Source: a virus
Virus record (IMG/VR): IMGVR_UViG_3300032893_000100
Location: 1-44,807 of that record
Direction: 5' to 3' (one strand)
Length of the DNA: 44,807 nucleotides
In this document: one piece after another, positions 1 to 44,807 of the stretch
Layout of the letters: every line of letters begins with the position of its first letter
How positions within the stretch are numbered: position 1 is the stretch's first letter
Made by a program: the position numbers and the translations under genes
The notes under the pieces: model-generated
Told to the model about the DNA's origin: nothing
Seen by the model: the letters and a program-made list of their open reading frames with translations, nothing else
Databases searched by the model: none

Positions 1-127
1 TCCGGCACCCAAAGTAGAAACAACAGCACCGCCACTGACAGATAGAGAACCAACGTTTGCGATGATGATAGTGGCAGTCGTCGCCGCCAGCGTTGCCAAG
101 GTCGCACCGCCACTGACAGATAGAGAA
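1..127. repeat. 127-bp overlap of the two contig ends
   Basis: Bases 1-127 are identical to 44681-44807. The same 127 bases occur a third time at 44540-44666, because the sequence lies inside the repeat array of the tail-fibre gene. A length of exactly 127 is the usual largest k-mer of short-read assemblers, so this is best read as an assembly overlap of a circular map rather than a biological terminal repeat. The fibre reading frame is open across the join (position 1 to 44680), which supports circularity. The true number of repeats at the join is not fixed by this assembly. Confidence 0.85.
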
Positions 128-147
128 GCCGCCGTCAAGACGTTGAA
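1..147 (-). repeat. Tail-fibre repeat array, left part
   Basis: Two kinds of unit alternate in the fibre protein: one of about 26 residues (GSLSVSGGATLATLAATTAT then IIIANV) and one of about 21 (GSLSVSGGAVVSTLGAG then IANI). The array continues at 44440-44807. Copies are identical at the nucleotide level over long stretches, which points to recent duplication and explains why the assembly broke here. Confidence 0.85.
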
Positions 148-564
148 ATTAGCATTCGTTCCAGTCGGAAACGAGGTATTCGTAGTCTGCGGTCCAATAC
201 GGACAGATGACAGACCGGAATCCAGCGACCCAGAATCCGGAAGAATAGTCACAGTCGTAGTCGTGCCGAATGTTGCAGATACTACGGAACCGTAAACGTT
301 TCCGGCCATTACCATTGCCCATACGCGCCGCCCAGCGGTATAGGCCAATGTCTGATCGCCCGGCACCGTGAAGGTCGTCGCGCTCGCATAGGTCGCGGAA
401 TCGCGCGGATACCATTCGGGACCGTTCTTCGTCCAATCGGCTACGTCCGCCATCATTTGGCGGGCACTATCGTTAATGGTGGACGGGGCTTGCCCTTCCG
501 CCCAATTGATAGAGCCGACGTTCGCATTGCTACCGGGAATCGTAGACCAGTCCCTGAGTGCCAT
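1..564 (-). CDS. Tail fibre, N-terminal part (continues at 44680)
   Basis: The frame opens with ATG at 564, with GGAG about eight bases upstream, and stays open to base 1. It then continues in frame at 44680 to a stop at 43898, giving a joined protein of 448 residues. The N-terminus has the form seen in podovirus fibres (NDSARQMMADVADW at about residues 33-46), which normally anchors the fibre to the tail hub. From about residue 137 the protein enters repeats built on SLSVSGGA. It lies directly downstream of the tail-hub gene. The fibre should recognise the host surface. The join was inferred here from frame continuity. Confidence 0.85.
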   Translation of the reverse strand, partial: MALRDWSTIPGSNANVGSINWAEGQAPSTINDSARQMMADVADWTKNGPEWYPRDSATYASATTFTVPGDQTLAYTAGRRVWAMVMAGNVYGSVVSATFGTTTTVTILPDSGSLDSGLSSVRIGPQTTNTSFPTGTNANFNVLTAASLSVSGGATLATLAATTATIIIANVGSLSVSGGAVVSTLGAG

Positions 565-573
565 TTTCTACTC

Positions 574-2106
574 CTACCGCGTTCCAGCCGGAACGAAATT
601 GATATCTACGCCTTGCAGGAAGTCGTAGTCTTGCCCGTTTGTCTGGATACGGAAACGGAAAAACCGGTTGGTCACACGGGACTGGCAGAAGCCAGCCGAG
701 TTAGGAGAAATGGCAGCGCCATAACTTACCGGGTCGCTGATCTGGCGACGGCTGGCAATCTCTACACTCACCGCACCCGCACTCACGCCTTCGATAATCG
801 GATACGTCTCATTCACTTGGCAGAGATTCTTTACGTTATCCATCGTCTGATTCATTTGGATTTGGTAAAGATTCTGCATCGGATTCATTTCCGTGGTTTC
901 GATATCCGCCGACATGGAGGGTCCAGTGCAATAATACAGGGAACCATTTACGAAAACAGTGAAAATCAGTTCGCCGCCCGTCCATGAGCGGTCATCCAGC
1001 GAGATAACGAGCGCATCGATATTGCTACCGCAATAGGCATCCAATCCTTCCAGCGTTACACCCTGCGCCGCAGATAATCCAAGGCATTCAACCGCGCCGG
1101 AATCCAGCGTAGTCGGGATATCGATACGACTCCAACGGTCATAAGCCCATGAATAAATCATGATGTGATTGGGCTTGCCGTTGTTATTGCCTTGGCCCGG
1201 ATAAGCCCAGCACACAATCTTGTGTTGGGGCCATACGGCGGCGCGGATATTGTTTGTATGCATGGTATCCAAGTCCGCAAAGAAGGTGTTGTCAACCTTG
1301 CTTCGCCCGATGGGCGTAACGTTCGTGCCGTCGAATTTGTAGAAGCCGTCAGCAGACAGGAAATACACCATGTTTTCGTAGTTGACGACGCCTTGCGGGG
1401 CATAAGCGCCGATGTTGTACTGGATTTTGTTGAACTGGAAAATCAGCGGAGAACCAACAAAGTTCATCTGGTAGATGGCGCGTTCCTGAAAGATATAGCC
1501 GCCTTGCTCGCCGCCCACGATTTTCTGAATCCAGCCACCATCACCCGTCAAATCCTGAAAGTCCGCCAGCGTGGTAGGGTCAGGTGTCCACGAACCTGCG
1601 TTGTTGAGCGCGGACCACCGCACGCGTTGCACGTTCGTCGCCGAGTCAGAAATGTTCCCGGTCACAACAAAGTTCTGGATAACTGCGATGTGGCGCGCTT
1701 TCGGCGGCGCGCCACCCAGATCGATAAAGTTGGCTGCACCCAGCGAAATCGTCTGCATGGGGTCGGTCCCGTTTGTGGCGATGACCGTCTGTCCCCATTG
1801 CACGAATTCCCAACAGTCATTAGAAGCGACAGCATAGGCAGCCGAAAGGTTTGTGACGGCTGTTAGCGATCCCGCGTTCTGCACATACAATGCCGAAATA
1901 TCGCCGCAATAGGTGTAATTATTGTTGGCATTGTCCCGTGCATTGATAAGGTTCAGCATGCGCCCCGTAGGCCCGGTCGCCTTTATTTGCAGCGACGGCA
2001 TAGGTTCATACCATGCCCCACCGGGAATGACGTTGAATGCGCGGTTGGCGCCCGGATTATTGTATGAAGGTTGGTCAGGAAGCCATTCGGCCACGGGAAT
2101 GAACAT
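574..2106 (-). CDS. Tail hub / head-completion protein, P22 gp10-like
   Basis: A 510-residue protein starting MFIPVAEWLPDQ. It contains repeated beta-strand segments with the flavour of a propeller (VQWGQTVIATNG, GGYIFQERAIYQM, VYFLSADGFYKFDG), typical of the phage tail-hub or DNA-stabilisation family related to P22 gp10. Such proteins form the nozzle below the portal adaptor and carry the fibres. Its neighbours fit: the head-tail adaptor lies immediately upstream (one base away) and the tail fibre follows after 9 bases. The stop is TAG. The family call rests on strand pattern, size and position. Confidence 0.6.
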   Translation of the reverse strand: MFIPVAEWLPDQPSYNNPGANRAFNVIPGGAWYEPMPSLQIKATGPTGRMLNLINARDNANNNYTYCGDISALYVQNAGSLTAVTNLSAAYAVASNDCWEFVQWGQTVIATNGTDPMQTISLGAANFIDLGGAPPKARHIAVIQNFVVTGNISDSATNVQRVRWSALNNAGSWTPDPTTLADFQDLTGDGGWIQKIVGGEQGGYIFQERAIYQMNFVGSPLIFQFNKIQYNIGAYAPQGVVNYENMVYFLSADGFYKFDGTNVTPIGRSKVDNTFFADLDTMHTNNIRAAVWPQHKIVCWAYPGQGNNNGKPNHIMIYSWAYDRWSRIDIPTTLDSGAVECLGLSAAQGVTLEGLDAYCGSNIDALVISLDDRSWTGGELIFTVFVNGSLYYCTGPSMSADIETTEMNPMQNLYQIQMNQTMDNVKNLCQVNETYPIIEGVSAGAVSVEIASRRQISDPVSYGAAISPNSAGFCQSRVTNRFFRFRIQTNGQDYDFLQGVDINFVPAGTR

Positions 2107-2715
2107 TTAGAACCTCGTCTGACGGAGGCGTACTTGGAATTTCTGATCGCGCAGCTTGTAAAGCTGCTCGTCTGCATAGGATTTCTGCATGGCAGAGAAT
2201 ACGGCACCCGCCTGCATATCCTTGATATACGTCTTCGCCACAAACTTCGCTGCGCCGTACATCACCATGTCTTCCGCAACCGACAACCAGTCATTCGTAT
2301 CGGTATCGGCAGACAGTTCCGGAAGCTTCTGGAGGTAATAGCAGAGGATCGTATAGGCGGAATCCGGCACGTTCGCCAAATGGAAATTCACGCCGTACTG
2401 GCACCACCGGATCGGCAGGCCCAGAGATTCGTTGATGTTGATATAGCGGACTTCTGAGAATGGGACGTTGATCATCGGCACATCCGCCGACTGAATCACA
2501 ATCTCCATCCGATCCGTCAGGAGGTGATCGGCAGGCACTGCCAGCAGTTCCGAGTTAGGAATGCAGGTCAGCGCCGTTACCGTTTCATTGAACCAGAAGC
2601 GCTGCTTTTCATACGCCCGGATTGTCGCGATGATCCCCAGCTTGATCTGGGTCGTATAATCCGTGCGGTTCAGGATATCCGCTACATTTTGCTGGATGCT
2701 GAGATAGGTTGGCAC
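2107..2715 (-). CDS. Head-tail adaptor (gp4/gp11-like)
   Basis: A 202-residue, largely alpha-helical protein starting MPTYLSIQQNVADILNR. Features shared with podovirus head-tail adaptors include an N-terminal helix pair with IIATIRAYEKQRFWFNE, a central ADHLLTDRMEIVIQ segment, and a helical C-terminus (EDMVMYGAAKFVAKTYIKD). Adaptors bind under the portal and accept the tail hub, which is the next gene. Its start lies inside the end of the glycosyltransferase gene (107-base overlap), so the two are probably translationally coupled. Confidence 0.65.
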   Translation of the reverse strand: MPTYLSIQQNVADILNRTDYTTQIKLGIIATIRAYEKQRFWFNETVTALTCIPNSELLAVPADHLLTDRMEIVIQSADVPMINVPFSEVRYININESLGLPIRWCQYGVNFHLANVPDSAYTILCYYLQKLPELSADTDTNDWLSVAEDMVMYGAAKFVAKTYIKDMQAGAVFSAMQKSYADEQLYKLRDQKFQVRLRQTRF

Positions 2716-3409
2716 CGTATAACTCCAGAATAGGGTCGTCGCAGTGCGTCATCCTTCCCAATTCCTCAAACCATTCCGGTGCGTATTCGCAGTTCTGGTA
2801 GGAGCGGAAACAGGGTGAGCCGAGCGTATAATGCACGATTTTAGCATTTCTGTTCGGTTCGTATTCTCCCACCAAATGATTATATTCCGGGGGAAGCGTT
2901 CCTACGGCGTCCGCCCATTTGAACTGGTGTAGGTCCATCGGGCTTGCTTTGTTGACGTATTCCGGCGTCAGCCTTTGCACCGGCATCCGATGTCCGTTGA
3001 ATACCATCACGCTTGACCAGTTTTTCATCGGGTAGACGGTTTGCTGGTTCCCCAGAAACTTGCCCGTCGTTTTGGGTGTGTACTCGTGCTTTACGACCAA
3101 AACATCTGAGAAACGATCTTCGCGCGCTTTCTGCGCTAACTCGTAGATGTCGCATAAACAGAGCATGTCCGAGTCTAGGAATATTGAAATTTCCCGCCCA
3201 GCAAGATAGGGAGTAAGGAATCGGGCGAAGGTAAAGTCCGTCGATTGCCGGGAGTCGCGCGGGCGAGCGTAAATCCCTTTCAATGTCGATAGATTGATCG
3301 GCAGGAATTGGACCGGACCAGAGGCCCGAGACATAATTGAATGGCATAGGACGTGATAGGCGACGGCTTCGCGGGGATCATAACCAATGGCAATCTTCAG
3401 GGGCGTCAT
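2609..3409 (-). CDS. GT8-like glycosyltransferase
   Basis: A 266-residue protein from the ATG at 3409, which has GGGAGG upstream and an ATGA overlap with the preceding methyltransferase. The N-terminus (KIAIGYDPREAVAYHVLCHS) and the IFLDSDMLCLCDIYEL segment carry the metal-binding DxD (Asp79-Ser-Asp81) expected of a family 8-type, GT-A fold transferase. Around residues 180-220 there are WADAVGTLPPEYN and IVHYTLGSPCF, positions where GT8 enzymes hold acceptor and diphosphate. The likely role is to move a sugar from a nucleotide sugar onto a virion or host-surface component. The target is unknown. It is third from the TPR-GT9 gene in a sugar/methyl module. Confidence 0.75.
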   Translation of the reverse strand: MTPLKIAIGYDPREAVAYHVLCHSIMSRASGPVQFLPINLSTLKGIYARPRDSRQSTDFTFARFLTPYLAGREISIFLDSDMLCLCDIYELAQKAREDRFSDVLVVKHEYTPKTTGKFLGNQQTVYPMKNWSSVMVFNGHRMPVQRLTPEYVNKASPMDLHQFKWADAVGTLPPEYNHLVGEYEPNRNAKIVHYTLGSPCFRSYQNCEYAPEWFEELGRMTHCDDPILELYGANLSQHPAKCSGYPEPHGLYDPDQAGDHRDNPGV

Positions 3410-3915
3410 ACGGCCTCCCGAGGCGTCAGAATTGCGATAAAGCCCCCGCCGTAGTTGTGCAAGGATTGCACGTCGAACCATTTGCTTGTGCGTGAAAGCC
3501 ATACTTCTGGACGCCATTGGATAAGATGAGCATTCCGACCGTCTGCTAGTACCTTGTTCGCCGGTCGGGTCGCCACATCCACAAATAGGGTTTTAAGGGT
3601 CAAATTGTGCAAATGCGCCAGAACGTCATCTAGACAATCTGGCTCGATGTGCTCCAGCACATCCGAACACACAACAATATCGTGCGGACACGGCTCTTGC
3701 TCCAAGCCCATGATGAACGGATCGTAGTTCGTGATCGCAAATGGGAGTGCTTTCGCAAGCGTGCATTGCCCCGCGCCGTAGTCAAGCACATCACGCGTTT
3801 GCAGCTTCTCGCAAAGTTGGCGGATATGGTCCGCATGCTTGTGCCCGGAAATGCCGTAGTTACCACGGCTATGCAAGTCTTGTTGCAGTGCTGCGTACTG
3901 GGGGGTGAAACGCAT
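3406..3915 (-). CDS. Class I SAM-dependent methyltransferase
   Basis: A 169-residue protein. Motif I is VLDYGAGQ (residues 43-50), an acidic residue follows in NYDP (Asp65), and a post-I motif is CSDVLEHIEP (83-92), the standard layout of a Rossmann-fold methyltransferase that uses S-adenosylmethionine. It is short for the fold, and no DNA-methyltransferase motif such as DPPY is visible, so a sugar or small-molecule target is likelier than DNA. It sits between the trypsin-like lipoprotein (two bases upstream) and the GT8-like gene (ATGA overlap), inside the sugar module. Confidence 0.8.
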   Translation of the reverse strand: MRFTPQYAALQQDLHSRGNYGISGHKHADHIRQLCEKLQTRDVLDYGAGQCTLAKALPFAITNYDPFIMGLEQEPCPHDIVVCSDVLEHIEPDCLDDVLAHLHNLTLKTLFVDVATRPANKVLADGRNAHLIQWRPEVWLSRTSKWFDVQSLHNYGGGFIAILTPREAV

Positions 3916-3917
3916 CT

Positions 3918-4511
3918 TTATCCTCTGTAGGTAATGTGGTTGGCATCCAGAAAGGTCCGAATGTCAGTAACAGGAACGATTGACGCCAGATGAGGGAAGT
4001 CCAAGACGCCAAGAGGAGACTGATAGAGAGACAAGGCATCGATAAACCCCACGTATTTGCCGTCTTTTGTGAACACGCCACCGCCGCTATTGCCGGGTGC
4101 AACCGGCGTCGTCGTAGTCGCATCCTCCTGATACAGCCCTTCCGTCAGAATCCATTCCTTATCCAGCGGGAAACCGATGGTAAATACCGGCGTCCAATCT
4201 GGCGGCATCTTGTCAACCATTTGCACGGGCGGCGCGTTAAGGGATTTTGCAGCACACACCACGCCGATATCCTTCTCGGTATCCACCGCCGCAATTGCTG
4301 CAACATGCGGTTTCGTATCGTTTCCGATCAATACCAATTCCTTTGCACCATTCACGACGTGCGCCGCCGTTAGCGCGCACTTGTCGTTGATGACGACACC
4401 AGAGCCGTGTCCCGTATCCGTCTGCACAACCATTACCGATTTTCGTGCCGTCTGTTGGGGCGGTACAGAGGCGCACGCGGCGAGAAGGAGAAGGGACAGC
4501 AGCCATTTCAT
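3918..4511 (-). CDS. Trypsin-like serine protease, predicted lipoprotein
   Basis: A 197-residue protein with a signal peptide and lipobox (KWLLSLLLLAAC, acylated Cys13), so it should be anchored in a membrane of the infected cell. The mature part is a chymotrypsin-fold protease: His51 in TAAHVV, Asp81 in DTEKDIGVV and Ser142 in PGNSGGG form a complete triad. No PDZ domain follows, unlike DegP. A secreted protease inside a late virion operon is unusual. It could cut a surface receptor or a rival phage's fibre after infection, or process a surface protein, but the target cannot be read from sequence. Neighbours are a TPR-GT9 transferase (upstream) and a methyltransferase (downstream). Confidence 0.85.
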   Translation of the reverse strand: MKWLLSLLLLAACASVPPQQTARKSVMVVQTDTGHGSGVVINDKCALTAAHVVNGAKELVLIGNDTKPHVAAIAAVDTEKDIGVVCAAKSLNAPPVQMVDKMPPDWTPVFTIGFPLDKEWILTEGLYQEDATTTTPVAPGNSGGGVFTKDGKYVGFIDALSLYQSPLGVLDFPHLASIVPVTDIRTFLDANHITYRG

Positions 4512-4514
4512 GAT

Positions 4515-6074
4515 TTACTCCAACATTTCCGCCAAGGATGCGGCGATTTCGTTGACTACCGGTTCCCATTCCACGGTGTCTGGCGCTTGCCGGAACAGGG
4601 TTACGGTTTTCCCGTACCAAGGCATGTAATCGAGATCAAGACGGTATCGCCACGCTGGGCGAGACGGAGTGGCAACCCAGCAAGGAATACCGCATGAGCC
4701 TGCCAAATGCACCACGCTGGAACAACACGTAATGACGAGATCGAGGTTAGCGACAAGTCCGCCGGTTTCGTCATAATGCTCGTTATATGCAGCTTCTGGC
4801 CAGTGGTGAATCTGGATGCCATGTTTTTGCTCGAATTGGAAAATCTCGTCTTCGCAAGGGGTGTATTGTAGGGAGACGAAATGGGCGTCCTGCTTCAGAA
4901 TCGGAAGCAACTGTTCCAGTCTCAGACTCCGCACTTCCACACGCGTCTTCTTGTGACCGCCGATCCAGTTGATGCCAATCACCGGCTTCTTGTCGCCACG
5001 GCCAAAGGCTTCGTCTAGCCGTTGCGCCCAGCGTAATTGGGCTTCCGTAGACGGCTTGATATACGGCGTACCGGGGAAATCCTTGATATCGCGGCGGAAG
5101 AAGCGCGGCAGATCGCCAATCGCAATACGTGCATCAAACGGATAACGCGGCTTGCCATCGGTCGTAAGAGGCCATGTCAGTTCTCCATCTTCCCGCGTGC
5201 CGTAGATATCTATATTGGGGAACGAACTACAGAACAGGCGATGAAGTTTCTTGTGGCAGTCGAACACGACTTGCTTGCTCATCGCGATCAGGTCAGGCAG
5301 GCAGGACGCGAACATAATCTCATCGCCGATGCCCTGTTCGCCGTAGACCACAATCGTCTTGCCCGGAGAACCATCCCATTCCGGAATTTGGACATGGGAA
5401 TAATCACGGCTTGTGCGCACATGAGCGCGCTTCCCCCAATTGTATTCATCGAACCCGGCGGCATAATTGCCGAGTTCTAGGTTAGCAAGGGAGCGATTCC
5501 ACCGCGCTTGAGCATGATTCGGGTCGATCCTGATCGCTTCTGCCAAATGCTCCATCGAGCGCTCAGGATGCCCTTCGTTGATATATAGGGTCGCGAGATT
5601 GTTCTCGATATCCGCAGACGGCTCGCCAAATGCTTCCTTGGCGCGTTCAAACCAATAGCGCGCCTTGTCGATCTTGTTCTCATGCTTCCATGTCGTCCCG
5701 ATGGCATTCATGAGTTCCGATCGCTTCATGCGGAGAAACCGCTGTTTTCCCCCAGCCTGTTTCTCATCTATCGTTACCCCGAGCGCGGAAAGGTCGCTTT
5801 CCAGCTTATCGATCCCATGATAGGCAACGGAGAGTAGCGTATAAGCGATGCCATGCTTTTCCTGCACGGCCAGATTCATCCCGAGTGCCGCCATGAGCGC
5901 GGTATTCCCGAAATGATCGTTCATCATTTCCACGTAGATACATTCAGCCTCTTTCAGCTTGCCGTTCTGTTCGAACGTCACGGCTTCGTAAAAGCGGTTC
6001 TTCGGCTTGGGTTTGCTGTCGATACCGAGAAGCTTGTTATGTTCTACATCCCGCAAGTGCATTTGGACTTCCAT
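4515..6074 (-). CDS. TPR protein with GT9/GT41-like glycosyltransferase domain
   Basis: The start is ATG at 6074 with GGGAG six bases upstream. The frame is open further upstream but crosses the terminator. The 519-residue protein has TPR-type helices at about residues 30-210 (for example IENNLATLYINEGHPERSM and HAQARWNRSLANLELGNYA). A transferase domain follows from about 230: GKTIVVYGEQGIGDEIMFAS, PVIGINWIGG, and the nucleotide-sugar region NLDLVITCCSSVVHLAGSCG. This layout is known in bacteria and phages as TPR plus heptosyltransferase-like domains, where the TPR part holds a protein acceptor. It is the first gene after a new promoter and leads the module. Confidence 0.8.
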   Translation of the reverse strand: MEVQMHLRDVEHNKLLGIDSKPKPKNRFYEAVTFEQNGKLKEAECIYVEMMNDHFGNTALMAALGMNLAVQEKHGIAYTLLSVAYHGIDKLESDLSALGVTIDEKQAGGKQRFLRMKRSELMNAIGTTWKHENKIDKARYWFERAKEAFGEPSADIENNLATLYINEGHPERSMEHLAEAIRIDPNHAQARWNRSLANLELGNYAAGFDEYNWGKRAHVRTSRDYSHVQIPEWDGSPGKTIVVYGEQGIGDEIMFASCLPDLIAMSKQVVFDCHKKLHRLFCSSFPNIDIYGTREDGELTWPLTTDGKPRYPFDARIAIGDLPRFFRRDIKDFPGTPYIKPSTEAQLRWAQRLDEAFGRGDKKPVIGINWIGGHKKTRVEVRSLRLEQLLPILKQDAHFVSLQYTPCEDEIFQFEQKHGIQIHHWPEAAYNEHYDETGGLVANLDLVITCCSSVVHLAGSCGIPCWVATPSRPAWRYRLDLDYMPWYGKTVTLFRQAPDTVEWEPVVNEIAASLAEMLE

Positions 6075-6088
6075 TCCCGCTCCCGAAT

Positions 6089-6106
6089 ATGCAGATTTTG
6101 CAGGTT
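6089..6106 (+). promoter_or_regulatory. Operator-like site 1 (ATGCARAWTTTGCAGGT)
   Basis: The sequence ATGCAGATTTTGCAGGTT is an imperfect palindrome centred on TGCAGATTTTGCA (6090-6102). The same motif occurs at 20382-20398, 27407-27422 and 28363-28379. Here it lies between the extended -10 at 6110-6118 and the TPR-GT9 start at 6074, at the predicted transcription start, so a bound protein would block the tail/sugar operon. Confidence 0.6.
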
Positions 6107-6109
6107 TCA

Positions 6110-6118
6110 GTATATCAC
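6110..6118 (-). promoter_or_regulatory. Extended -10 promoter for the sugar/tail operon
   Basis: On the minus strand the bases read TGATATACT, an extended -10 (TGn plus TATACT). No good -35 is visible. It lies between the terminator at 6125-6150 and operator site 1, so it should restart transcription after the capsid operon ends. Confidence 0.5.
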
Positions 6119-6124
6119 TAGGCG

Positions 6125-6150
6125 TAAAAAAGCCCCGCCGAAACGGGGCT
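6125..6150 (-). terminator. Rho-independent terminator after the capsid/decoration genes
   Basis: On the minus strand the sequence is AGCCCCG, loop TTTCGG, CGGGGCT, then a run of six T. This is a seven-base-pair GC-rich stem with U-tract, placed 25 bases after the decoration-protein stop codon. It should separate capsid transcription from the tail/sugar operon. Confidence 0.85.
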
Positions 6151-6174
6151 AAAGCACTTGCAGAGGAAATTGAA

Positions 6175-6624
6175 TCAGTTGGAGCCAGCGTTTCCGTCTT
6201 GCGCCTGATCGAACGAGAAGAACACGGACAGCCGAATCGTACCGGTTGCCGTAGCGGTAGAAACCGCATCGATCAAAAGGTCGATAGTGTCATCGACGGA
6301 ATAGCTGTAGCCAATTGCCGCTTGATTCGGACGCACCGACACATTCGCGCTAATACTTGCCGAACCGAAGCGCTTGGTGGAACTGCCATCGCCGATGCCA
6401 AGCGTTGCCAGACCGCCGGTAAAACCGGTCGTGCTGACAAAGACATCATGGATGACCGCACCTTTTGCGATAGGAACCATTTGGAACACATCGCCAGCCG
6501 ATTGCGCAGCGGTAAAGGTGAATTGTGCGGTAATGCACTGCACACCCTTCTCGTTGTACTTCGGCGGGTGAAGGAAGAACCCCGATGCGTTCGTTTGGCA
6601 TGCTGTAGCCGTATAGGTTGCCAT
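6175..6624 (-). CDS. Head decoration / minor capsid protein
   Basis: A 149-residue protein starting MATYTATACQTNASG, with GGAGG before the ATG. The pattern VQCITAQFTF...GDVFQMVPIAKGAVIHDVFV...GLATLGIGDGSS is that of small phage structural proteins that follow capsid genes and are thought to decorate the head. It is beta-rich with no catalytic motif. It lies 12 bases downstream of the capsid stop and is the last gene before the terminator. Confidence 0.6.
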   Translation of the reverse strand: MATYTATACQTNASGFFLHPPKYNEKGVQCITAQFTFTAAQSAGDVFQMVPIAKGAVIHDVFVSTTGFTGGLATLGIGDGSSTKRFGSASISANVSVRPNQAAIGYSYSVDDTIDLLIDAVSTATATGTIRLSVFFSFDQAQDGNAGSN

Positions 6625-6636
6625 TTCAGCCTCCTA

Positions 6637-8528
6637 TTAGTTCGACGTATGTGCAGCGGCGTAAGTCGCCACGGCAATCGTCGCAAAGTCGGAACCGTTG
6701 AAGACCAGCTTCTTCAGCCCGCCAATGCAGCCAGCAGCAACACCGAATTGGTTCTCGTAATCGAAGTAGTCTTCGACCCAATTGAACCGTTCCGGCCCGT
6801 TTTCACGGCCAAAGGCCATCGCGCAAGACTGAGCGCCGCAGAACGCAGCCATACGCGTATTTGCTACCGCCGAGCCTGCCGAGTTTGCCAGCGGGACACG
6901 GTTGGAAGCGTGGAGAATCACACCGTTGTATTCGCCGATAGCGCCAGTGTAGATCGGGTTTTGCGTAACGTTACCGCCTTGCATTGCCGCCTTCTGGATA
7001 TCGAACCATTGACCGGTGTTGGTGTTGGTACGCAGGTCCGTCACCTGATAGTGATGCAGGAACATGACGTACTTTTCTTCGCCGTTAATCATGATCGGGC
7101 GGATCGGCACTTGCAACGACTTCGCCTTTTCGACACACACGTCGATCAGGTTCAGGTTCATCACGTTTGCCGCAGCGTTCGACAGCGACGAAACAGTCGT
7201 CGTGCCTGCGCTACCACCAGCAATGACAAGGTGATCCGTGTCCGGCTGAATCGTGCTTTGCAGCCCGGTAAAGCGAACGTCCGATTGCGCGGTATTACCG
7301 CAAATCTGGTTGAAGAACCAGAAGTCGATACGGTCCGCCCACCAGTCTTGAAGACTGGCGCGCGCATGTTCGCGGATATCGAACGGAACCAACTGGCGGG
7401 TGAACTTACCACCTTCCCGAACTGCATGCCGCAGTTGGTTGATATAAATATCCCTATGTGTTCAGGCCGGTTCGCTAATCCCGGCCCCGCCTTTCGGCTG
7501 CTACATGTTTCCATGCAGAGCAGACTATCTCATGACCCCGTAGGGTCCGATGCACTTCGGGCCGCTTGGCCCTACTCCCTTACGGGATAGTCGTTACACG
7601 TTGCTTGTGTGGACAGATACCGCCGTTTCTGGCTTTCCCGTGTTGGCAATTCATGCACAACACTTGAATGTCATCACGCCAAATACCAGTCCTTTTAAAT
7701 TGCATGTAAAGCTGGTTGCAAAGCGTCGCGCCTGAGCCATCATCTCCGCTCTTTCTTTTCTGGTATCCGTCGTTATGGATATGATCCAGACTCAAGAAAA
7801 GCGGTTCAGTCTCACCGCAACATGCACATCGGTATCCGCCGTAGGCTTGATACACAACATCTTTGATGTACCGATTGCGGGCGCGGGTATTGTCGGCGGC
7901 GCGTTGCTTGAACTCTTGTAGCTCCTGTTCATCCAAGGTTGCCTTCCATTTGTAATGGTTGGCTAACGTCTTTTTCCTGAACTCGTCGCCTTGTCTGTCG
8001 CGCCATTCTTTATGACGCTTCAGCCCACAAGCCTTGCATTCGCCACGGCCCTTGTGAAATTCCGTCAGAGCCTTAGACATACCACACTTGCTACACACCT
8101 TACATTCCATGATGCACTCCCGGTGTATTTATTAGGAGTGTACCACTTTCATACTACACCACAAGCCTTCGCTCGGTATTGCCTTCACCTTTACGTGGTC
8201 AGGGTTCCACCGAATTCACATCGTTTGCGACCCTACATTACTGCAGGGTGGGACAGTGTTGTTTATCCGAATAGTAGTTAATGCGTTCTTCGTTGCCTTC
8301 CAGCGTTTGGTCGCCGAGGACACCGTTTGCCGCCAACAGGCGACGGAGCGGGATACGAATGCGGTCGCCTGCCGATTTCTGCGTGTCGTCAAAGATTTGG
8401 ATGACACTGTTGTCATCCGACCCCATAAACTTGTAACACCAAGTTTGTTTAAGGGCCTCGACAGCAATCTTCTTCGACCACAGTTTGACGGCTAGGTTGT
8501 CCCCAGTCGCAAATGCGGTTGTTGCCAT
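6637..8528 (-). CDS. Major capsid protein, N4-gp56 family, two exons
   Basis: Exon 1 is 8528-8265 and exon 2 is 7452-6637, together about 359 residues. Exon 1 starts MATTAFATGDNLAVKLWSKK after GGAG and runs through ALKQTWCYKFMGSDDNSVIQ and GDRIRIPLRRLL to NYYSD. Without splicing the frame reads seven foreign residues and stops. Exon 2 resumes with DIYINQLRHAV and VPFDIREHARASLQDWWADR, which is the normal continuation of this family. Joining after GAT at 8265 to GAT at 7452 restores the protein, ends exon 1 in T and ends the intron in G, as group I introns require. Other breakpoints a few bases away are possible. The protein forms the head shell. Confidence 0.88.
7453..8264 (-). mobile_element. 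Group I intron in the capsid gene
   Basis: An insertion of about 812 bases splits the capsid frame and carries an HNH nuclease gene on the same strand. Near its 3' end the minus strand reads ACGGGGTCATGAGATAGTCT, which resembles the conserved P7/S region of group I introns (GAGATAGTCT), and is followed by further stem-loops. The predicted boundaries satisfy the U at the exon end and G at the intron end. It should self-splice from the capsid mRNA and spread by homing into intron-less capsid genes. Confidence 0.85.
7580..8110 (-). CDS. HNH homing endonuclease inside the intron
   Basis: A 176-residue protein with GGGAG before its ATG. It has two zinc-binding regions, an N-terminal CSKCGMSK...CKACG finger and a central CACCGE. 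The HNH core is LSLDHIHNDGYQKR (about residues 110-123), followed by VLCMNCQHGKA and a final C-x-H pair. This is the common phage homing nuclease with zinc fingers. It lies wholly within the intron and should cut capsid genes lacking it. The frame is intact. Confidence 0.9.
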   Translation of the reverse strand: MECKVCSKCGMSKALTEFHKGRGECKACGLKRHKEWRDRQGDEFRKKTLANHYKWKATLDEQELQEFKQRAADNTRARNRYIKDVVYQAYGGYRCACCGETEPLFLSLDHIHNDGYQKRKSGDDGSGATLCNQLYMQFKRTGIWRDDIQVLCMNCQHGKARNGGICPHKQRVTTIP

Positions 8529-8613
8529 GATTGAAACTCCGATAGGAAATCATTCCCCTCACGCGGGAACAAAGTATCGGCCATCACGGCATAGGGGCTA
8601 TTCCTCCCATCAC

Positions 8614-8637
8614 GGGCGGAATGCTGTACGGATTATA
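8614..8637 (-). promoter_or_regulatory. Candidate promoter before the capsid gene
   Basis: A perfect TATAAT on the minus strand (8632-8637) lies about 100 bases upstream of the capsid ATG, in a 116-base gap without a gene. The -35 region (near TTCCAT) is poor. It may boost capsid expression. The rest of this gap (8529-8631) shows nothing else beyond the GGAG of the capsid start. Confidence 0.4.
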
Positions 8638-8644
8638 GCGTATT

Positions 8645-8791
8645 TTAAATCGTTGATGGAACTATATCGCCCGGCTCGTAGACGGTGTAATTCACACCGT
8701 CGCAAAGAACTGCGATGGCATATTCGGGGATCGGAGACGCAGGGGTAATAATGCCTGTCACGGGATCGACAACCACCGGAATCGTAATCAT
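8645..8791 (-). CDS. Small protein, 48 residues, unknown
   Basis: The ATG at 8791 overlaps the stop of the preceding gene (ATGA). The product starts MITIPVVVDPVTGIITP and has alternating Val/Ile/Pro, with PEYAIAVLCDGVNYTVYEPG in the second half. It looks like a small beta-type structural protein, but no family is recognised. It belongs to the head operon and is the last gene before the capsid promoter. Confidence 0.55.
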   Translation of the reverse strand: MITIPVVVDPVTGIITPASPIPEYAIAVLCDGVNYTVYEPGDIVPSTI

Positions 8792-9294
8792 GGATTTGTC
8801 ACCTGTACGGTATATCCGAGTAGCGTTATCGTATCCGTGACAACAGAGACTTGCCCGTTGATTGAAATGGTCTGAACAGTAGTGAAATCAATCGATGCTG
8901 TTCCGTATGCGCTGCCATTAAGGCCATCGCTGTAAGCGAGCGGAGTTCCGTTTGCCGGGAATACTTGGGATGTTCGGCTACCAGCATTTCTGATTTCGGT
9001 TTTTGCACGGAATACGCTGCTCGTAGTTGCGCCCCATCCCAAAATTGCCGTACCCGCGATACGAATAAAAGCAGTTTTGGTATCAGCATTATTCGTCATC
9101 GACCAAAGAGTTTCGATGACGATGCGTCCATGCGGGCCGAGTGTTCCGGCTGGAACCGTAATAGTTGCAAGCGCGGTTTCAGCGCTTGTTCCCGTTACCC
9201 CAGATGGAGTGCCAGATTGCGCAAGAATGCCAATCGATTTTAGACCGACGCCGCCGCCGCTCCACTGGATGCCAGAAGATGTACGCACGCTCAT
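8788..9294 (-). CDS. Structural protein, unknown (168 residues)
   Basis: It starts MSVRTSSGIQWSGGGVGLKS. The sequence is rich in Thr, Gly and Val with beta-strand periodicity (ETALATITVPAGTLGPHGRI; DTKTAFIRIAGTAILGWG), like small head-fibre or decoration proteins. No catalytic motif is seen. It overlaps both neighbours by ATGA, so it is part of the head operon. Confidence 0.6.
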   Translation of the reverse strand: MSVRTSSGIQWSGGGVGLKSIGILAQSGTPSGVTGTSAETALATITVPAGTLGPHGRIVIETLWSMTNNADTKTAFIRIAGTAILGWGATTSSVFRAKTEIRNAGSRTSQVFPANGTPLAYSDGLNGSAYGTASIDFTTVQTISINGQVSVVTDTITLLGYTVQVTNP

Positions 9295-9602
9295 AATCCA
9301 TTCCCCGTATTCAGATACACGGTTGAGCCCGTGGAAGACGCGATAATGCTGATTTGTGAGGTATTCGGCGGTAGGGCAAAGACTTCAACCGTATTCGGGA
9401 GCATATGCACACCACCAGAGATAGTCGGAGAGGCGCTTCCGAAAGCCCATGCGATTTCTTGCGTACCTGCCACGCAAATTCTGATGCTTCCCCAAATAGC
9501 TTTGGTATTGATGCTGACCACTTGGACCGCGCTCGTCGCCGCGCACGTTACTGCGTTGAGCGTATCGCTCGGATAAAATGCATATTGCGCTGGCGTCGTC
9601 AT
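9291..9602 (-). CDS. Small structural protein, unknown (103 residues)
   Basis: Two ATG codons lie side by side. The second (9602) has AGGAGG at a better distance. The protein (MTTPAQYAFYPSDTLNAVT) is beta-rich and ends TVYLNTGNGL. It resembles small phage proteins found beside head fibres, and a role in the particle is inferred from position. Its stop overlaps the next start. Confidence 0.55.
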   Translation of the reverse strand: MTTPAQYAFYPSDTLNAVTCAATSAVQVVSINTKAIWGSIRICVAGTQEIAWAFGSASPTISGGVHMLPNTVEVFALPPNTSQISIIASSTGSTVYLNTGNGL

Positions 9603-9964
9603 CATGCCTCCTGAGCAGTTCTTAGCTTGGACTGGATTTGAAACTTCAACCCCTTTAGCTTTGCCAAAAGCTGCACGTAATCCTGATGAGTTTCAGCGAC
9701 TTCTACCCGAGCAGCAAGGTAATTATACGTATTCACCAGCGAATCTAGTTCGGGATCAGCAGCCGTAAGCGCTTTCCCCACGATAATCGGCGCAAGCGGT
9801 TTGCGTCGGGTGAATTGGTGGATTTGGTTCTTGAGAACGCCTTCGCGCGCTTCCCAATAATCTGCCCGTTGCGGGAGATATTCCCATTGTCCGCTCCCGG
9901 CGTCGTTGACTGCGCCGGGATTCCAATACTTAAGGCTAAATCCAGCCCATAAAGCGAGTAGCAC
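9602..9964 (-). CDS. Unknown head-operon protein (120 residues)
   Basis: It starts at GTG (9964) with GGGG upstream. The N-terminal half is aromatic (WAGFSLKYWNPGAV, QWEYLPQRADYWEARE), while the C-terminal half is helical with heptad character (LAARVEVAETHQDYVQLLAKLKGLKFQ). No family is recognised. It sits between tiny basic proteins and the small beta proteins of the head operon. Confidence 0.55.
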   Translation of the reverse strand: MLLALWAGFSLKYWNPGAVNDAGSGQWEYLPQRADYWEAREGVLKNQIHQFTRRKPLAPIIVGKALTAADPELDSLVNTYNYLAARVEVAETHQDYVQLLAKLKGLKFQIQSKLRTAQEA

Positions 9965-9976
9965 GATTCACCCCTT

Positions 9977-10135
9977 CTAGGGCTTATTACGCTTCGGCCC
10001 CGCAATCTTCGCACCGCTACGGCGCGCTGTATTCAAAGCGATAGCAATAGCCTGCTTACGCGGTTTGCCAGCCGCTTCCTCTGTCTTGATATTGTTCCCG
10101 ATAGCCTTCCGGGATTTGCCCTTTTCCAGCGGCAT
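9977..10135 (-). CDS. Small basic protein, DUF6496-like (52 residues)
   Basis: [20 protein letters not shown] followed by [20 protein letters not shown] matches the small phage and bacterial family whose core is KQAVAIA. The protein is strongly basic and ends PKRNKP. Its ATG overlaps the upstream stop (TAATG). A role as a DNA- or RNA-binding structural protein is possible but unproven. Confidence 0.6.
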
Positions 10136-10278
10136 TACCGTCCCCGGCCCGAAACTTTCCGCATCGGCTTGTTGGTCTGGCGCATCAGCTTCTTGGCACC
10201 CGCCAAATCCGCCTTACGATCTGCCTTGGATTGCTCGTATTTCCGCTCGGCTTGCGGGAGCGTCATCTTCTTGGCCAT
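10135..10278 (-). CDS. Small basic protein, unknown (47 residues)
   Basis: The product reads [20 protein letters not shown] and ends RKVSGRGR, with 16 Lys/Arg in 47 residues. Both ends overlap neighbours (TAATG junctions), which supports a real gene in an operon. No family is recognised. Confidence 0.55.
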
Positions 10279-10472
10279 TACTTGCCCTTCTTGCCGAATG
10301 CCTTTTTGGCAGCAGCATCGATCTTCTGCTTCTCGGCAGGAGAAGCAAAACGCTTGTAGGATTCAGCCGCACGGATATGCGCCTTGTCTTCCAAAGGGAA
10401 ACGGCGCTCTTTCGGGTTGGCGAACTTCTTGGCCGGAATCTTGTCCCGTGTCTTCGCAGTCAATCTAGCCAC
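10278..10472 (-). CDS. Small basic protein, DUF6582-like (64 residues)
   Basis: The start is GTG at 10472 with GGGGAA upstream. The longer open frame has an implausible Arg-rich lead. The core (FANPKERRFPLEDKAHIRAA followed by ESYKRFASPAEK) is typical of a small family found in phages, where it is often the tail of a larger protease or a stand-alone gene. The product is very basic at the C-terminus (KKAFGKKGK). Confidence 0.6.
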   Translation of the reverse strand: MARLTAKTRDKIPAKKFANPKERRFPLEDKAHIRAAESYKRFASPAEKQKIDAAAKKAFGKKGK

Positions 10473-10641
10473 GGCTCTTCCCCGACAGCAGACCTTTCGG
10501 GTAACGGTTACGCGAGCCGTCGTTATCCTTGCCCGGCTTCCCGACCTTGGATGATTTCTTTGCCCGGACCGGCGCATTGGGCGTCATCTTGCCCTTTGGC
10601 TCAGTGCTACCTTTGGGGCGGTTCCCGCTACCGTATGGCAT
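10465..10641 (-). CDS. Small basic protein, unknown (58 residues)
   Basis: The ATG at 10641 overlaps the upstream stop (TGATG). The protein starts MPYGSGNRPKGSTEPKGK and ends LLSGKSRG. It is rich in Lys, Gly, Pro and Ser and probably disordered. It is the second of a run of tiny basic proteins in the head operon. Confidence 0.55.
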   Translation of the reverse strand: MPYGSGNRPKGSTEPKGKMTPNAPVRAKKSSKVGKPGKDNDGSRNRYPKGLLSGKSRG

Positions 10642-10892
10642 CACATATCCCTTGGATGGTTAGGAGCAACAATCCACGAACTGCCGGAATACAGATACCA
10701 TGCGCCATTCGCGGTTTTCGCATAAACATACTTCCCGGAATCCTTACCGAAAATCTCGGTAGGCGTATCGGGAAAGCTCGTATCGGAACCGTTTTTCGTC
10801 ACTTTCTTAGTAGCTGGATTATTGACGAAAGCGTTTCCGCCGGAGTCAGTGACTTTGCCATCCGTTCCGGTTCCACCTTTCGCATTAACCAT
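10641..10892 (-). CDS. Small protein, unknown (83 residues)
   Basis: The start is placed at ATG 10892 (MVNAKGGTGTDGKVTDSGG), just after the stop of the preceding gene. An open frame upstream overlaps that gene and is unlikely. The first half is Gly/Thr/Asp-rich. The second half (KYVYAKTANGAWYLYSGSSW) resembles a short aromatic beta repeat seen in surface proteins. Function is unknown. Confidence 0.5.
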   Translation of the reverse strand: MVNAKGGTGTDGKVTDSGGNAFVNNPATKKVTKNGSDTSFPDTPTEIFGKDSGKYVYAKTANGAWYLYSGSSWIVAPNHPRDM

Positions 10893-10899
10893 GTCGCTC

Positions 10900-11154
10900 T
10901 CAATATGCGTCGTCCGAATCGGAACCCGATTTGCCAGAATCAGAGGTTTTCGTACCGCCGCCAACACCCTTCGCCGTGCCGTAGCCGCTACCGGTCGCAG
11001 GTGATTTGCCGCCGCGACGCTTCACGCCGTCTACTTGACCCATGCCTTTCGAGCTTGCGCCGCCGTGCCACGGGTTGTCGGACGACATTTGATTCTTGAC
11101 GTTCGAACCGTCGCGCAAAGAAATCTTGACGGTCTTGTTGACTTTCGCAGCCAT
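10900..11154 (-). CDS. Gly/Ser/Lys-rich small protein (84 residues)
   Basis: The sequence starts MAAKVNKTVKISLRDGSNVK and then becomes low-complexity (GVKRRGGKSPATGSGYGTAK), ending in an acidic DSDDAY. A basic body with an acidic tip is seen in small DNA-binding proteins, but nothing specific is recognised. GGAGG precedes the start. Confidence 0.55.
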   Translation of the reverse strand: MAAKVNKTVKISLRDGSNVKNQMSSDNPWHGGASSKGMGQVDGVKRRGGKSPATGSGYGTAKGVGGGTKTSDSGKSGSDSDDAY

Positions 11155-11193
11155 GACGGCCTCCTATCGGTAATTCGCCAATTCTAACAAAGT

Positions 11194-11763
11194 TCATGCA
11201 ATACGGGTAATGAGAATGCGCCCCGTCGCGGCTACGGGAAACGTAACCGTACCAAGGGAAGTCCATGCCGTAGTGGTATCGCCCGCGCCGCCCACACTAC
11301 TCGCCGACGCCTGCCAATGCGAAGAAAGTTCAGTTGTGTAAGTGGTAGGAGTGGTATTAATGCCTTCGGCATGGCTCAAAACGGATTTAGAGATGGTTTT
11401 TGTCGATACCCGAGCATAGGCATGACGCACATCTTGCGCATAAGCGAGCAAAAACCCGGAAGTATAAACAGAAAAAGCACCGGTTGAGCCGCCACTAGCA
11501 GCAACGCCGTTTCCTACAAAGAAGTTAGAATACGTCGTATTATTAGGATCAAGAATTACATTACCAGCTGACCCAGTATTGCCCTGCATAATAATTTCAA
11601 TGGCATAAGCCTGATTATCACCCGTCGCGATACTTAATTGCGCACTCGTAGCAGCGGAAACATCAACATACGCAGTTCTGCCAATTGCCAGACTAATATC
11701 TGAACCAGCACCAGTATTATTGATTAAGGTGTTGATCGAAGAAACACGAATCATCCGGCTCAT
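11194..11763 (-). CDS. Structural protein, head-fibre neighbour (189 residues)
   Basis: The ATG at 11763 overlaps the upstream stop (ATGA). The 189-residue product (MSRMIRVSSINTLINNTGAG) is beta-rich with many Ser/Thr/Ala: VDVSAATSAQLSIATGDNQA, FFVGNGVAASGGSTGAFSVY and a C-terminal TVTFPVAATGRILITRIA. No enzyme motif is present. It probably forms part of the head surface together with the solenoid protein encoded just upstream. Confidence 0.55.
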   Translation of the reverse strand: MSRMIRVSSINTLINNTGAGSDISLAIGRTAYVDVSAATSAQLSIATGDNQAYAIEIIMQGNTGSAGNVILDPNNTTYSNFFVGNGVAASGGSTGAFSVYTSGFLLAYAQDVRHAYARVSTKTISKSVLSHAEGINTTPTTYTTELSSHWQASASSVGGAGDTTTAWTSLGTVTFPVAATGRILITRIA

Positions 11764-12731
11764 GTCACCACCTGTATCGTAGCCGTAGATGCGCCTGTCT
11801 GCGCGATGCCATACCAATTGGTCTGCGGAACCGTATCCTCAATCCACAAATCCCCCGGCTGTAATACGATTGCAGCGCTTGCAAATGTTGCGGTTCCGGC
11901 TTGCAATGCGATGGGATTGCTCCCGGCGTTATAGAAACGCGCCTCAAATCGTGTTCCAGCCGCCAATACGAGAACTGAACTGGCGGTTCCAAGTGATACC
12001 GCAGCCACATCACTAATGTTTTTCCCGGTATTAGCTCTGGAAACCTGAACAACAGCGGAAATATTATTGATGAAGCCAATATTATTCCCGCCCGCCGCAA
12101 GCGTCACTGGTGCGGAAATAGCTTGAACCGTGCCGATATTGTTCGCGCCAGCCTGCAAGACTACGTTGACGTTCGCCGAAATGTTGTTGATGCTTCCAAT
12201 ATTGTTGGTCCCGGCAGCAAGCTGCACGGGAGCCGAGATATTGTTAATAAATCCAATATTGGATGTGCCAGCCGCCAACGATACAGCGCCAATATTTGCA
12301 GTGCCAGCCGCATTTACGACCGTCACGTTTGCGCTGATATTGTTGATGGTTCCGATGTTGTTGGAACCCGCCGCGAGTTGGACGGGAGCCGAGATATTGT
12401 TGATCGTTCCGATGTTGGCCGATCCAGCCCCAATCGTGAGCGATCCAGCAACTGTTACGGTTGCGGAAATGTTGTTGATGCTTCCAATATTGGACGTGCC
12501 GGGACCAAGCGATACCTGTCCACTCACTGCAACCGTGGCACTGATTTTGTCGATAGTCCCGCCGACTTGCAGCGCGCCGCCCACCACATTTGCGAAGTTG
12601 GCGGAAGCCGCGTTATCACCGATAACGACACGCTGACGGAATACGACATTGCCGCCAGCCGAAATGCTGGCGCAATCGATCTTTCCGCCACCCGCATTGG
12701 GCGGGACTTGTACGTAACCGTCCTTGCTCAT
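11760..12731 (-). CDS. Beta-solenoid repeat protein, head-fibre candidate
   Basis: A 323-residue protein. Residues ~60-235 are about eight degenerate repeats of 17-18 residues with core NIGxINNISAxVxLAAG, each apparently two short strands and a turn, as in a parallel beta-helix. A different C-terminal domain follows (SVLVLAAGTRFEARFYNAGS...GDLWIEDTVPQTNWYGIAQ), like the small beta caps of phage surface proteins. It lies between scaffold and the small head proteins. A head fibre is the best guess. The repeat core resembles that of the tail fibre (NIGSLSVSGG). Confidence 0.6.
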   Translation of the reverse strand: MSKDGYVQVPPNAGGGKIDCASISAGGNVVFRQRVVIGDNAASANFANVVGGALQVGGTIDKISATVAVSGQVSLGPGTSNIGSINNISATVTVAGSLTIGAGSANIGTINNISAPVQLAAGSNNIGTINNISANVTVVNAAGTANIGAVSLAAGTSNIGFINNISAPVQLAAGTNNIGSINNISANVNVVLQAGANNIGTVQAISAPVTLAAGGNNIGFINNISAVVQVSRANTGKNISDVAAVSLGTASSVLVLAAGTRFEARFYNAGSNPIALQAGTATFASAAIVLQPGDLWIEDTVPQTNWYGIAQTGASTATIQVVT

Positions 12732-12736
12732 TTATC

Positions 12737-13639
12737 TCACCCGAAAATGCCCTTGGATTTACCGAAAATCTTTTCCCAATCGTTCTCAACCATCTTGTTC
12801 AGATCGGCTTCTGAGGCGTTTTTGAGAGTTTCTATCGAAATTTCGCCAGTAGGCTCGCCACGGGAACTGGCTTGCACCGTTTCAGATGCTTGCTGACCCT
12901 TCCGGATCGTTTCCAGCTTCGTTGCCCCATCAGTCGGCTTCGCTGCTTGAGCCTTATAACCCAGCCGTTGCGCCATCTTGTAGACGACTTCTGCCGGGTT
13001 TTTGCCTTGCTGCATGGCACGGAGAGCAATATTCGACTCTTCCTGCCCCAACGTCTGACGCGCTTGGCTTTCCGTCATCCCCATGTCGCGATAATCCTGC
13101 ATCCGGGCATCGATGACGTGCTTATAAGCCGCATCATAATCAGGATTCGTCGCCTTGAAGGCGTTGATTTGGCTATTCACGGCTCCAACAAACTGCTGCA
13201 CTTGCGCTTGCTGCTCCTGCGTCTGCGTTTGTTGCTGCGTCTGGTTCTGCATCGCATTGATCTGGTCCTGAATCGTCTTCATCTGATGATTCAGGTAACC
13301 AAGCGGGTCAGTCGTCGGATCGGGAGCAGGCACGGCCATCAACTTCGCCATTTGGCCTTTCACCGTCTCCAATTGCTGACGCAGTTCAGCTTCCCGGGCT
13401 TGCTGCGCTTCCAGCAAACGCTCGTAGACGCTCAAATCCGGCAGTTGAGGGGCAGGCGGCGGTTCCACCGAGCTAGGGGAGGCGGGACTCGGTTTGGGCG
13501 CTTCCACTTCTGCCGGTGCAGCGGCAGTTTGGACAGTAGAAGTGGGAGCCGTAGCCTGTTGAGAGGCTAACGATTCCGGCAGTTGGCCGGTCGTAAAGAA
13601 TTCCTGAATATCGGCGGGGATTTGTTCGAAATCAGCCAT
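12737..13639 (-). CDS. Scaffolding protein candidate
   Basis: A 300-residue protein from ATG 13639 (MADFEQIPADIQEFF). A Pro/Ala-rich linker (about 20-75) leads into a long Gln/Glu helix with coiled-coil character (LLEAQQAREAELRQQLETVK; QTQQQTQTQEQQAQVQQFVG), then a charged C-terminus ending VENDWEKIFGKSKGIFG. Size, composition and place between portal and capsid are those of podovirus scaffolds, which guide head assembly and then leave. No protease is fused. Confidence 0.7.
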   Translation of the reverse strand: MADFEQIPADIQEFFTTGQLPESLASQQATAPTSTVQTAAAPAEVEAPKPSPASPSSVEPPPAPQLPDLSVYERLLEAQQAREAELRQQLETVKGQMAKLMAVPAPDPTTDPLGYLNHQMKTIQDQINAMQNQTQQQTQTQEQQAQVQQFVGAVNSQINAFKATNPDYDAAYKHVIDARMQDYRDMGMTESQARQTLGQEESNIALRAMQQGKNPAEVVYKMAQRLGYKAQAAKPTDGATKLETIRKGQQASETVQASSRGEPTGEISIETLKNASEADLNKMVENDWEKIFGKSKGIFG

Positions 13640-13880
13640 GATTAGTAATCCTTGCAAGTACACGAATCAAAAGAACCAGTTCCGCGCGATTCTGGGCGCG
13701 CTCGGCGAATGTGGCGAGTACGGCTTTGGCTTCATCATCCGTCACGTCTTCACACATCCGATCCAAATCCGCCATATTGGCTATTTGCGAACGCAGAGAA
13801 TCCATCTCTTTCTGATGAGAAACAATGAGCGCGGCGATTTCGCTCGCGCGCTCCTCCGCAAGTTTCTTGTAACTAGCCAT
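13632..13880 (-). CDS. Small coiled-coil protein after portal (82 residues)
   Basis: The ATG at 13880 has AGGAAA upstream and overlaps the portal end by eight bases. The sequence MASYKKLAEERASEIAALIV continues as one long helix pair (HQKEMDSLRSQIANMADLDR; AERAQNRAELVLLIRVLARI). Function is unknown. Its position between portal and scaffold suggests a role in head assembly. Confidence 0.55.
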   Translation of the reverse strand: MASYKKLAEERASEIAALIVSHQKEMDSLRSQIANMADLDRMCEDVTDDEAKAVLATFAERAQNRAELVLLIRVLARITNHG

Positions 13881-15900
13881 TATCTTTTTCCTGCTGCTGT
13901 TGATGTTTAGCCGTTTCCGCGCGAATCGACAAATCCGCCTCATTCACCTGCATCTGGTGCTGGGATTCAGCATGGCGCATCGCCAGTTCCTGATTAGCTT
14001 TTTCGATATTCGTCGCCATCTTGACCTGCGCCTCTTGGCGCATGATTTCCATCTTGTATGTCAATTCCTGCTTGCGCAATTCCATTTCCATCTGACTTTG
14101 GACGGCCTTGAGTTGAATCTCTTGGCTCTTGTCCTTTAGCTGGAGTTGCATTTGCTGATTCTGTTCCTGCAACTGCTGCATTTGCTGCTGCATTTGCTGG
14201 ACCATTTGCGGATTGATCTGCTGCTTTTGCTGTTGCTGAATCATGAATTGTTGCCACTTCTGGATCAAATCAGACGGCAGCGGCGCATAGGTCAGCAAAT
14301 CAGGAGGCAGAGGCATCCCAGCTTTAATCATCGCCGGGATGATCTGCATCAGCGCTTCCCACGTCCTTTCCTTCACATCAGGCGCAGTTGGGGACTGATC
14401 GACAATAATGTCGAATTTCACCGCGTCAGGAATCTTCGTCAGCGGAAGATACTGCGTCTCCCCCACGCCTACGATTTTGACCAGACGACCGTCACTAATA
14501 TAGTTCCGGATAAACCACAACAGAATGCGGCCCTGCATCTTGCGATAGCGGTGCAGGGAATCGAATACCGGCGCAAGCAAGCCATAAGCAGCCTGTTTTC
14601 TGGACTGTTCCAAAACGTTTGCTTGATCGCGGCCAGCAAGACCAAGCGCTTCCAAATTTATGCCAGTGACTTGCGGCAGCGCATTCAGCGCGAATTCCAT
14701 GAGTTGCGAGAGGCCGGAAGGATAAGACGACATCTGCTTTTCCTTGACCTTCATCAAGCCGCCTTCATTCAGCAGCGTCACGGAATCAGGGCTAGACCAT
14801 TCCTCTTGAGCTTTACGCGGGTCAACGAATGCACCGGTTTCGGCGATAAGACCGCCCTTGGCATTCGTGTTGATGATGAACATGATCTGGGAGAGCCATT
14901 TGTTTGCCCAGCGTTGCGGGTCTTTCATCACCTTCGTCAGCCCGTACCACATGTTTTTATTGCGGTCACGCTTGCCAGTAATGCAGTTCCGCGTAAATCC
15001 GTCCTGACACGGCGACAAACCCCATTCCAGCAACGTCTCTTCCGCGAAGAAGCCACGGTAATAGACCTTATGGAAAGAACGCACGTACTTGAGGCCGTTC
15101 GCATCCACGGCCTTTTTGATGGACAGGAAATCGTCTTCTTCCAGTTCCGCAATCTCACCCCCACCGGTTTCCACACGGTAATAGGGTTCCATCTCTACGC
15201 ATTGGTAATACCAAATCTTCGATTGGTCCACGCGCCGCATATCGGGATATGGCGCGTTCTGGTCATCTTGGTAACGGAAACCGTGCCGAATGTGCGTAAC
15301 CTCGCCTTCAGCAGCATCCCAATCGGAAGACGTGATGATGGCAGTCGGCCAACGTTTGCGGATAAGATCGTTATCCATCCACGCGGCATGGAAATCGTAG
15401 CGGCGGTCAGCCAGAGAAGGTTTGATGCAAGCCGGGTCCCAGAACATTTCCAGCGGATCAATCCGGTTCAGGATCGGCATACCGTCCTTATCTTCCGAAT
15501 AATCCATCCGGGTCTCAATCCAGCCCATTCCGCAAATCAGGGCATCACGGAAAGCGTCCGTTTCCTCGTCTTCGGCGTTGCATTCGTCACGGACCCAGCG
15601 AGCGGCGTTCGTCCATACTTCGCCAAGCGGGACATTCTCCATTTGGCGGGCTTTGTAGACCACTTCCTGACGATTACTGACTTCCGCGCCGCCCACGGCG
15701 TCAATCATCTTTTCCGAGTAGTTAAACGTCACATGAGGCCGGTTTTGCTGGCGCAAAAGGTTCTCATCAACGGGTTTCCATTGGTCGCCAGCAACAAAAG
15801 CGTAGTCATCCCGCGCTTTTTGATGCCATTTCCCGCAAAATTCCCGCGCCTCATGAAGCCTTTCTATGGCTTTGCGCTTAAATTCTTCCCGGTCGATCAT
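13873..15900 (-). CDS. Portal protein, P22-type
   Basis: A 675-residue protein. The N-terminus (DREEFKRKAIERLHEAREFC) and DDYAFVAGDQWKPVDENLLR match the start of large P22-like portals. LDPLEMFWDPACIKPSLADR-type core segments, TGINLEALG (about 430), and a long C-terminal Gln/Met-rich coiled coil (MVQQMQQQMQQLQEQNQQMQ) complete the pattern, like the barrel helix of P22 gp1. The portal forms the 12-subunit DNA channel at one vertex. The stop overlaps the next gene and the start overlaps the oxygenase stop. Confidence 0.88.
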   Translation of the reverse strand: MIDREEFKRKAIERLHEAREFCGKWHQKARDDYAFVAGDQWKPVDENLLRQQNRPHVTFNYSEKMIDAVGGAEVSNRQEVVYKARQMENVPLGEVWTNAARWVRDECNAEDEETDAFRDALICGMGWIETRMDYSEDKDGMPILNRIDPLEMFWDPACIKPSLADRRYDFHAAWMDNDLIRKRWPTAIITSSDWDAAEGEVTHIRHGFRYQDDQNAPYPDMRRVDQSKIWYYQCVEMEPYYRVETGGGEIAELEEDDFLSIKKAVDANGLKYVRSFHKVYYRGFFAEETLLEWGLSPCQDGFTRNCITGKRDRNKNMWYGLTKVMKDPQRWANKWLSQIMFIINTNAKGGLIAETGAFVDPRKAQEEWSSPDSVTLLNEGGLMKVKEKQMSSYPSGLSQLMEFALNALPQVTGINLEALGLAGRDQANVLEQSRKQAAYGLLAPVFDSLHRYRKMQGRILLWFIRNYISDGRLVKIVGVGETQYLPLTKIPDAVKFDIIVDQSPTAPDVKERTWEALMQIIPAMIKAGMPLPPDLLTYAPLPSDLIQKWQQFMIQQQQKQQINPQMVQQMQQQMQQLQEQNQQMQLQLKDKSQEIQLKAVQSQMEMELRKQELTYKMEIMRQEAQVKMATNIEKANQELAMRHAESQHQMQVNEADLSIRAETAKHQQQQEKDNG

Positions 15901-16547
15901 GATTTTTGTTGCGGCTCCTCAAATATGTTGAAGAGCATAACATTTCTTTCAGTCTTCCCCTCGATTTTCTCGACACCGTGCCAAGAATTTGATGTCTTGA
16001 AAAATCCGAAGCAAGAATTCGGCACGAAAGGCGCGCGCCAAACCTCATGGAATCCCTCAAACGGATAGTGCGGCCCACCGGGACACGTTTTCTTGTGGTC
16101 TTCAGGAACGTAAATGCTGGTTCCGTGTTCGGCGTAGTGATATTCGGACGGCAGATAAAACAGCAGGCTCACCACCTTCCACGGGGCATCCGTATGCGGC
16201 CCAATGGCATAGCCTTCTTCGTCGCGAATGAACCGGATTTCCTGACGGAATTTAGGCCGGTTTTGGTCGGGATAGCGTTCGAAGAATTGTTTGCCGAAAA
16301 CCGTCAGAACCTGAGAGGCGAAGTAGGCCGAATCGAACCCGGCAACCATCTCCATCGGCGTTTGCAAGGCTTGGCGGTGCTTATAGCCCCCCGGCAGGGG
16401 GGCATAGTCTTCATTCCCCGGAAGGGCTTTGATGAGGTCGTGATAAAAGTCCTTCGGGAACACGTCATGGACGAAGAAATGCCCATACGGATATTCGTTG
16501 ACTTGAGCGTTCCGCAGTTTGTAGATGGCGTGTTCCACCGGGTTCAT
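15897..16547 (-). CDS. 2OG-Fe(II) oxygenase
   Basis: A 216-residue protein with AGGAG before its ATG. The iron ligands are visible as His118-x-Asp120 (IGPHTDAPWKVVSLLFYLP) and His190 (NSWHGVEKI), and Arg201 (TERNVMLFN) is placed to bind 2-oxoglutarate. This is the double-stranded beta-helix fold used by prolyl and other hydroxylases. Such genes are common in phages of aquatic bacteria, often near methyl- and glycosyltransferases. The substrate is unknown; a virion protein or a sugar is plausible. It lies between FkbM and portal. Confidence 0.85.
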   Translation of the reverse strand: MNPVEHAIYKLRNAQVNEYPYGHFFVHDVFPKDFYHDLIKALPGNEDYAPLPGGYKHRQALQTPMEMVAGFDSAYFASQVLTVFGKQFFERYPDQNRPKFRQEIRFIRDEEGYAIGPHTDAPWKVVSLLFYLPSEYHYAEHGTSIYVPEDHKKTCPGGPHYPFEGFHEVWRAPFVPNSCFGFFKTSNSWHGVEKIEGKTERNVMLFNIFEEPQQKS

Positions 16548-16556
16548 GGTCCTCTC

Positions 16557-16787
16557 CTAGAGATATTGCATAAAGCCGCACTTTTTACAGAGTCTCTGTT
16601 TCAGGCAGTGTCCCGCCTTCGGACGGATGTACACCCGACCCCAGAGATGGCTGCACGCCCTCTGATACGGGAACACTCTCCCGCGTAAAGATAATGTTCC
16701 CGATACCCGCAAATGGCCCTTCTGATCGTCTGGCGGCGGCAATCTGGGAATCGTCGGTTCCGAATCCGAATTCTCGTTTGAGTTCAT
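16557..16787 (-). CDS. Possible small zinc-ribbon protein overlapping FkbM
   Basis: This alternative frame overlaps the last 200 bases of the FkbM gene. Its C-terminal 40 residues have the look of a phage zinc ribbon: CSHLWGRVYIRP, then GHC, and CKKCGFMQYL. The first half (MNSNENSDSEPTIPRLPPPD) looks non-biological, so translation may begin at the in-frame GTG giving a protein of about 39 residues. It could be a real overprinted gene, or an older gene that the FkbM end has run into. Confidence 0.35.
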   Translation of the reverse strand: MNSNENSDSEPTIPRLPPPDDQKGHLRVSGTLSLRGRVFPYQRACSHLWGRVYIRPKAGHCLKQRLCKKCGFMQYL

Positions 16788-17427
16788 CAGCCCACCTCAT
16801 GTGATCTGAGTTGGCGGAATCCATTTCCACCAACACCGATTTTAGGCTTGGATGCGCGAGAACGCGACTCATACCTTTCAGGCACTTGTCCTCGAAACCG
16901 TCCACATCGATCTTAATGTGGTTCGGCACCGGCAACCCGCATTCGAATACCAGCGTATCCAGCGAAAAAGCCACGGAACCTTGTTCGTAGGCCCATTGCT
17001 TCTCTTGCCGCTTGTAGTTCATGTCTGAACCAAAGGAATGACACGAACCACCCGGGCGCAAATCTGAGAGCCGCAGCGTATTGATGGTTTCGCCGTCCGA
17101 AATGCAAAGCGGAAACGCCACGGCCAGTTCTTTCGGAACGCGGTTCATCGCCAGATTCCGAATCAAAACAGAGAAATTCTGGGCTTCTGGCTCGAAAGCC
17201 ATTACCCGGAGCCCCTGTTTCCATGCCAGCATCGTGTATAGGCCAATATTGGCCCCAATATCGAAGAAAATGTCTCCGGCAGGCATGGAACGAATCCAAG
17301 CAACCGTATCCGGTTCCTTGGTGTACATCGTCTTGACTCGCCACTCGCAGTGACTATTGGGGAGATTGAAAAGAATGCCGTCTACCGTGGCATTCGGCTG
17401 AATGCGTTCATACTCTTGCAAATTCAT
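16585..17427 (-). CDS. FkbM-family methyltransferase
   Basis: The start is ATG 17427 with GAGGAAA upstream, giving 280 residues. The SAM-binding motif is FFDIGANIGLYT (about residues 54-65), followed by the acidic VMAFEPEAQNF and, near residue 190, HIKIDVDGFEDKCLKG, the signature of FkbM enzymes. These O-methylate sugars or small molecules. It follows large terminase and precedes the 2OG oxygenase, so two modifying enzymes interrupt the packaging genes. The last 30 residues (VPVSEGVQPSLGSGVHPSEG) are atypical and overlap a zinc-ribbon-like frame. Confidence 0.85.
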   Translation of the reverse strand: MNLQEYERIQPNATVDGILFNLPNSHCEWRVKTMYTKEPDTVAWIRSMPAGDIFFDIGANIGLYTMLAWKQGLRVMAFEPEAQNFSVLIRNLAMNRVPKELAVAFPLCISDGETINTLRLSDLRPGGSCHSFGSDMNYKRQEKQWAYEQGSVAFSLDTLVFECGLPVPNHIKIDVDGFEDKCLKGMSRVLAHPSLKSVLVEMDSANSDHMRWADELKREFGFGTDDSQIAAARRSEGPFAGIGNIIFTRESVPVSEGVQPSLGSGVHPSEGGTLPETETL

Positions 17428-17434
17428 AGTTTCC

Positions 17435-18850
17435 TCAGCTTGCCATCCAAGTGTTTTCACTGCCAAAACGATGTCTGCCCCACCTGTCTTCGCGAGCAGT
17501 CCCAATCTCACGGGTCAAACCATAGCGCAGCATCATGATCCCGTAGCGGGTTGCACACATCAAATCTTCGTTGAGCGTGACGACCTTGCCGTCGATACGG
17601 TGATACATGCGGTATTCATCGATCCATTGGCTCAGGTTGCGGTCAACTTTGAGCCGTCCCGTGTCGAAACGTTGCGCCATCTCCATGAGCCCCGCTTCCA
17701 CGCCGATTCCGCGCTTGTCGGGGAATTGGGCGAAGTCCGACAACATGCGAAGCCCTTGATCGCGGTAAATATGGGCGATTTGCAGGCCCGAACCCTTATC
17801 GGTTTGGAGTCCATCCTTGGGCCATGCAACCGGAATCCAGTCTCCCCACGGCTTGATGGCAGCGGCATGGATGATCGGAGTCTGCTGGGATTGCCGATAA
17901 GCAGAGACGACATGCACTACGTCGTTTTCATCGTCATATACCAGACGCACGGCAGCGGTAGGGTGCGACCAGCCGAAGTCCAAACCAATGATCTGTTTCC
18001 AGTTATCGGGAATCTCGGCTAGCGGGCTTTCCAGAATCATGGACTCAGGCGTTTCGAAGACCTTCCCGGAGCCCAGAAACGGGATGCCATTGGCACGGGC
18101 TTCACGCTCATGAGGTAGGTAGGCCGCGACGATCTGATCCCGTTCTGCCTGCGTGTAGTGGTCCACGTCGTCAATCGTCATCTGGACCAGACATGTTCCC
18201 GCTTCCTTGTTCCAGAAGCGGAGGACGACGTAGGTCATCCCGAGCAGCGGCGTGAACGTAAGGTAAGCAATCCCCTTGGTATTGTTGGTACGCGTAAGAC
18301 CTTCCGAGTAAATGTCTTCAGGGGGCTCTTCATCGAACCATACGAAATCGAGCGTCTCCGCCTGCCAAGCTTCACGACCGTCCTGATAGCCCTTGAATAC
18401 GAGCAGTGACGTGTCGCCACTTGAGTGACGAACAAGAACTGATTCAATAGCGTCCGGCACCCCGCGCGCCTTCTTGATATCAACGATCCGGTCACGGGGG
18501 ATCGTTCCCGTTCCGACAGCATTAACCGGGCCGAGAAGGATACGCTGCGCACCGTCCCGCGCGACTTCCGCATTCTTGGAACCTGCCCAGCCACGCGTTG
18601 CCCTTTTGAAGCGCTTGCCTTCCCACCATTCCGGATACAAACCAGTAAGGTGCATCGCCGTTTCACAGCCCGCCGCATAAGTTTTGCCGAGTTGGTTCCC
18701 TGCCATGAGGCAGCGTTGCCGAAACTCCGCGCCAGCAGCGTGGAATTCCTTTTGCTTGCCATAGGGCTTGTAGAAGAACAGGCTGTAATCGCGCGTCAGC
18801 CGTTTTAGTTCTTCCAGTTTCGCCAATTCCTGAGCGGGCGTGAGAAGCAT
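17435..18850 (-). CDS. terL: Terminase large subunit
   Basis: A 471-residue protein. The packaging ATPase has a Walker A variant at residues 51-57 (CLMAGNQLGKTYAAG) and Walker B with catalytic Glu (LDFVWFDEEPPED, Asp173-Glu174). A coupling motif follows (IAYLTFTPLLG). The C-terminal RNase H-like nuclease starts at IIGLDFGWSHPTA (about 285). Together with the small subunit it cuts concatemers and pumps DNA through the portal. The large P22-type portal beside it suggests a headful mechanism. Confidence 0.92.
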   Translation of the reverse strand: MLLTPAQELAKLEELKRLTRDYSLFFYKPYGKQKEFHAAGAEFRQRCLMAGNQLGKTYAAGCETAMHLTGLYPEWWEGKRFKRATRGWAGSKNAEVARDGAQRILLGPVNAVGTGTIPRDRIVDIKKARGVPDAIESVLVRHSSGDTSLLVFKGYQDGREAWQAETLDFVWFDEEPPEDIYSEGLTRTNNTKGIAYLTFTPLLGMTYVVLRFWNKEAGTCLVQMTIDDVDHYTQAERDQIVAAYLPHEREARANGIPFLGSGKVFETPESMILESPLAEIPDNWKQIIGLDFGWSHPTAAVRLVYDDENDVVHVVSAYRQSQQTPIIHAAAIKPWGDWIPVAWPKDGLQTDKGSGLQIAHIYRDQGLRMLSDFAQFPDKRGIGVEAGLMEMAQRFDTGRLKVDRNLSQWIDEYRMYHRIDGKVVTLNEDLMCATRYGIMMLRYGLTREIGTAREDRWGRHRFGSENTWMAS

Positions 18851-18949
18851 TTAATCACCAAAGATGCAGGCAAGGAACACGGCGATGACGGCACCGAATA
18901 TGCCAAGGACAATCACCGCGCAGACGACGTTCCAAATGATATCAACCAT
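18851..18949 (-). CDS. 32-residue membrane protein between terminase genes
   Basis: The ATG at 18949 overlaps the small-terminase stop, and the stop abuts the large-terminase start. The product (MVDIIWNVVCAVIVLGIFGA then VIAVFLACIFGD) is a single hydrophobic helix. Its tight packing between two essential genes argues for translation. Function is unknown. A small holin-like or membrane-tethering role is only a guess. Confidence 0.5.
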   Translation of the reverse strand: MVDIIWNVVCAVIVLGIFGAVIAVFLACIFGD

Positions 18950-19475
18950 TCTTTTTCGCGGCTTTCGCGGCCCGCGCCTTTGCCAAGTGTTCAAGTCTCT
19001 TGGGAGAAGTCTTCACGACCTTAGCTTGCACGTCTACGATGGTATGGTGCATCCCCAATTCTTCCCGCAACTGTTCTACTTTCGCCTTCACCACTTCCGC
19101 ATCCTGCGGCGTGGTGTTTTTGATTTCCTGAATGGTCCGTTCCGAGTATTTCGGATCGCGGATCATGGTCGCCCACTTGATCATGTCCATCGCCGTTTTA
19201 TAGGCGGTCGCGGACTTCGGGTCTTGTAACAACCTTTCTTTCAACATGAGCATTTCGTCAGCCAGATACGCAGCCCCGTACTTCATCGCATGTTCGTAAG
19301 CGCCACGAAACTCTTCGTCCTCCTTCAACCACTGGACGACAAGATTCCAGTCCGGCAAATCCGGCCGGACCCAATCAGGGTCATTCAGAGGGGCAGGAGG
19401 GTTCAGAATTTCCTGAACCGGCTTCCCATGCGCCAACTCTTCCAGAATGTGCTTTTTTACGGCTTTCGGGTTCAT
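18942..19475 (-). CDS. terS: Terminase small subunit
   Basis: The start is ATG 19475, overlapping the upstream stop (ATGA), giving 177 residues. It opens MNPKAVKKHILEELAHGKPV, where a helix-turn-helix-like region (QEILNPPAPLNDPDWVRPDL, FRGAYEHAMKYGAAYLADEM) is followed by a helical oligomerisation part and a very basic tail (KRLEHLAKARAAKAAKKNG). It should recognise phage DNA and load the large subunit. The call rests on size, helical content and position. Confidence 0.75.
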   Translation of the reverse strand: MNPKAVKKHILEELAHGKPVQEILNPPAPLNDPDWVRPDLPDWNLVVQWLKEDEEFRGAYEHAMKYGAAYLADEMLMLKERLLQDPKSATAYKTAMDMIKWATMIRDPKYSERTIQEIKNTTPQDAEVVKAKVEQLREELGMHHTIVDVQAKVVKTSPKRLEHLAKARAAKAAKKNG

Positions 19476-19909
19476 CGCAGAAACACCACCGGTACTTTGT
19501 CGAACTTGTCCCAAGCGCCCGGACCTTGCAGTCTGGCCCACGCCTTCCAGCCCCATTTAAACCACGTTCCTTTGTAGCTGAATGCTCCCCACCGCGAGTA
19601 GGCGAAGAAACAGTTCGGCGTATCTTTCACCACTTTCCAGTCAGCCAGAGCGAACGGGCATCCCAGCAAGAACATATCGAACCCGTAAGCCGGGTTCCGA
19701 ATCAACCACCGTACCGAACTCACATATCCCGGCGTCCATCCCATCGAAACTGGACCTGTAACGAAATCATTGTCGAAAGTCTGAAACCAGTACAGGTATT
19801 TCGGCAGGTTGTTATTCCTCACGAATAACGCCAATACCGGCGACAGGATTATCGTCAGCACCGCGAAGAACATACTCAATAACCCCGCAACCGGATATAT
19901 CAGGAACAT
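19472..19909 (-). CDS. Membrane protein, DUF7338-like
   Basis: A 145-residue protein. The N-terminal 35 residues form one or two membrane helices (YPVAGLLSMFFAVLTIILSP). PKYLYWFQTFDNDF and RNPAYGFDMFLLG follow, both hallmarks of a small family found beside terminase genes in many phages. The C-terminal part is aromatic (WFKWGWKAWARLQGP). Function is unknown. It should sit in the inner membrane. Confidence 0.65.
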   Translation of the reverse strand: MFLIYPVAGLLSMFFAVLTIILSPVLALFVRNNNLPKYLYWFQTFDNDFVTGPVSMGWTPGYVSSVRWLIRNPAYGFDMFLLGCPFALADWKVVKDTPNCFFAYSRWGAFSYKGTWFKWGWKAWARLQGPGAWDKFDKVPVVFLR

Positions 19910-20265
19910 TTCTCTATCTTCAAAAAATCCCGCATGATCGCGGCCAGTAAATACGCATGTGCCTCATTATCAGAGTGAGTAACCGGAATCCCGACCACGG
20001 CCAATATATTGAAAGCCATGTGCGAACACTCATGCGCCAATGTCGCCACGTCTCCATTAAACCAGCCGATCATATATACCGGAGCCTTGGTCTTCGTATT
20101 CTCGAAGACCTGAGATATGCCGCCGATATTCCTATCCAGCTTGTCCGCTCCCAGAAACTTGAGTGCCTTCCCGTATTCCTTCCGGCTCGTCGCAATCCAC
20201 ACCACCTGACCGTACAGGTTCGTATGCTTCCGGGTGAGAGGCCAGATATTGTCTGAGGTAGGCAT
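19900..20265 (-). CDS. Putative zinc metallopeptidase (HExxH)
   Basis: A 121-residue protein, ATG at 20265 with GGAG seven bases upstream. The motif LAHECSHMAFNIL (about residues 76-88) contains HExxH, and a second acidic site follows in HSDNEAHAYLLAAIMR, as in small zincin-type proteins of phages. If active it would cut a peptide bond using zinc. It is much shorter than most peptidases, so a structural role with a retained motif is also possible. It precedes the membrane protein and terminase genes. Confidence 0.55.
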   Translation of the reverse strand: MPTSDNIWPLTRKHTNLYGQVVWIATSRKEYGKALKFLGADKLDRNIGGISQVFENTKTKAPVYMIGWFNGDVATLAHECSHMAFNILAVVGIPVTHSDNEAHAYLLAAIMRDFLKIEKCS

Positions 20266-20398
20266 GGACGTACTCCGGAGGCTCTTTCCAGTGATAGACG
20301 GCAGACAGGCTGACTCCCAGACTACGGGCCAAGTCTTCGAACGTCATGCCGGTAGGCAACAAATTCTTATCCAAAATAGCGACCTGCAAAATTTGCAT
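20132..20398 (-). CDS. HTH protein 1, candidate regulator
   Basis: An 88-residue protein. The region FEDLARSLGVSLSAVYHWKE is a clear Cro/C1-type helix-turn-helix, followed by PPEYVHAYLRQYLASHPEAY. The last 45 residues overlap the metallopeptidase start by 134 bases. The ATG (20398) lies inside operator site 2 with GGGGG only two bases away, so translation may be inefficient or start downstream (20347). Related in pattern to HTH protein 2 just upstream. Self-regulation through the overlapping site is likely but inferred. Confidence 0.6.
   Translation of the reverse strand: MQILQVAILDKNLLPTGMTFEDLARSLGVSLSAVYHWKEPPEYVHAYLRQYLASHPEAYEPVRSGGVDCDEPEGIREGTQVSGSGQAG
20382..20398 (-). promoter_or_regulatory. 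Operator-like site 2, over the HTH gene start
   Basis: On the minus strand the bases read ATGCAAATTTTGCAGGT. Its core TGCAAA-x-TTTGCA (20385-20397) has perfect arms and is the most symmetrical of four copies in the window. It covers the start codon of HTH protein 1, a good place for autorepression. Confidence 0.6.
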
Positions 20399-20409
20399 GT
20401 CCCCCTATG

Positions 20410-20637
20410 TTACTCCAAACCGTCTCCCATATTCCGCACCACCTTGACCAGCCTGAGATATTCCCTCACCCAATGGGGGAAATCGCTATGACACCACCGG
20501 TAGACCGTCTTGATGCTCACCCCTGTCCGACACGCAAAATCGCCCTTCGTCCATCCGATCTCTGTCAAAGCCTTCTCGAACCAATGGTTCCGCTCTGGGA
20601 TTTTCTTCTCCCAATCTACCCATCCCTTCTTGCTCAT
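20410..20637 (-). CDS. HTH protein 2, candidate regulator
   Basis: A 75-residue protein from ATG 20637, with GGAG six bases upstream. HWFEKALTEIGWTKGDFACR followed by TGVSIKTVYRWCHSDFPHWV is a helix-turn-helix of the same plan as HTH protein 1 (GVSxxxVYxW, then a Pro and an aromatic YL-R segment). The two are probably tandem paralogues. It is the first gene of the minus-strand late block and faces the plus-strand early block across the 700-base control gap. Confidence 0.65.
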   Translation of the reverse strand: MSKKGWVDWEKKIPERNHWFEKALTEIGWTKGDFACRTGVSIKTVYRWCHSDFPHWVREYLRLVKVVRNMGDGLE

Positions 20638-20685
20638 CATCCACTCCAAGTAGCCAATCCCTCAATTTGGGATAAAAACGAAGTG

Positions 20686-20699
20686 TTTTCCCGGGAAAA
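20686..20699. promoter_or_regulatory. 14-bp perfect palindrome upstream of HTH protein 2
   Basis: TTTTCCCGGGAAAA is exactly self-complementary and lies about 50 bases before the HTH-2 ATG. It is in the right place to be an operator for the late block. The binding protein is unknown. Confidence 0.45.
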
Positions 20700-20834
20700 A
20701 CGCATCCTCACATCTCATCATGCGAATTTAGCCATTGTACTCTGGAAAAAATTTCTGGACGGGGGGAAGGATGAGGACACGGACGCCCGGCGCTATGGAA
20801 CAGCGGTTTTGACCACCCTTTTGGATTGGACTGT

Positions 20835-20854
20835 AAATTAGAATCGTTCTCATT
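20835..20854 (-). promoter_or_regulatory. Fur-box-like sequence
   Basis: On the minus strand the sequence AATGAGAACGATTCTAATTT differs at two positions from a typical proteobacterial Fur site (AATGAGAATGATTCTCATT). Two more NNCATT steps follow on its flank. The resemblance may be chance. Confidence 0.25.
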
Positions 20855-20900
20855 CTCATTCGCATTCATGTGCATCATTGTTGCAGGCCATGCACGTAAT

Positions 20901-20944
20901 ACATCTCAATTTGACATAATGGAGATTATCAACGATTGAGATGT
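20901..20944. repeat. 44-bp interrupted dyad
   Basis: Outer arms ACATCTCAAT and ATTGAGATGT are perfect. Inside them TTGACATAAT and ATTATCAA are partly complementary. It could be an operator or a replication element. A TTGACA lies within it, but no fitting -10 follows. Confidence 0.5.
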
Positions 20945-21069
20945 GTGCTAATAGGCCAGTAATCAGCAACAATGGAGGGTGATAGGGTCAGGAGCGTAAC
21001 GCAAGCGCGAGTAATGGGGGCTTATCTCAACCAAGCTAAATATCCCTCACTCATTACGTACTCTGCCCC

Positions 21070-21084
21070 TGTAATCCGATTACA
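21070..21084. promoter_or_regulatory. Operator-like dyad TGTAATC-C-GATTACA
   Basis: Perfect seven-base arms flank one central base. It lies about 190 bases upstream of the early promoter. The binding protein is unknown. Confidence 0.4.
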
Positions 21085-21092
21085 CACACAAT

Positions 21093-21115
21093 AAAGCCGC
21101 CTCTGTGGGCGGCTA
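21093..21115 (-). terminator. Weak hairpin terminator, minus strand
   Basis: On the minus strand AGCCGCC and GGCGGCT form a stem around CACAGA and are followed by TTATTGTG, a short T-rich tract. It would stop antisense transcripts leaving the early block. The U-tract is poor. Confidence 0.4.
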
Positions 21116-21260
21116 TCTGGACTGTCTTGCTATCCCTATATCTACCTGTCTGTATCGTCCTGTCTGTAAGGCTGTACGCCATTCCTAGACCCCACGGCGA
21201 ACGCGCCGAATGCTCTCATCTCCACGCGCAGAAAGTTTGCTGTAATCATTGTAACAGGTC

Positions 21261-21289
21261 TTGGTATTCTGCGCTCCTCTTGCTATTCT
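21261..21289 (+). promoter_or_regulatory. Candidate early promoter
   Basis: TTGGTA and TATTCT are separated by 17 bases, each matching four of six positions of the sigma-70 consensus. It lies about 45 bases before the first plus-strand gene and is well placed to drive the early block. Confidence 0.5.
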
Positions 21290-21334
21290 CAAAGTGAGAC
21301 GTAGGCAATCATATAGGTCTATCAGGAGTTCATC

Positions 21335-21532
21335 ATGGCACTGGAAGCCACCAACAGTCTGGGCCGCACGGCAAGTTGGGTCATCGTCCGGCTGGCTGAC
21401 AATGCGCCTCTTTTCGAAACCTATAACCCCAAAGTGATTGCTCATCTCAACGCGGCGAAGTACAAAGCTGTCCCCATTCTTGAATACCTGCAAGACTTCA
21501 ACCGCCGGATTCGAATAGGAGAAACATCATGA
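21335..21532 (+). CDS. First early protein, unknown (65 residues)
   Basis: ATG preceded by AGGAG. The product, MALEATNSLGRTASWVIVRL followed by ADNAPLFETYNPKVIAHLNA, reads like a small mixed alpha/beta protein with a conserved-looking core (AAKYKAVPILEYLQDFNRRI). No family is recognised. As the first early gene it may act on the host. Confidence 0.6.
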   Translation: MALEATNSLGRTASWVIVRLADNAPLFETYNPKVIAHLNAAKYKAVPILEYLQDFNRRIRIGETS

Positions 21533-21621
21533 GAGTCTATTGGATACGTGAACGCGACACCACGGGACGCTGGACGCGCCGCCCGTGGATCATCTGGTGC
21601 ACCGCTTCCGAAACCTTCTAA
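21529..21621 (+). CDS. 30-residue early peptide
   Basis: ATG at 21529 overlaps the upstream stop, with AGGAG before it. The peptide MRVYWIRERDTTGRWTRRPW is rich in Trp and Arg. Operon packing supports translation. Function is unknown. Confidence 0.45.
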   Translation: MRVYWIRERDTTGRWTRRPWIIWCTASETF

Positions 21622-21630
21622 GAGCTAACC

Positions 21631-21966
21631 ATGAACGTCAAACCCGGTGATCTGGCCATCATCGTGATTACTGGCCCGCACGCCGCACCGGAAAACATTG
21701 GGCGCATCGTTGAGGTCGTCGCCGTAGCTGTTCACGGCGAAAGGTTCGTCTCCGTGAAAGGAGAAACGACTCCCGTAGATGCTCCATCAGGCAAGCCTAT
21801 GTGGCGCGTCCGAAGTGTAGGCTCGCCCTTGGCTTGGAATAGCTCTTTCCTCAATCCCGTCAAGCGCTACTACCATGAGCGCCCCATTCTGGATAGCTGG
21901 TTGCGTCCTGTATCTGGTTTGCCTGAATCCGAAGAAATCCCCACCACGGCGAACACGGGTATCTGA
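21631..21966 (+). CDS. Small phage protein, unknown (111 residues)
   Basis: MNVKPGDLAIIVITGPHAAP, then NIGRIVEVVAV, a MWRVRSVGSPLAWNSS segment, and DSWLRPVSGLPESEE form the pattern of a small SH3-like or beta-barrel phage protein common in early regions (KPGDLA...NIGRIV...LRP). The acidic C-terminus is probably flexible. Function is unknown. Confidence 0.6.
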   Translation: MNVKPGDLAIIVITGPHAAPENIGRIVEVVAVAVHGERFVSVKGETTPVDAPSGKPMWRVRSVGSPLAWNSSFLNPVKRYYHERPILDSWLRPVSGLPESEEIPTTANTGI

Positions 21967-21987
21967 TTCACTACGGAGTATTTTACC

Positions 21988-22167
21988 ATGAATGAATTCT
22001 GGGAAACCAATCACGGAGAAATGCCTAAAGGCATTACCGCTAAAACCCGTCTCGACATCGAATATCGAGATGGCCGTGTTATGCGCAATGTGGAGGAATG
22101 TGATGATCCTGATTATTGGATCATCCTGAATGATGCTCAGGACATTATCCGGTGGAGGTTTTCATGA
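21988..22167 (+). CDS. 59-residue early protein, paralogue A
   Basis: MNEFWETNHGEMPKGITAKT followed by RLDIEYRDGRVMRNVEECDD and an IIRWRFS end. It matches the next gene almost position by position (PxGIT..T.LD.EYRDG......IIRWR.S), so the two arose by tandem duplication. Both are 59 residues long. Both are acidic and lack a known motif. ATG is followed four bases before the stop by the next ATG (ATGA). Confidence 0.6.
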   Translation: MNEFWETNHGEMPKGITAKTRLDIEYRDGRVMRNVEECDDPDYWIILNDAQDIIRWRFS

Positions 22168-22343
22168 GTGCATGGCAAGAAAATATCGGCGAATTGCCAG
22201 AAGGCATTACCTATAATACTAGTCTGGACGTTGAATATAGGGACGGCACTATTGTCCATAACAGTCATGGATGGGGCTATTACGGATATTGGGAGTTTCG
22301 CAAGGAAAATACCGATATCATTCGGTGGAGATATTCGGAATGA
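22164..22343 (+). CDS. 59-residue early protein, paralogue B
   Basis: MSAWQENIGELPEGITYNTS followed by LDVEYRDGTIVHNSHGWGYY and IIRWRYSE. It is the tandem duplicate of the preceding gene, with the same length and the same conserved core. GGAGG lies before the ATG inside the end of the upstream gene. Function is unknown. Confidence 0.6.
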   Translation: MSAWQENIGELPEGITYNTSLDVEYRDGTIVHNSHGWGYYGYWEFRKENTDIIRWRYSE

Positions 22344-22504
22344 AACGCATTATGGCACTGATTGCCATCGTCTCTGGTGGCATATTGCTTGCAGACATGC
22401 TCCAATACATCCACCTGTCATGGTCATTATGGGGCATCCTGATATGGACGTTCATCGTATGCTTCGTCGGCGCGCTACCTTACGATGACACAACAGTAGG
22501 GTGA
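22340..22504 (+). CDS. Small membrane protein (54 residues)
   Basis: The ATG at 22340 overlaps the upstream stop. MKRIMALIAIVSGGILLADM and WSLWGILIWTFIVCFVGALP form two membrane helices in a hairpin. An early phage membrane peptide could affect host envelope functions or superinfection. Nothing specific is recognised. Confidence 0.55.
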   Translation: MKRIMALIAIVSGGILLADMLQYIHLSWSLWGILIWTFIVCFVGALPYDDTTVG

Positions 22505-22522
22505 TTGTTACAATTTCCCACT

Positions 22523-22550
22523 TTGAGATGCGCGCAGAATGGCCTATCCT
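22523..22550 (+). promoter_or_regulatory. Candidate second early promoter
   Basis: TTGAGA (five of six) and TATCCT (four of six) are separated by 16 bases, in a 72-base gap just before the next gene. Confidence 0.45.
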
Positions 22551-22576
22551 AGAAGTGCAGGCCAAGGGGAAGAATC

Positions 22577-22765
22577 ATGGAATCACATCTCCACCACCAG
22601 ATCGTACCGTTGTCTCACTGCTACATGGAATATGTGCAGACGCCTGAGCATTGGTCAGAGACGGCTGGATGCCGTGTTGTGTCCTCTGTCTATATCCGGA
22701 CGGTTGACTATTCGGAAATAGTGGATGCTTGCTTGGATGACCTACCGGAAGGTAGGTATTTGTGA
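22577..22765 (+). CDS. Small protein, unknown (62 residues)
   Basis: ATG with GGGGAAG upstream. The product MESHLHHQIVPLSHCYMEYV continues ETAGCRVVSSVYIRTVDYSE and an acidic end (DACLDDLPEGRYL). The sequence is rich in His/Tyr/Cys at the N-terminus without a clear metal site. It precedes the DUF932 gene. Confidence 0.5.
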   Translation: MESHLHHQIVPLSHCYMEYVQTPEHWSETAGCRVVSSVYIRTVDYSEIVDACLDDLPEGRYL

Positions 22766-22787
22766 AACGTTCTTTTTGGGGAAGAAA

Positions 22788-23612
22788 ATGAACGCACTTG
22801 CAGCCCGGATGGGTAATTCCGTCCAATATCGTTCTACCGCGCCGCTCTCTGACGAGCAAATCATGCGCGTAGCCCCTTCCGTCTTCGCGGAAGAAGCGCA
22901 CGCCTCACGGTCGGATCGTTATACGTACATTCCGACCATCGAGGTGATCCGTGGTCTTCGCAAGGAAGGCTTCGAACCCTTCATGGTCGCACAAGCTCAC
23001 ACGCGGATTCCGGGCAAGGCTGAATATACAAAGCACATGCTGCGTATGCGCCATGCTGGGCAAATCAACACGAGCGAAGCGCAAGAAATCATCCTCATTA
23101 ACAGCCACGACGGCACATCGTCGTATCAACTGCTGGCGGGTGAGTTCGTCTTCGTGTGCTGTAACGGCCTTGTGACTGGCAACAAAATGGCCGACATTCG
23201 CATTCGCCACAAGGGCGATATCGTGTCGGACGTGATCCAAGGCGCTTACGACGTGATCGACGGCTTCGGCCTGATCCGCGAAGTAAAGGGCGAGATGAAA
23301 AGCATCACGCTTTCGCGCCCAGAGCAACATCTTTTCGCTGAGACGGCTCTGTCTCTCAAGTATGACGGGGAAACCGCGCCGATTCAACCCGTCCAGCTTC
23401 TTCGCCCGCGTCGCATGGAAGACGCGGACGACACGCTCTGGAAGACCTTTAACCGGGTCCAAGAGAACGTGATTCGTGGCGGTCTTGCAGGCTATAACGC
23501 AAACGGTCGGCGCGTGCGCACCCGCGAAGTGACCGCCATTGATTCGGACCTGAAACTGAATCGCGCGCTCTGGACGCTCGCCGAAAAGATGGCCGAACTG
23601 AAACAAGCATAA
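22788..23612 (+). CDS. DUF932-family protein
   Basis: A 274-residue protein from ATG 22788 (GGGGAAGAAA upstream). RYTYIPTIEVIRGLRKEGFE and PFMVAQAHTRIPGKAEYTKH, then INSHDGTSSYQLLAGEFVFV and CCNGLV, are the hallmark regions of DUF932, a family common on phages and plasmids. Its role is not established. An anti-defence or DNA-modification-related role has been suspected because such genes lie in early regions, as here. It is full length. Confidence 0.8.
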   Translation: MNALAARMGNSVQYRSTAPLSDEQIMRVAPSVFAEEAHASRSDRYTYIPTIEVIRGLRKEGFEPFMVAQAHTRIPGKAEYTKHMLRMRHAGQINTSEAQEIILINSHDGTSSYQLLAGEFVFVCCNGLVTGNKMADIRIRHKGDIVSDVIQGAYDVIDGFGLIREVKGEMKSITLSRPEQHLFAETALSLKYDGETAPIQPVQLLRPRRMEDADDTLWKTFNRVQENVIRGGLAGYNANGRRVRTREVTAIDSDLKLNRALWTLAEKMAELKQA

Positions 23613-23621
23613 ACGGCACGG

Positions 23622-23650
23622 GCGAAGGTTTTATACTTCGCTCCTATTTT
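23622..23650 (+). terminator. Weak terminator-like hairpin after DUF932
   Basis: GCGAAG and CTTCGC form a six-base-pair stem around GTTTTATA, followed by TCCTATTTT. It lies just after the DUF932 stop. The U-tract is interrupted, so termination is probably partial. Confidence 0.4.
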
Positions 23651-23668
23651 ATCGCAGAGGGAAAAAAC

Positions 23669-23989
23669 ATGGAATTCAAAATTGGCGATCGGGTAGCAAT
23701 CCATCCAGCATTCGCATATGAGGAGGAACCAGCCCCCGGCACCATTACGCACATCACGGAAACTAGTGGATTTCTCCATGTAAAGCGGGATGACGGTCAC
23801 ATAGGGTCCGGACGTGATGGCGCATGGCTGGTTAATCCCTCTATCTCCCATCATGGGGAGCCTGCCGTTACCCTATTGTCAACATCCACGCCATCCGTGT
23901 TGACATCCGACGAAGAAAAGCACATCGCGGGCTTGTCGCCCGAAATAATCGATCAAGCTGCGTTCGATGAATTTATGCGGGGGTTGTAG
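23669..23989 (+). CDS. SH3-like small protein, unknown (106 residues)
   Basis: MEFKIGDRVAIHPAFAYEEE and PGTITHITETSGFLHVKRDD form a KOW/SH3-like beta-barrel pattern (GDRV..hP......G.I..I....g...V..DdG). A linker and a short helix follow (SPEIIDQAAFDEFMRGL). It could bind nucleic acid or protein. No family name is assigned. Confidence 0.55.
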   Translation: MEFKIGDRVAIHPAFAYEEEPAPGTITHITETSGFLHVKRDDGHIGSGRDGAWLVNPSISHHGEPAVTLLSTSTPSVLTSDEEKHIAGLSPEIIDQAAFDEFMRGL

Positions 23990-23998
23990 GAGACGATG

Positions 23999-24250
23999 AT
24001 GCAACACACTGAATTGCAAGCTGGCGTGCGCGTTCGTTTTGATGATAGCGAAGACTGCGTTGATCCGGATATCTTCGTCGGGCTCATCGAAGAATCGCCG
24101 TTCTACGGTTGGAGAATTCGTATCGAGCAAGTAGAAGAAACGTCACTTGGGATTTCACGCGGCGAAACATGGATGCTTGGCGAAATCGTTGACGACGACG
24201 ATTTAAGCCGAATCACGGTAATCGGCGGGGAACCGCATTATCTGCATTAA
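23999..24250 (+). CDS. Small acidic SH3-like protein (83 residues)
   Basis: The second of two adjacent ATGs is chosen because GGAG lies six bases upstream of it. MQHTELQAGVRVRFDDSEDC, FVGLIEESPFYGWRIRIEQV and WMLGEIVDDDDLSRITVIGG again suggest a small beta-barrel, more acidic than the preceding protein. Function is unknown. Confidence 0.5.
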   Translation: MQHTELQAGVRVRFDDSEDCVDPDIFVGLIEESPFYGWRIRIEQVEETSLGISRGETWMLGEIVDDDDLSRITVIGGEPHYLH

Positions 24251-24261
24251 GGAATTTTACC

Positions 24262-24537
24262 ATGTTACGCGGAAAACGGAGAACCGCGCTTTTGGTTGCG
24301 CGCGGATATATCGAAAGCGTTCAAGACAAATATATCTGTTATGCGCTTGACAGAGCCGCTCGTCAATATCCAGAACTACGTGAAGCGGTTGTTAGCCTAA
24401 CGTACGACATCCTATCTGCATTGGGCGGTCCGGGAACGCTGGAAGGATGGCAACTTAAAAATATGGGCTTTGCCATCGAGCACAATCGTCTCAACCGGCT
24501 CGCGTGGATCGACTGGATGCTGGAGAATTGGAAATGA
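24262..24537 (+). CDS. Helical protein, unknown (91 residues)
   Basis: ATG with AAGGA upstream. MLRGKRRTALLVARGYIESV, QDKYICYALDRAARQYPELR and LNRLAWIDWMLENWK give an all-helical protein with a basic N-terminus. No motif is recognised. It overlaps the next gene by ATGA. Confidence 0.5.
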   Translation: MLRGKRRTALLVARGYIESVQDKYICYALDRAARQYPELREAVVSLTYDILSALGGPGTLEGWQLKNMGFAIEHNRLNRLAWIDWMLENWK

Positions 24538-24863
24538 ATCAATGCGTAAAAACTGGCGCAGACGTATGGGATACGTCCTATAACGCGGTATTACATGGCG
24601 ACCTATACCGCATGGACGGCTATTATGTCCTGCGCTATGTCGGAGAACCGCAATATACGCGCGGCATGACACCGGCGCAATGCCATGCCGTGTTCGACAT
24701 GGCACAAGCCGAACAAGATCGGCAGCGCACGTTCTTTCCGGCGCGGCTGGTGTTGCCGTATTTTCCGCCGTTTCTCGTATTTAACAATGGAGAATACGGA
24801 ATCGGCCAAATCATCCTGAGCGATCAATACGTGAAGGATCAATTACCAGAAGGGGAAGACTGA
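24534..24863 (+). CDS. Unknown protein (109 residues)
   Basis: ATG at 24534 overlaps the upstream stop. MNQCVKTGADVWDTSYNAVL, then MTPAQCHAVFDMAQAEQDRQ and an aromatic RLVLPYFPPFLVFNNG stretch. No family is recognised. It is part of the early operon with one-base spacing to the next gene. Confidence 0.5.
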   Translation: MNQCVKTGADVWDTSYNAVLHGDLYRMDGYYVLRYVGEPQYTRGMTPAQCHAVFDMAQAEQDRQRTFFPARLVLPYFPPFLVFNNGEYGIGQIILSDQYVKDQLPEGED

Positions 24864-24864
24864 A

Positions 24865-25278
24865 ATGAGAACCATCGAGCAAATCGACAAGGAACTGGAC
24901 GAAGTTACGCAAGCGCCTTCCATCCTTCAAGATCAAATTAAGAAGCTGCATGCGCTTGCAGATAATCCTGAAATCCTGAAAAAGGAACCGCCAGAATCCC
25001 GGTGGCTGCTAAACCAATATGCCGGGATGTTGAAAACGCTTCTCTCTCTTCCGGGCCATGAAGAATTAGGCGAAGAGCGAATGTTCACAATGGCAGCCGA
25101 TCTGATTAACCAGCTTGTGTGGTGCGCCGCCGCTATGGAAAGACTGGATTTCCCCGTGGCTGATCTGCTGAAATCAATCAGCGAGGGAATGCACAATTCT
25201 TTCCTCAAGATTATTCTTCTTCACAAAGAACGGGAAGAGGTAATGAATATGAAGCCGGACGGCGAAACGCTTCACTAG
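24865..25278 (+). CDS. Coiled-coil protein, unknown (137 residues)
   Basis: MRTIEQIDKELDEVTQAPSI followed by a long helical body (LQDQIKKLHALADNPEILKK; FTMAADLINQLVWCAAAMER). It has the look of a small four-helix phage protein. No catalytic motif is seen. It lies at the end of the early block. Confidence 0.55.
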   Translation: MRTIEQIDKELDEVTQAPSILQDQIKKLHALADNPEILKKEPPESRWLLNQYAGMLKTLLSLPGHEELGEERMFTMAADLINQLVWCAAAMERLDFPVADLLKSISEGMHNSFLKIILLHKEREEVMNMKPDGETLH

Positions 25279-25287
25279 GAGGTCGCA

Positions 25288-25650
25288 ATGCGCGCCAAAA
25301 ACAAATTGGGGAAATATTATCAGCAGCATCGCCGGGCAAAGTTTCTGATCCGCCCGTGGAGTGTTGGCGAGAACGATTCCCATACCTGCGCAGTGTTCGC
25401 CGAACATGCGCGCGGGCCTCATGTATTCGTGCAAGGCTATTCGCGGCAACGCGATGCGAAGCGCGCACTCCGGGACTTGGGGCTTGTGCAGGAGGGGCGC
25501 TATTGGCGCGTGCCGTCAGCGTCCAAAGAAACGGCTGAGGAAGCTGTTAAACGCCTTAATGAACGTATTGAAGCTGAAAAGATTGGAGGAACTGCTGACT
25601 ACCACGTTTTCGGGCTTGATCTGATCAACTTGCTGGGTCGCGAGGAATAA
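25288..25650 (+). CDS. Last early gene, unknown (120 residues)
   Basis: AGGAGG precedes the ATG. MRAKNKLGKYYQQHRRAKFL is basic. The middle (HTCAVFAEHARGPHVFVQGY; RDAKRALRDLGLVQEGRYWR) looks like a small alpha/beta fold. The last 45 residues are encoded antisense to the end of the endolysin gene (135-base overlap), so the early and lysis transcripts run into each other here. Function is unknown. Confidence 0.6.
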   Translation: MRAKNKLGKYYQQHRRAKFLIRPWSVGENDSHTCAVFAEHARGPHVFVQGYSRQRDAKRALRDLGLVQEGRYWRVPSASKETAEEAVKRLNERIEAEKIGGTADYHVFGLDLINLLGREE

Positions 25651-26082
25651 CGCCTTCTCGGCAGCACGGCGGCGCGTCAGTCCTGCGACGGCGCGACCGC
25701 CTGCATGATTCCATTTCTCGAATTCATTCGCGGCATCCGCCCACCGTTGCTGGTTGACATAACGCCTAAGCGTGCTGGTCTGGTATGCACCGATGCCAAG
25801 GTTATACGCGAAATCCGTACAGGCATCTAGCTTGTCAGGGTAGCTAGCCAACACGGGCGAAGCACGCAGCACGCCCGCTTTCGCCACGTTCCAGCGCTCT
25901 ACTAGCTTGGCATCGCATTGCTCTTGCGTCCAGACAGTATGCGCGCCGACTTCGGCACCAGTCGTCCCATAGCCGACTGTCCAAACTGATCCCATATCGT
26001 CCCAATACGCGGCAAAAAGGCCACGCCCGATTGCCCGGGCGCAGCCTTCCGATGCTTTGCAGATATCAAGACCAGTAGGCAT
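25516..26082 (-). CDS. Endolysin, GH24 lysozyme
   Basis: A 188-residue protein. It fits the T4/lambdoid-R lysozyme plan: Glu12 (CKASEGC), Asp29 and Thr35 (WDDMGSVWTVGYGTTG) align with the Glu-Asp-Thr triad. Further features are DACTDFAYNLGIGAYQTSTL and EKWNHAGGRAVAGLTRRRAA, a standard lysozyme C-lobe. The Glu-Asp distance is 17 rather than 9, an insertion of eight residues. Residues ~150-188 form an added tail (SSSSNLFSFNTFIKAFNSFL) that looks amphipathic. It should degrade peptidoglycan once the holin opens the inner membrane. No signal peptide is seen. Confidence 0.88.
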   Translation of the reverse strand: MPTGLDICKASEGCARAIGRGLFAAYWDDMGSVWTVGYGTTGAEVGAHTVWTQEQCDAKLVERWNVAKAGVLRASPVLASYPDKLDACTDFAYNLGIGAYQTSTLRRYVNQQRWADAANEFEKWNHAGGRAVAGLTRRRAAEKALFLATQQVDQIKPENVVVSSSSNLFSFNTFIKAFNSFLSRFFGR

Positions 26083-26087
26083 TGAAA

Positions 26088-26459
26088 TCAGGCGCTAGGA
26101 GCCGCCGATGCGGGTTCCGTGGAGGAGGGTGCAGCTTCAGTAACAGGAGCAGCAGGAGCAGCATTCGCAGAGACAGCGGCATTCACGGCAGCGGTAGAAG
26201 TTGCCAGCTTTTGAGTCTCGGCGACAAGCGCCGCATCGTCCGAAGACGCAGCCTTTGCAGCAGCCAGTTCGGCAGTGAGAGACTGGATGAGCGTAACAGC
26301 CGCTTGGTTGGCGGCAACAGCGGCATCCACTTGGGCTTGCAGATCGGTGAGAGCAGACATGATTGTTTCCTGAAATGAAATGATAGATGTGAGAGCAGCA
26401 AAAACGTCGTTTGCAGGGACTTCGCGCGGCGGTTCTACAGAGGGACGGAAGAGTTTCAT
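26088..26459 (-). CDS. Ala-rich coiled-coil protein, two possible starts
   Basis: The ATG at 26459 has GGAGG and overlaps the upstream stop (ATGA), giving 123 residues. A second ATG at 26360 (MSALTDLQAQVDAAVAANQA) also has AGGA in front and gives a 90-residue form like small phage proteins. The body is an Ala-rich helix (TLIQSLTAELAAAKAASSDD) with a Pro/Ala tail. It lies between the HNH gene and the endolysin. No membrane segment is seen, so it is not a holin. Confidence 0.55.
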   Translation of the reverse strand: MKLFRPSVEPPREVPANDVFAALTSIISFQETIMSALTDLQAQVDAAVAANQAAVTLIQSLTAELAAAKAASSDDAALVAETQKLATSTAAVNAAVSANAAPAAPVTEAAPSSTEPASAAPSA

Positions 26460-26923
26460 GAAGCTTTCCTCCCATCGTCACGCAATAGCGCAGCTTCGAC
26501 GGTCAAATGAGGCAAACGTTTCAAAATTTTCCTGATGGTACTTTCATCTCTGCCATACAATCGACAGGCGTCTCTAAACGTCATTTCTACCTCAGCAATT
26601 TTAACTCTGCGCGTGCGGCGAGTGTTCTTTTGCTGCAAAGGAATAGAAAGCCAAATGCAATTTTCTTTGCAATAAGGCCCATCATTATCTAGCCGCTCTA
26701 GAGACGTACCATCCGGACGTTCCCCCATATCCGCAAGGAAGTTTCTGAAATCGTTCCATTCTTCACAATGACGAATTCCGCGTCCTGCATAGTTGTGCGC
26801 GCCGGGAACGGTCTTGTTGTTGCAGCGAACGCGCATCATTTTCCAACTACGATAAGTGGGAGAACTATAGTCATAGCCATGTTTATAGGCGCATGGCACG
26901 CCGTCTTTCTTATGACCTTTCAT
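26456..26923 (-). CDS. Free-standing HNH endonuclease with DNA-binding tail
   Basis: A 155-residue protein from ATG 26923, overlapping the holin-candidate stop. SPTYRSWKMMRVRCNNKTVP, NYAGRGIRHCEEWNDFRNFL and TSLERLDNDGPYCKENCIW are the signature of the phage HNH family that reads LDRIDNDGPYSPENCRW in most members. A second helix-turn-helix (FRDACRLYGRDESTIRKILK) should give DNA specificity. It sits inside the lysis island and is probably a mobile gene. Confidence 0.8.
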   Translation of the reverse strand: MKGHKKDGVPCAYKHGYDYSSPTYRSWKMMRVRCNNKTVPGAHNYAGRGIRHCEEWNDFRNFLADMGERPDGTSLERLDNDGPYCKENCIWLSIPLQQKNTRRTRRVKIAEVEMTFRDACRLYGRDESTIRKILKRLPHLTVEAALLRDDGRKAS

Positions 26924-27393
26924 TGCGCTTTCTCGATACTGCGACCGCAAAACCAAAAAGATATGATCATTGTCATCATGGACGTGTCGTCATCCGTCCA
27001 CGAAGCCATGAGGCCCTGAATGCCGGTGCCTTTCAGGGCCATGTAAAACGTGCAGATTTTCCATGCAGCCCACATGCAGAACACGAAAAACGTCACGGAC
27101 GGACGCACGAACGCGGAAATCGCGCTCATGAATTTGCCGCCAGCAACCGACATGGCGGACTGCGATGAAAACGCGGACTGGTAAGCGTCGAATTGCGCTT
27201 TCTGCGTGTCTATTTGCCCTTGCGCCGTAATCTCAGCGATTTTCTGCGTGCCTGTCAGTTGCTGGAACGCAAGGGCTTTGTCCTGCATCGCCAGTTCATG
27301 AGCTCTATCGTTTTTGGCATCCAGAAACTTAAGGACTTCAGGGGCTAGACGGAGGAACCCCCCGAATAAACCTGACAGTAATGTAAGCAACAT
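26920..27393 (-). CDS. Holin candidate, GTA-holin-like
   Basis: A 157-residue protein. An N-terminal hydrophobic segment (LLTLLSGLFGGFLRLAPEVL), a charged helical middle (DRAHELAMQDKALAFQQLTG), and two C-terminal membrane helices (VRPSVTFFVFCMWAAWKICT and MMTMIISFWFCGRSIEKAQ) give the plan of the three-segment holin family linked to gene-transfer agents. It is the first gene of the lysis island and would open the inner membrane. Operator site 3 and an extended -10 lie just upstream. Confidence 0.65.
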   Translation of the reverse strand: MLLTLLSGLFGGFLRLAPEVLKFLDAKNDRAHELAMQDKALAFQQLTGTQKIAEITAQGQIDTQKAQFDAYQSAFSSQSAMSVAGGKFMSAISAFVRPSVTFFVFCMWAAWKICTFYMALKGTGIQGLMASWTDDDTSMMTMIISFWFCGRSIEKAQ

Positions 27394-27406
27394 GTCTAGC
27401 CCCGGT

Positions 27407-27422
27407 ATGCAGAATTTACAGA
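27407..27422 (+). promoter_or_regulatory. Operator-like site 3, before the lysis island
   Basis: ATGCAGAATTTACAGA matches the motif of the other three sites with one change in the right arm (TTTACA for TTTGCA). It lies 14 bases before the holin-candidate ATG and directly after the extended -10, as at site 1. Confidence 0.55.
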
Positions 27423-27423
27423 T

Positions 27424-27432
27424 ATTGTATCA
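27424..27432 (-). promoter_or_regulatory. Extended -10 promoter for lysis genes
   Basis: On the minus strand the bases read TGATACAAT, an extended -10 with five of six core matches. The operator-like site follows within three bases downstream, the same layout as at 6089-6118. Confidence 0.5.
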
Positions 27433-27435
27433 ATA

Positions 27436-27455
27436 TGCGCGCTTGAGTGCGCGCA
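27436..27455. repeat. Inverted repeat upstream of the lysis promoter
   Basis: TGCGCGC and GCGCGCA are perfect arms around TTGAGT. It covers the -35 region of the lysis promoter and could bind a second regulator. Confidence 0.45.
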
Positions 27456-27545
27456 ATCATCCTTATTGCAAAGCCGCCTTTAAAGACGAATGAAGCACCA
27501 CCTACGCTACTGCGCCCACGCCAACGGCGGCTTGAACATCCTTTA

Positions 27546-27573
27546 TTGACAGTGTGGTGTGCATGCTTATAAG
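27546..27573 (+). promoter_or_regulatory. Strong sigma-70 promoter with palindrome over its -10
   Basis: TTGACA (perfect) and TATAAG (five of six) are separated by 16 bases. The -10 lies in the centre of the 26-bp palindrome at 27557-27582. The direction is plus, toward the DUF5710 antisense strand and the replication genes at 28415. This is the best consensus promoter in the window. Confidence 0.65.
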
Positions 27574-27582
27574 CATGCACAC
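27557..27582. repeat. 26-bp perfect palindrome
   Basis: GTGTGCATGCTTA is followed by its exact reverse complement with no spacer. A perfect dyad of this length is unlikely by chance and points to an operator, a replication-initiator site or a hairpin in RNA. Confidence 0.85.
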
Positions 27583-27828
27583 ATCATCCTACCGAAAACC
27601 ATGAGTGTTCCCCGCAAAATCTAGGCAAATTGCGTTTAAGCCTATCGCGTAGCGTTTATCCAGACGCTCACGGTTGGTAGCCGTGATGGGGGAGCTAGGG
27701 GTTTATTCCTTCCCACCTTTTCAATCATCGCTTATCGCCGCAGGCGCGACACCTGTACGGCTAGGTCAGGGGTGAACAGACCCGCTTAGGCTTTCTTGCT
27801 TACGCGCTTGCCCTTCGCGCGGCAAGCG

Positions 27829-28017
27829 TTAAACCTTCACAACTACGAACTGCGCTCCATCGGAGCATTCCAACAAGCTCGGGTCAATCCACCTGAGAAA
27901 CGGCTTCATGTCTTCGACGTTCTCGATGTACCACAATTTACGGGCCGGATTCCATTTAGCTCCCAGCCGTCTTGCTTCGTCCTTTTCTGAGAAAGGAACT
28001 TGTAAGAATGTAATCAT
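27829..28017 (-). CDS. DUF5710-like protein (62 residues)
   Basis: MITFLQVPFSEKDEARRLGA followed by KWNPARKLWYIENVEDMKPF matches the DUF5710 pattern (VPF.EKD.AK.LGA.WN...K.WY.......F), a small domain found on plasmids and phages, often fused to primases or relaxases. Stand-alone function is unknown. It is the only minus-strand gene in the control region. Its Shine-Dalgarno (GAGGG) lies inside a stem of the structured leader, so translation may be controlled. The stop overlaps a hairpin (27806-27831). Confidence 0.75.
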   Translation of the reverse strand: MITFLQVPFSEKDEARRLGAKWNPARKLWYIENVEDMKPFLRWIDPSLLECSDGAQFVVVKV

Positions 28018-28118
28018 AAAAAAGCCCTCTTAGGCGCTGTACCCATCCCTCGTGGCGGAGATGGCATCCGAAGATGCTGGATAGATACAGCCCTAAAAGG
28101 GCTTATCCCCGCCACGAG
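28018..28118 (-). promoter_or_regulatory. Pseudoknot-like leader of the DUF5710 gene
   Basis: On the minus strand four blocks follow each other: B1 CTCGTGGCGG, A1 AAGCCCTTTTAGG, a hairpin GCATC-TTCG-GATGC, B2 CCGCCACGAG, then A2 CCTAAGAGGGCTT. B1/B2 pair perfectly (10 bp). A1/A2 pair at 12 of 13, and the stem extends by GCTGTA/TACAGC. Because A1 lies between B1 and B2 and A2 lies outside, the two stems cross, giving a pseudoknot or two alternative folds. A2 contains the GAGGG of the DUF5710 start and is followed by six T, so it could act as a terminator or hide the ribosome site. Confidence 0.65.
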
Positions 28119-28145
28119 ATGGCAGAGACTGTAACACAAACTTGG

Positions 28146-28346
28146 ACAAAAAACGGCCCTCAGCAAAGAGGGCCGGAATAGTCGCAAAGGGTAGGGGCGA
28201 CTGAGAGTGCTAAGGGGGGACACTCAGGGCGTCTGCGTGGACACCTTGGGGAAGGTAGAGCATCCCCTCTTAGCACCCCTCACGGGAACCGAGCGAGGGA
28301 CCGTGAGGGGTATCGGATACCGCTACTGACGGAGCGAAGCGCCGAT
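28146..28346 (-). ncRNA. Candidate structured small RNA, about 200 nt
   Basis: It lies between an extended -10 (28353-28361) and a good terminator (28148-28175) on the minus strand, with no reading frame. Stems visible in DNA include CCCCTCACGG/CCGTGAGGGG (10 bp), a closing stem pairing 28264-28275 with 28208-28219 (about 11 bp), ACCTT-GGGG-AAGGT, GTCGC/GCGAC and GTATC-G-GATAC. Such density of perfect stems implies a folded RNA. It resembles no RNA family I can name. Transcription is inferred. Confidence 0.55.
28148..28175 (-). terminator. Rho-independent terminator of the candidate RNA
   Basis: On the minus strand CGGCCCTC and GAGGGCCG form an eight-base-pair stem with loop TTTGCT, followed by six T. 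There is no minus-strand gene upstream, so its substrate should be a non-coding transcript. Confidence 0.8.
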
Positions 28347-28352
28347 GACTAA

Positions 28353-28361
28353 ATTCTACCA
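28353..28361 (-). promoter_or_regulatory. Extended -10 promoter for the candidate RNA
   Basis: On the minus strand the bases read TGGTAGAAT: TGn plus TAGAAT (five of six). Operator site 4 lies immediately upstream, in the spacer and -35 region. No good -35 is seen, which is common with extended -10 promoters. Confidence 0.5.
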
Positions 28362-28380
28362 CATGCAGAATTTGCAGGTG
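28361..28380 (+). promoter_or_regulatory. Operator-like site 4, before the replication genes
   Basis: ACATGCAGAATTTGCAGGTG contains the full motif, core TGCAGAATTTGCA at 28364-28376. It lies between the minus-strand promoter of the candidate RNA and the helicase gene (38 bases to its ATG), so it could control both directions. Confidence 0.6.
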
Positions 28381-28414
28381 TACACTTGGTTGCTCGTTAC
28401 AAAGGGGAAGAACG

Positions 28415-29311
28415 ATGATTGAAGTCACTACGCCTACACAATATGCAGAGGAAATAGGAAAGCTCTACAACGAAGGGCTACCAAGCGGGGACGGAACAGG
28501 ATGGGCAAGCTTGGACGAACTGTACACCGTCGCGGTCCACTACTGGACCATCATCACTGGCATTCCGTCTCACGGTAAGTCAACGTGGATGGATAACCTG
28601 ATGCTGAATTTGATCCGCCAAGGCTGGAAATTCGTCGTCTACAGTCCTGAGAACCAGCCCCCGGCCTTGCATATGGCAGGGCTTGTAGAAAAGGCGCTAC
28701 GCCGCCCGTTTCGCGACGGCTACCACAACCGGCTGACACCGCCTGATCTGGCCCGCGTACTCTCCCATCTCGAAAACTCCATACGAATCCTCGCGCTGGA
28801 TGCCGACTCCCATGTCTTCCCGGCGCTCGGCGACATCATGGACGTAGCCCATGAAATTATCAATGAGATATGGCCTATCAATAAAGTAGGCCTATTAATC
28901 GACCCGTGGAACGAACTGGATCATTCCCCCATCGCGGGAATGAACGAAACCCAAATGACCAACTACGAACTGATGCACTTTCGCCATTGGGTGAGGCGTC
29001 ACAACGTACACGGCTTCGTCGTCGCGCATCCGCAGAAGCCGCAGCGTGGCAGGGATGGCGACTTGCGCCCGGTCGGGCTCTACGATATCAACGGCTCGGC
29101 CGCGTACTTCAATAAGTGCGACCACGGCATCATTGTGCGACGCAGAGAAGACAATGTGACTGAGATTGACGTAGAGAAGTGTAGATTCAAACATTTGGGT
29201 AAGAAAGGCAACACATTCTTACATTTCAATTTCGGTACTGGTACGTATGAATACAACATTGACCGAGAACAACGTTACAGACGAAACGATCAAGATGGTG
29301 ATCCGTTCTGA
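28415..29311 (+). CDS. DnaB-like replicative helicase
   Basis: A 298-residue protein with GGGGAAG before the ATG. It is a RecA-fold, DnaB/Twinkle-type core: a lead segment GTGWASLDELYTVAVHYWTI, Walker A GIPSHGKST (residues 49-57), VGLLIDPWNELDH as Walker B, and FVVAHPQKPQR as the sensor region. GSAAYFNKCDHGIIVRRRED and the CRFKHLGKKG end are also typical. There is no primase domain, so it is shorter than T7 gp4. It should unwind phage DNA and recruit the host replisome. Confidence 0.88.
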   Translation: MIEVTTPTQYAEEIGKLYNEGLPSGDGTGWASLDELYTVAVHYWTIITGIPSHGKSTWMDNLMLNLIRQGWKFVVYSPENQPPALHMAGLVEKALRRPFRDGYHNRLTPPDLARVLSHLENSIRILALDADSHVFPALGDIMDVAHEIINEIWPINKVGLLIDPWNELDHSPIAGMNETQMTNYELMHFRHWVRRHNVHGFVVAHPQKPQRGRDGDLRPVGLYDINGSAAYFNKCDHGIIVRRREDNVTEIDVEKCRFKHLGKKGNTFLHFNFGTGTYEYNIDREQRYRRNDQDGDPF

Positions 29312-29666
29312 TGCAACAAGAAAAAAACTTCACGAACTACTTGACTCAATTTGTGAAGGGTCTATAGTAACCATCACTGGCCCGCGCGCTTCCGACGAAC
29401 TGACGGCAAGGCTACATTGTGCGATCCGCGCCGTCTCGAAACAGGTCGTCTGGGCGGGCCAATACTTAGGGGAAGACGACTGGAAACGGCTTCTCACTGC
29501 TGCGCTCTACGGCCAACGGGTACTCCCATCTCCGGATGGCAAAGGCTTCGTTGTCCTAGACAAACGCACGTCAACGATGAGCGGCGCGCAGAAATGGAAT
29601 CTGTTGGAGTACATCTATTCATGGGGCGCTGAAAGAGGCGTGAATTTTGAGGAGGAAGCTATGTGA
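29247..29666 (+). CDS. ninB: NinB-like recombination protein
   Basis: A 139-residue protein overlapping the helicase end by 65 bases. The region RASDELTARLHCAIRAVSKQ, VVWAGQYLGEDDWKRLLTAA, GFVVLDKRTSTMSGAQKWNL and GAERGVNFEEEAM matches lambda NinB (Orf) closely in order and key residues (VxWxGxxLxxxxWKxxxTAA; GFVVLxxxTSxM; GxERGVxxxxE). NinB binds single-stranded DNA and SSB and replaces RecFOR in phage recombination. The exact start is uncertain. Confidence 0.85.
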   Translation: MNTTLTENNVTDETIKMVIRSDATRKKLHELLDSICEGSIVTITGPRASDELTARLHCAIRAVSKQVVWAGQYLGEDDWKRLLTAALYGQRVLPSPDGKGFVVLDKRTSTMSGAQKWNLLEYIYSWGAERGVNFEEEAM

Positions 29667-31417
29667 CCAATCAAGAACTTATTGAGTTCTACAAGAAATA
29701 CATGCTGGATATGGGATACGACAAAAATCCCGAATATCTCATGTATCTTGATAAGAATGGCGCGACTCTCGAATTTCGGAAAGCCGCGCGAAAACTGCAA
29801 AGGGAAATCTATGTGACTACTGATAACGACGACGTACAAAACTTAAAGGACAGAATCTGGGAGCTTGGGTATGACAAAGAGCCTGAGAAGATGAAGAATC
29901 TGTTGAATAGCAAAAACAGCGATTTGCGGGAAACCGCGAAACAAGTGCAAAGGGAAATAGACGAAATGGAAAAGCAAAAGGGTAAGACGCTGGATGAAGC
30001 GGCAGAGCCGATCATCAACGCGGAAATCGTGAAGACCGGCGACAAGCTGATTGTCCCGGAAGGTGTGTCGCTGCGCCAAGCGCGCGACCTGATCGAACGG
30101 CGCATGTCCTACGAAGAAGAAGAGGTCAGCCTCTCCGAATCGTTCGACGTGTTCCCGTGGGACGGCGCGCATGCCTTCGACAAGGTGCTGACGGCGGTCT
30201 ACGGCTGGACTCCCGCAGAAGCGCAAAAATCGTTCTGGGGCGATATTCCGCCCAAGATGATCGCAATCGACACCGGCCCACACACCAAGGCAATGGTCCC
30301 GTGGGGCAATTTCTCGTTGCCGAACGTGGAAGGCACCCTACATACGGGCGTGGCCGGGAAAGAAGGGCGACTCGCCTTCCAGCTTTCGGCAAAAGTGAAG
30401 CGCGTTTCGCAGCATGTAGTCGAAAAACTCTTCGCCCAAGTGCGCACGTATCTCAAGACCGGCAGCATCTACCGTGGCAAGGCAATCCGGATGCGTTTCC
30501 TCGATGACGATGGCGACGTGCTGCAAATGCCGGAACCGAAGTTCATGGTTACCGACGATATCGACCCGTCGCAACTGGTGTACTCGCGTGTCGTGCAGGC
30601 TTCTATCGACACGAACCTGTTCACGCCGATCCAACGCGTTCGCGAACTGAAAGCGAACGGCATTCCGATCAAGCGTGGCGTCCTTCTCGGCGGCGCGTAT
30701 GGTTGCGGCAAGACGCTTGCGGCCCGCGCGGCGAGCAAGTACGCGGTGGACAACGGCGTGACATTCCTGTACGTCACCCGCGCCGACGAACTTTCTCACG
30801 CCATCGCGTTCGCCCGGCAGTATCAAGACCCGGCCTGCGTGATCTTCTGCGAAGACATCGACCGGGTAATGGACGGCGATCGTTCCGTGGCAATGGACGA
30901 CATCCTGAACATCATCGACGGCATCGACAGCAAGAACAGTGCGCTTATCGTCGTCCTGACGACGAACAATCTGGAAGGCATCCACCCGGCCATGCTGCGC
31001 CCCGGTCGTCTGGATTCCGTGATCGAAGTGAAAGCACCGGACGCGGAAGCGGTGGAAAAGCTGCTGCGCTACTACGGTGGCTCGGCCATCGCCGAAACGG
31101 AAGACCTGAGCGGCGTTGCCGCGCTTCTGGATGGGGAAATCCCGGCAGTCGTCGCCGAAGTCGTGCAACGCGCGAAATTGTCGCAACTGCGGCTGAACCC
31201 GCCCGGCGTGGCGGTCACGCGTCTGACGGCGGAAGCGCTCAAAGTCGCGGCGCAGACCATGACGGCGCAACTGGAATTGCTGGCTATCAACCAGCTTGGC
31301 AAGCCGGAACCGCCCGCTCTCACGGTCGCACTGCAAGAAGCCGTCCGGGCAGCAATCGAACCCGAACTGGCCGACCTGAAAGACCAACTGGCCGACCTGA
31401 AGGAATACGTCTCCTAA
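29663..31417 (+). CDS. AAA+ ATPase, FtsH/Cdc48-like
   Basis: It starts at GTG with GGAGG eight bases upstream, giving 584 residues. Two related ~45-residue helical repeats open the protein (FYKKYMLDMGYDKNPEYLMY; LKDRIWELGYDKEPEKMKNL). A middle domain of unknown type follows (about 110-320). The AAA+ module has Walker A LGGAYGCGKTLAA (about 342-354), Walker B VIFCEDIDRVM, a sensor-1 LTTNNLEGI and the RPGRLD box with arginines. A C-terminal coiled coil ends the protein (ADLKDQLADLKEYVS). No HExxH protease is attached. It probably remodels a protein or complex using ATP. Its partner is unknown. Confidence 0.85.
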   Translation: MTNQELIEFYKKYMLDMGYDKNPEYLMYLDKNGATLEFRKAARKLQREIYVTTDNDDVQNLKDRIWELGYDKEPEKMKNLLNSKNSDLRETAKQVQREIDEMEKQKGKTLDEAAEPIINAEIVKTGDKLIVPEGVSLRQARDLIERRMSYEEEEVSLSESFDVFPWDGAHAFDKVLTAVYGWTPAEAQKSFWGDIPPKMIAIDTGPHTKAMVPWGNFSLPNVEGTLHTGVAGKEGRLAFQLSAKVKRVSQHVVEKLFAQVRTYLKTGSIYRGKAIRMRFLDDDGDVLQMPEPKFMVTDDIDPSQLVYSRVVQASIDTNLFTPIQRVRELKANGIPIKRGVLLGGAYGCGKTLAARAASKYAVDNGVTFLYVTRADELSHAIAFARQYQDPACVIFCEDIDRVMDGDRSVAMDDILNIIDGIDSKNSALIVVLTTNNLEGIHPAMLRPGRLDSVIEVKAPDAEAVEKLLRYYGGSAIAETEDLSGVAALLDGEIPAVVAEVVQRAKLSQLRLNPPGVAVTRLTAEALKVAAQTMTAQLELLAINQLGKPEPPALTVALQEAVRAAIEPELADLKDQLADLKEYVS

Positions 31418-31444
31418 CAAGTTGCATGGCACGGCGGGCAAGGT

Positions 31445-31501
31445 GTCATACGTTCCCGCCCTAGTTTCGGCGTATGACCGGTTAGCCCACGAAACGGGCT
31501 A
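31445..31501. repeat. Two hairpins after the AAA+ gene
   Basis: GTCATACG/CGTATGAC (perfect, 31445-31452 and 31471-31478) and TAGCCC/GGGCTA (31483-31488 and 31496-31501) lie in the 104-base gap before the next gene. Neither has a U-tract, so they are more likely processing or regulatory elements than terminators. Confidence 0.5.
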
Positions 31502-31521
31502 CTTACCTATGGAGATAAGAG

Positions 31522-31716
31522 ATGAGCGAACCACTGAAAGAACTGGAACAGGACGCGGCGGCGGTCCACGGTAAAGTTGGCTCGGCGATCAAGGAAGCCT
31601 TCTACGGCTGGCTGAGTGCGCTGCACTATGTGCGCGCGCATGCGTCGGTCGTAAAGGAAGTCGGCGCGGCACTCTGTTTCATGCTGCTGGCCGTGTTGCT
31701 TTGGCGCGCACTGTAA
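31522..31716 (+). CDS. Small membrane-anchored protein, DUF883-like
   Basis: A 64-residue protein with GGAGATAAG before the ATG. A charged amphipathic lead (MSEPLKELEQDAAAVHGKVG) is followed by a helix and one C-terminal membrane segment (EVGAALCFMLLAVLLWRAL). This is the plan of ElaB/YqjD-type inner-membrane proteins, though it is shorter. It directly follows the AAA+ gene and could tether it to the membrane, an inference from position only. Confidence 0.55.
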   Translation: MSEPLKELEQDAAAVHGKVGSAIKEAFYGWLSALHYVRAHASVVKEVGAALCFMLLAVLLWRAL

Positions 31717-32012
31717 TGACGGAAGGCGAGTATCTAGGTCGGCTGGCATCCCTTGGATGCATCGCGTGCAGGTTGCTTTATGACGACTATGAGCCACCTG
31801 ATCCGTCTCTGCAAATGACAGTGATCCACCATCCGCGCACCGGGCAAGGAAAGGCGCAAAGGGCTTCAAACTGGATAGCGATTCCGCTGTGTGTCCCGCA
31901 CCATGTAGGAAAGTACGGAACTCACAATAACGGGAATAGCTTTCCTGAGTTGAATATGAGTGAAATGGATGTATTGGCGCACACAATCAGGATATACCAT
32001 GAGCGATACTGA
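31716..32012 (+). CDS. Ref-like RecA-dependent nuclease / HNH protein
   Basis: The ATG at 31716 overlaps the upstream stop (TAATG), giving 98 residues. RLASLGCIACRLLYDDY, the HHPRTGQGKAQRASNWIAIP segment and LCVPHHVGKYGTHNNGNSF follow the plan of P1 Ref and related small HNH proteins (LGCxxC...HH...QRAS...PLCxxHH...GxH). P1 Ref cuts DNA at RecA-bound D-loops. It fits a block with NinB, YqaJ and an ERF-like protein. Confidence 0.75.
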   Translation: MTEGEYLGRLASLGCIACRLLYDDYEPPDPSLQMTVIHHPRTGQGKAQRASNWIAIPLCVPHHVGKYGTHNNGNSFPELNMSEMDVLAHTIRIYHERY

Positions 32013-32268
32013 AGATCGTGATGAAGCATTTCAATTGATTTGCTCCATCACCAATTTCATCAAAGACGCACTTCCGGAAGAGTACGCCGTGATGATCGCA
32101 ATTTCGAAAGGCGGTCCAGTCGGGTCAATTATCGGCGGGGCCGATACCGATCTACGGTCTTACGACGACATGCTTCTCTCTCTTGCCGGGAAGCTGTACG
32201 AAGCGCGGTTACGCACTCACCACACCACGTGTTTTTACCGCGAAGAACCACCGGAGATGAAGCAATGA
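31999..32268 (+). CDS. Small protein, paralogue of the next gene (89 residues)
   Basis: ATG at 31999 with AGGAT upstream, overlapping the Ref-like gene end. AFQLICSITNFIKDALPEEY, VMIAISKGGPVGSIIGGADT and MLLSLAGKLYEARL line up with the following protein (FI..xCPEG, GG....IGG, LL...IAKL). The two are probably a tandem duplication. Function is unknown. Confidence 0.55.
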   Translation: MSDTEDRDEAFQLICSITNFIKDALPEEYAVMIAISKGGPVGSIIGGADTDLRSYDDMLLSLAGKLYEARLRTHHTTCFYREEPPEMKQ

Positions 32269-32507
32269 ATGCCGAAGAATTCCACGACGCCGTGTCGGAT
32301 TTCATCAAGGAAAACTGCCCGGAAGGTGTGATTTGTATGTTCGGGATGGAATACGATGGGGGCCATTATCAATGCTTTATCGGCGGTCCCAATATCCCGA
32401 CGACGGACAAACGCTATTACGGGCTCGCTCTTCTTCTGAGCCACCATATTGCCAAGCTGCATTTCAGCATCGATGGCGAAAAAGAAACCGGCCGGTGCGG
32501 CGTGTAG
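32265..32507 (+). CDS. Small protein, paralogue of the previous gene (80 residues)
   Basis: The ATG at 32265 overlaps the upstream stop. MNAEEFHDAVSDFIKENCPE, GMEYDGGHYQCFIGGPNIPT and YYGLALLLSHHIAKLHFSID share the plan of the preceding gene. The fold is probably alpha/beta. Function is unknown. Confidence 0.55.
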   Translation: MNAEEFHDAVSDFIKENCPEGVICMFGMEYDGGHYQCFIGGPNIPTTDKRYYGLALLLSHHIAKLHFSIDGEKETGRCGV

Positions 32508-32514
32508 CACTGAC

Positions 32515-32709
32515 ATGACCGATAAGACGAAGACCGCGCCGCCGGGTTCGGTGCGGCGCGTCAAAACCGGAACCTACCGTGGGCGACTCGTAAGGGCAAT
32601 TGCGACCGTCCACGGTCACCGACAAATCTTCATCAAGGTCGTGTTTCTGGACGGATGGGGGCAGGAAACGGATAAGCAAGAACTATTGCTTCTCGACCAT
32701 TTGGAGTAG
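32515..32709 (+). CDS. Small basic protein, unknown (64 residues)
   Basis: The product is MTDKTKTAPPGSVRRVKTGT followed by RLVRAIATVHGHRQIFIKVV and an acidic end (TDKQELLLLDHLE). It could be a small OB- or SH3-like strand-rich protein. No family is recognised. It is packed between neighbours of the replication block. Confidence 0.5.
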   Translation: MTDKTKTAPPGSVRRVKTGTYRGRLVRAIATVHGHRQIFIKVVFLDGWGQETDKQELLLLDHLE

Positions 32710-32712
32710 GGT

Positions 32713-32913
32713 ATGGGTTCCAATACAACGTATTTCTGCGACCGCTGCAAAGAGGAAATGCCTATAACTTCGACATAGGATTATCTGTGTTTCAGGAAGG
32801 AACGGTACTTATTCGGCAGACTGTTTTTCAGGAACATCGAGATGATGCTTTGTCCGGATTGCAGAAATTCCCTAGAGGAATGGATGGCTAACCATGATGG
32901 ACCACAAGGATGA
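32713..32913 (+). pseudogene. Zinc-ribbon gene interrupted by an in-frame amber codon
   Basis: One frame runs from ATG 32713 to TGA 32911-32913 but carries TAG at codon 22 (32776-32778). Before it lies YFCDRCKEEMPITST. After it lies DYLCFRKERYLFGRLFFRNI and MMLCPDCRNSLEEWM. The two CxxC pairs, one on each side of the stop, would form one zinc ribbon in a 66-residue protein. The coding look continues on both sides. It may be a nonsense mutation, an error, or a read-through gene. TAG ends other genes in the window normally. Confidence 0.6.
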
Positions 32914-33457
32914 GATGCCCCCTTGTTTCGACAGTCAGGAGCAATGGGAAGCATGGCAGGAGATGGAAACCGTTACACGTAGCATCGGATACAACCGCCG
33001 CAGTGCGCGGCGTGGGGTGAGTTTTTGTGCGGACTGTACGGTTGAATATCAGGATCGGATGCGCCATGAGGGACGATGCACGAATCCTGATTTCAAGCCC
33101 GAAGAGAAGCCGCTCACCCGGATTAGCAAGTCAGGTGTTAAGGGCGTCTACTACAAGCCCGACTCTAACCGCTGGTGCGCCTCTAAATGGCATAATGGCC
33201 AGAATATCTGGCTAGGTAGCTTTGCCACTAAAGAGGAGGCCGCTGCGGCGGTAGATGCGTATGAGTCCAATGGAACTGAGTTTGAAGGAGATGAGAGCGA
33301 GGGGCTACTACTGCGAAATCACGGAACATTACATGAAGCTGGGGAAGGGAGGATTCCGGAAAGACCTATTCGGATTCGCCGACATTTTGTGTTTGGGGAA
33401 TGGCGAGATAGTAGTAGTGCAGACGACGAGCCGGTCGAACATGAGCGCCAGAATTAA
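32894..33457 (+). CDS. AP2-domain DNA-binding protein
   Basis: A 187-residue protein. An N-terminal region contains CADCTVEYQ...CTNPDF. The AP2 domain is at about residues 79-120: SGVKGVYYKPDSNRWCASKW, then IWLGSFATKEEAAAAVDAYE, the standard three strands plus helix. AP2 domains in phages usually belong to mobile HNH genes, but no HNH part is seen here. The last ~65 residues overlap the next gene in another frame and are probably not conserved. It should bind DNA. Confidence 0.8.
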   Translation: MMDHKDEMPPCFDSQEQWEAWQEMETVTRSIGYNRRSARRGVSFCADCTVEYQDRMRHEGRCTNPDFKPEEKPLTRISKSGVKGVYYKPDSNRWCASKWHNGQNIWLGSFATKEEAAAAVDAYESNGTEFEGDESEGLLLRNHGTLHEAGEGRIPERPIRIRRHFVFGEWRDSSSADDEPVEHERQN

Positions 33458-33566
33458 AAAGATTACGGATTCCGAAACAGTCGCTTTTGTCAGAAAAGCG
33501 GGAATCCGGATCGTGGTCCACGGCTGGGATGCCAAGGGCTTACTAAAGGAAACGGACCTGTCATGA
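33255..33566 (+). CDS. VRR/PD-(D/E)XK-like phage nuclease candidate
   Basis: A 103-residue protein. MELSLKEMRARGYYCEITEH, RKDLFGFADILCLGNGEIVV and VQTTSRSNMSARIKKI follow the plan of a widespread small phage protein (Glu...DLFGF-D...xVQTTS), whose acidic residues and Gln resemble the PD-(D/E)XK nuclease core. It may resolve or nick recombination intermediates. Three ATGs (33255, 33261, 33270) are possible, and none has a strong ribosome site. It overlaps the AP2 gene by about 200 bases. Confidence 0.65.
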   Translation: MRMSPMELSLKEMRARGYYCEITEHYMKLGKGGFRKDLFGFADILCLGNGEIVVVQTTSRSNMSARIKKITDSETVAFVRKAGIRIVVHGWDAKGLLKETDLS

Positions 33567-33769
33567 GTAATTACGAATGGATTCTGGTGCGGCTGATGTT
33601 CTCGATTCTCGCCGTAGGCGGAATCGTAGTTTATGGGATTACCGAAAGCGGCGACTTTGGTAACGCACCTCTCATCGCATTGTGTGTCGCGTCGTTTTTT
33701 GCTGGCAAATGTCTAGGGATTTCTTTGCGCGAATGGGTTAACCACCATGACGGAAACAATGCCGACTGA
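33563..33769 (+). CDS. Small membrane protein (68 residues)
   Basis: The ATG overlaps the upstream stop (ATGA). Two membrane helices are evident: WILVRLMFSILAVGGIVVYG and APLIALCVASFFAGKCLGIS, followed by a short polar tail. Function is unknown. Confidence 0.55.
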   Translation: MSNYEWILVRLMFSILAVGGIVVYGITESGDFGNAPLIALCVASFFAGKCLGISLREWVNHHDGNNAD

Positions 33770-33911
33770 TCCGGGTTACTACTGTCTTGACAAAGAGATA
33801 GGATGGGTTAAGGTTGATTCATTAGCAGATATGTTGTTGTTTCGGACGAATTCCTATCCGCCGTGCGAGTGCAGAATAGTGGTCGATCCGATATCGGATG
33901 GAATCATATGA
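33747..33911 (+). CDS. Small protein, unknown (54 residues)
   Basis: ATG at 33747 lies inside the end of the membrane-protein gene, and the stop overlaps the next start (ATGA). MTETMPTDPGYYCLDKEIGW continues VKVDSLADMLLFRTNSYPPC. It has two Cys near the end (CEC). Packing supports it. Function is unknown. Confidence 0.45.
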   Translation: MTETMPTDPGYYCLDKEIGWVKVDSLADMLLFRTNSYPPCECRIVVDPISDGII

Positions 33912-34096
33912 GCAAGATCGTTCAATTCCAAGTCATCAAGGACCGGGATGGTAGCCCGTACTATGTTGGCTTGGACAATGACGGCATCCTCTGGGTAGGG
34001 AAATGGGAATTGCAACGCGAACCCTTGCGGGCCGAATTCGTTTGGAACCGCATTCCTAATCCCGGAGATGACGATGGAAACAGTCAGTCTGACTAA
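33908..34096 (+). CDS. Small protein, unknown (62 residues)
   Basis: ATG at 33908 overlaps the previous stop. MSKIVQFQVIKDRDGSPYYV, then GLDNDGILWVGKWELQREPL, a short beta-type sequence like small phage proteins that repeat the phrase 'DNDGILWxG'. The C-terminus is acidic. Function is unknown. Confidence 0.5.
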   Translation: MSKIVQFQVIKDRDGSPYYVGLDNDGILWVGKWELQREPLRAEFVWNRIPNPGDDDGNSQSD

Positions 34097-34715
34097 CGAG
34101 CGCGGTCAAACGCGCGAATACGAAACGGTTGCTTCCCGGTTGCATCGTTTCCGTGCAGATAAACCGGACTGGTCCATCGTCACTCATTTGCTGGATTGCG
34201 ACGATGACGTGGTGCGCGTGCAGGTAGAAATCGGATGGATCGGAGATGACGGGGCGCTTAGGGTTCTTGCTTCGGCTCATGCAGAGGAGTACAGGACTGA
34301 GGAAGGGGTTAATGCTACGTCCGCGCTTGAGAACTGCGAAACGTCAGCATTGGGCCGTGCACTTTCCTTTCTCGGGTACGGTTCTCCTTCTTCCATTGCC
34401 TCTGCTGAAGAAGTCCAAGGAGCCAAGCGCAAGACTGCCGAAATTTCGGAAGCGAAGCCGGGCGCGCTGATCCTGCTACAGCAAGCCGCAAAACGCGGTC
34501 CAGAGGCGTTGCGTAAGGTTTGGGAAGGGGAGCTATCCAAAACGGATCGGATGGCCTGTAGGGGGCATTTAGCCCGGTTAAAGAGAGAGGCGACGAATCA
34601 TGAACGCAAAGATTTGCAAGAAAATCCGGAAGAACCTGCGGTACTTCGGGGAGAACGTGAAAGAAGTGAAGCTACTTCCGGCGACGGAAGTAATGGGGAC
34701 GACGGTTTCGCGTAA
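34074..34715 (+). CDS. ERF-like recombination protein candidate
   Basis: The second ATG (34074) is chosen: GGAG lies six bases before it. The 213-residue product has VASRLHRFRADKPDWSIVTH, VVRVQVEIGWIGDDGALRVL, AHAEEYRTEEGVNATSALEN and CETSALGRALSFLGYG. This is the conserved core of a widespread phage family found with exonucleases and sometimes called ERF-like (single-strand annealing). IASAEEV and a charged tail follow. Its place upstream of YqaJ supports a recombinase role, which is not proven. Confidence 0.55.
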   Translation: METVSLTNERGQTREYETVASRLHRFRADKPDWSIVTHLLDCDDDVVRVQVEIGWIGDDGALRVLASAHAEEYRTEEGVNATSALENCETSALGRALSFLGYGSPSSIASAEEVQGAKRKTAEISEAKPGALILLQQAAKRGPEALRKVWEGELSKTDRMACRGHLARLKREATNHERKDLQENPEEPAVLRGERERSEATSGDGSNGDDGFA

Positions 34716-34839
34716 TCCCCTTGTTCCCGGCGTGCCCTATCTCGCGTGGCGGTCCTACGAGTTAGACCCACACTGCGGTCGCGCGATCTATCTCGCGGAG
34801 AAGAAACGGTATGCGCGCATGTCTGCTATGCGGGGCTAA
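34600..34839 (+). CDS. Small basic protein, unknown (79 residues)
   Basis: It overlaps the end of the ERF-like gene by 116 bases. MNAKICKKIRKNLRYFGENV and SYELDPHCGRAIYLAEKKRY are Lys/Arg-rich and resemble small phage proteins located between recombination genes (N-terminal K..RK.LR, C-terminal CGR..Y...KK). Function is unknown. Confidence 0.5.
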   Translation: MNAKICKKIRKNLRYFGENVKEVKLLPATEVMGTTVSRNPLVPGVPYLAWRSYELDPHCGRAIYLAEKKRYARMSAMRG

Positions 34840-35239
34840 ACACCACGCGCAAGGGCTATGTCGTCGTCACTACGATATCTCGCGTCGTCATAAGAACGCG
34901 GAAGCATTGCTCATGCAGGAATGGGAAGCGAACCAATGTCCGACCATCTCATCGACTACGACAGAGCCGGGAAAATCACCGCCAGCGTTGTGGGAGCCAT
35001 CCTACGATCCGATCCCTATCACTCATGTAAATGGGCATGGCGCGTCGTTACCGGGCGAGAACCTTTCTCCGAGCCCGGATGGGACGCAAGGCGTGGACTC
35101 GCGCATGAAACTGACGCTATCGAGAGTCTGGAAATCGATTTTGGACGGATTGTTCTGGACGGCGCTTTTTGCAATCACCGTGGCCTTAGCTGGCTTGGGG
35201 GTAGTCCTGATGGCTTCCTTGTTGAGGAAGGCCTTCTGA
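34811..35239 (+). CDS. Zinc-finger protein with overprinted C-terminus
   Basis: A 142-residue frame. The start MRACLLCGAKHHAQGLCRRH, followed by YDISRRHKNAEA, is a compact zinc finger (CxxC...H...C..H) of a type common in phage accessory genes. After residue ~42 the frame overlaps the YqaJ gene by 304 bases and ends with a hydrophobic helix (SILDGLFWTALFAITVALAG). The N-terminal part is likely real. Whether the overlapping tail is translated as a functional membrane anchor is open. Confidence 0.45.
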   Translation: MRACLLCGAKHHAQGLCRRHYDISRRHKNAEALLMQEWEANQCPTISSTTTEPGKSPPALWEPSYDPIPITHVNGHGASLPGENLSPSPDGTQGVDSRMKLTLSRVWKSILDGLFWTALFAITVALAGLGVVLMASLLRKAF

Positions 35240-35508
35240 TACCCATAGAGTGCAAATGTCCTCGCAAATTGCATTCGGTAATACCGCCGCATTACTACGA
35301 TCAAGTCCAAACGCAATTGGAAGTTTGTGATGTGCCTTACGGGTATTTCGTGTCATGGACGGAAAACGGCAAATGGATAACGAAAGTAGAGCGGGACGCG
35401 GAATGGTGGAAACGGAGTTTCCCCATCCTAGAAGAGTTTTACAACGAGTATGTCGCAAAGGACGTAGAGCCGCCGCGTGCGGCACGGAGGAAAAATGTCA
35501 ATCAATAA
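34936..35508 (+). CDS. YqaJ-type exonuclease (lambda-exo fold)
   Basis: A 190-residue protein, ATG with GGAAGCG upstream. The catalytic layout is complete: KITASVVGAILRSDPY, RRGLAHETDAI (Glu58), LGGSPDGFLVEEG (Asp92) and IPIECKCPR (Glu105-x-Lys107), followed by HYYDQVQTQLEVCDVPYGYF. YqaJ recombinases degrade one DNA strand from ends to expose 3' tails for an annealing protein, here perhaps the ERF-like product. It lies directly after the recombination genes. Confidence 0.9.
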   Translation: MSDHLIDYDRAGKITASVVGAILRSDPYHSCKWAWRVVTGREPFSEPGWDARRGLAHETDAIESLEIDFGRIVLDGAFCNHRGLSWLGGSPDGFLVEEGLLIPIECKCPRKLHSVIPPHYYDQVQTQLEVCDVPYGYFVSWTENGKWITKVERDAEWWKRSFPILEEFYNEYVAKDVEPPRAARRKNVNQ

Positions 35509-35719
35509 ACTTGAAACGGATGCCGATAAAGAGCAATGGTTCCGCGAGCATTGGGCATCCCATTCGGAATTAATAAACCGGCTTGCAGAGTTGACGCAAT
35601 CGCCGTACTTCGAAACTCTATCCAGAATGGAGAAAATGCTGACGAATACCATGATTCGTCAGGGAGCGATGATCGACTGGCTTTGGGAAAAATATCAGGA
35701 GGCCCGCGGTGGCAATTAA
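35495..35719 (+). CDS. Coiled-coil protein, unknown (74 residues)
   Basis: GGAGG precedes the ATG, which overlaps the exonuclease end. MSINKLETDADKEQWFREHW and SRMEKMLTNTMIRQGAMIDW are helical. It is sandwiched between the exonuclease and SSB-like genes, so a helper role in recombination is possible. No family is recognised. Confidence 0.5.
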   Translation: MSINKLETDADKEQWFREHWASHSELINRLAELTQSPYFETLSRMEKMLTNTMIRQGAMIDWLWEKYQEARGGN

Positions 35720-35960
35720 GTACGTTTTGAAAGCGAAGACCGGCACTTATAAGGACGGTCAGGGAAACGAGAAGACGGCATACGTCAAATGCGGCGTGGT
35801 CATGGACGGCAAGAACGGTCCCATCATCAAGCTGGAAGCCCTTCCTATCGTTTTCGACGGGTGGCTTTACCTGAGTCCGCCGGAAGAGAAGCGGCAGCAA
35901 GGCCGACCGCAGCCCCGGCAACAGCAGAACGATGAGTTCGATGACGATATCCCGTTCTAG
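35709..35960 (+). CDS. SSB-like single-stranded DNA-binding protein
   Basis: It starts at GTG with AGGAGG upstream, giving 83 residues. A short strand-rich body (IKYVLKAKTGTYKDGQGNEK; TAYVKCGVVMDGKNGPIIKL) suggests an OB-like fold. The end is a Gln/Pro/Arg linker followed by DEFDDDIPF, the acidic tip of bacterial SSB (DDDIPF) that recruits repair and replication proteins. It should coat single strands made by YqaJ and the helicase. Confidence 0.75.
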   Translation: MAIKYVLKAKTGTYKDGQGNEKTAYVKCGVVMDGKNGPIIKLEALPIVFDGWLYLSPPEEKRQQGRPQPRQQQNDEFDDDIPF

Positions 35961-35968
35961 GAGGCGGT

Positions 35969-36199
35969 ATGGATGACGAACATACGGCGATTGATTCACT
36001 CGGCCAAGTGCATCACGTTCCGGTCATTGACACGACAAAGCCAACGCCTCAGCAGCCCGTCACTCTGGCGCTGACGGATGATCGCATCAAGGAAGTGATC
36101 GACTCCATCGACTTCAAAAAGATGGTCACGGCAGACGATCTCTTCTACCTGATCGCCCGCGCCGTCGAGCGCGAAGTTCTCAATCAACAGGAAAAATGA
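35969..36199 (+). CDS. Acidic protein, unknown (76 residues)
   Basis: AGGAGG precedes the ATG. MDDEHTAIDSLGQVHHVPVI is a polar lead and DRIKEVIDSIDFKKMVTADD, LFYLIARAVEREVLNQQEK form helices. No family is recognised. It is nine bases after SSB. Confidence 0.5.
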   Translation: MDDEHTAIDSLGQVHHVPVIDTTKPTPQQPVTLALTDDRIKEVIDSIDFKKMVTADDLFYLIARAVEREVLNQQEK

Positions 36200-36200
36200 C

Positions 36201-36374
36201 ATGAAAGCACTGATTGCAGCATCCATCGTCGTCCTCCTGTCCGCGTGCGGTGGAGGCGACGACTTCGGCCAGCCAGTTCACGAGCCCAATGCCACGCATG
36301 GCGGGCAGGTCGTCCAATTGCGAGCGTGTGAAACCACGGGGCCGACCGCTCCCGCTTGCCCGGAAAAATCATGA
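36201..36374 (+). CDS. Small predicted lipoprotein (57 residues)
   Basis: MKALIAASIVVLLSACGGGD is a complete lipoprotein signal: a basic start, a hydrophobic stretch and lipobox LSAC with Cys16 followed by Gly-Gly-Gly. The mature part is about 41 residues with two Cys (LRACETTGPTAPACPEKS), which could form one disulphide. Small phage lipoproteins often block superinfection by binding a receptor. No such target can be read here. It lies in the plus-strand block, unlike the protease lipoprotein. Confidence 0.7.
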   Translation: MKALIAASIVVLLSACGGGDDFGQPVHEPNATHGGQVVQLRACETTGPTAPACPEKS

Positions 36375-36625
36375 GCCTGTCAGCAGCCAAAACCTTTGCG
36401 GACGCATGGGCGCTTACCGCCGAGCGAGCCATTCAAGAGGATGTTTCGCCAGTCACGCGGGAAAACCTGCGCCGCATGTATTACGCGGGCGCGTATGCGT
36501 TCATGGCCCTAAGTGACATTATCCGGATGACTCACGGCAAGAATTTGGAGGAAGGGACGGACGCATACGTGGAACTGATGACGGAAATCGTCAAGGAATT
36601 CGAGAGTTTCAAAAACAAACCATGA
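36371..36625 (+). CDS. Helical protein, unknown (84 residues)
   Basis: The ATG at 36371 overlaps the lipoprotein stop. MSLSAAKTFADAWALTAERA, ENLRRMYYAGAYAFMALSDI and YVELMTEIVKEFESFKNKP are three helices with heptad-like spacing. The form MYYAGAYAFM resembles small phage proteins of unknown role. ATGA overlap with the next gene. Confidence 0.55.
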   Translation: MSLSAAKTFADAWALTAERAIQEDVSPVTRENLRRMYYAGAYAFMALSDIIRMTHGKNLEEGTDAYVELMTEIVKEFESFKNKP

Positions 36626-36918
36626 TTCTGAAACCGGGAACGCCATGCTGGATTTGCAATTTCAAGATCAACACGGCAGTGAATGGTCAGGTCGTCACGG
36701 TCGTTCGTCACGTCGGCAATTACCAATTCCATGACAGGCTCGTGAGAGATGCCTATGTCGTGCGTTCTGGTGCGCCGATGCTCGGCGTGAGAATAACCGA
36801 TATGAGCGTGACGACCAGTCGCGACATTCTGATGCCGCGACATAATCTCAAGCCCATGACGGGCGATGGTGTACTTGATGAAGAGGTAACTGAAAATGGC
36901 AGTGTCGATCAAAATTGA
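36622..36918 (+). CDS. Small beta-barrel protein, unknown (98 residues)
   Basis: MILKPGTPCWICNFKINTAV and NGQVVTVVRHVGNYQFHDRL followed by YVVRSGAPMLGVRITDMSVT show the SH3-like pattern (KPGTxC.I......NGQVVTV) of small early phage proteins. One CxxC is present (CWIC). The C-terminus is acidic. Function is unknown. Confidence 0.55.
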   Translation: MILKPGTPCWICNFKINTAVNGQVVTVVRHVGNYQFHDRLVRDAYVVRSGAPMLGVRITDMSVTTSRDILMPRHNLKPMTGDGVLDEEVTENGSVDQN

Positions 36919-37111
36919 AAATGGAATCCCCGTTCCCCCGGTTCGCGCCGTATGGCCGTTCGGCGAAATGGAAGTAGGCGATAGCTTCTTGGTCCCGGCA
37001 GGCCGCGAGAAAGCCGCTAAGTCTTCGGCGTGGACTTACGGTCGCAAGCATGGCATCCGCTTCACCGCGCGCATGGAGAAGAAAGGCGTCCGTATTTGGA
37101 GGATCGAATGA
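36896..37111 (+). CDS. Small protein, unknown (71 residues)
   Basis: MAVSIKIENGIPVPPVRAVW followed by PFGEMEVGDSFLVPAGREKA and YGRKHGIRFTARMEKKGVRI. This is a recognisable small phage type (P.GxMxVGDSFxVP...A...K..G..F..R...G.RxWR), possibly a Fis/HTH-like or RNA-binding domain. It overlaps the previous gene by 23 bases. Confidence 0.6.
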   Translation: MAVSIKIENGIPVPPVRAVWPFGEMEVGDSFLVPAGREKAAKSSAWTYGRKHGIRFTARMEKKGVRIWRIE

Positions 37112-37200
37112 CCGAAGAAGGAAAGGACGCCGTTATTGGACTTGCGGCATTCATCGCATTCATCGCGCTCTGTATCTGCGTTGCCGTGCTGACTGGTTGA
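37108..37200 (+). CDS. 30-residue membrane peptide, last gene of the plus block
   Basis: The ATG at 37108 overlaps the upstream stop (ATGA). MTEEGKDAVIGLAAFIAFIA then LCICVAVLTG is one membrane helix. It ends three bases before the end of the opposing late block, so the two large transcripts meet head-on with no clear terminator between them. Confidence 0.5.
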   Translation: MTEEGKDAVIGLAAFIAFIALCICVAVLTG

Positions 37201-37203
37201 TTC

Positions 37204-37455
37204 CTATTCGTCGTCAGGTATGATCGCATCCTCGCCGAGCTTGGCGGTCAGCGCATTCTTGCAGTGACCGGGATTCAGCCATTCAAGAAATTTGCAGAGA
37301 TAGCACCCCCACGGTCTCCCAGCAGCGCGCGCCTTGGCCGCGCGTCTGCTGATCGTCTCGTTATAGGAACCCAAGAGAAAGATGCAATTCACGCCGCAAT
37401 CGATCCAGCGAAGTACGTTAAGGACATACTTCAGAAGCAAGCTCAAAAATTTCAT
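37204..37455 (-). CDS. Small conserved phage protein, unknown (83 residues)
   Basis: The start is ATG 37455. MKFLSLLLKYVLNVLRWIDC starts with a hydrophobic helix, then GSYNETISRRAAKARAAGRP, WGCYLCKFLEWLNPGHC and an acidic end (GEDAIIPDDE). The pattern (ETxSxRAxxxxxxGxxW...C.xLxxxxPGHC) belongs to small proteins common near the end of phage late operons. It is last in the late block. Function is unknown. Confidence 0.6.
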   Translation of the reverse strand: MKFLSLLLKYVLNVLRWIDCGVNCIFLLGSYNETISRRAAKARAAGRPWGCYLCKFLEWLNPGHCKNALTAKLGEDAIIPDDE

Positions 37456-37499
37456 GGTTACACTCTTTTTGTTGATTGCCAAGAAATTGAGACATAAGC

Positions 37500-37724
37500 T
37501 TAATGTGCACCCGGACCACGGAAGATGATCCATTGGATAGCGTTGCCGAGAACGAATGCCGCGACGGTAACGATACCCATCAGCACCTTGTGCATACCAG
37601 CCTTACGGTGAACGCACTCCATGATGGTTCCCACATCTTCTTTGAGGTCGGCCAGCATCTTGTCCTGAGAATCCAAACGCGCAAGCACTTGGCCCATTAC
37701 CAACGGATCGTAATCATTACCCAT
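37500..37724 (-). CDS. Small membrane protein, XhlA-like plan (74 residues)
   Basis: ATG at 37724 has GGAG eleven bases upstream. A longer frame from 37760 is less likely. MGNDYDPLVMGQVLARLDSQ, DKMLADLKEDVGTIMECVHR is a heptad-like helix, then one C-terminal membrane segment (VLMGIVTVAAFVLGNAIQWI). This order (coiled coil then membrane helix) is that of haemolysin XhlA-type or Rz-like accessory lysis proteins. It is close to the end of the late block. Confidence 0.55.
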   Translation of the reverse strand: MGNDYDPLVMGQVLARLDSQDKMLADLKEDVGTIMECVHRKAGMHKVLMGIVTVAAFVLGNAIQWIIFRGPGAH

Positions 37725-37772
37725 GATAATCACTGCTCCTTCATCATTGTTCATTGTCATTAGAGGTTTATC

Positions 37773-37988
37773 GTGGACGTTCTAGCTGGATGCGTGATCG
37801 GTTATTTCACGCCCGGATGGATGTGGTGTCTGATAATTATCGGATACATTATCTGGTTATTTATTCCTACTGCTTCGGAGGAGGAGGCTGAAGCAAAGCG
37901 TCAAGCCCACTGGCAGAAGCAGCGCCAAGCTGAGGAGCAAGCAATCCAGAAATACCGCCGAGCGCACGGACTAGATCGGGACGGTTGA
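37773..37988 (+). CDS. Possible plus-strand membrane protein opposite the muramidase gene
   Basis: GTG start with AGAGG upstream, 71 residues. The first 31 residues look like a membrane helix (GYFTPGWMWCLIIIGYIIWL). The charged second half (EEEAEAKRQAHWQKQRQAEE) is antisense to the end of the muramidase gene. It is the only plus-strand frame in this area that looks like a protein. It may be spurious. Confidence 0.35.
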   Translation: MDVLAGCVIGYFTPGWMWCLIIIGYIIWLFIPTASEEEAEAKRQAHWQKQRQAEEQAIQKYRRAHGLDRDG

Positions 37989-40086
37989 TAAGCAGATTCA
38001 TCATCGCTTTCCGGCCAATTTGCGTACCATATGCTCCGACACCTAAACCCATTCCGCTGCCTGCCAACAAGGCAGGCAGCGGATGCCCGGCCATCGCCAG
38101 AGTAGTTAGCGCCGCTACGGTTGAAGGCAGCTTCATGAGCGCGCTACGTCCGGCCGTACCGGAGTTCGGCACGGTTTCGCCAAGCACGCGCACAAGATTG
38201 TCGCTGAAATCCTGCATGTTCGCGCGACCTTCCCCAAACGCAGCCTTACCCACCGCGCCCCGGCCAGCGGCAGCTTTTACAGCGGCTTGAATCTGGCCCG
38301 GCATCATCGGCAGGTCAGGGTTATTCACTCGCGATGCGGCATCTCTCAGGACGGCGTAATTGCGCCATGCCTGATTCAGCGGAGCCAGCGACGGCACATT
38401 CGGGTTCGTGCGTTCCACGGAATCACGCAGTACGTCTTGAGTATTCCCCAACAAACGGCCAAGTTTTGCTTGGAAAGCATCGGGCTTATTGGAAAAGTTA
38501 GCCGCTTCACGGCCAATCACGCTATCCGCTTGCTTGAAGACAGGACCGGGCATTTGTCCACGGTTAAGCTGACTACCGATATTCCGTTGCCAGATATTCA
38601 TGAATTCATTCTGCGTGTCAGGCGGCAAGTTACGGACTTCCTGCATGATCGGAGCCATATCCTGAGCCAACTGCGGATCAACCTTGAATGTGATCTGCGG
38701 AAGAACTTCCTGATATTTGGCGCTCAACTTCTCATGGACGTTTGCAGCAAGTGTGCGCACTGAATTGGCCGCGCTCTTGTCTACCGTTTCTCCGACAGGG
38801 GCGAGTACCTGATTACCGAATGCCTTATTAGCGCTAAAGTTAGCGGCATATCGTGCATCTTCCATGCTTTCGCCGACGACAGGAATAGTCTTCGAAAGCT
38901 TTTGTTCAGCTTTGTTGAGGAATCCGCCCATGGCTTGCATTGGCGTAAGCTCGACCCCTTGATCAATAAGTTGCTGCGCTGCTGGAGTAACACGCGCGCC
39001 TTCCATAACGCGCCCGAGCGCGCCAAGCGTACCGCCCGTGAGTGCCCCTACGCCTGCATTAGCGGCGATTTGACCGGCAGTCGTACCGGCATGGACCGGT
39101 TGCATAGCTCCCGCCGCCGCGCCTGCCAGCGCTCGACCTGCAATGCCAGAACCGCCCGGGACAATTGTATTGATCGGGTTAGCAAGTTGCTCCGCAACGC
39201 CGCCTACGGTTTTCTGAAGGTCGCCTTGGGGAGCCGGTGTATATTGGTCAATCGCGTTCTTGAGCAGCGTATCCACATCCCGAAGATGCGGATTATGTCC
39301 GAAGAATCCGCCTACGGTATTCACCGCTGCATTCAATGGGTTGCCAATGACGCCTGCTGCATCCGCCAATCCATGTCCCGCTGCGCGTGCAGTCAACCCC
39401 AGCTGACGTGCAAGCTGTTGAGCCAACGGCATAGGTGGCGCGGGCGGTTGAGCAGGAGTAGCCGCAGCAGGCGGCAACCCGGCAGCGGCCCGCAAATCGG
39501 CTTCTGACATTTGCGACAGATCGCCAGTGGCAGGCAGGCCAGCGGCAGCACGCAAGTCCGCTTCCGATGCCTTGGAAAGATCGGGACCGCTCGGAGCTTC
39601 CTGCGCTTGTGCGGAGGGGATGATCGCATTCAGGATGCGTTCCGGAATGGATTTAGCAGCAGCAGCGACCTTCACCGGATATGCGCGATCCTGAGCATAT
39701 CCGCTCATTCCGCGAGTAAAAGCATTCACATCACTGCCAGCACCGACCGCATTGGGATAGCGCGTCTGGACGAGATGGACATAAGCATTGGCGAAGTCTT
39801 GAGGCGATTTGAATTTCTGGTAGGCGTCACGGCTTCCCGTCATATTGTCGGTTGCCATTACACCATTCCCATTCGGAGCCTTGATATTCCCGAGATTGTT
39901 GGTCCCCGGAATGATGGACTTGCCCCATCCGGTTTCCTGTCCCCACTGCCCGAGAATGATTTTCGGATCGACTCCCAACTGATTACCGGCGTGTGCAGCC
40001 ACATCACCGTAGCGAGCAGCGAAGTTGGCAGGCGTCGGCGGCAGAGCCGCGAACAACTGATCGGCAGGGACGTTAGAGAGGTCCAT
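37867..40086 (-). CDS. Internal virion protein with N-terminal muramidase domain
   Basis: A 739-residue protein. The N-terminal 150 residues are a glucosaminidase/FlgJ-like domain: YGDVAAHAGNQLGVDPKIIL, GQWGQETGWGKS (catalytic Glu51), NNLGNIKAPNGN and a final GYAQDRAYPVKV. A pair of ASEADLRAAAGLP repeats (about 170-200) follows, then long Ala/Gly-rich helical parts. Podovirus virions carry such proteins inside the head and release them to breach peptidoglycan during DNA entry. Its TAATG overlap with the next structural gene fits an ejection operon. Confidence 0.82.
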   Translation of the reverse strand: MDLSNVPADQLFAALPPTPANFAARYGDVAAHAGNQLGVDPKIILGQWGQETGWGKSIIPGTNNLGNIKAPNGNGVMATDNMTGSRDAYQKFKSPQDFANAYVHLVQTRYPNAVGAGSDVNAFTRGMSGYAQDRAYPVKVAAAAKSIPERILNAIIPSAQAQEAPSGPDLSKASEADLRAAAGLPATGDLSQMSEADLRAAAGLPPAAATPAQPPAPPMPLAQQLARQLGLTARAAGHGLADAAGVIGNPLNAAVNTVGGFFGHNPHLRDVDTLLKNAIDQYTPAPQGDLQKTVGGVAEQLANPINTIVPGGSGIAGRALAGAAAGAMQPVHAGTTAGQIAANAGVGALTGGTLGALGRVMEGARVTPAAQQLIDQGVELTPMQAMGGFLNKAEQKLSKTIPVVGESMEDARYAANFSANKAFGNQVLAPVGETVDKSAANSVRTLAANVHEKLSAKYQEVLPQITFKVDPQLAQDMAPIMQEVRNLPPDTQNEFMNIWQRNIGSQLNRGQMPGPVFKQADSVIGREAANFSNKPDAFQAKLGRLLGNTQDVLRDSVERTNPNVPSLAPLNQAWRNYAVLRDAASRVNNPDLPMMPGQIQAAVKAAAGRGAVGKAAFGEGRANMQDFSDNLVRVLGETVPNSGTAGRSALMKLPSTVAALTTLAMAGHPLPALLAGSGMGLGVGAYGTQIGRKAMMNLLINRPDLVRALGGISGLLAPQLGAASASGLDALLQPPPPKQ

Positions 40087-41531
40087 TACTTGAGCAATCC
40101 ACGGCGTTTCAATTCCGCAATAGCGGCATTCGGATCAATCTTCGGGGCGGCAGCAGGCGTAGACGGCAGCGCAGCACTCGCGCCCGTACCTAGCACTTGC
40201 CGCGTGCGGGGCGTCAGGTAACGATCCGCGAAGTCCGTGCGGCCCATCGTTGCACCCTTGTACTGCGTCGCCAAGCCGTTAAGTTGCCCGCCCAACAGCT
40301 TTTGAGCCTGATCGATAGACCCGGCCAACTGTTGAAACGAACTGGCTTTTGAGATGTTGTCCTTCAATTCATCGCGTTCCGCTTGCGTACCGGTTCCCGA
40401 ATTGCTGACGGCTTTGATGACTTCGTTCGCCACGATCTGATGCACCGTGTCAAAGTTGGTCGGGATATTGCTACCGCCTTGCATGAGAATTTCCTGACGC
40501 GCCGCGTTATAGGCTTTAATATCCTTGTTACCCAGCGCAGCCGCTACGTCTTTCAGCGTATCCAAGTGGTTGATTGCCACGTTAAGCACGCGCGAACGAT
40601 CCCCCAGCGGACCACCGGCAAACGATTCCGAAGCCGCTTGCGCCGCCGCGTAGTTCTGGGCGTTGTATTGCGGATATTGCTTGGCGACAGCCGCCATGAT
40701 TCTCTGAGCGCGCGGATCGCGCATTGCATTCCCGGTAAGAGGCGCTTGGTTATAGTGACCAATCGCATCCACCACCGGTTGAATATCCATCGTCAGACCT
40801 TGTTCGAAAGCGCCGCGCTTGTCGATAGCGATTTGCAACTGATTCGCCAGAGCGGTATTACCGGACTTGACAGCGGCAGCTTGTGCATTCAACAACGACA
40901 TAAGCTGACCTAGATCGCTTTCCGGCGTCGGATTGTCATTGGACGCGCCGCCGCCGCCATTGGCGGCATCGGCATACGTCATAAGTTTGGCTTGCGGGGC
41001 AACCACTTCCGGCTTGTTGGCCGCGATCATGATCTGATAGCGTGCCGCCGTCATCGGGTCCATTGTCTGCCAGATTTGCTGCAATTCGCCAGCCGGGATA
41101 CCAGCATGGATGCCAGCCGAAATCATGGACGGCAAATCCAGTTGCCCGTTAGGCGTACCCGGTTGCGGGTTGAGCGCGATCTGATTCGGATTAGCACCGG
41201 GCAGTGCAGTTTGACCGCCGATAGGCCCACCGAGGCTGGCAGGCATTTGCCCCGGAAGTTGCGGTTGTGCGGCTTGCAGGGATGCGTTTGTCCCTGTCGG
41301 ATTCGGAGTCGTCTGCAAATAATCAGCCGGATTGAAATTCATCGCGTTCTGCAAACGTTCTGCCTGCATCGCGAGAATTTGCTTCTGGATCGGATTAGTC
41401 TGGGCCGTCTGGGCGTTTTGCATCCCCGCCGCGATATTCTGGGCGACATTGTTCCCCTTGTCCCCAAGGAGGCCCGCCCCGATGGTGAACATCGGGTTCG
41501 ACAACAGAGATGCAAGATCAAAATCAGCCAT
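40086..41531 (-). CDS. Internal virion / ejection protein
   Basis: A 481-residue protein. The N-terminal 150 residues are Gln/Asn/Pro/Ala-rich (QKQILAMQAERLQNAMNFNP; GGPIGGQTALPGANPNQIAL). The rest is helical (SDLGQLMSLLNAQAAAVKSG; SRVLNVAINHLDTLKDVAAA). No enzyme motif is found. Size and place between the small Gln-rich protein and the muramidase fit an ejection protein like T7 gp15 or P22 gp16. Family is not recognised. Confidence 0.6.
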   Translation of the reverse strand: MADFDLASLLSNPMFTIGAGLLGDKGNNVAQNIAAGMQNAQTAQTNPIQKQILAMQAERLQNAMNFNPADYLQTTPNPTGTNASLQAAQPQLPGQMPASLGGPIGGQTALPGANPNQIALNPQPGTPNGQLDLPSMISAGIHAGIPAGELQQIWQTMDPMTAARYQIMIAANKPEVVAPQAKLMTYADAANGGGGASNDNPTPESDLGQLMSLLNAQAAAVKSGNTALANQLQIAIDKRGAFEQGLTMDIQPVVDAIGHYNQAPLTGNAMRDPRAQRIMAAVAKQYPQYNAQNYAAAQAASESFAGGPLGDRSRVLNVAINHLDTLKDVAAALGNKDIKAYNAARQEILMQGGSNIPTNFDTVHQIVANEVIKAVSNSGTGTQAERDELKDNISKASSFQQLAGSIDQAQKLLGGQLNGLATQYKGATMGRTDFADRYLTPRTRQVLGTGASAALPSTPAAAPKIDPNAAIAELKRRGLLK

Positions 41532-41988
41532 TTCTCATCCCCAGAGCAGCAATGCGCTGATGCAATTGCTGCTGATATTGTAGGGCCTGCTGCCTCTGCA
41601 TATTCATCATATTCTGGATTTGCTGCTGATTCTGCTGATTCTGACCCTGCATTCCCTGCAACGCCTGAGCCAGTCCCGGCATATTCCCTTGCGACTGGTT
41701 AGGCATCCAGCCCGGAGCCTGCCCGCTCATGGAGAACGTAGGAATTTGCTGGCCGTTAGCCTGTCCGCTAATGCCGCCGCCAAAAGCACCGTAATTTGTA
41801 GTTGCCGCTCCCGGATTCATCCCGCTAAACAACCCGGCAGGGGCATTCCCCAGAGATGCGCCCATGTTCCCGGACATAAGGCCGGACGTAGCCCCCGGTT
41901 GTTGCTGGAACATCTGCATAAGATTGCTCAGGAATGGCGACGATCCATTGCCATTCCCGAAGAGTGATGCCAGAGATGAAAAGTCCAT
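41524..41988 (-). CDS. Gln/Asn/Gly-rich virion protein (154 residues)
   Basis: MDFSSLASLFGNGNGSSPFL followed by GNMGASLGNAPAGLFSGMNP and a poly-Gln stretch (QNQQNQQQIQNMMNMQRQQA). Such composition is seen in internal virion proteins of podoviruses. It overlaps the next ejection gene by eight bases. No catalytic motif. Confidence 0.55.
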   Translation of the reverse strand: MDFSSLASLFGNGNGSSPFLSNLMQMFQQQPGATSGLMSGNMGASLGNAPAGLFSGMNPGAATTNYGAFGGGISGQANGQQIPTFSMSGQAPGWMPNQSQGNMPGLAQALQGMQGQNQQNQQQIQNMMNMQRQQALQYQQQLHQRIAALGMRNG

Positions 41989-41997
41989 GTCATCACC

Positions 41998-43125
41998 TTA
42001 GAAAAGACCTGCCAACAGGCCGCCTAGACCGCCGATACCAGCGCCGATACCCGTCCCGATACCGGGGATAGCAGACCCAATAGCAGCGCCCATACCCGCA
42101 CCCCCCAGCGCTGAACCGAACGGGTTGGAGTTGATGTTGCTGGTTCCGCTCGACGTGGAACCCGTCAGCGTCATACCGTTTTGCAGCAGCCCCGACAGGT
42201 TTTCCAGACCCATGAGCGGCATTTGGTTGTTGTAGTTCTGCTGCGCGATCTGCGAATTCAGGATGTTTTGTAGATAGTTCTGCTGGGTTCCGGCAACGTT
42301 CATCCCTGCCGACGACATGGAAGGCAGGTTACTGAGCGCAGACCCTTGCAGGTTTGCCAGCGAATTACCGGCTTGTTGCTGACCGTAGTTAAGACCGGAT
42401 GCAGCGGTATTCAGCAGATTGCCCGCATTGGATTGAGCGCCAAGCAATTGGTTGGCAGCGGAAAGCTGGTTGTTCCGCTCGTTCATGTAGTTCTGGCCAA
42501 TCGTGGATTGGGCCAGATTGTTGAGCGTGGTCCCCAGAGAATTGGACGCCATTTGCAGCGAGTTCATATTGGCATCGCTACCCAGCCGCCCACCGCTTGC
42601 GAAGGCCGACATGATCCCGGGCATCACGCTATTCGTGAATTGCTGGGTAACAGGTTGCGCTTCCGCAGCTAATAGACCTTGGACCTGCGGATTGTTGGCA
42701 TTAAGAAAATTGCCGTTCGCCGTTTGGGACAGCGCATTTGCGGCACTGTTTCCGGAGAAATTGCCATTGGCAAGCTGCGAGATATTGCCGTTCAGCATTC
42801 CCGCCAGTGATTGGTCGCCTTGAGACGTGCCTTGGCTGATGCCGGAAAGAGTTTGACCGCCGATGTTGTTGGAGAAGTTGCCTCCCGCAAGCTGCGAAGT
42901 CAGCGCGTTTGCCTGATTCGCGCCGCTCAGAGCCGTGGCATAGCCCTGATTCATCGCGCCAGACCACGGCGCAACCTGCCCGGTATTTTGATACGGGTTT
43001 AGCTGACCATTGTTATAGGCAGTAGTCAGGTTGCCATACAGAGCGGAAAGGGCAGGCTGAATACCAGACCACGGGTCCGCTTTCTGTACGGTAGTAGTGT
43101 TACCGCCGCCGCCGCCGCCACTCAT
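41998..43125 (-). CDS. Gly/Asn/Gln-rich internal virion protein with glycine-zipper tail
   Basis: A 375-residue protein, MSGGGGGGNTTTVQKADPWS, with many repeats of NGNFSxN and LANxxxG type (about 90-150) and a long Asn/Ala body. The last 40 residues (GAGMGAAIGSAIPGIGTGIG, AGIGGLGGLLAGLF) are a glycine-zipper hydrophobic tail, as in T7 gp14-like proteins that insert in the outer membrane to form the entry channel. The role is inferred from this tail and from position. Confidence 0.62.
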   Translation of the reverse strand: MSGGGGGGNTTTVQKADPWSGIQPALSALYGNLTTAYNNGQLNPYQNTGQVAPWSGAMNQGYATALSGANQANALTSQLAGGNFSNNIGGQTLSGISQGTSQGDQSLAGMLNGNISQLANGNFSGNSAANALSQTANGNFLNANNPQVQGLLAAEAQPVTQQFTNSVMPGIMSAFASGGRLGSDANMNSLQMASNSLGTTLNNLAQSTIGQNYMNERNNQLSAANQLLGAQSNAGNLLNTAASGLNYGQQQAGNSLANLQGSALSNLPSMSSAGMNVAGTQQNYLQNILNSQIAQQNYNNQMPLMGLENLSGLLQNGMTLTGSTSSGTSNINSNPFGSALGGAGMGAAIGSAIPGIGTGIGAGIGGLGGLLAGLF

Positions 43126-43136
43126 AGCTTTACTCC

Positions 43137-43469
43137 TTACTGACCCAGAATGCAGTACCGGAATGTCCGGTCATTCTGGGAATTATTCGGATGCGTGATC
43201 GTAAATGCGCCTTGCGATTGCGATGAAACATATGCCCCGGCAGCGCTCGCATCCGATGTGACAGGCATAAGCCCGATAAAGCTGCTACCTCCTACCCGGC
43301 TATCCGTGATAACGGTCGTTGCCGTAGAAGTTCCCAATGTCACCATCCCGGTATTCTGGATATGCCCCTGATTAGTGGCAATTGCCCATGCGGCAATTCG
43401 CCGACGATGCGTAACATCGTCAGGCTGAAAAGTCGGGATAAGAGAGCCCGCATTGGCAGACAGTGCCAT
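43137..43469 (-). CDS. Small virion protein (110 residues)
   Basis: MALSANAGSLIPTFQPDDVT followed by HRRRIAAWAIATNQGHIQNT, GTSTATTVITDSRVGGSSFI and a terminal NDRTFRYCILGQ. This is a well-known type of small beta-rich protein in podovirus late operons (DRTFRYxILG end), probably in the particle. No motif otherwise. Confidence 0.6.
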   Translation of the reverse strand: MALSANAGSLIPTFQPDDVTHRRRIAAWAIATNQGHIQNTGMVTLGTSTATTVITDSRVGGSSFIGLMPVTSDASAAGAYVSSQSQGAFTITHPNNSQNDRTFRYCILGQ

Positions 43470-43470
43470 T

Positions 43471-43896
43471 TTACCTTTCCTTCAGTGACTTATGTAATAC
43501 TGAATACCGGTGTTTATACCCTATTTCTATAAGCTTAGGCACAAAGCCTTTTCTTACATAGGCTTCCATGCCATCACAACCTTGCGCCTCAGCCCATAAC
43601 TCGATTTGAGTATGAGCCATGTCCCGCCATTCATCGAACTGGCTTCCCGCCAACGTCACAATCCGGCAAACCTTCATTTGCGGATAAGTAATGATGGAAG
43701 TAGTTCCGGCACCCACAATCCGCGTACCGTGCTGAATCATCCACAATTGGGAATCGCGCGTTAGACATATCGCCTTTAGATCGTTCGCCGAAACTTCGCC
43801 GAATGTATGATCCAAAGCTCGTTTTATAAACGGTTCTGCAAAGCGCCAAACTCCTTCAACCATTTCGGCTGGGATTCCTCTGATGTTATAGTCCAT
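43471..43896 (-). CDS. GNAT-like acetyltransferase protein of the tail operon
   Basis: The start is placed at ATG 43896 (MDYNIRGIPAEMVEGVW). 43917 is also possible. The 141 residues include VWRFAEPFIKRALDHTFGEV, SQLWMIQHGTRIVGAGTTSI and YPQMKVCRIVTLAGSQFDEW, the pattern of a GNAT-fold family found beside tail-fibre genes, ending with an ELWAEAQGCDGMEAYVRKGF segment. Catalytic activity in phages is uncertain. It follows the fibre gene by one base. Confidence 0.65.
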   Translation of the reverse strand: MDYNIRGIPAEMVEGVWRFAEPFIKRALDHTFGEVSANDLKAICLTRDSQLWMIQHGTRIVGAGTTSIITYPQMKVCRIVTLAGSQFDEWRDMAHTQIELWAEAQGCDGMEAYVRKGFVPKLIEIGYKHRYSVLHKSLKER

Positions 43897-43897
43897 A

Positions 43898-44807
43898 TCA
43901 AGTTTTTTTAAGTTCATCAATTTGGGCTTCCAGTGCAAGCACGCGACGGCAGAGCATCACGCACGCCACAAGGGCAGCTTGCCCGTAAGCAACGGATAAG
44001 TGCGCGCCGCCGTGATATACGGCTTCCGGCAGGATATCCATGAGCGATTGCGCGCCAACACCGACTGAACGTTCACCGGTATCGATCCGAGAAAATGTGC
44101 CACACCGCCGAATATTGGCAAGCTGGTCCACAAAATCATCCGGAAGGCTTGCCCAATCTTCTTTTAAATTCTCATCCGAGGCACCATTAACAGTGCCAAG
44201 CGTTGACAAATTCCCGGCATCATCCAGCGCCATTATTGTTGCAGAGGCCGCGCTATTCTGAACATATAACTGGCTAAAGTTATTTACATATAGATATTTC
44301 CTACCGCCAGTACATGACATAACGATGCCGACGCTTGCCGTATTGGTCGTCATAGTTAGCCCGAGCGCTTGGCTGGCGCTCAGAGAAATTACGCCGTCCA
44401 GATGCAGCCCTGTCAACGTGCTTAAACCAGACACCTTAAGCGCCGCACTGACAGATAGAGAACCGATATTCGCTATTCCGGCACCCAAAGTAGAAACAAC
44501 AGCACCGCCACTGACAGATAGAGAACCGATATTCGCTATTCCGGCACCCAAAGTAGAAACAACAGCACCGCCACTGACAGATAGAGAACCAACGTTTGCG
44601 ATGATGATAGTGGCAGTCGTCGCCGCCAGCGTTGCCAAGGTCGCACCGCCACTGACAGATAGAGAACCGATATTCGCTATTCCGGCACCCAAAGTAGAAA
44701 CAACAGCACCGCCACTGACAGATAGAGAACCAACGTTTGCGATGATGATAGTGGCAGTCGTCGCCGCCAGCGTTGCCAAGGTCGCACCGCCACTGACAGA
44801 TAGAGAA
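43898..44807 (-). CDS. Tail fibre, C-terminal part with S74 chaperone domain
   Basis: This is the rest of the fibre begun at 564. Repeats continue to about joined residue 275, then a short domain (GLHLDGVISLSASQALGLTM...GIVMSCTGGRKYLYVNNFSQ), and from about residue 356 an intramolecular chaperone of peptidase S74 type: SDENLKEDWASLPDDFVDQL, RRCGTFSRIDTGERSVGVGA, QSLMDILPEAVY and an ending coiled coil (VLALEAQIDELKKT). S74 domains fold fibre trimers and then cut themselves off at the serine. The region 44681-44807 is the duplicated end. Confidence 0.88.
   Translation of the reverse strand, partial: SLSVSGGATLATLAATTATIIIANVGSLSVSGGAVVSTLGAGIANIGSLSVSGGATLATLAATTATIIIANVGSLSVSGGAVVSTLGAGIANIGSLSVSGGAVVSTLGAGIANIGSLSVSAALKVSGLSTLTGLHLDGVISLSASQALGLTMTTNTASVGIVMSCTGGRKYLYVNNFSQLYVQNSAASATIMALDDAGNLSTLGTVNGASDENLKEDWASLPDDFVDQLANIRRCGTFSRIDTGERSVGVGAQSLMDILPEAVYHGGAHLSVAYGQAALVACVMLCRRVLALEAQIDELKKT
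44440..44807 (-). repeat. Tail-fibre repeat array, right part
   Basis: Four to five SLSVSGGA units are encoded here, with units of 26 and 21 residues mixed. The units share almost identical nucleotides (for example CCGCCACTGACAGATAGAGA recurs), so copy number could change by slippage or recombination. Together with 1-147 it is one array in the circular map. Confidence 0.85.

Follow-up and report, generated by a model that had tools for sequence, protein, structure and literature searches.

Few phage small RNAs have been worked out beyond a handful of model phages. PreS of lambda and VpdS of VP882 are phage-encoded small RNAs that act in trans and have a role in lytic growth (review PMC12197685); they are ~50-90 nt long, are bound by Hfq and, during development, target mRNAs of the host or of the phage. 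The short RNAs sar (P22), OOP (lambda) and c4 (P1/P7) are found near developmental control regions and pair with a specific phage mRNA. Among bacterial RNAs, Rfam family RF02278 comprises the 'double-hairpin RNAs' ncS03/05/27/62 of Burkholderia cenocepacia, which carry CU-rich unpaired stretches, and its RNAs have been called toxic because they inhibited the growth of E. coli (PMC5688073). Another RNA of B. cenocepacia, ncS35, is 166 nt long, with four hairpins, a strongly negative z-score, an intrinsic terminator and no Rfam match (PMC5760752).

Here we describe a predicted small RNA gene, sRNA1, in a 44.8-kb virus record from a soil phage (IMGVR_UViG_3300032893_000100); 'the window' in what follows is the whole stretch that was analysed, 44,807 nucleotides. 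Like PreS and VpdS, sRNA1 is a phage-encoded small RNA, although at ~200 nt it is longer than either. With sar, OOP and c4 it shares a position near a developmental control region, but no comparable complementarity was found for it. It resembles RF02278 in having CU-rich unpaired stretches and, at its 3′ end, a hairpin followed by a terminator hairpin, and RF02278 members or close look-alikes sit in its slot in two related phages (L008 and L009); unlike RF02278 it is ~3 times longer, scores 16.6 bits and does not contain the UCUCCU stretch found in L008 and L009. The likeness to ncS35, which is encoded on a host chromosome, is one of style only.

The sequence argues that sRNA1 (28346-28148, minus strand; transcription predicted) is a real gene for a phage small RNA, of a kind already known. 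Its novelty lies in the sequence family. The original prediction of a new phage small RNA therefore stands for the family, which belongs to no accepted Rfam family, and not for the kind, since phage small RNAs were already known.

The predicted small RNA gene and its control signals

The locus (28360-28148, minus strand) consists of an extended -10, a structured stretch of ~200 nt and a terminator, with no convincing gene. As in phage small RNA genes generally, a promoter and a terminator of its own enclose a non-coding structured stretch. The extended -10, TG-G-TAGAAT, was read from the sequence at 28360-28353, with the G before the hexamer at 28359. Direct reading of the minus strand upstream of it revealed no recognisable -35 element, which is why the promoter is missing from the list produced by a generic sigma-70 scan. 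We infer both ends of the predicted ~199-nt RNA (28346-28148), with transcription starting near 28346. The intrinsic terminator is a stem-loop at 28175-28154 with 8 pairs, 7 of them G-C, followed by a run of T6 at 28153-28148. No ORF of at least 50 aa lies wholly inside the predicted transcript. There is a 17-codon ATG frame, MLYLPQGVHADALSVPP, but the SD-like AAGAGGGG touches its ATG, too close for normal initiation, so translation of the frame is unlikely. The first description of the region, as a gene-free minus-strand stretch between an extended -10 and a strong terminator, is thus confirmed.

Directly upstream of the -10 lies TGCAGAATTTGCAG (28364-28377, plus strand), the operator site that had been proposed for this promoter. 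It falls between sRNA1 and a divergent primase/helicase-type gene (28415-29311, plus strand; PHROG 239 DNA primase/helicase), the two having the operator region in common. The motif family is enriched in the window, with 23 copies when up to 3 mismatches are allowed, where 7.3 would be expected, and the motif also occurs upstream of the lysis cassette (27408) and of the structural genes (6090). The copy beside sRNA1 is kept as TGTAGATTTTGCAG in L003, the contig with the sole full-length relative of sRNA1 in the collections searched (IMGVR 3300032782_000029; L003/L007), and as CTGCAGATTCTGCAAG in L004. The motif is likely a phage repressor site; co-regulation of sRNA1 with replication is probable and, although the timing is something we infer, the gene is probably switched on together with the DNA-replication gene. 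A further copy, at 20385, is overlapped by the first ATG of a small HTH protein (20398-20132, minus strand), which has weak Cro/YdaS-type matches and is a candidate repressor of the regulon.

A search for DNA similarity to phages and plasmids gave none. The portal protein encoded in the window shares 57% identity with the one in MW202512, a podovirus genome of 44 kb that came from a spring. The small RNA families found in relatives of the window lead us to suspect a host among the Burkholderiaceae.

Fold and family assignment

The region 28361-28146 folds with a minimum free energy of -94 kcal/mol (z=-5.8 against dinucleotide shuffles); the z-score of the predicted transcript is -6.9, falling in size to -6.0 when its terminator is removed. 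The fold of the opposite strand is stable too (z -5.6). The fold of sRNA1 (28346-28150) includes a 5-bp stem with an inner stem of 5-6 bp. The other minus-strand elements are an 11-bp hairpin, ACCCCTCACGG/CCGTGAGGGGT (28275-28311); a long stem, GCTAAGaGGGGATGCTC/GAGTGTCCCCcCTTAGC (28209-28274), of 16 bp with one mismatch, inside which lie the CU-rich loop CUACCUUCCCC and a hairpin of 6 bp; and a 6-bp hairpin, AGTCGC/GCGACT (28180-28202), with the C-rich 11-nt loop CCCUACCCUUU. Multiple stems, one of them enclosing a hairpin, had been noted before and are found here, but the sizes given for them need correction: the hairpin has 11 and not 10 bp, and the long stem 16 bp (one mismatch) and not about 11. 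C and U make up 79% of the unpaired bases of sRNA1 against 50% of the paired bases (p=3e-5), a bias that is reversed on the opposite strand.

A search of Rfam with sRNA1 gave nothing at gathering thresholds and nothing credible at relaxed thresholds, and neither a tRNA nor a tmRNA was found in the region, in agreement with the earlier statement that, from sequence, it could not be matched to known phage RNAs. Scores lie well short of the curated cut-offs for RF02278, the Betaproteobacteria toxic sRNA (16.6 bits against 50), RF02631 Hrs13 (21.3 against 52) and RF00519 suhB/mmgR (12.4-15.3 against 41). The Hrs13 score is at chance level, as the same search gave an unrelated viral microRNA model a higher score. 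No phage mRNA showed the extended complementarity that is seen with antisense RNAs of the sar, OOP and c4 type. Elsewhere in the window a weak RF02278-like match of 18.9 bits (6187-6124, minus strand) lies in a gap that precedes an operator copy and has a terminator hairpin at its end; this match may be due to chance.

Proposed mode of action

In the reading that we prefer, with a probability of about 0.5, sRNA1 would be an early, operator-controlled, trans-acting small RNA with CU-rich loops that base-pair with ribosome-binding regions rich in G. The observations on which it builds are the promoter, operator and terminator sequences, the structure, the conservation, the CU bias and the small RNAs in the same slot of relatives; its predicted parts are that the RNA is transcribed, at what stage, and that it pairs with a target. 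The RNA would start at the extended -10 next to the operator that it has in common with the divergent replication gene, and because its promoter adjoins that operator it would probably be made early and kept off while the phage repressor is bound. It would end at its own intrinsic terminator and fold as a chain of stable hairpins, with the CU-rich stretches left single-stranded. The loops CUACCUUCCCC and CCCUACCCUUU could then pair in trans with such regions and reduce translation, much as has been proposed for Burkholderia small RNAs that are CU-rich. Targets would most plausibly be host mRNAs, perhaps with some phage early mRNAs among them.

Within the phage genome, the longest perfect complement of sRNA1 is 11 nt, and pairing of its loops to phage gene starts was no better than that of shuffled loops, with no enrichment at gene starts. 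The motif GGGGAAG, complementary to a CU-rich loop of sRNA1, stands just before the start codon in four plus-strand genes (22566, 22778, 24852 and 28404). As a selected target motif it was dropped; overall, loop pairing did no better than shuffles, and L003 lacks two of the four sites.

The RNA might instead act through protein binding or its fold, for example by serving as decoy for an RNA-binding protein of the host, and not by base-pairing. Near-invariance between the window and L003 runs along the entire RNA, stems as well as loops, and the multi-hairpin fold is very stable, both of which favour such a role. We nevertheless think it unlikely: the unpaired bases are biased to C and U, which is the pattern of pairing small RNAs, and no known protein-binding family is matched.

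A second structured RNA and the gene after it

Immediately downstream of sRNA1 on the minus strand is a second structured RNA that the first description had not included, the pk element (28138-28015). It has an extended -10 (TGTTACAGT), a long terminator stem in which one G is bulged, and pairing between its 5′ end and the loop of that stem. It also occurs in L003 (3724-3602), L004 (854-719) and L008 (3066-2941), and the extended -10 reads TGTTACATT in L004 and CGTTACACT in L008. The bulged G is in the AGCGCC strand of the terminator stem (AGCCGCC in L004), and 10 of the 25 pairs of the stem show compensatory changes across the four phages. The 5′ end pairs with the stem loop over 14 bp in the window, 12 bp in L003, 8+8 in L004 and ~8 in L008, with shuffle p-values of <0.0005, 0.0005, 0.003 and 0.077, respectively. 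In three of the four the 5′ strand pairs best with its own partner, while that of L008 pairs better with the L004 loop. The window has almost no linker, so that the two helices may be alternatives that do not coexist, an arrangement that would suit an attenuator. A covariance model of the stem, run over ~1.1 Mb, found the four phages only, and Rfam gave no match for the element. It would be a new RNA family with pseudoknot-like long-range pairing.

An ATG follows the T-run of the pk element immediately in three of the four phages and belongs to a different small gene each time. In the window this is a DUF5710 gene of 62 aa (27829-28017, minus strand; Pfam PF18974, 64.8 bits). A T-run followed by an ATG is not diagnostic by itself, since a search of IMG/VR with the pk-terminator pattern gave mostly ordinary terminators or coding sequence.

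With sRNA1, the pk element and the DUF5710 gene in order on one strand, and the second terminator, that of the pk element, abutting the DUF5710 ATG, sRNA1 could be read as a leader or attenuator, forming the 5′ segment of a longer transcript that runs leftward, with conditional read-through into the pk element and the DUF5710 gene. This is unlikely, because the pk element carries an extended -10 of its own and is present in phages without sRNA1 (L004 and L008), and because the window and L003 have different genes downstream but the same sRNA1.

Conservation and the slot in related phages

The sRNA1 sequence is identical to that in L003 at 196 of 197 positions, as compared with 90% identity for the helicase CDS and 67% for the adjacent pk element. 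The single difference is in a loop; all stems are intact and no pair varies between the two sequences. A partial relative, L002, holds the first 32 nt. In both L003 and L002 the -10 reads TG-C-TAAGAT, which keeps the TGNTARRAT form with changed bases. A covariance model of sRNA1 run over ~1.1 Mb of related loci matched only in L003/L007 and, partly, L002. Exact patterns from three parts of sRNA1 were found in IMG/VR only in the L003 contig, and two exact patterns gave no match in a collection of genomes from 84,980 species.

More distant relatives, with helicases 51-63% identical, carry other, terminator-capped small RNAs in the sRNA1 slot, on the same strand and in the same position. The slot of L008 has an RF02278 match of 42.3 bits (E 4e-7; below the curated cut-off of 50) and a tRNA-Sec-like sequence; that of L009 has a Burkholderia small RNA of the RF02871/RF02278/RF02837 type (38.2/35.9/28 bits, below the curated cut-offs) and a tRNA-Met; and that of L004 has a tRNA-Asp and a short stretch that contains UCUCCU and is capped by a terminator. 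Though sub-threshold, the small RNA matches in L008 and L009 have E-values far from chance. The control search with RF02278 covered 14 standard genomes, only one of which reached an E of 0.01, and 8 less related phages, none of which did. The tRNA-Sec-like sequence of L008 (3375-3271, minus strand; 24.9 bits against a cut-off of 47) has long extra arms and a CCA end and adjoins the RF02278-like small RNA.

The binomial probability of the sRNA1 identity is 3e-8 at the divergence of the helicase gene, and 0.36 at that of the stretch 29480-29750, a coding stretch ~99% identical to L003 in a background of ~90%. The high identity of this stretch suggests a recent exchange, and since it lies nearby, the identity of sRNA1 may likewise reflect recent exchange and not selection. 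Taken further, sRNA1 would be an RNA cassette that was recently picked up or swapped between phages and has no selected function here, a reading that gains from the second 99% stretch and from the tRNA, tRNA-like and host-family small RNA genes in neighbouring slots. We hold it to be quite improbable, given that the block of identity coincides with the transcript, that the promoter drifts yet keeps a working -10 and that all stems are intact. It is very improbable that the region is a DNA element, such as a replication origin or recombination site, with dyads that merely look RNA-like: it does adjoin the helicase gene between divergent transcription units, and both strands fold well, but the promoter and the terminator T-run are strand-specific, the C/U bias is opposite on the two strands, and GC skew does not support an origin, showing no switch at sRNA1 and a cumulative minimum near 22 kb.

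Beyond the preferred reading of sRNA1 as a trans-acting small RNA, we tentatively raise the possibility that the phage devotes 28.0-28.4 kb to small RNAs. A slot under operator control with swapped contents (a unique 200-nt RNA in the window, Burkholderia-type double-hairpin small RNAs in relatives) and the pk element would together form an RNA-based module for host takeover and attenuation. The pk element and the pattern of the slot are more novel leads than sRNA1 itself. A strongly structured, operator-controlled small RNA in a slot that holds Burkholderia-type 'toxic' small RNAs in relatives would suggest that phages acquire and deploy growth-inhibiting small RNAs of their hosts.

Two minor features were noted elsewhere in the window. 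The sequence at 27720-27739 is complementary to the start region of the helicase gene (28404-28423) at 80% over 20 nt, 11 nt of it perfect, and is a possible antisense match, at about the level expected by chance. A gene-free stretch contains a perfect 26-nt palindrome, GTGTGCATGCTTATAAGCATGCACAC, at 27557-27582.
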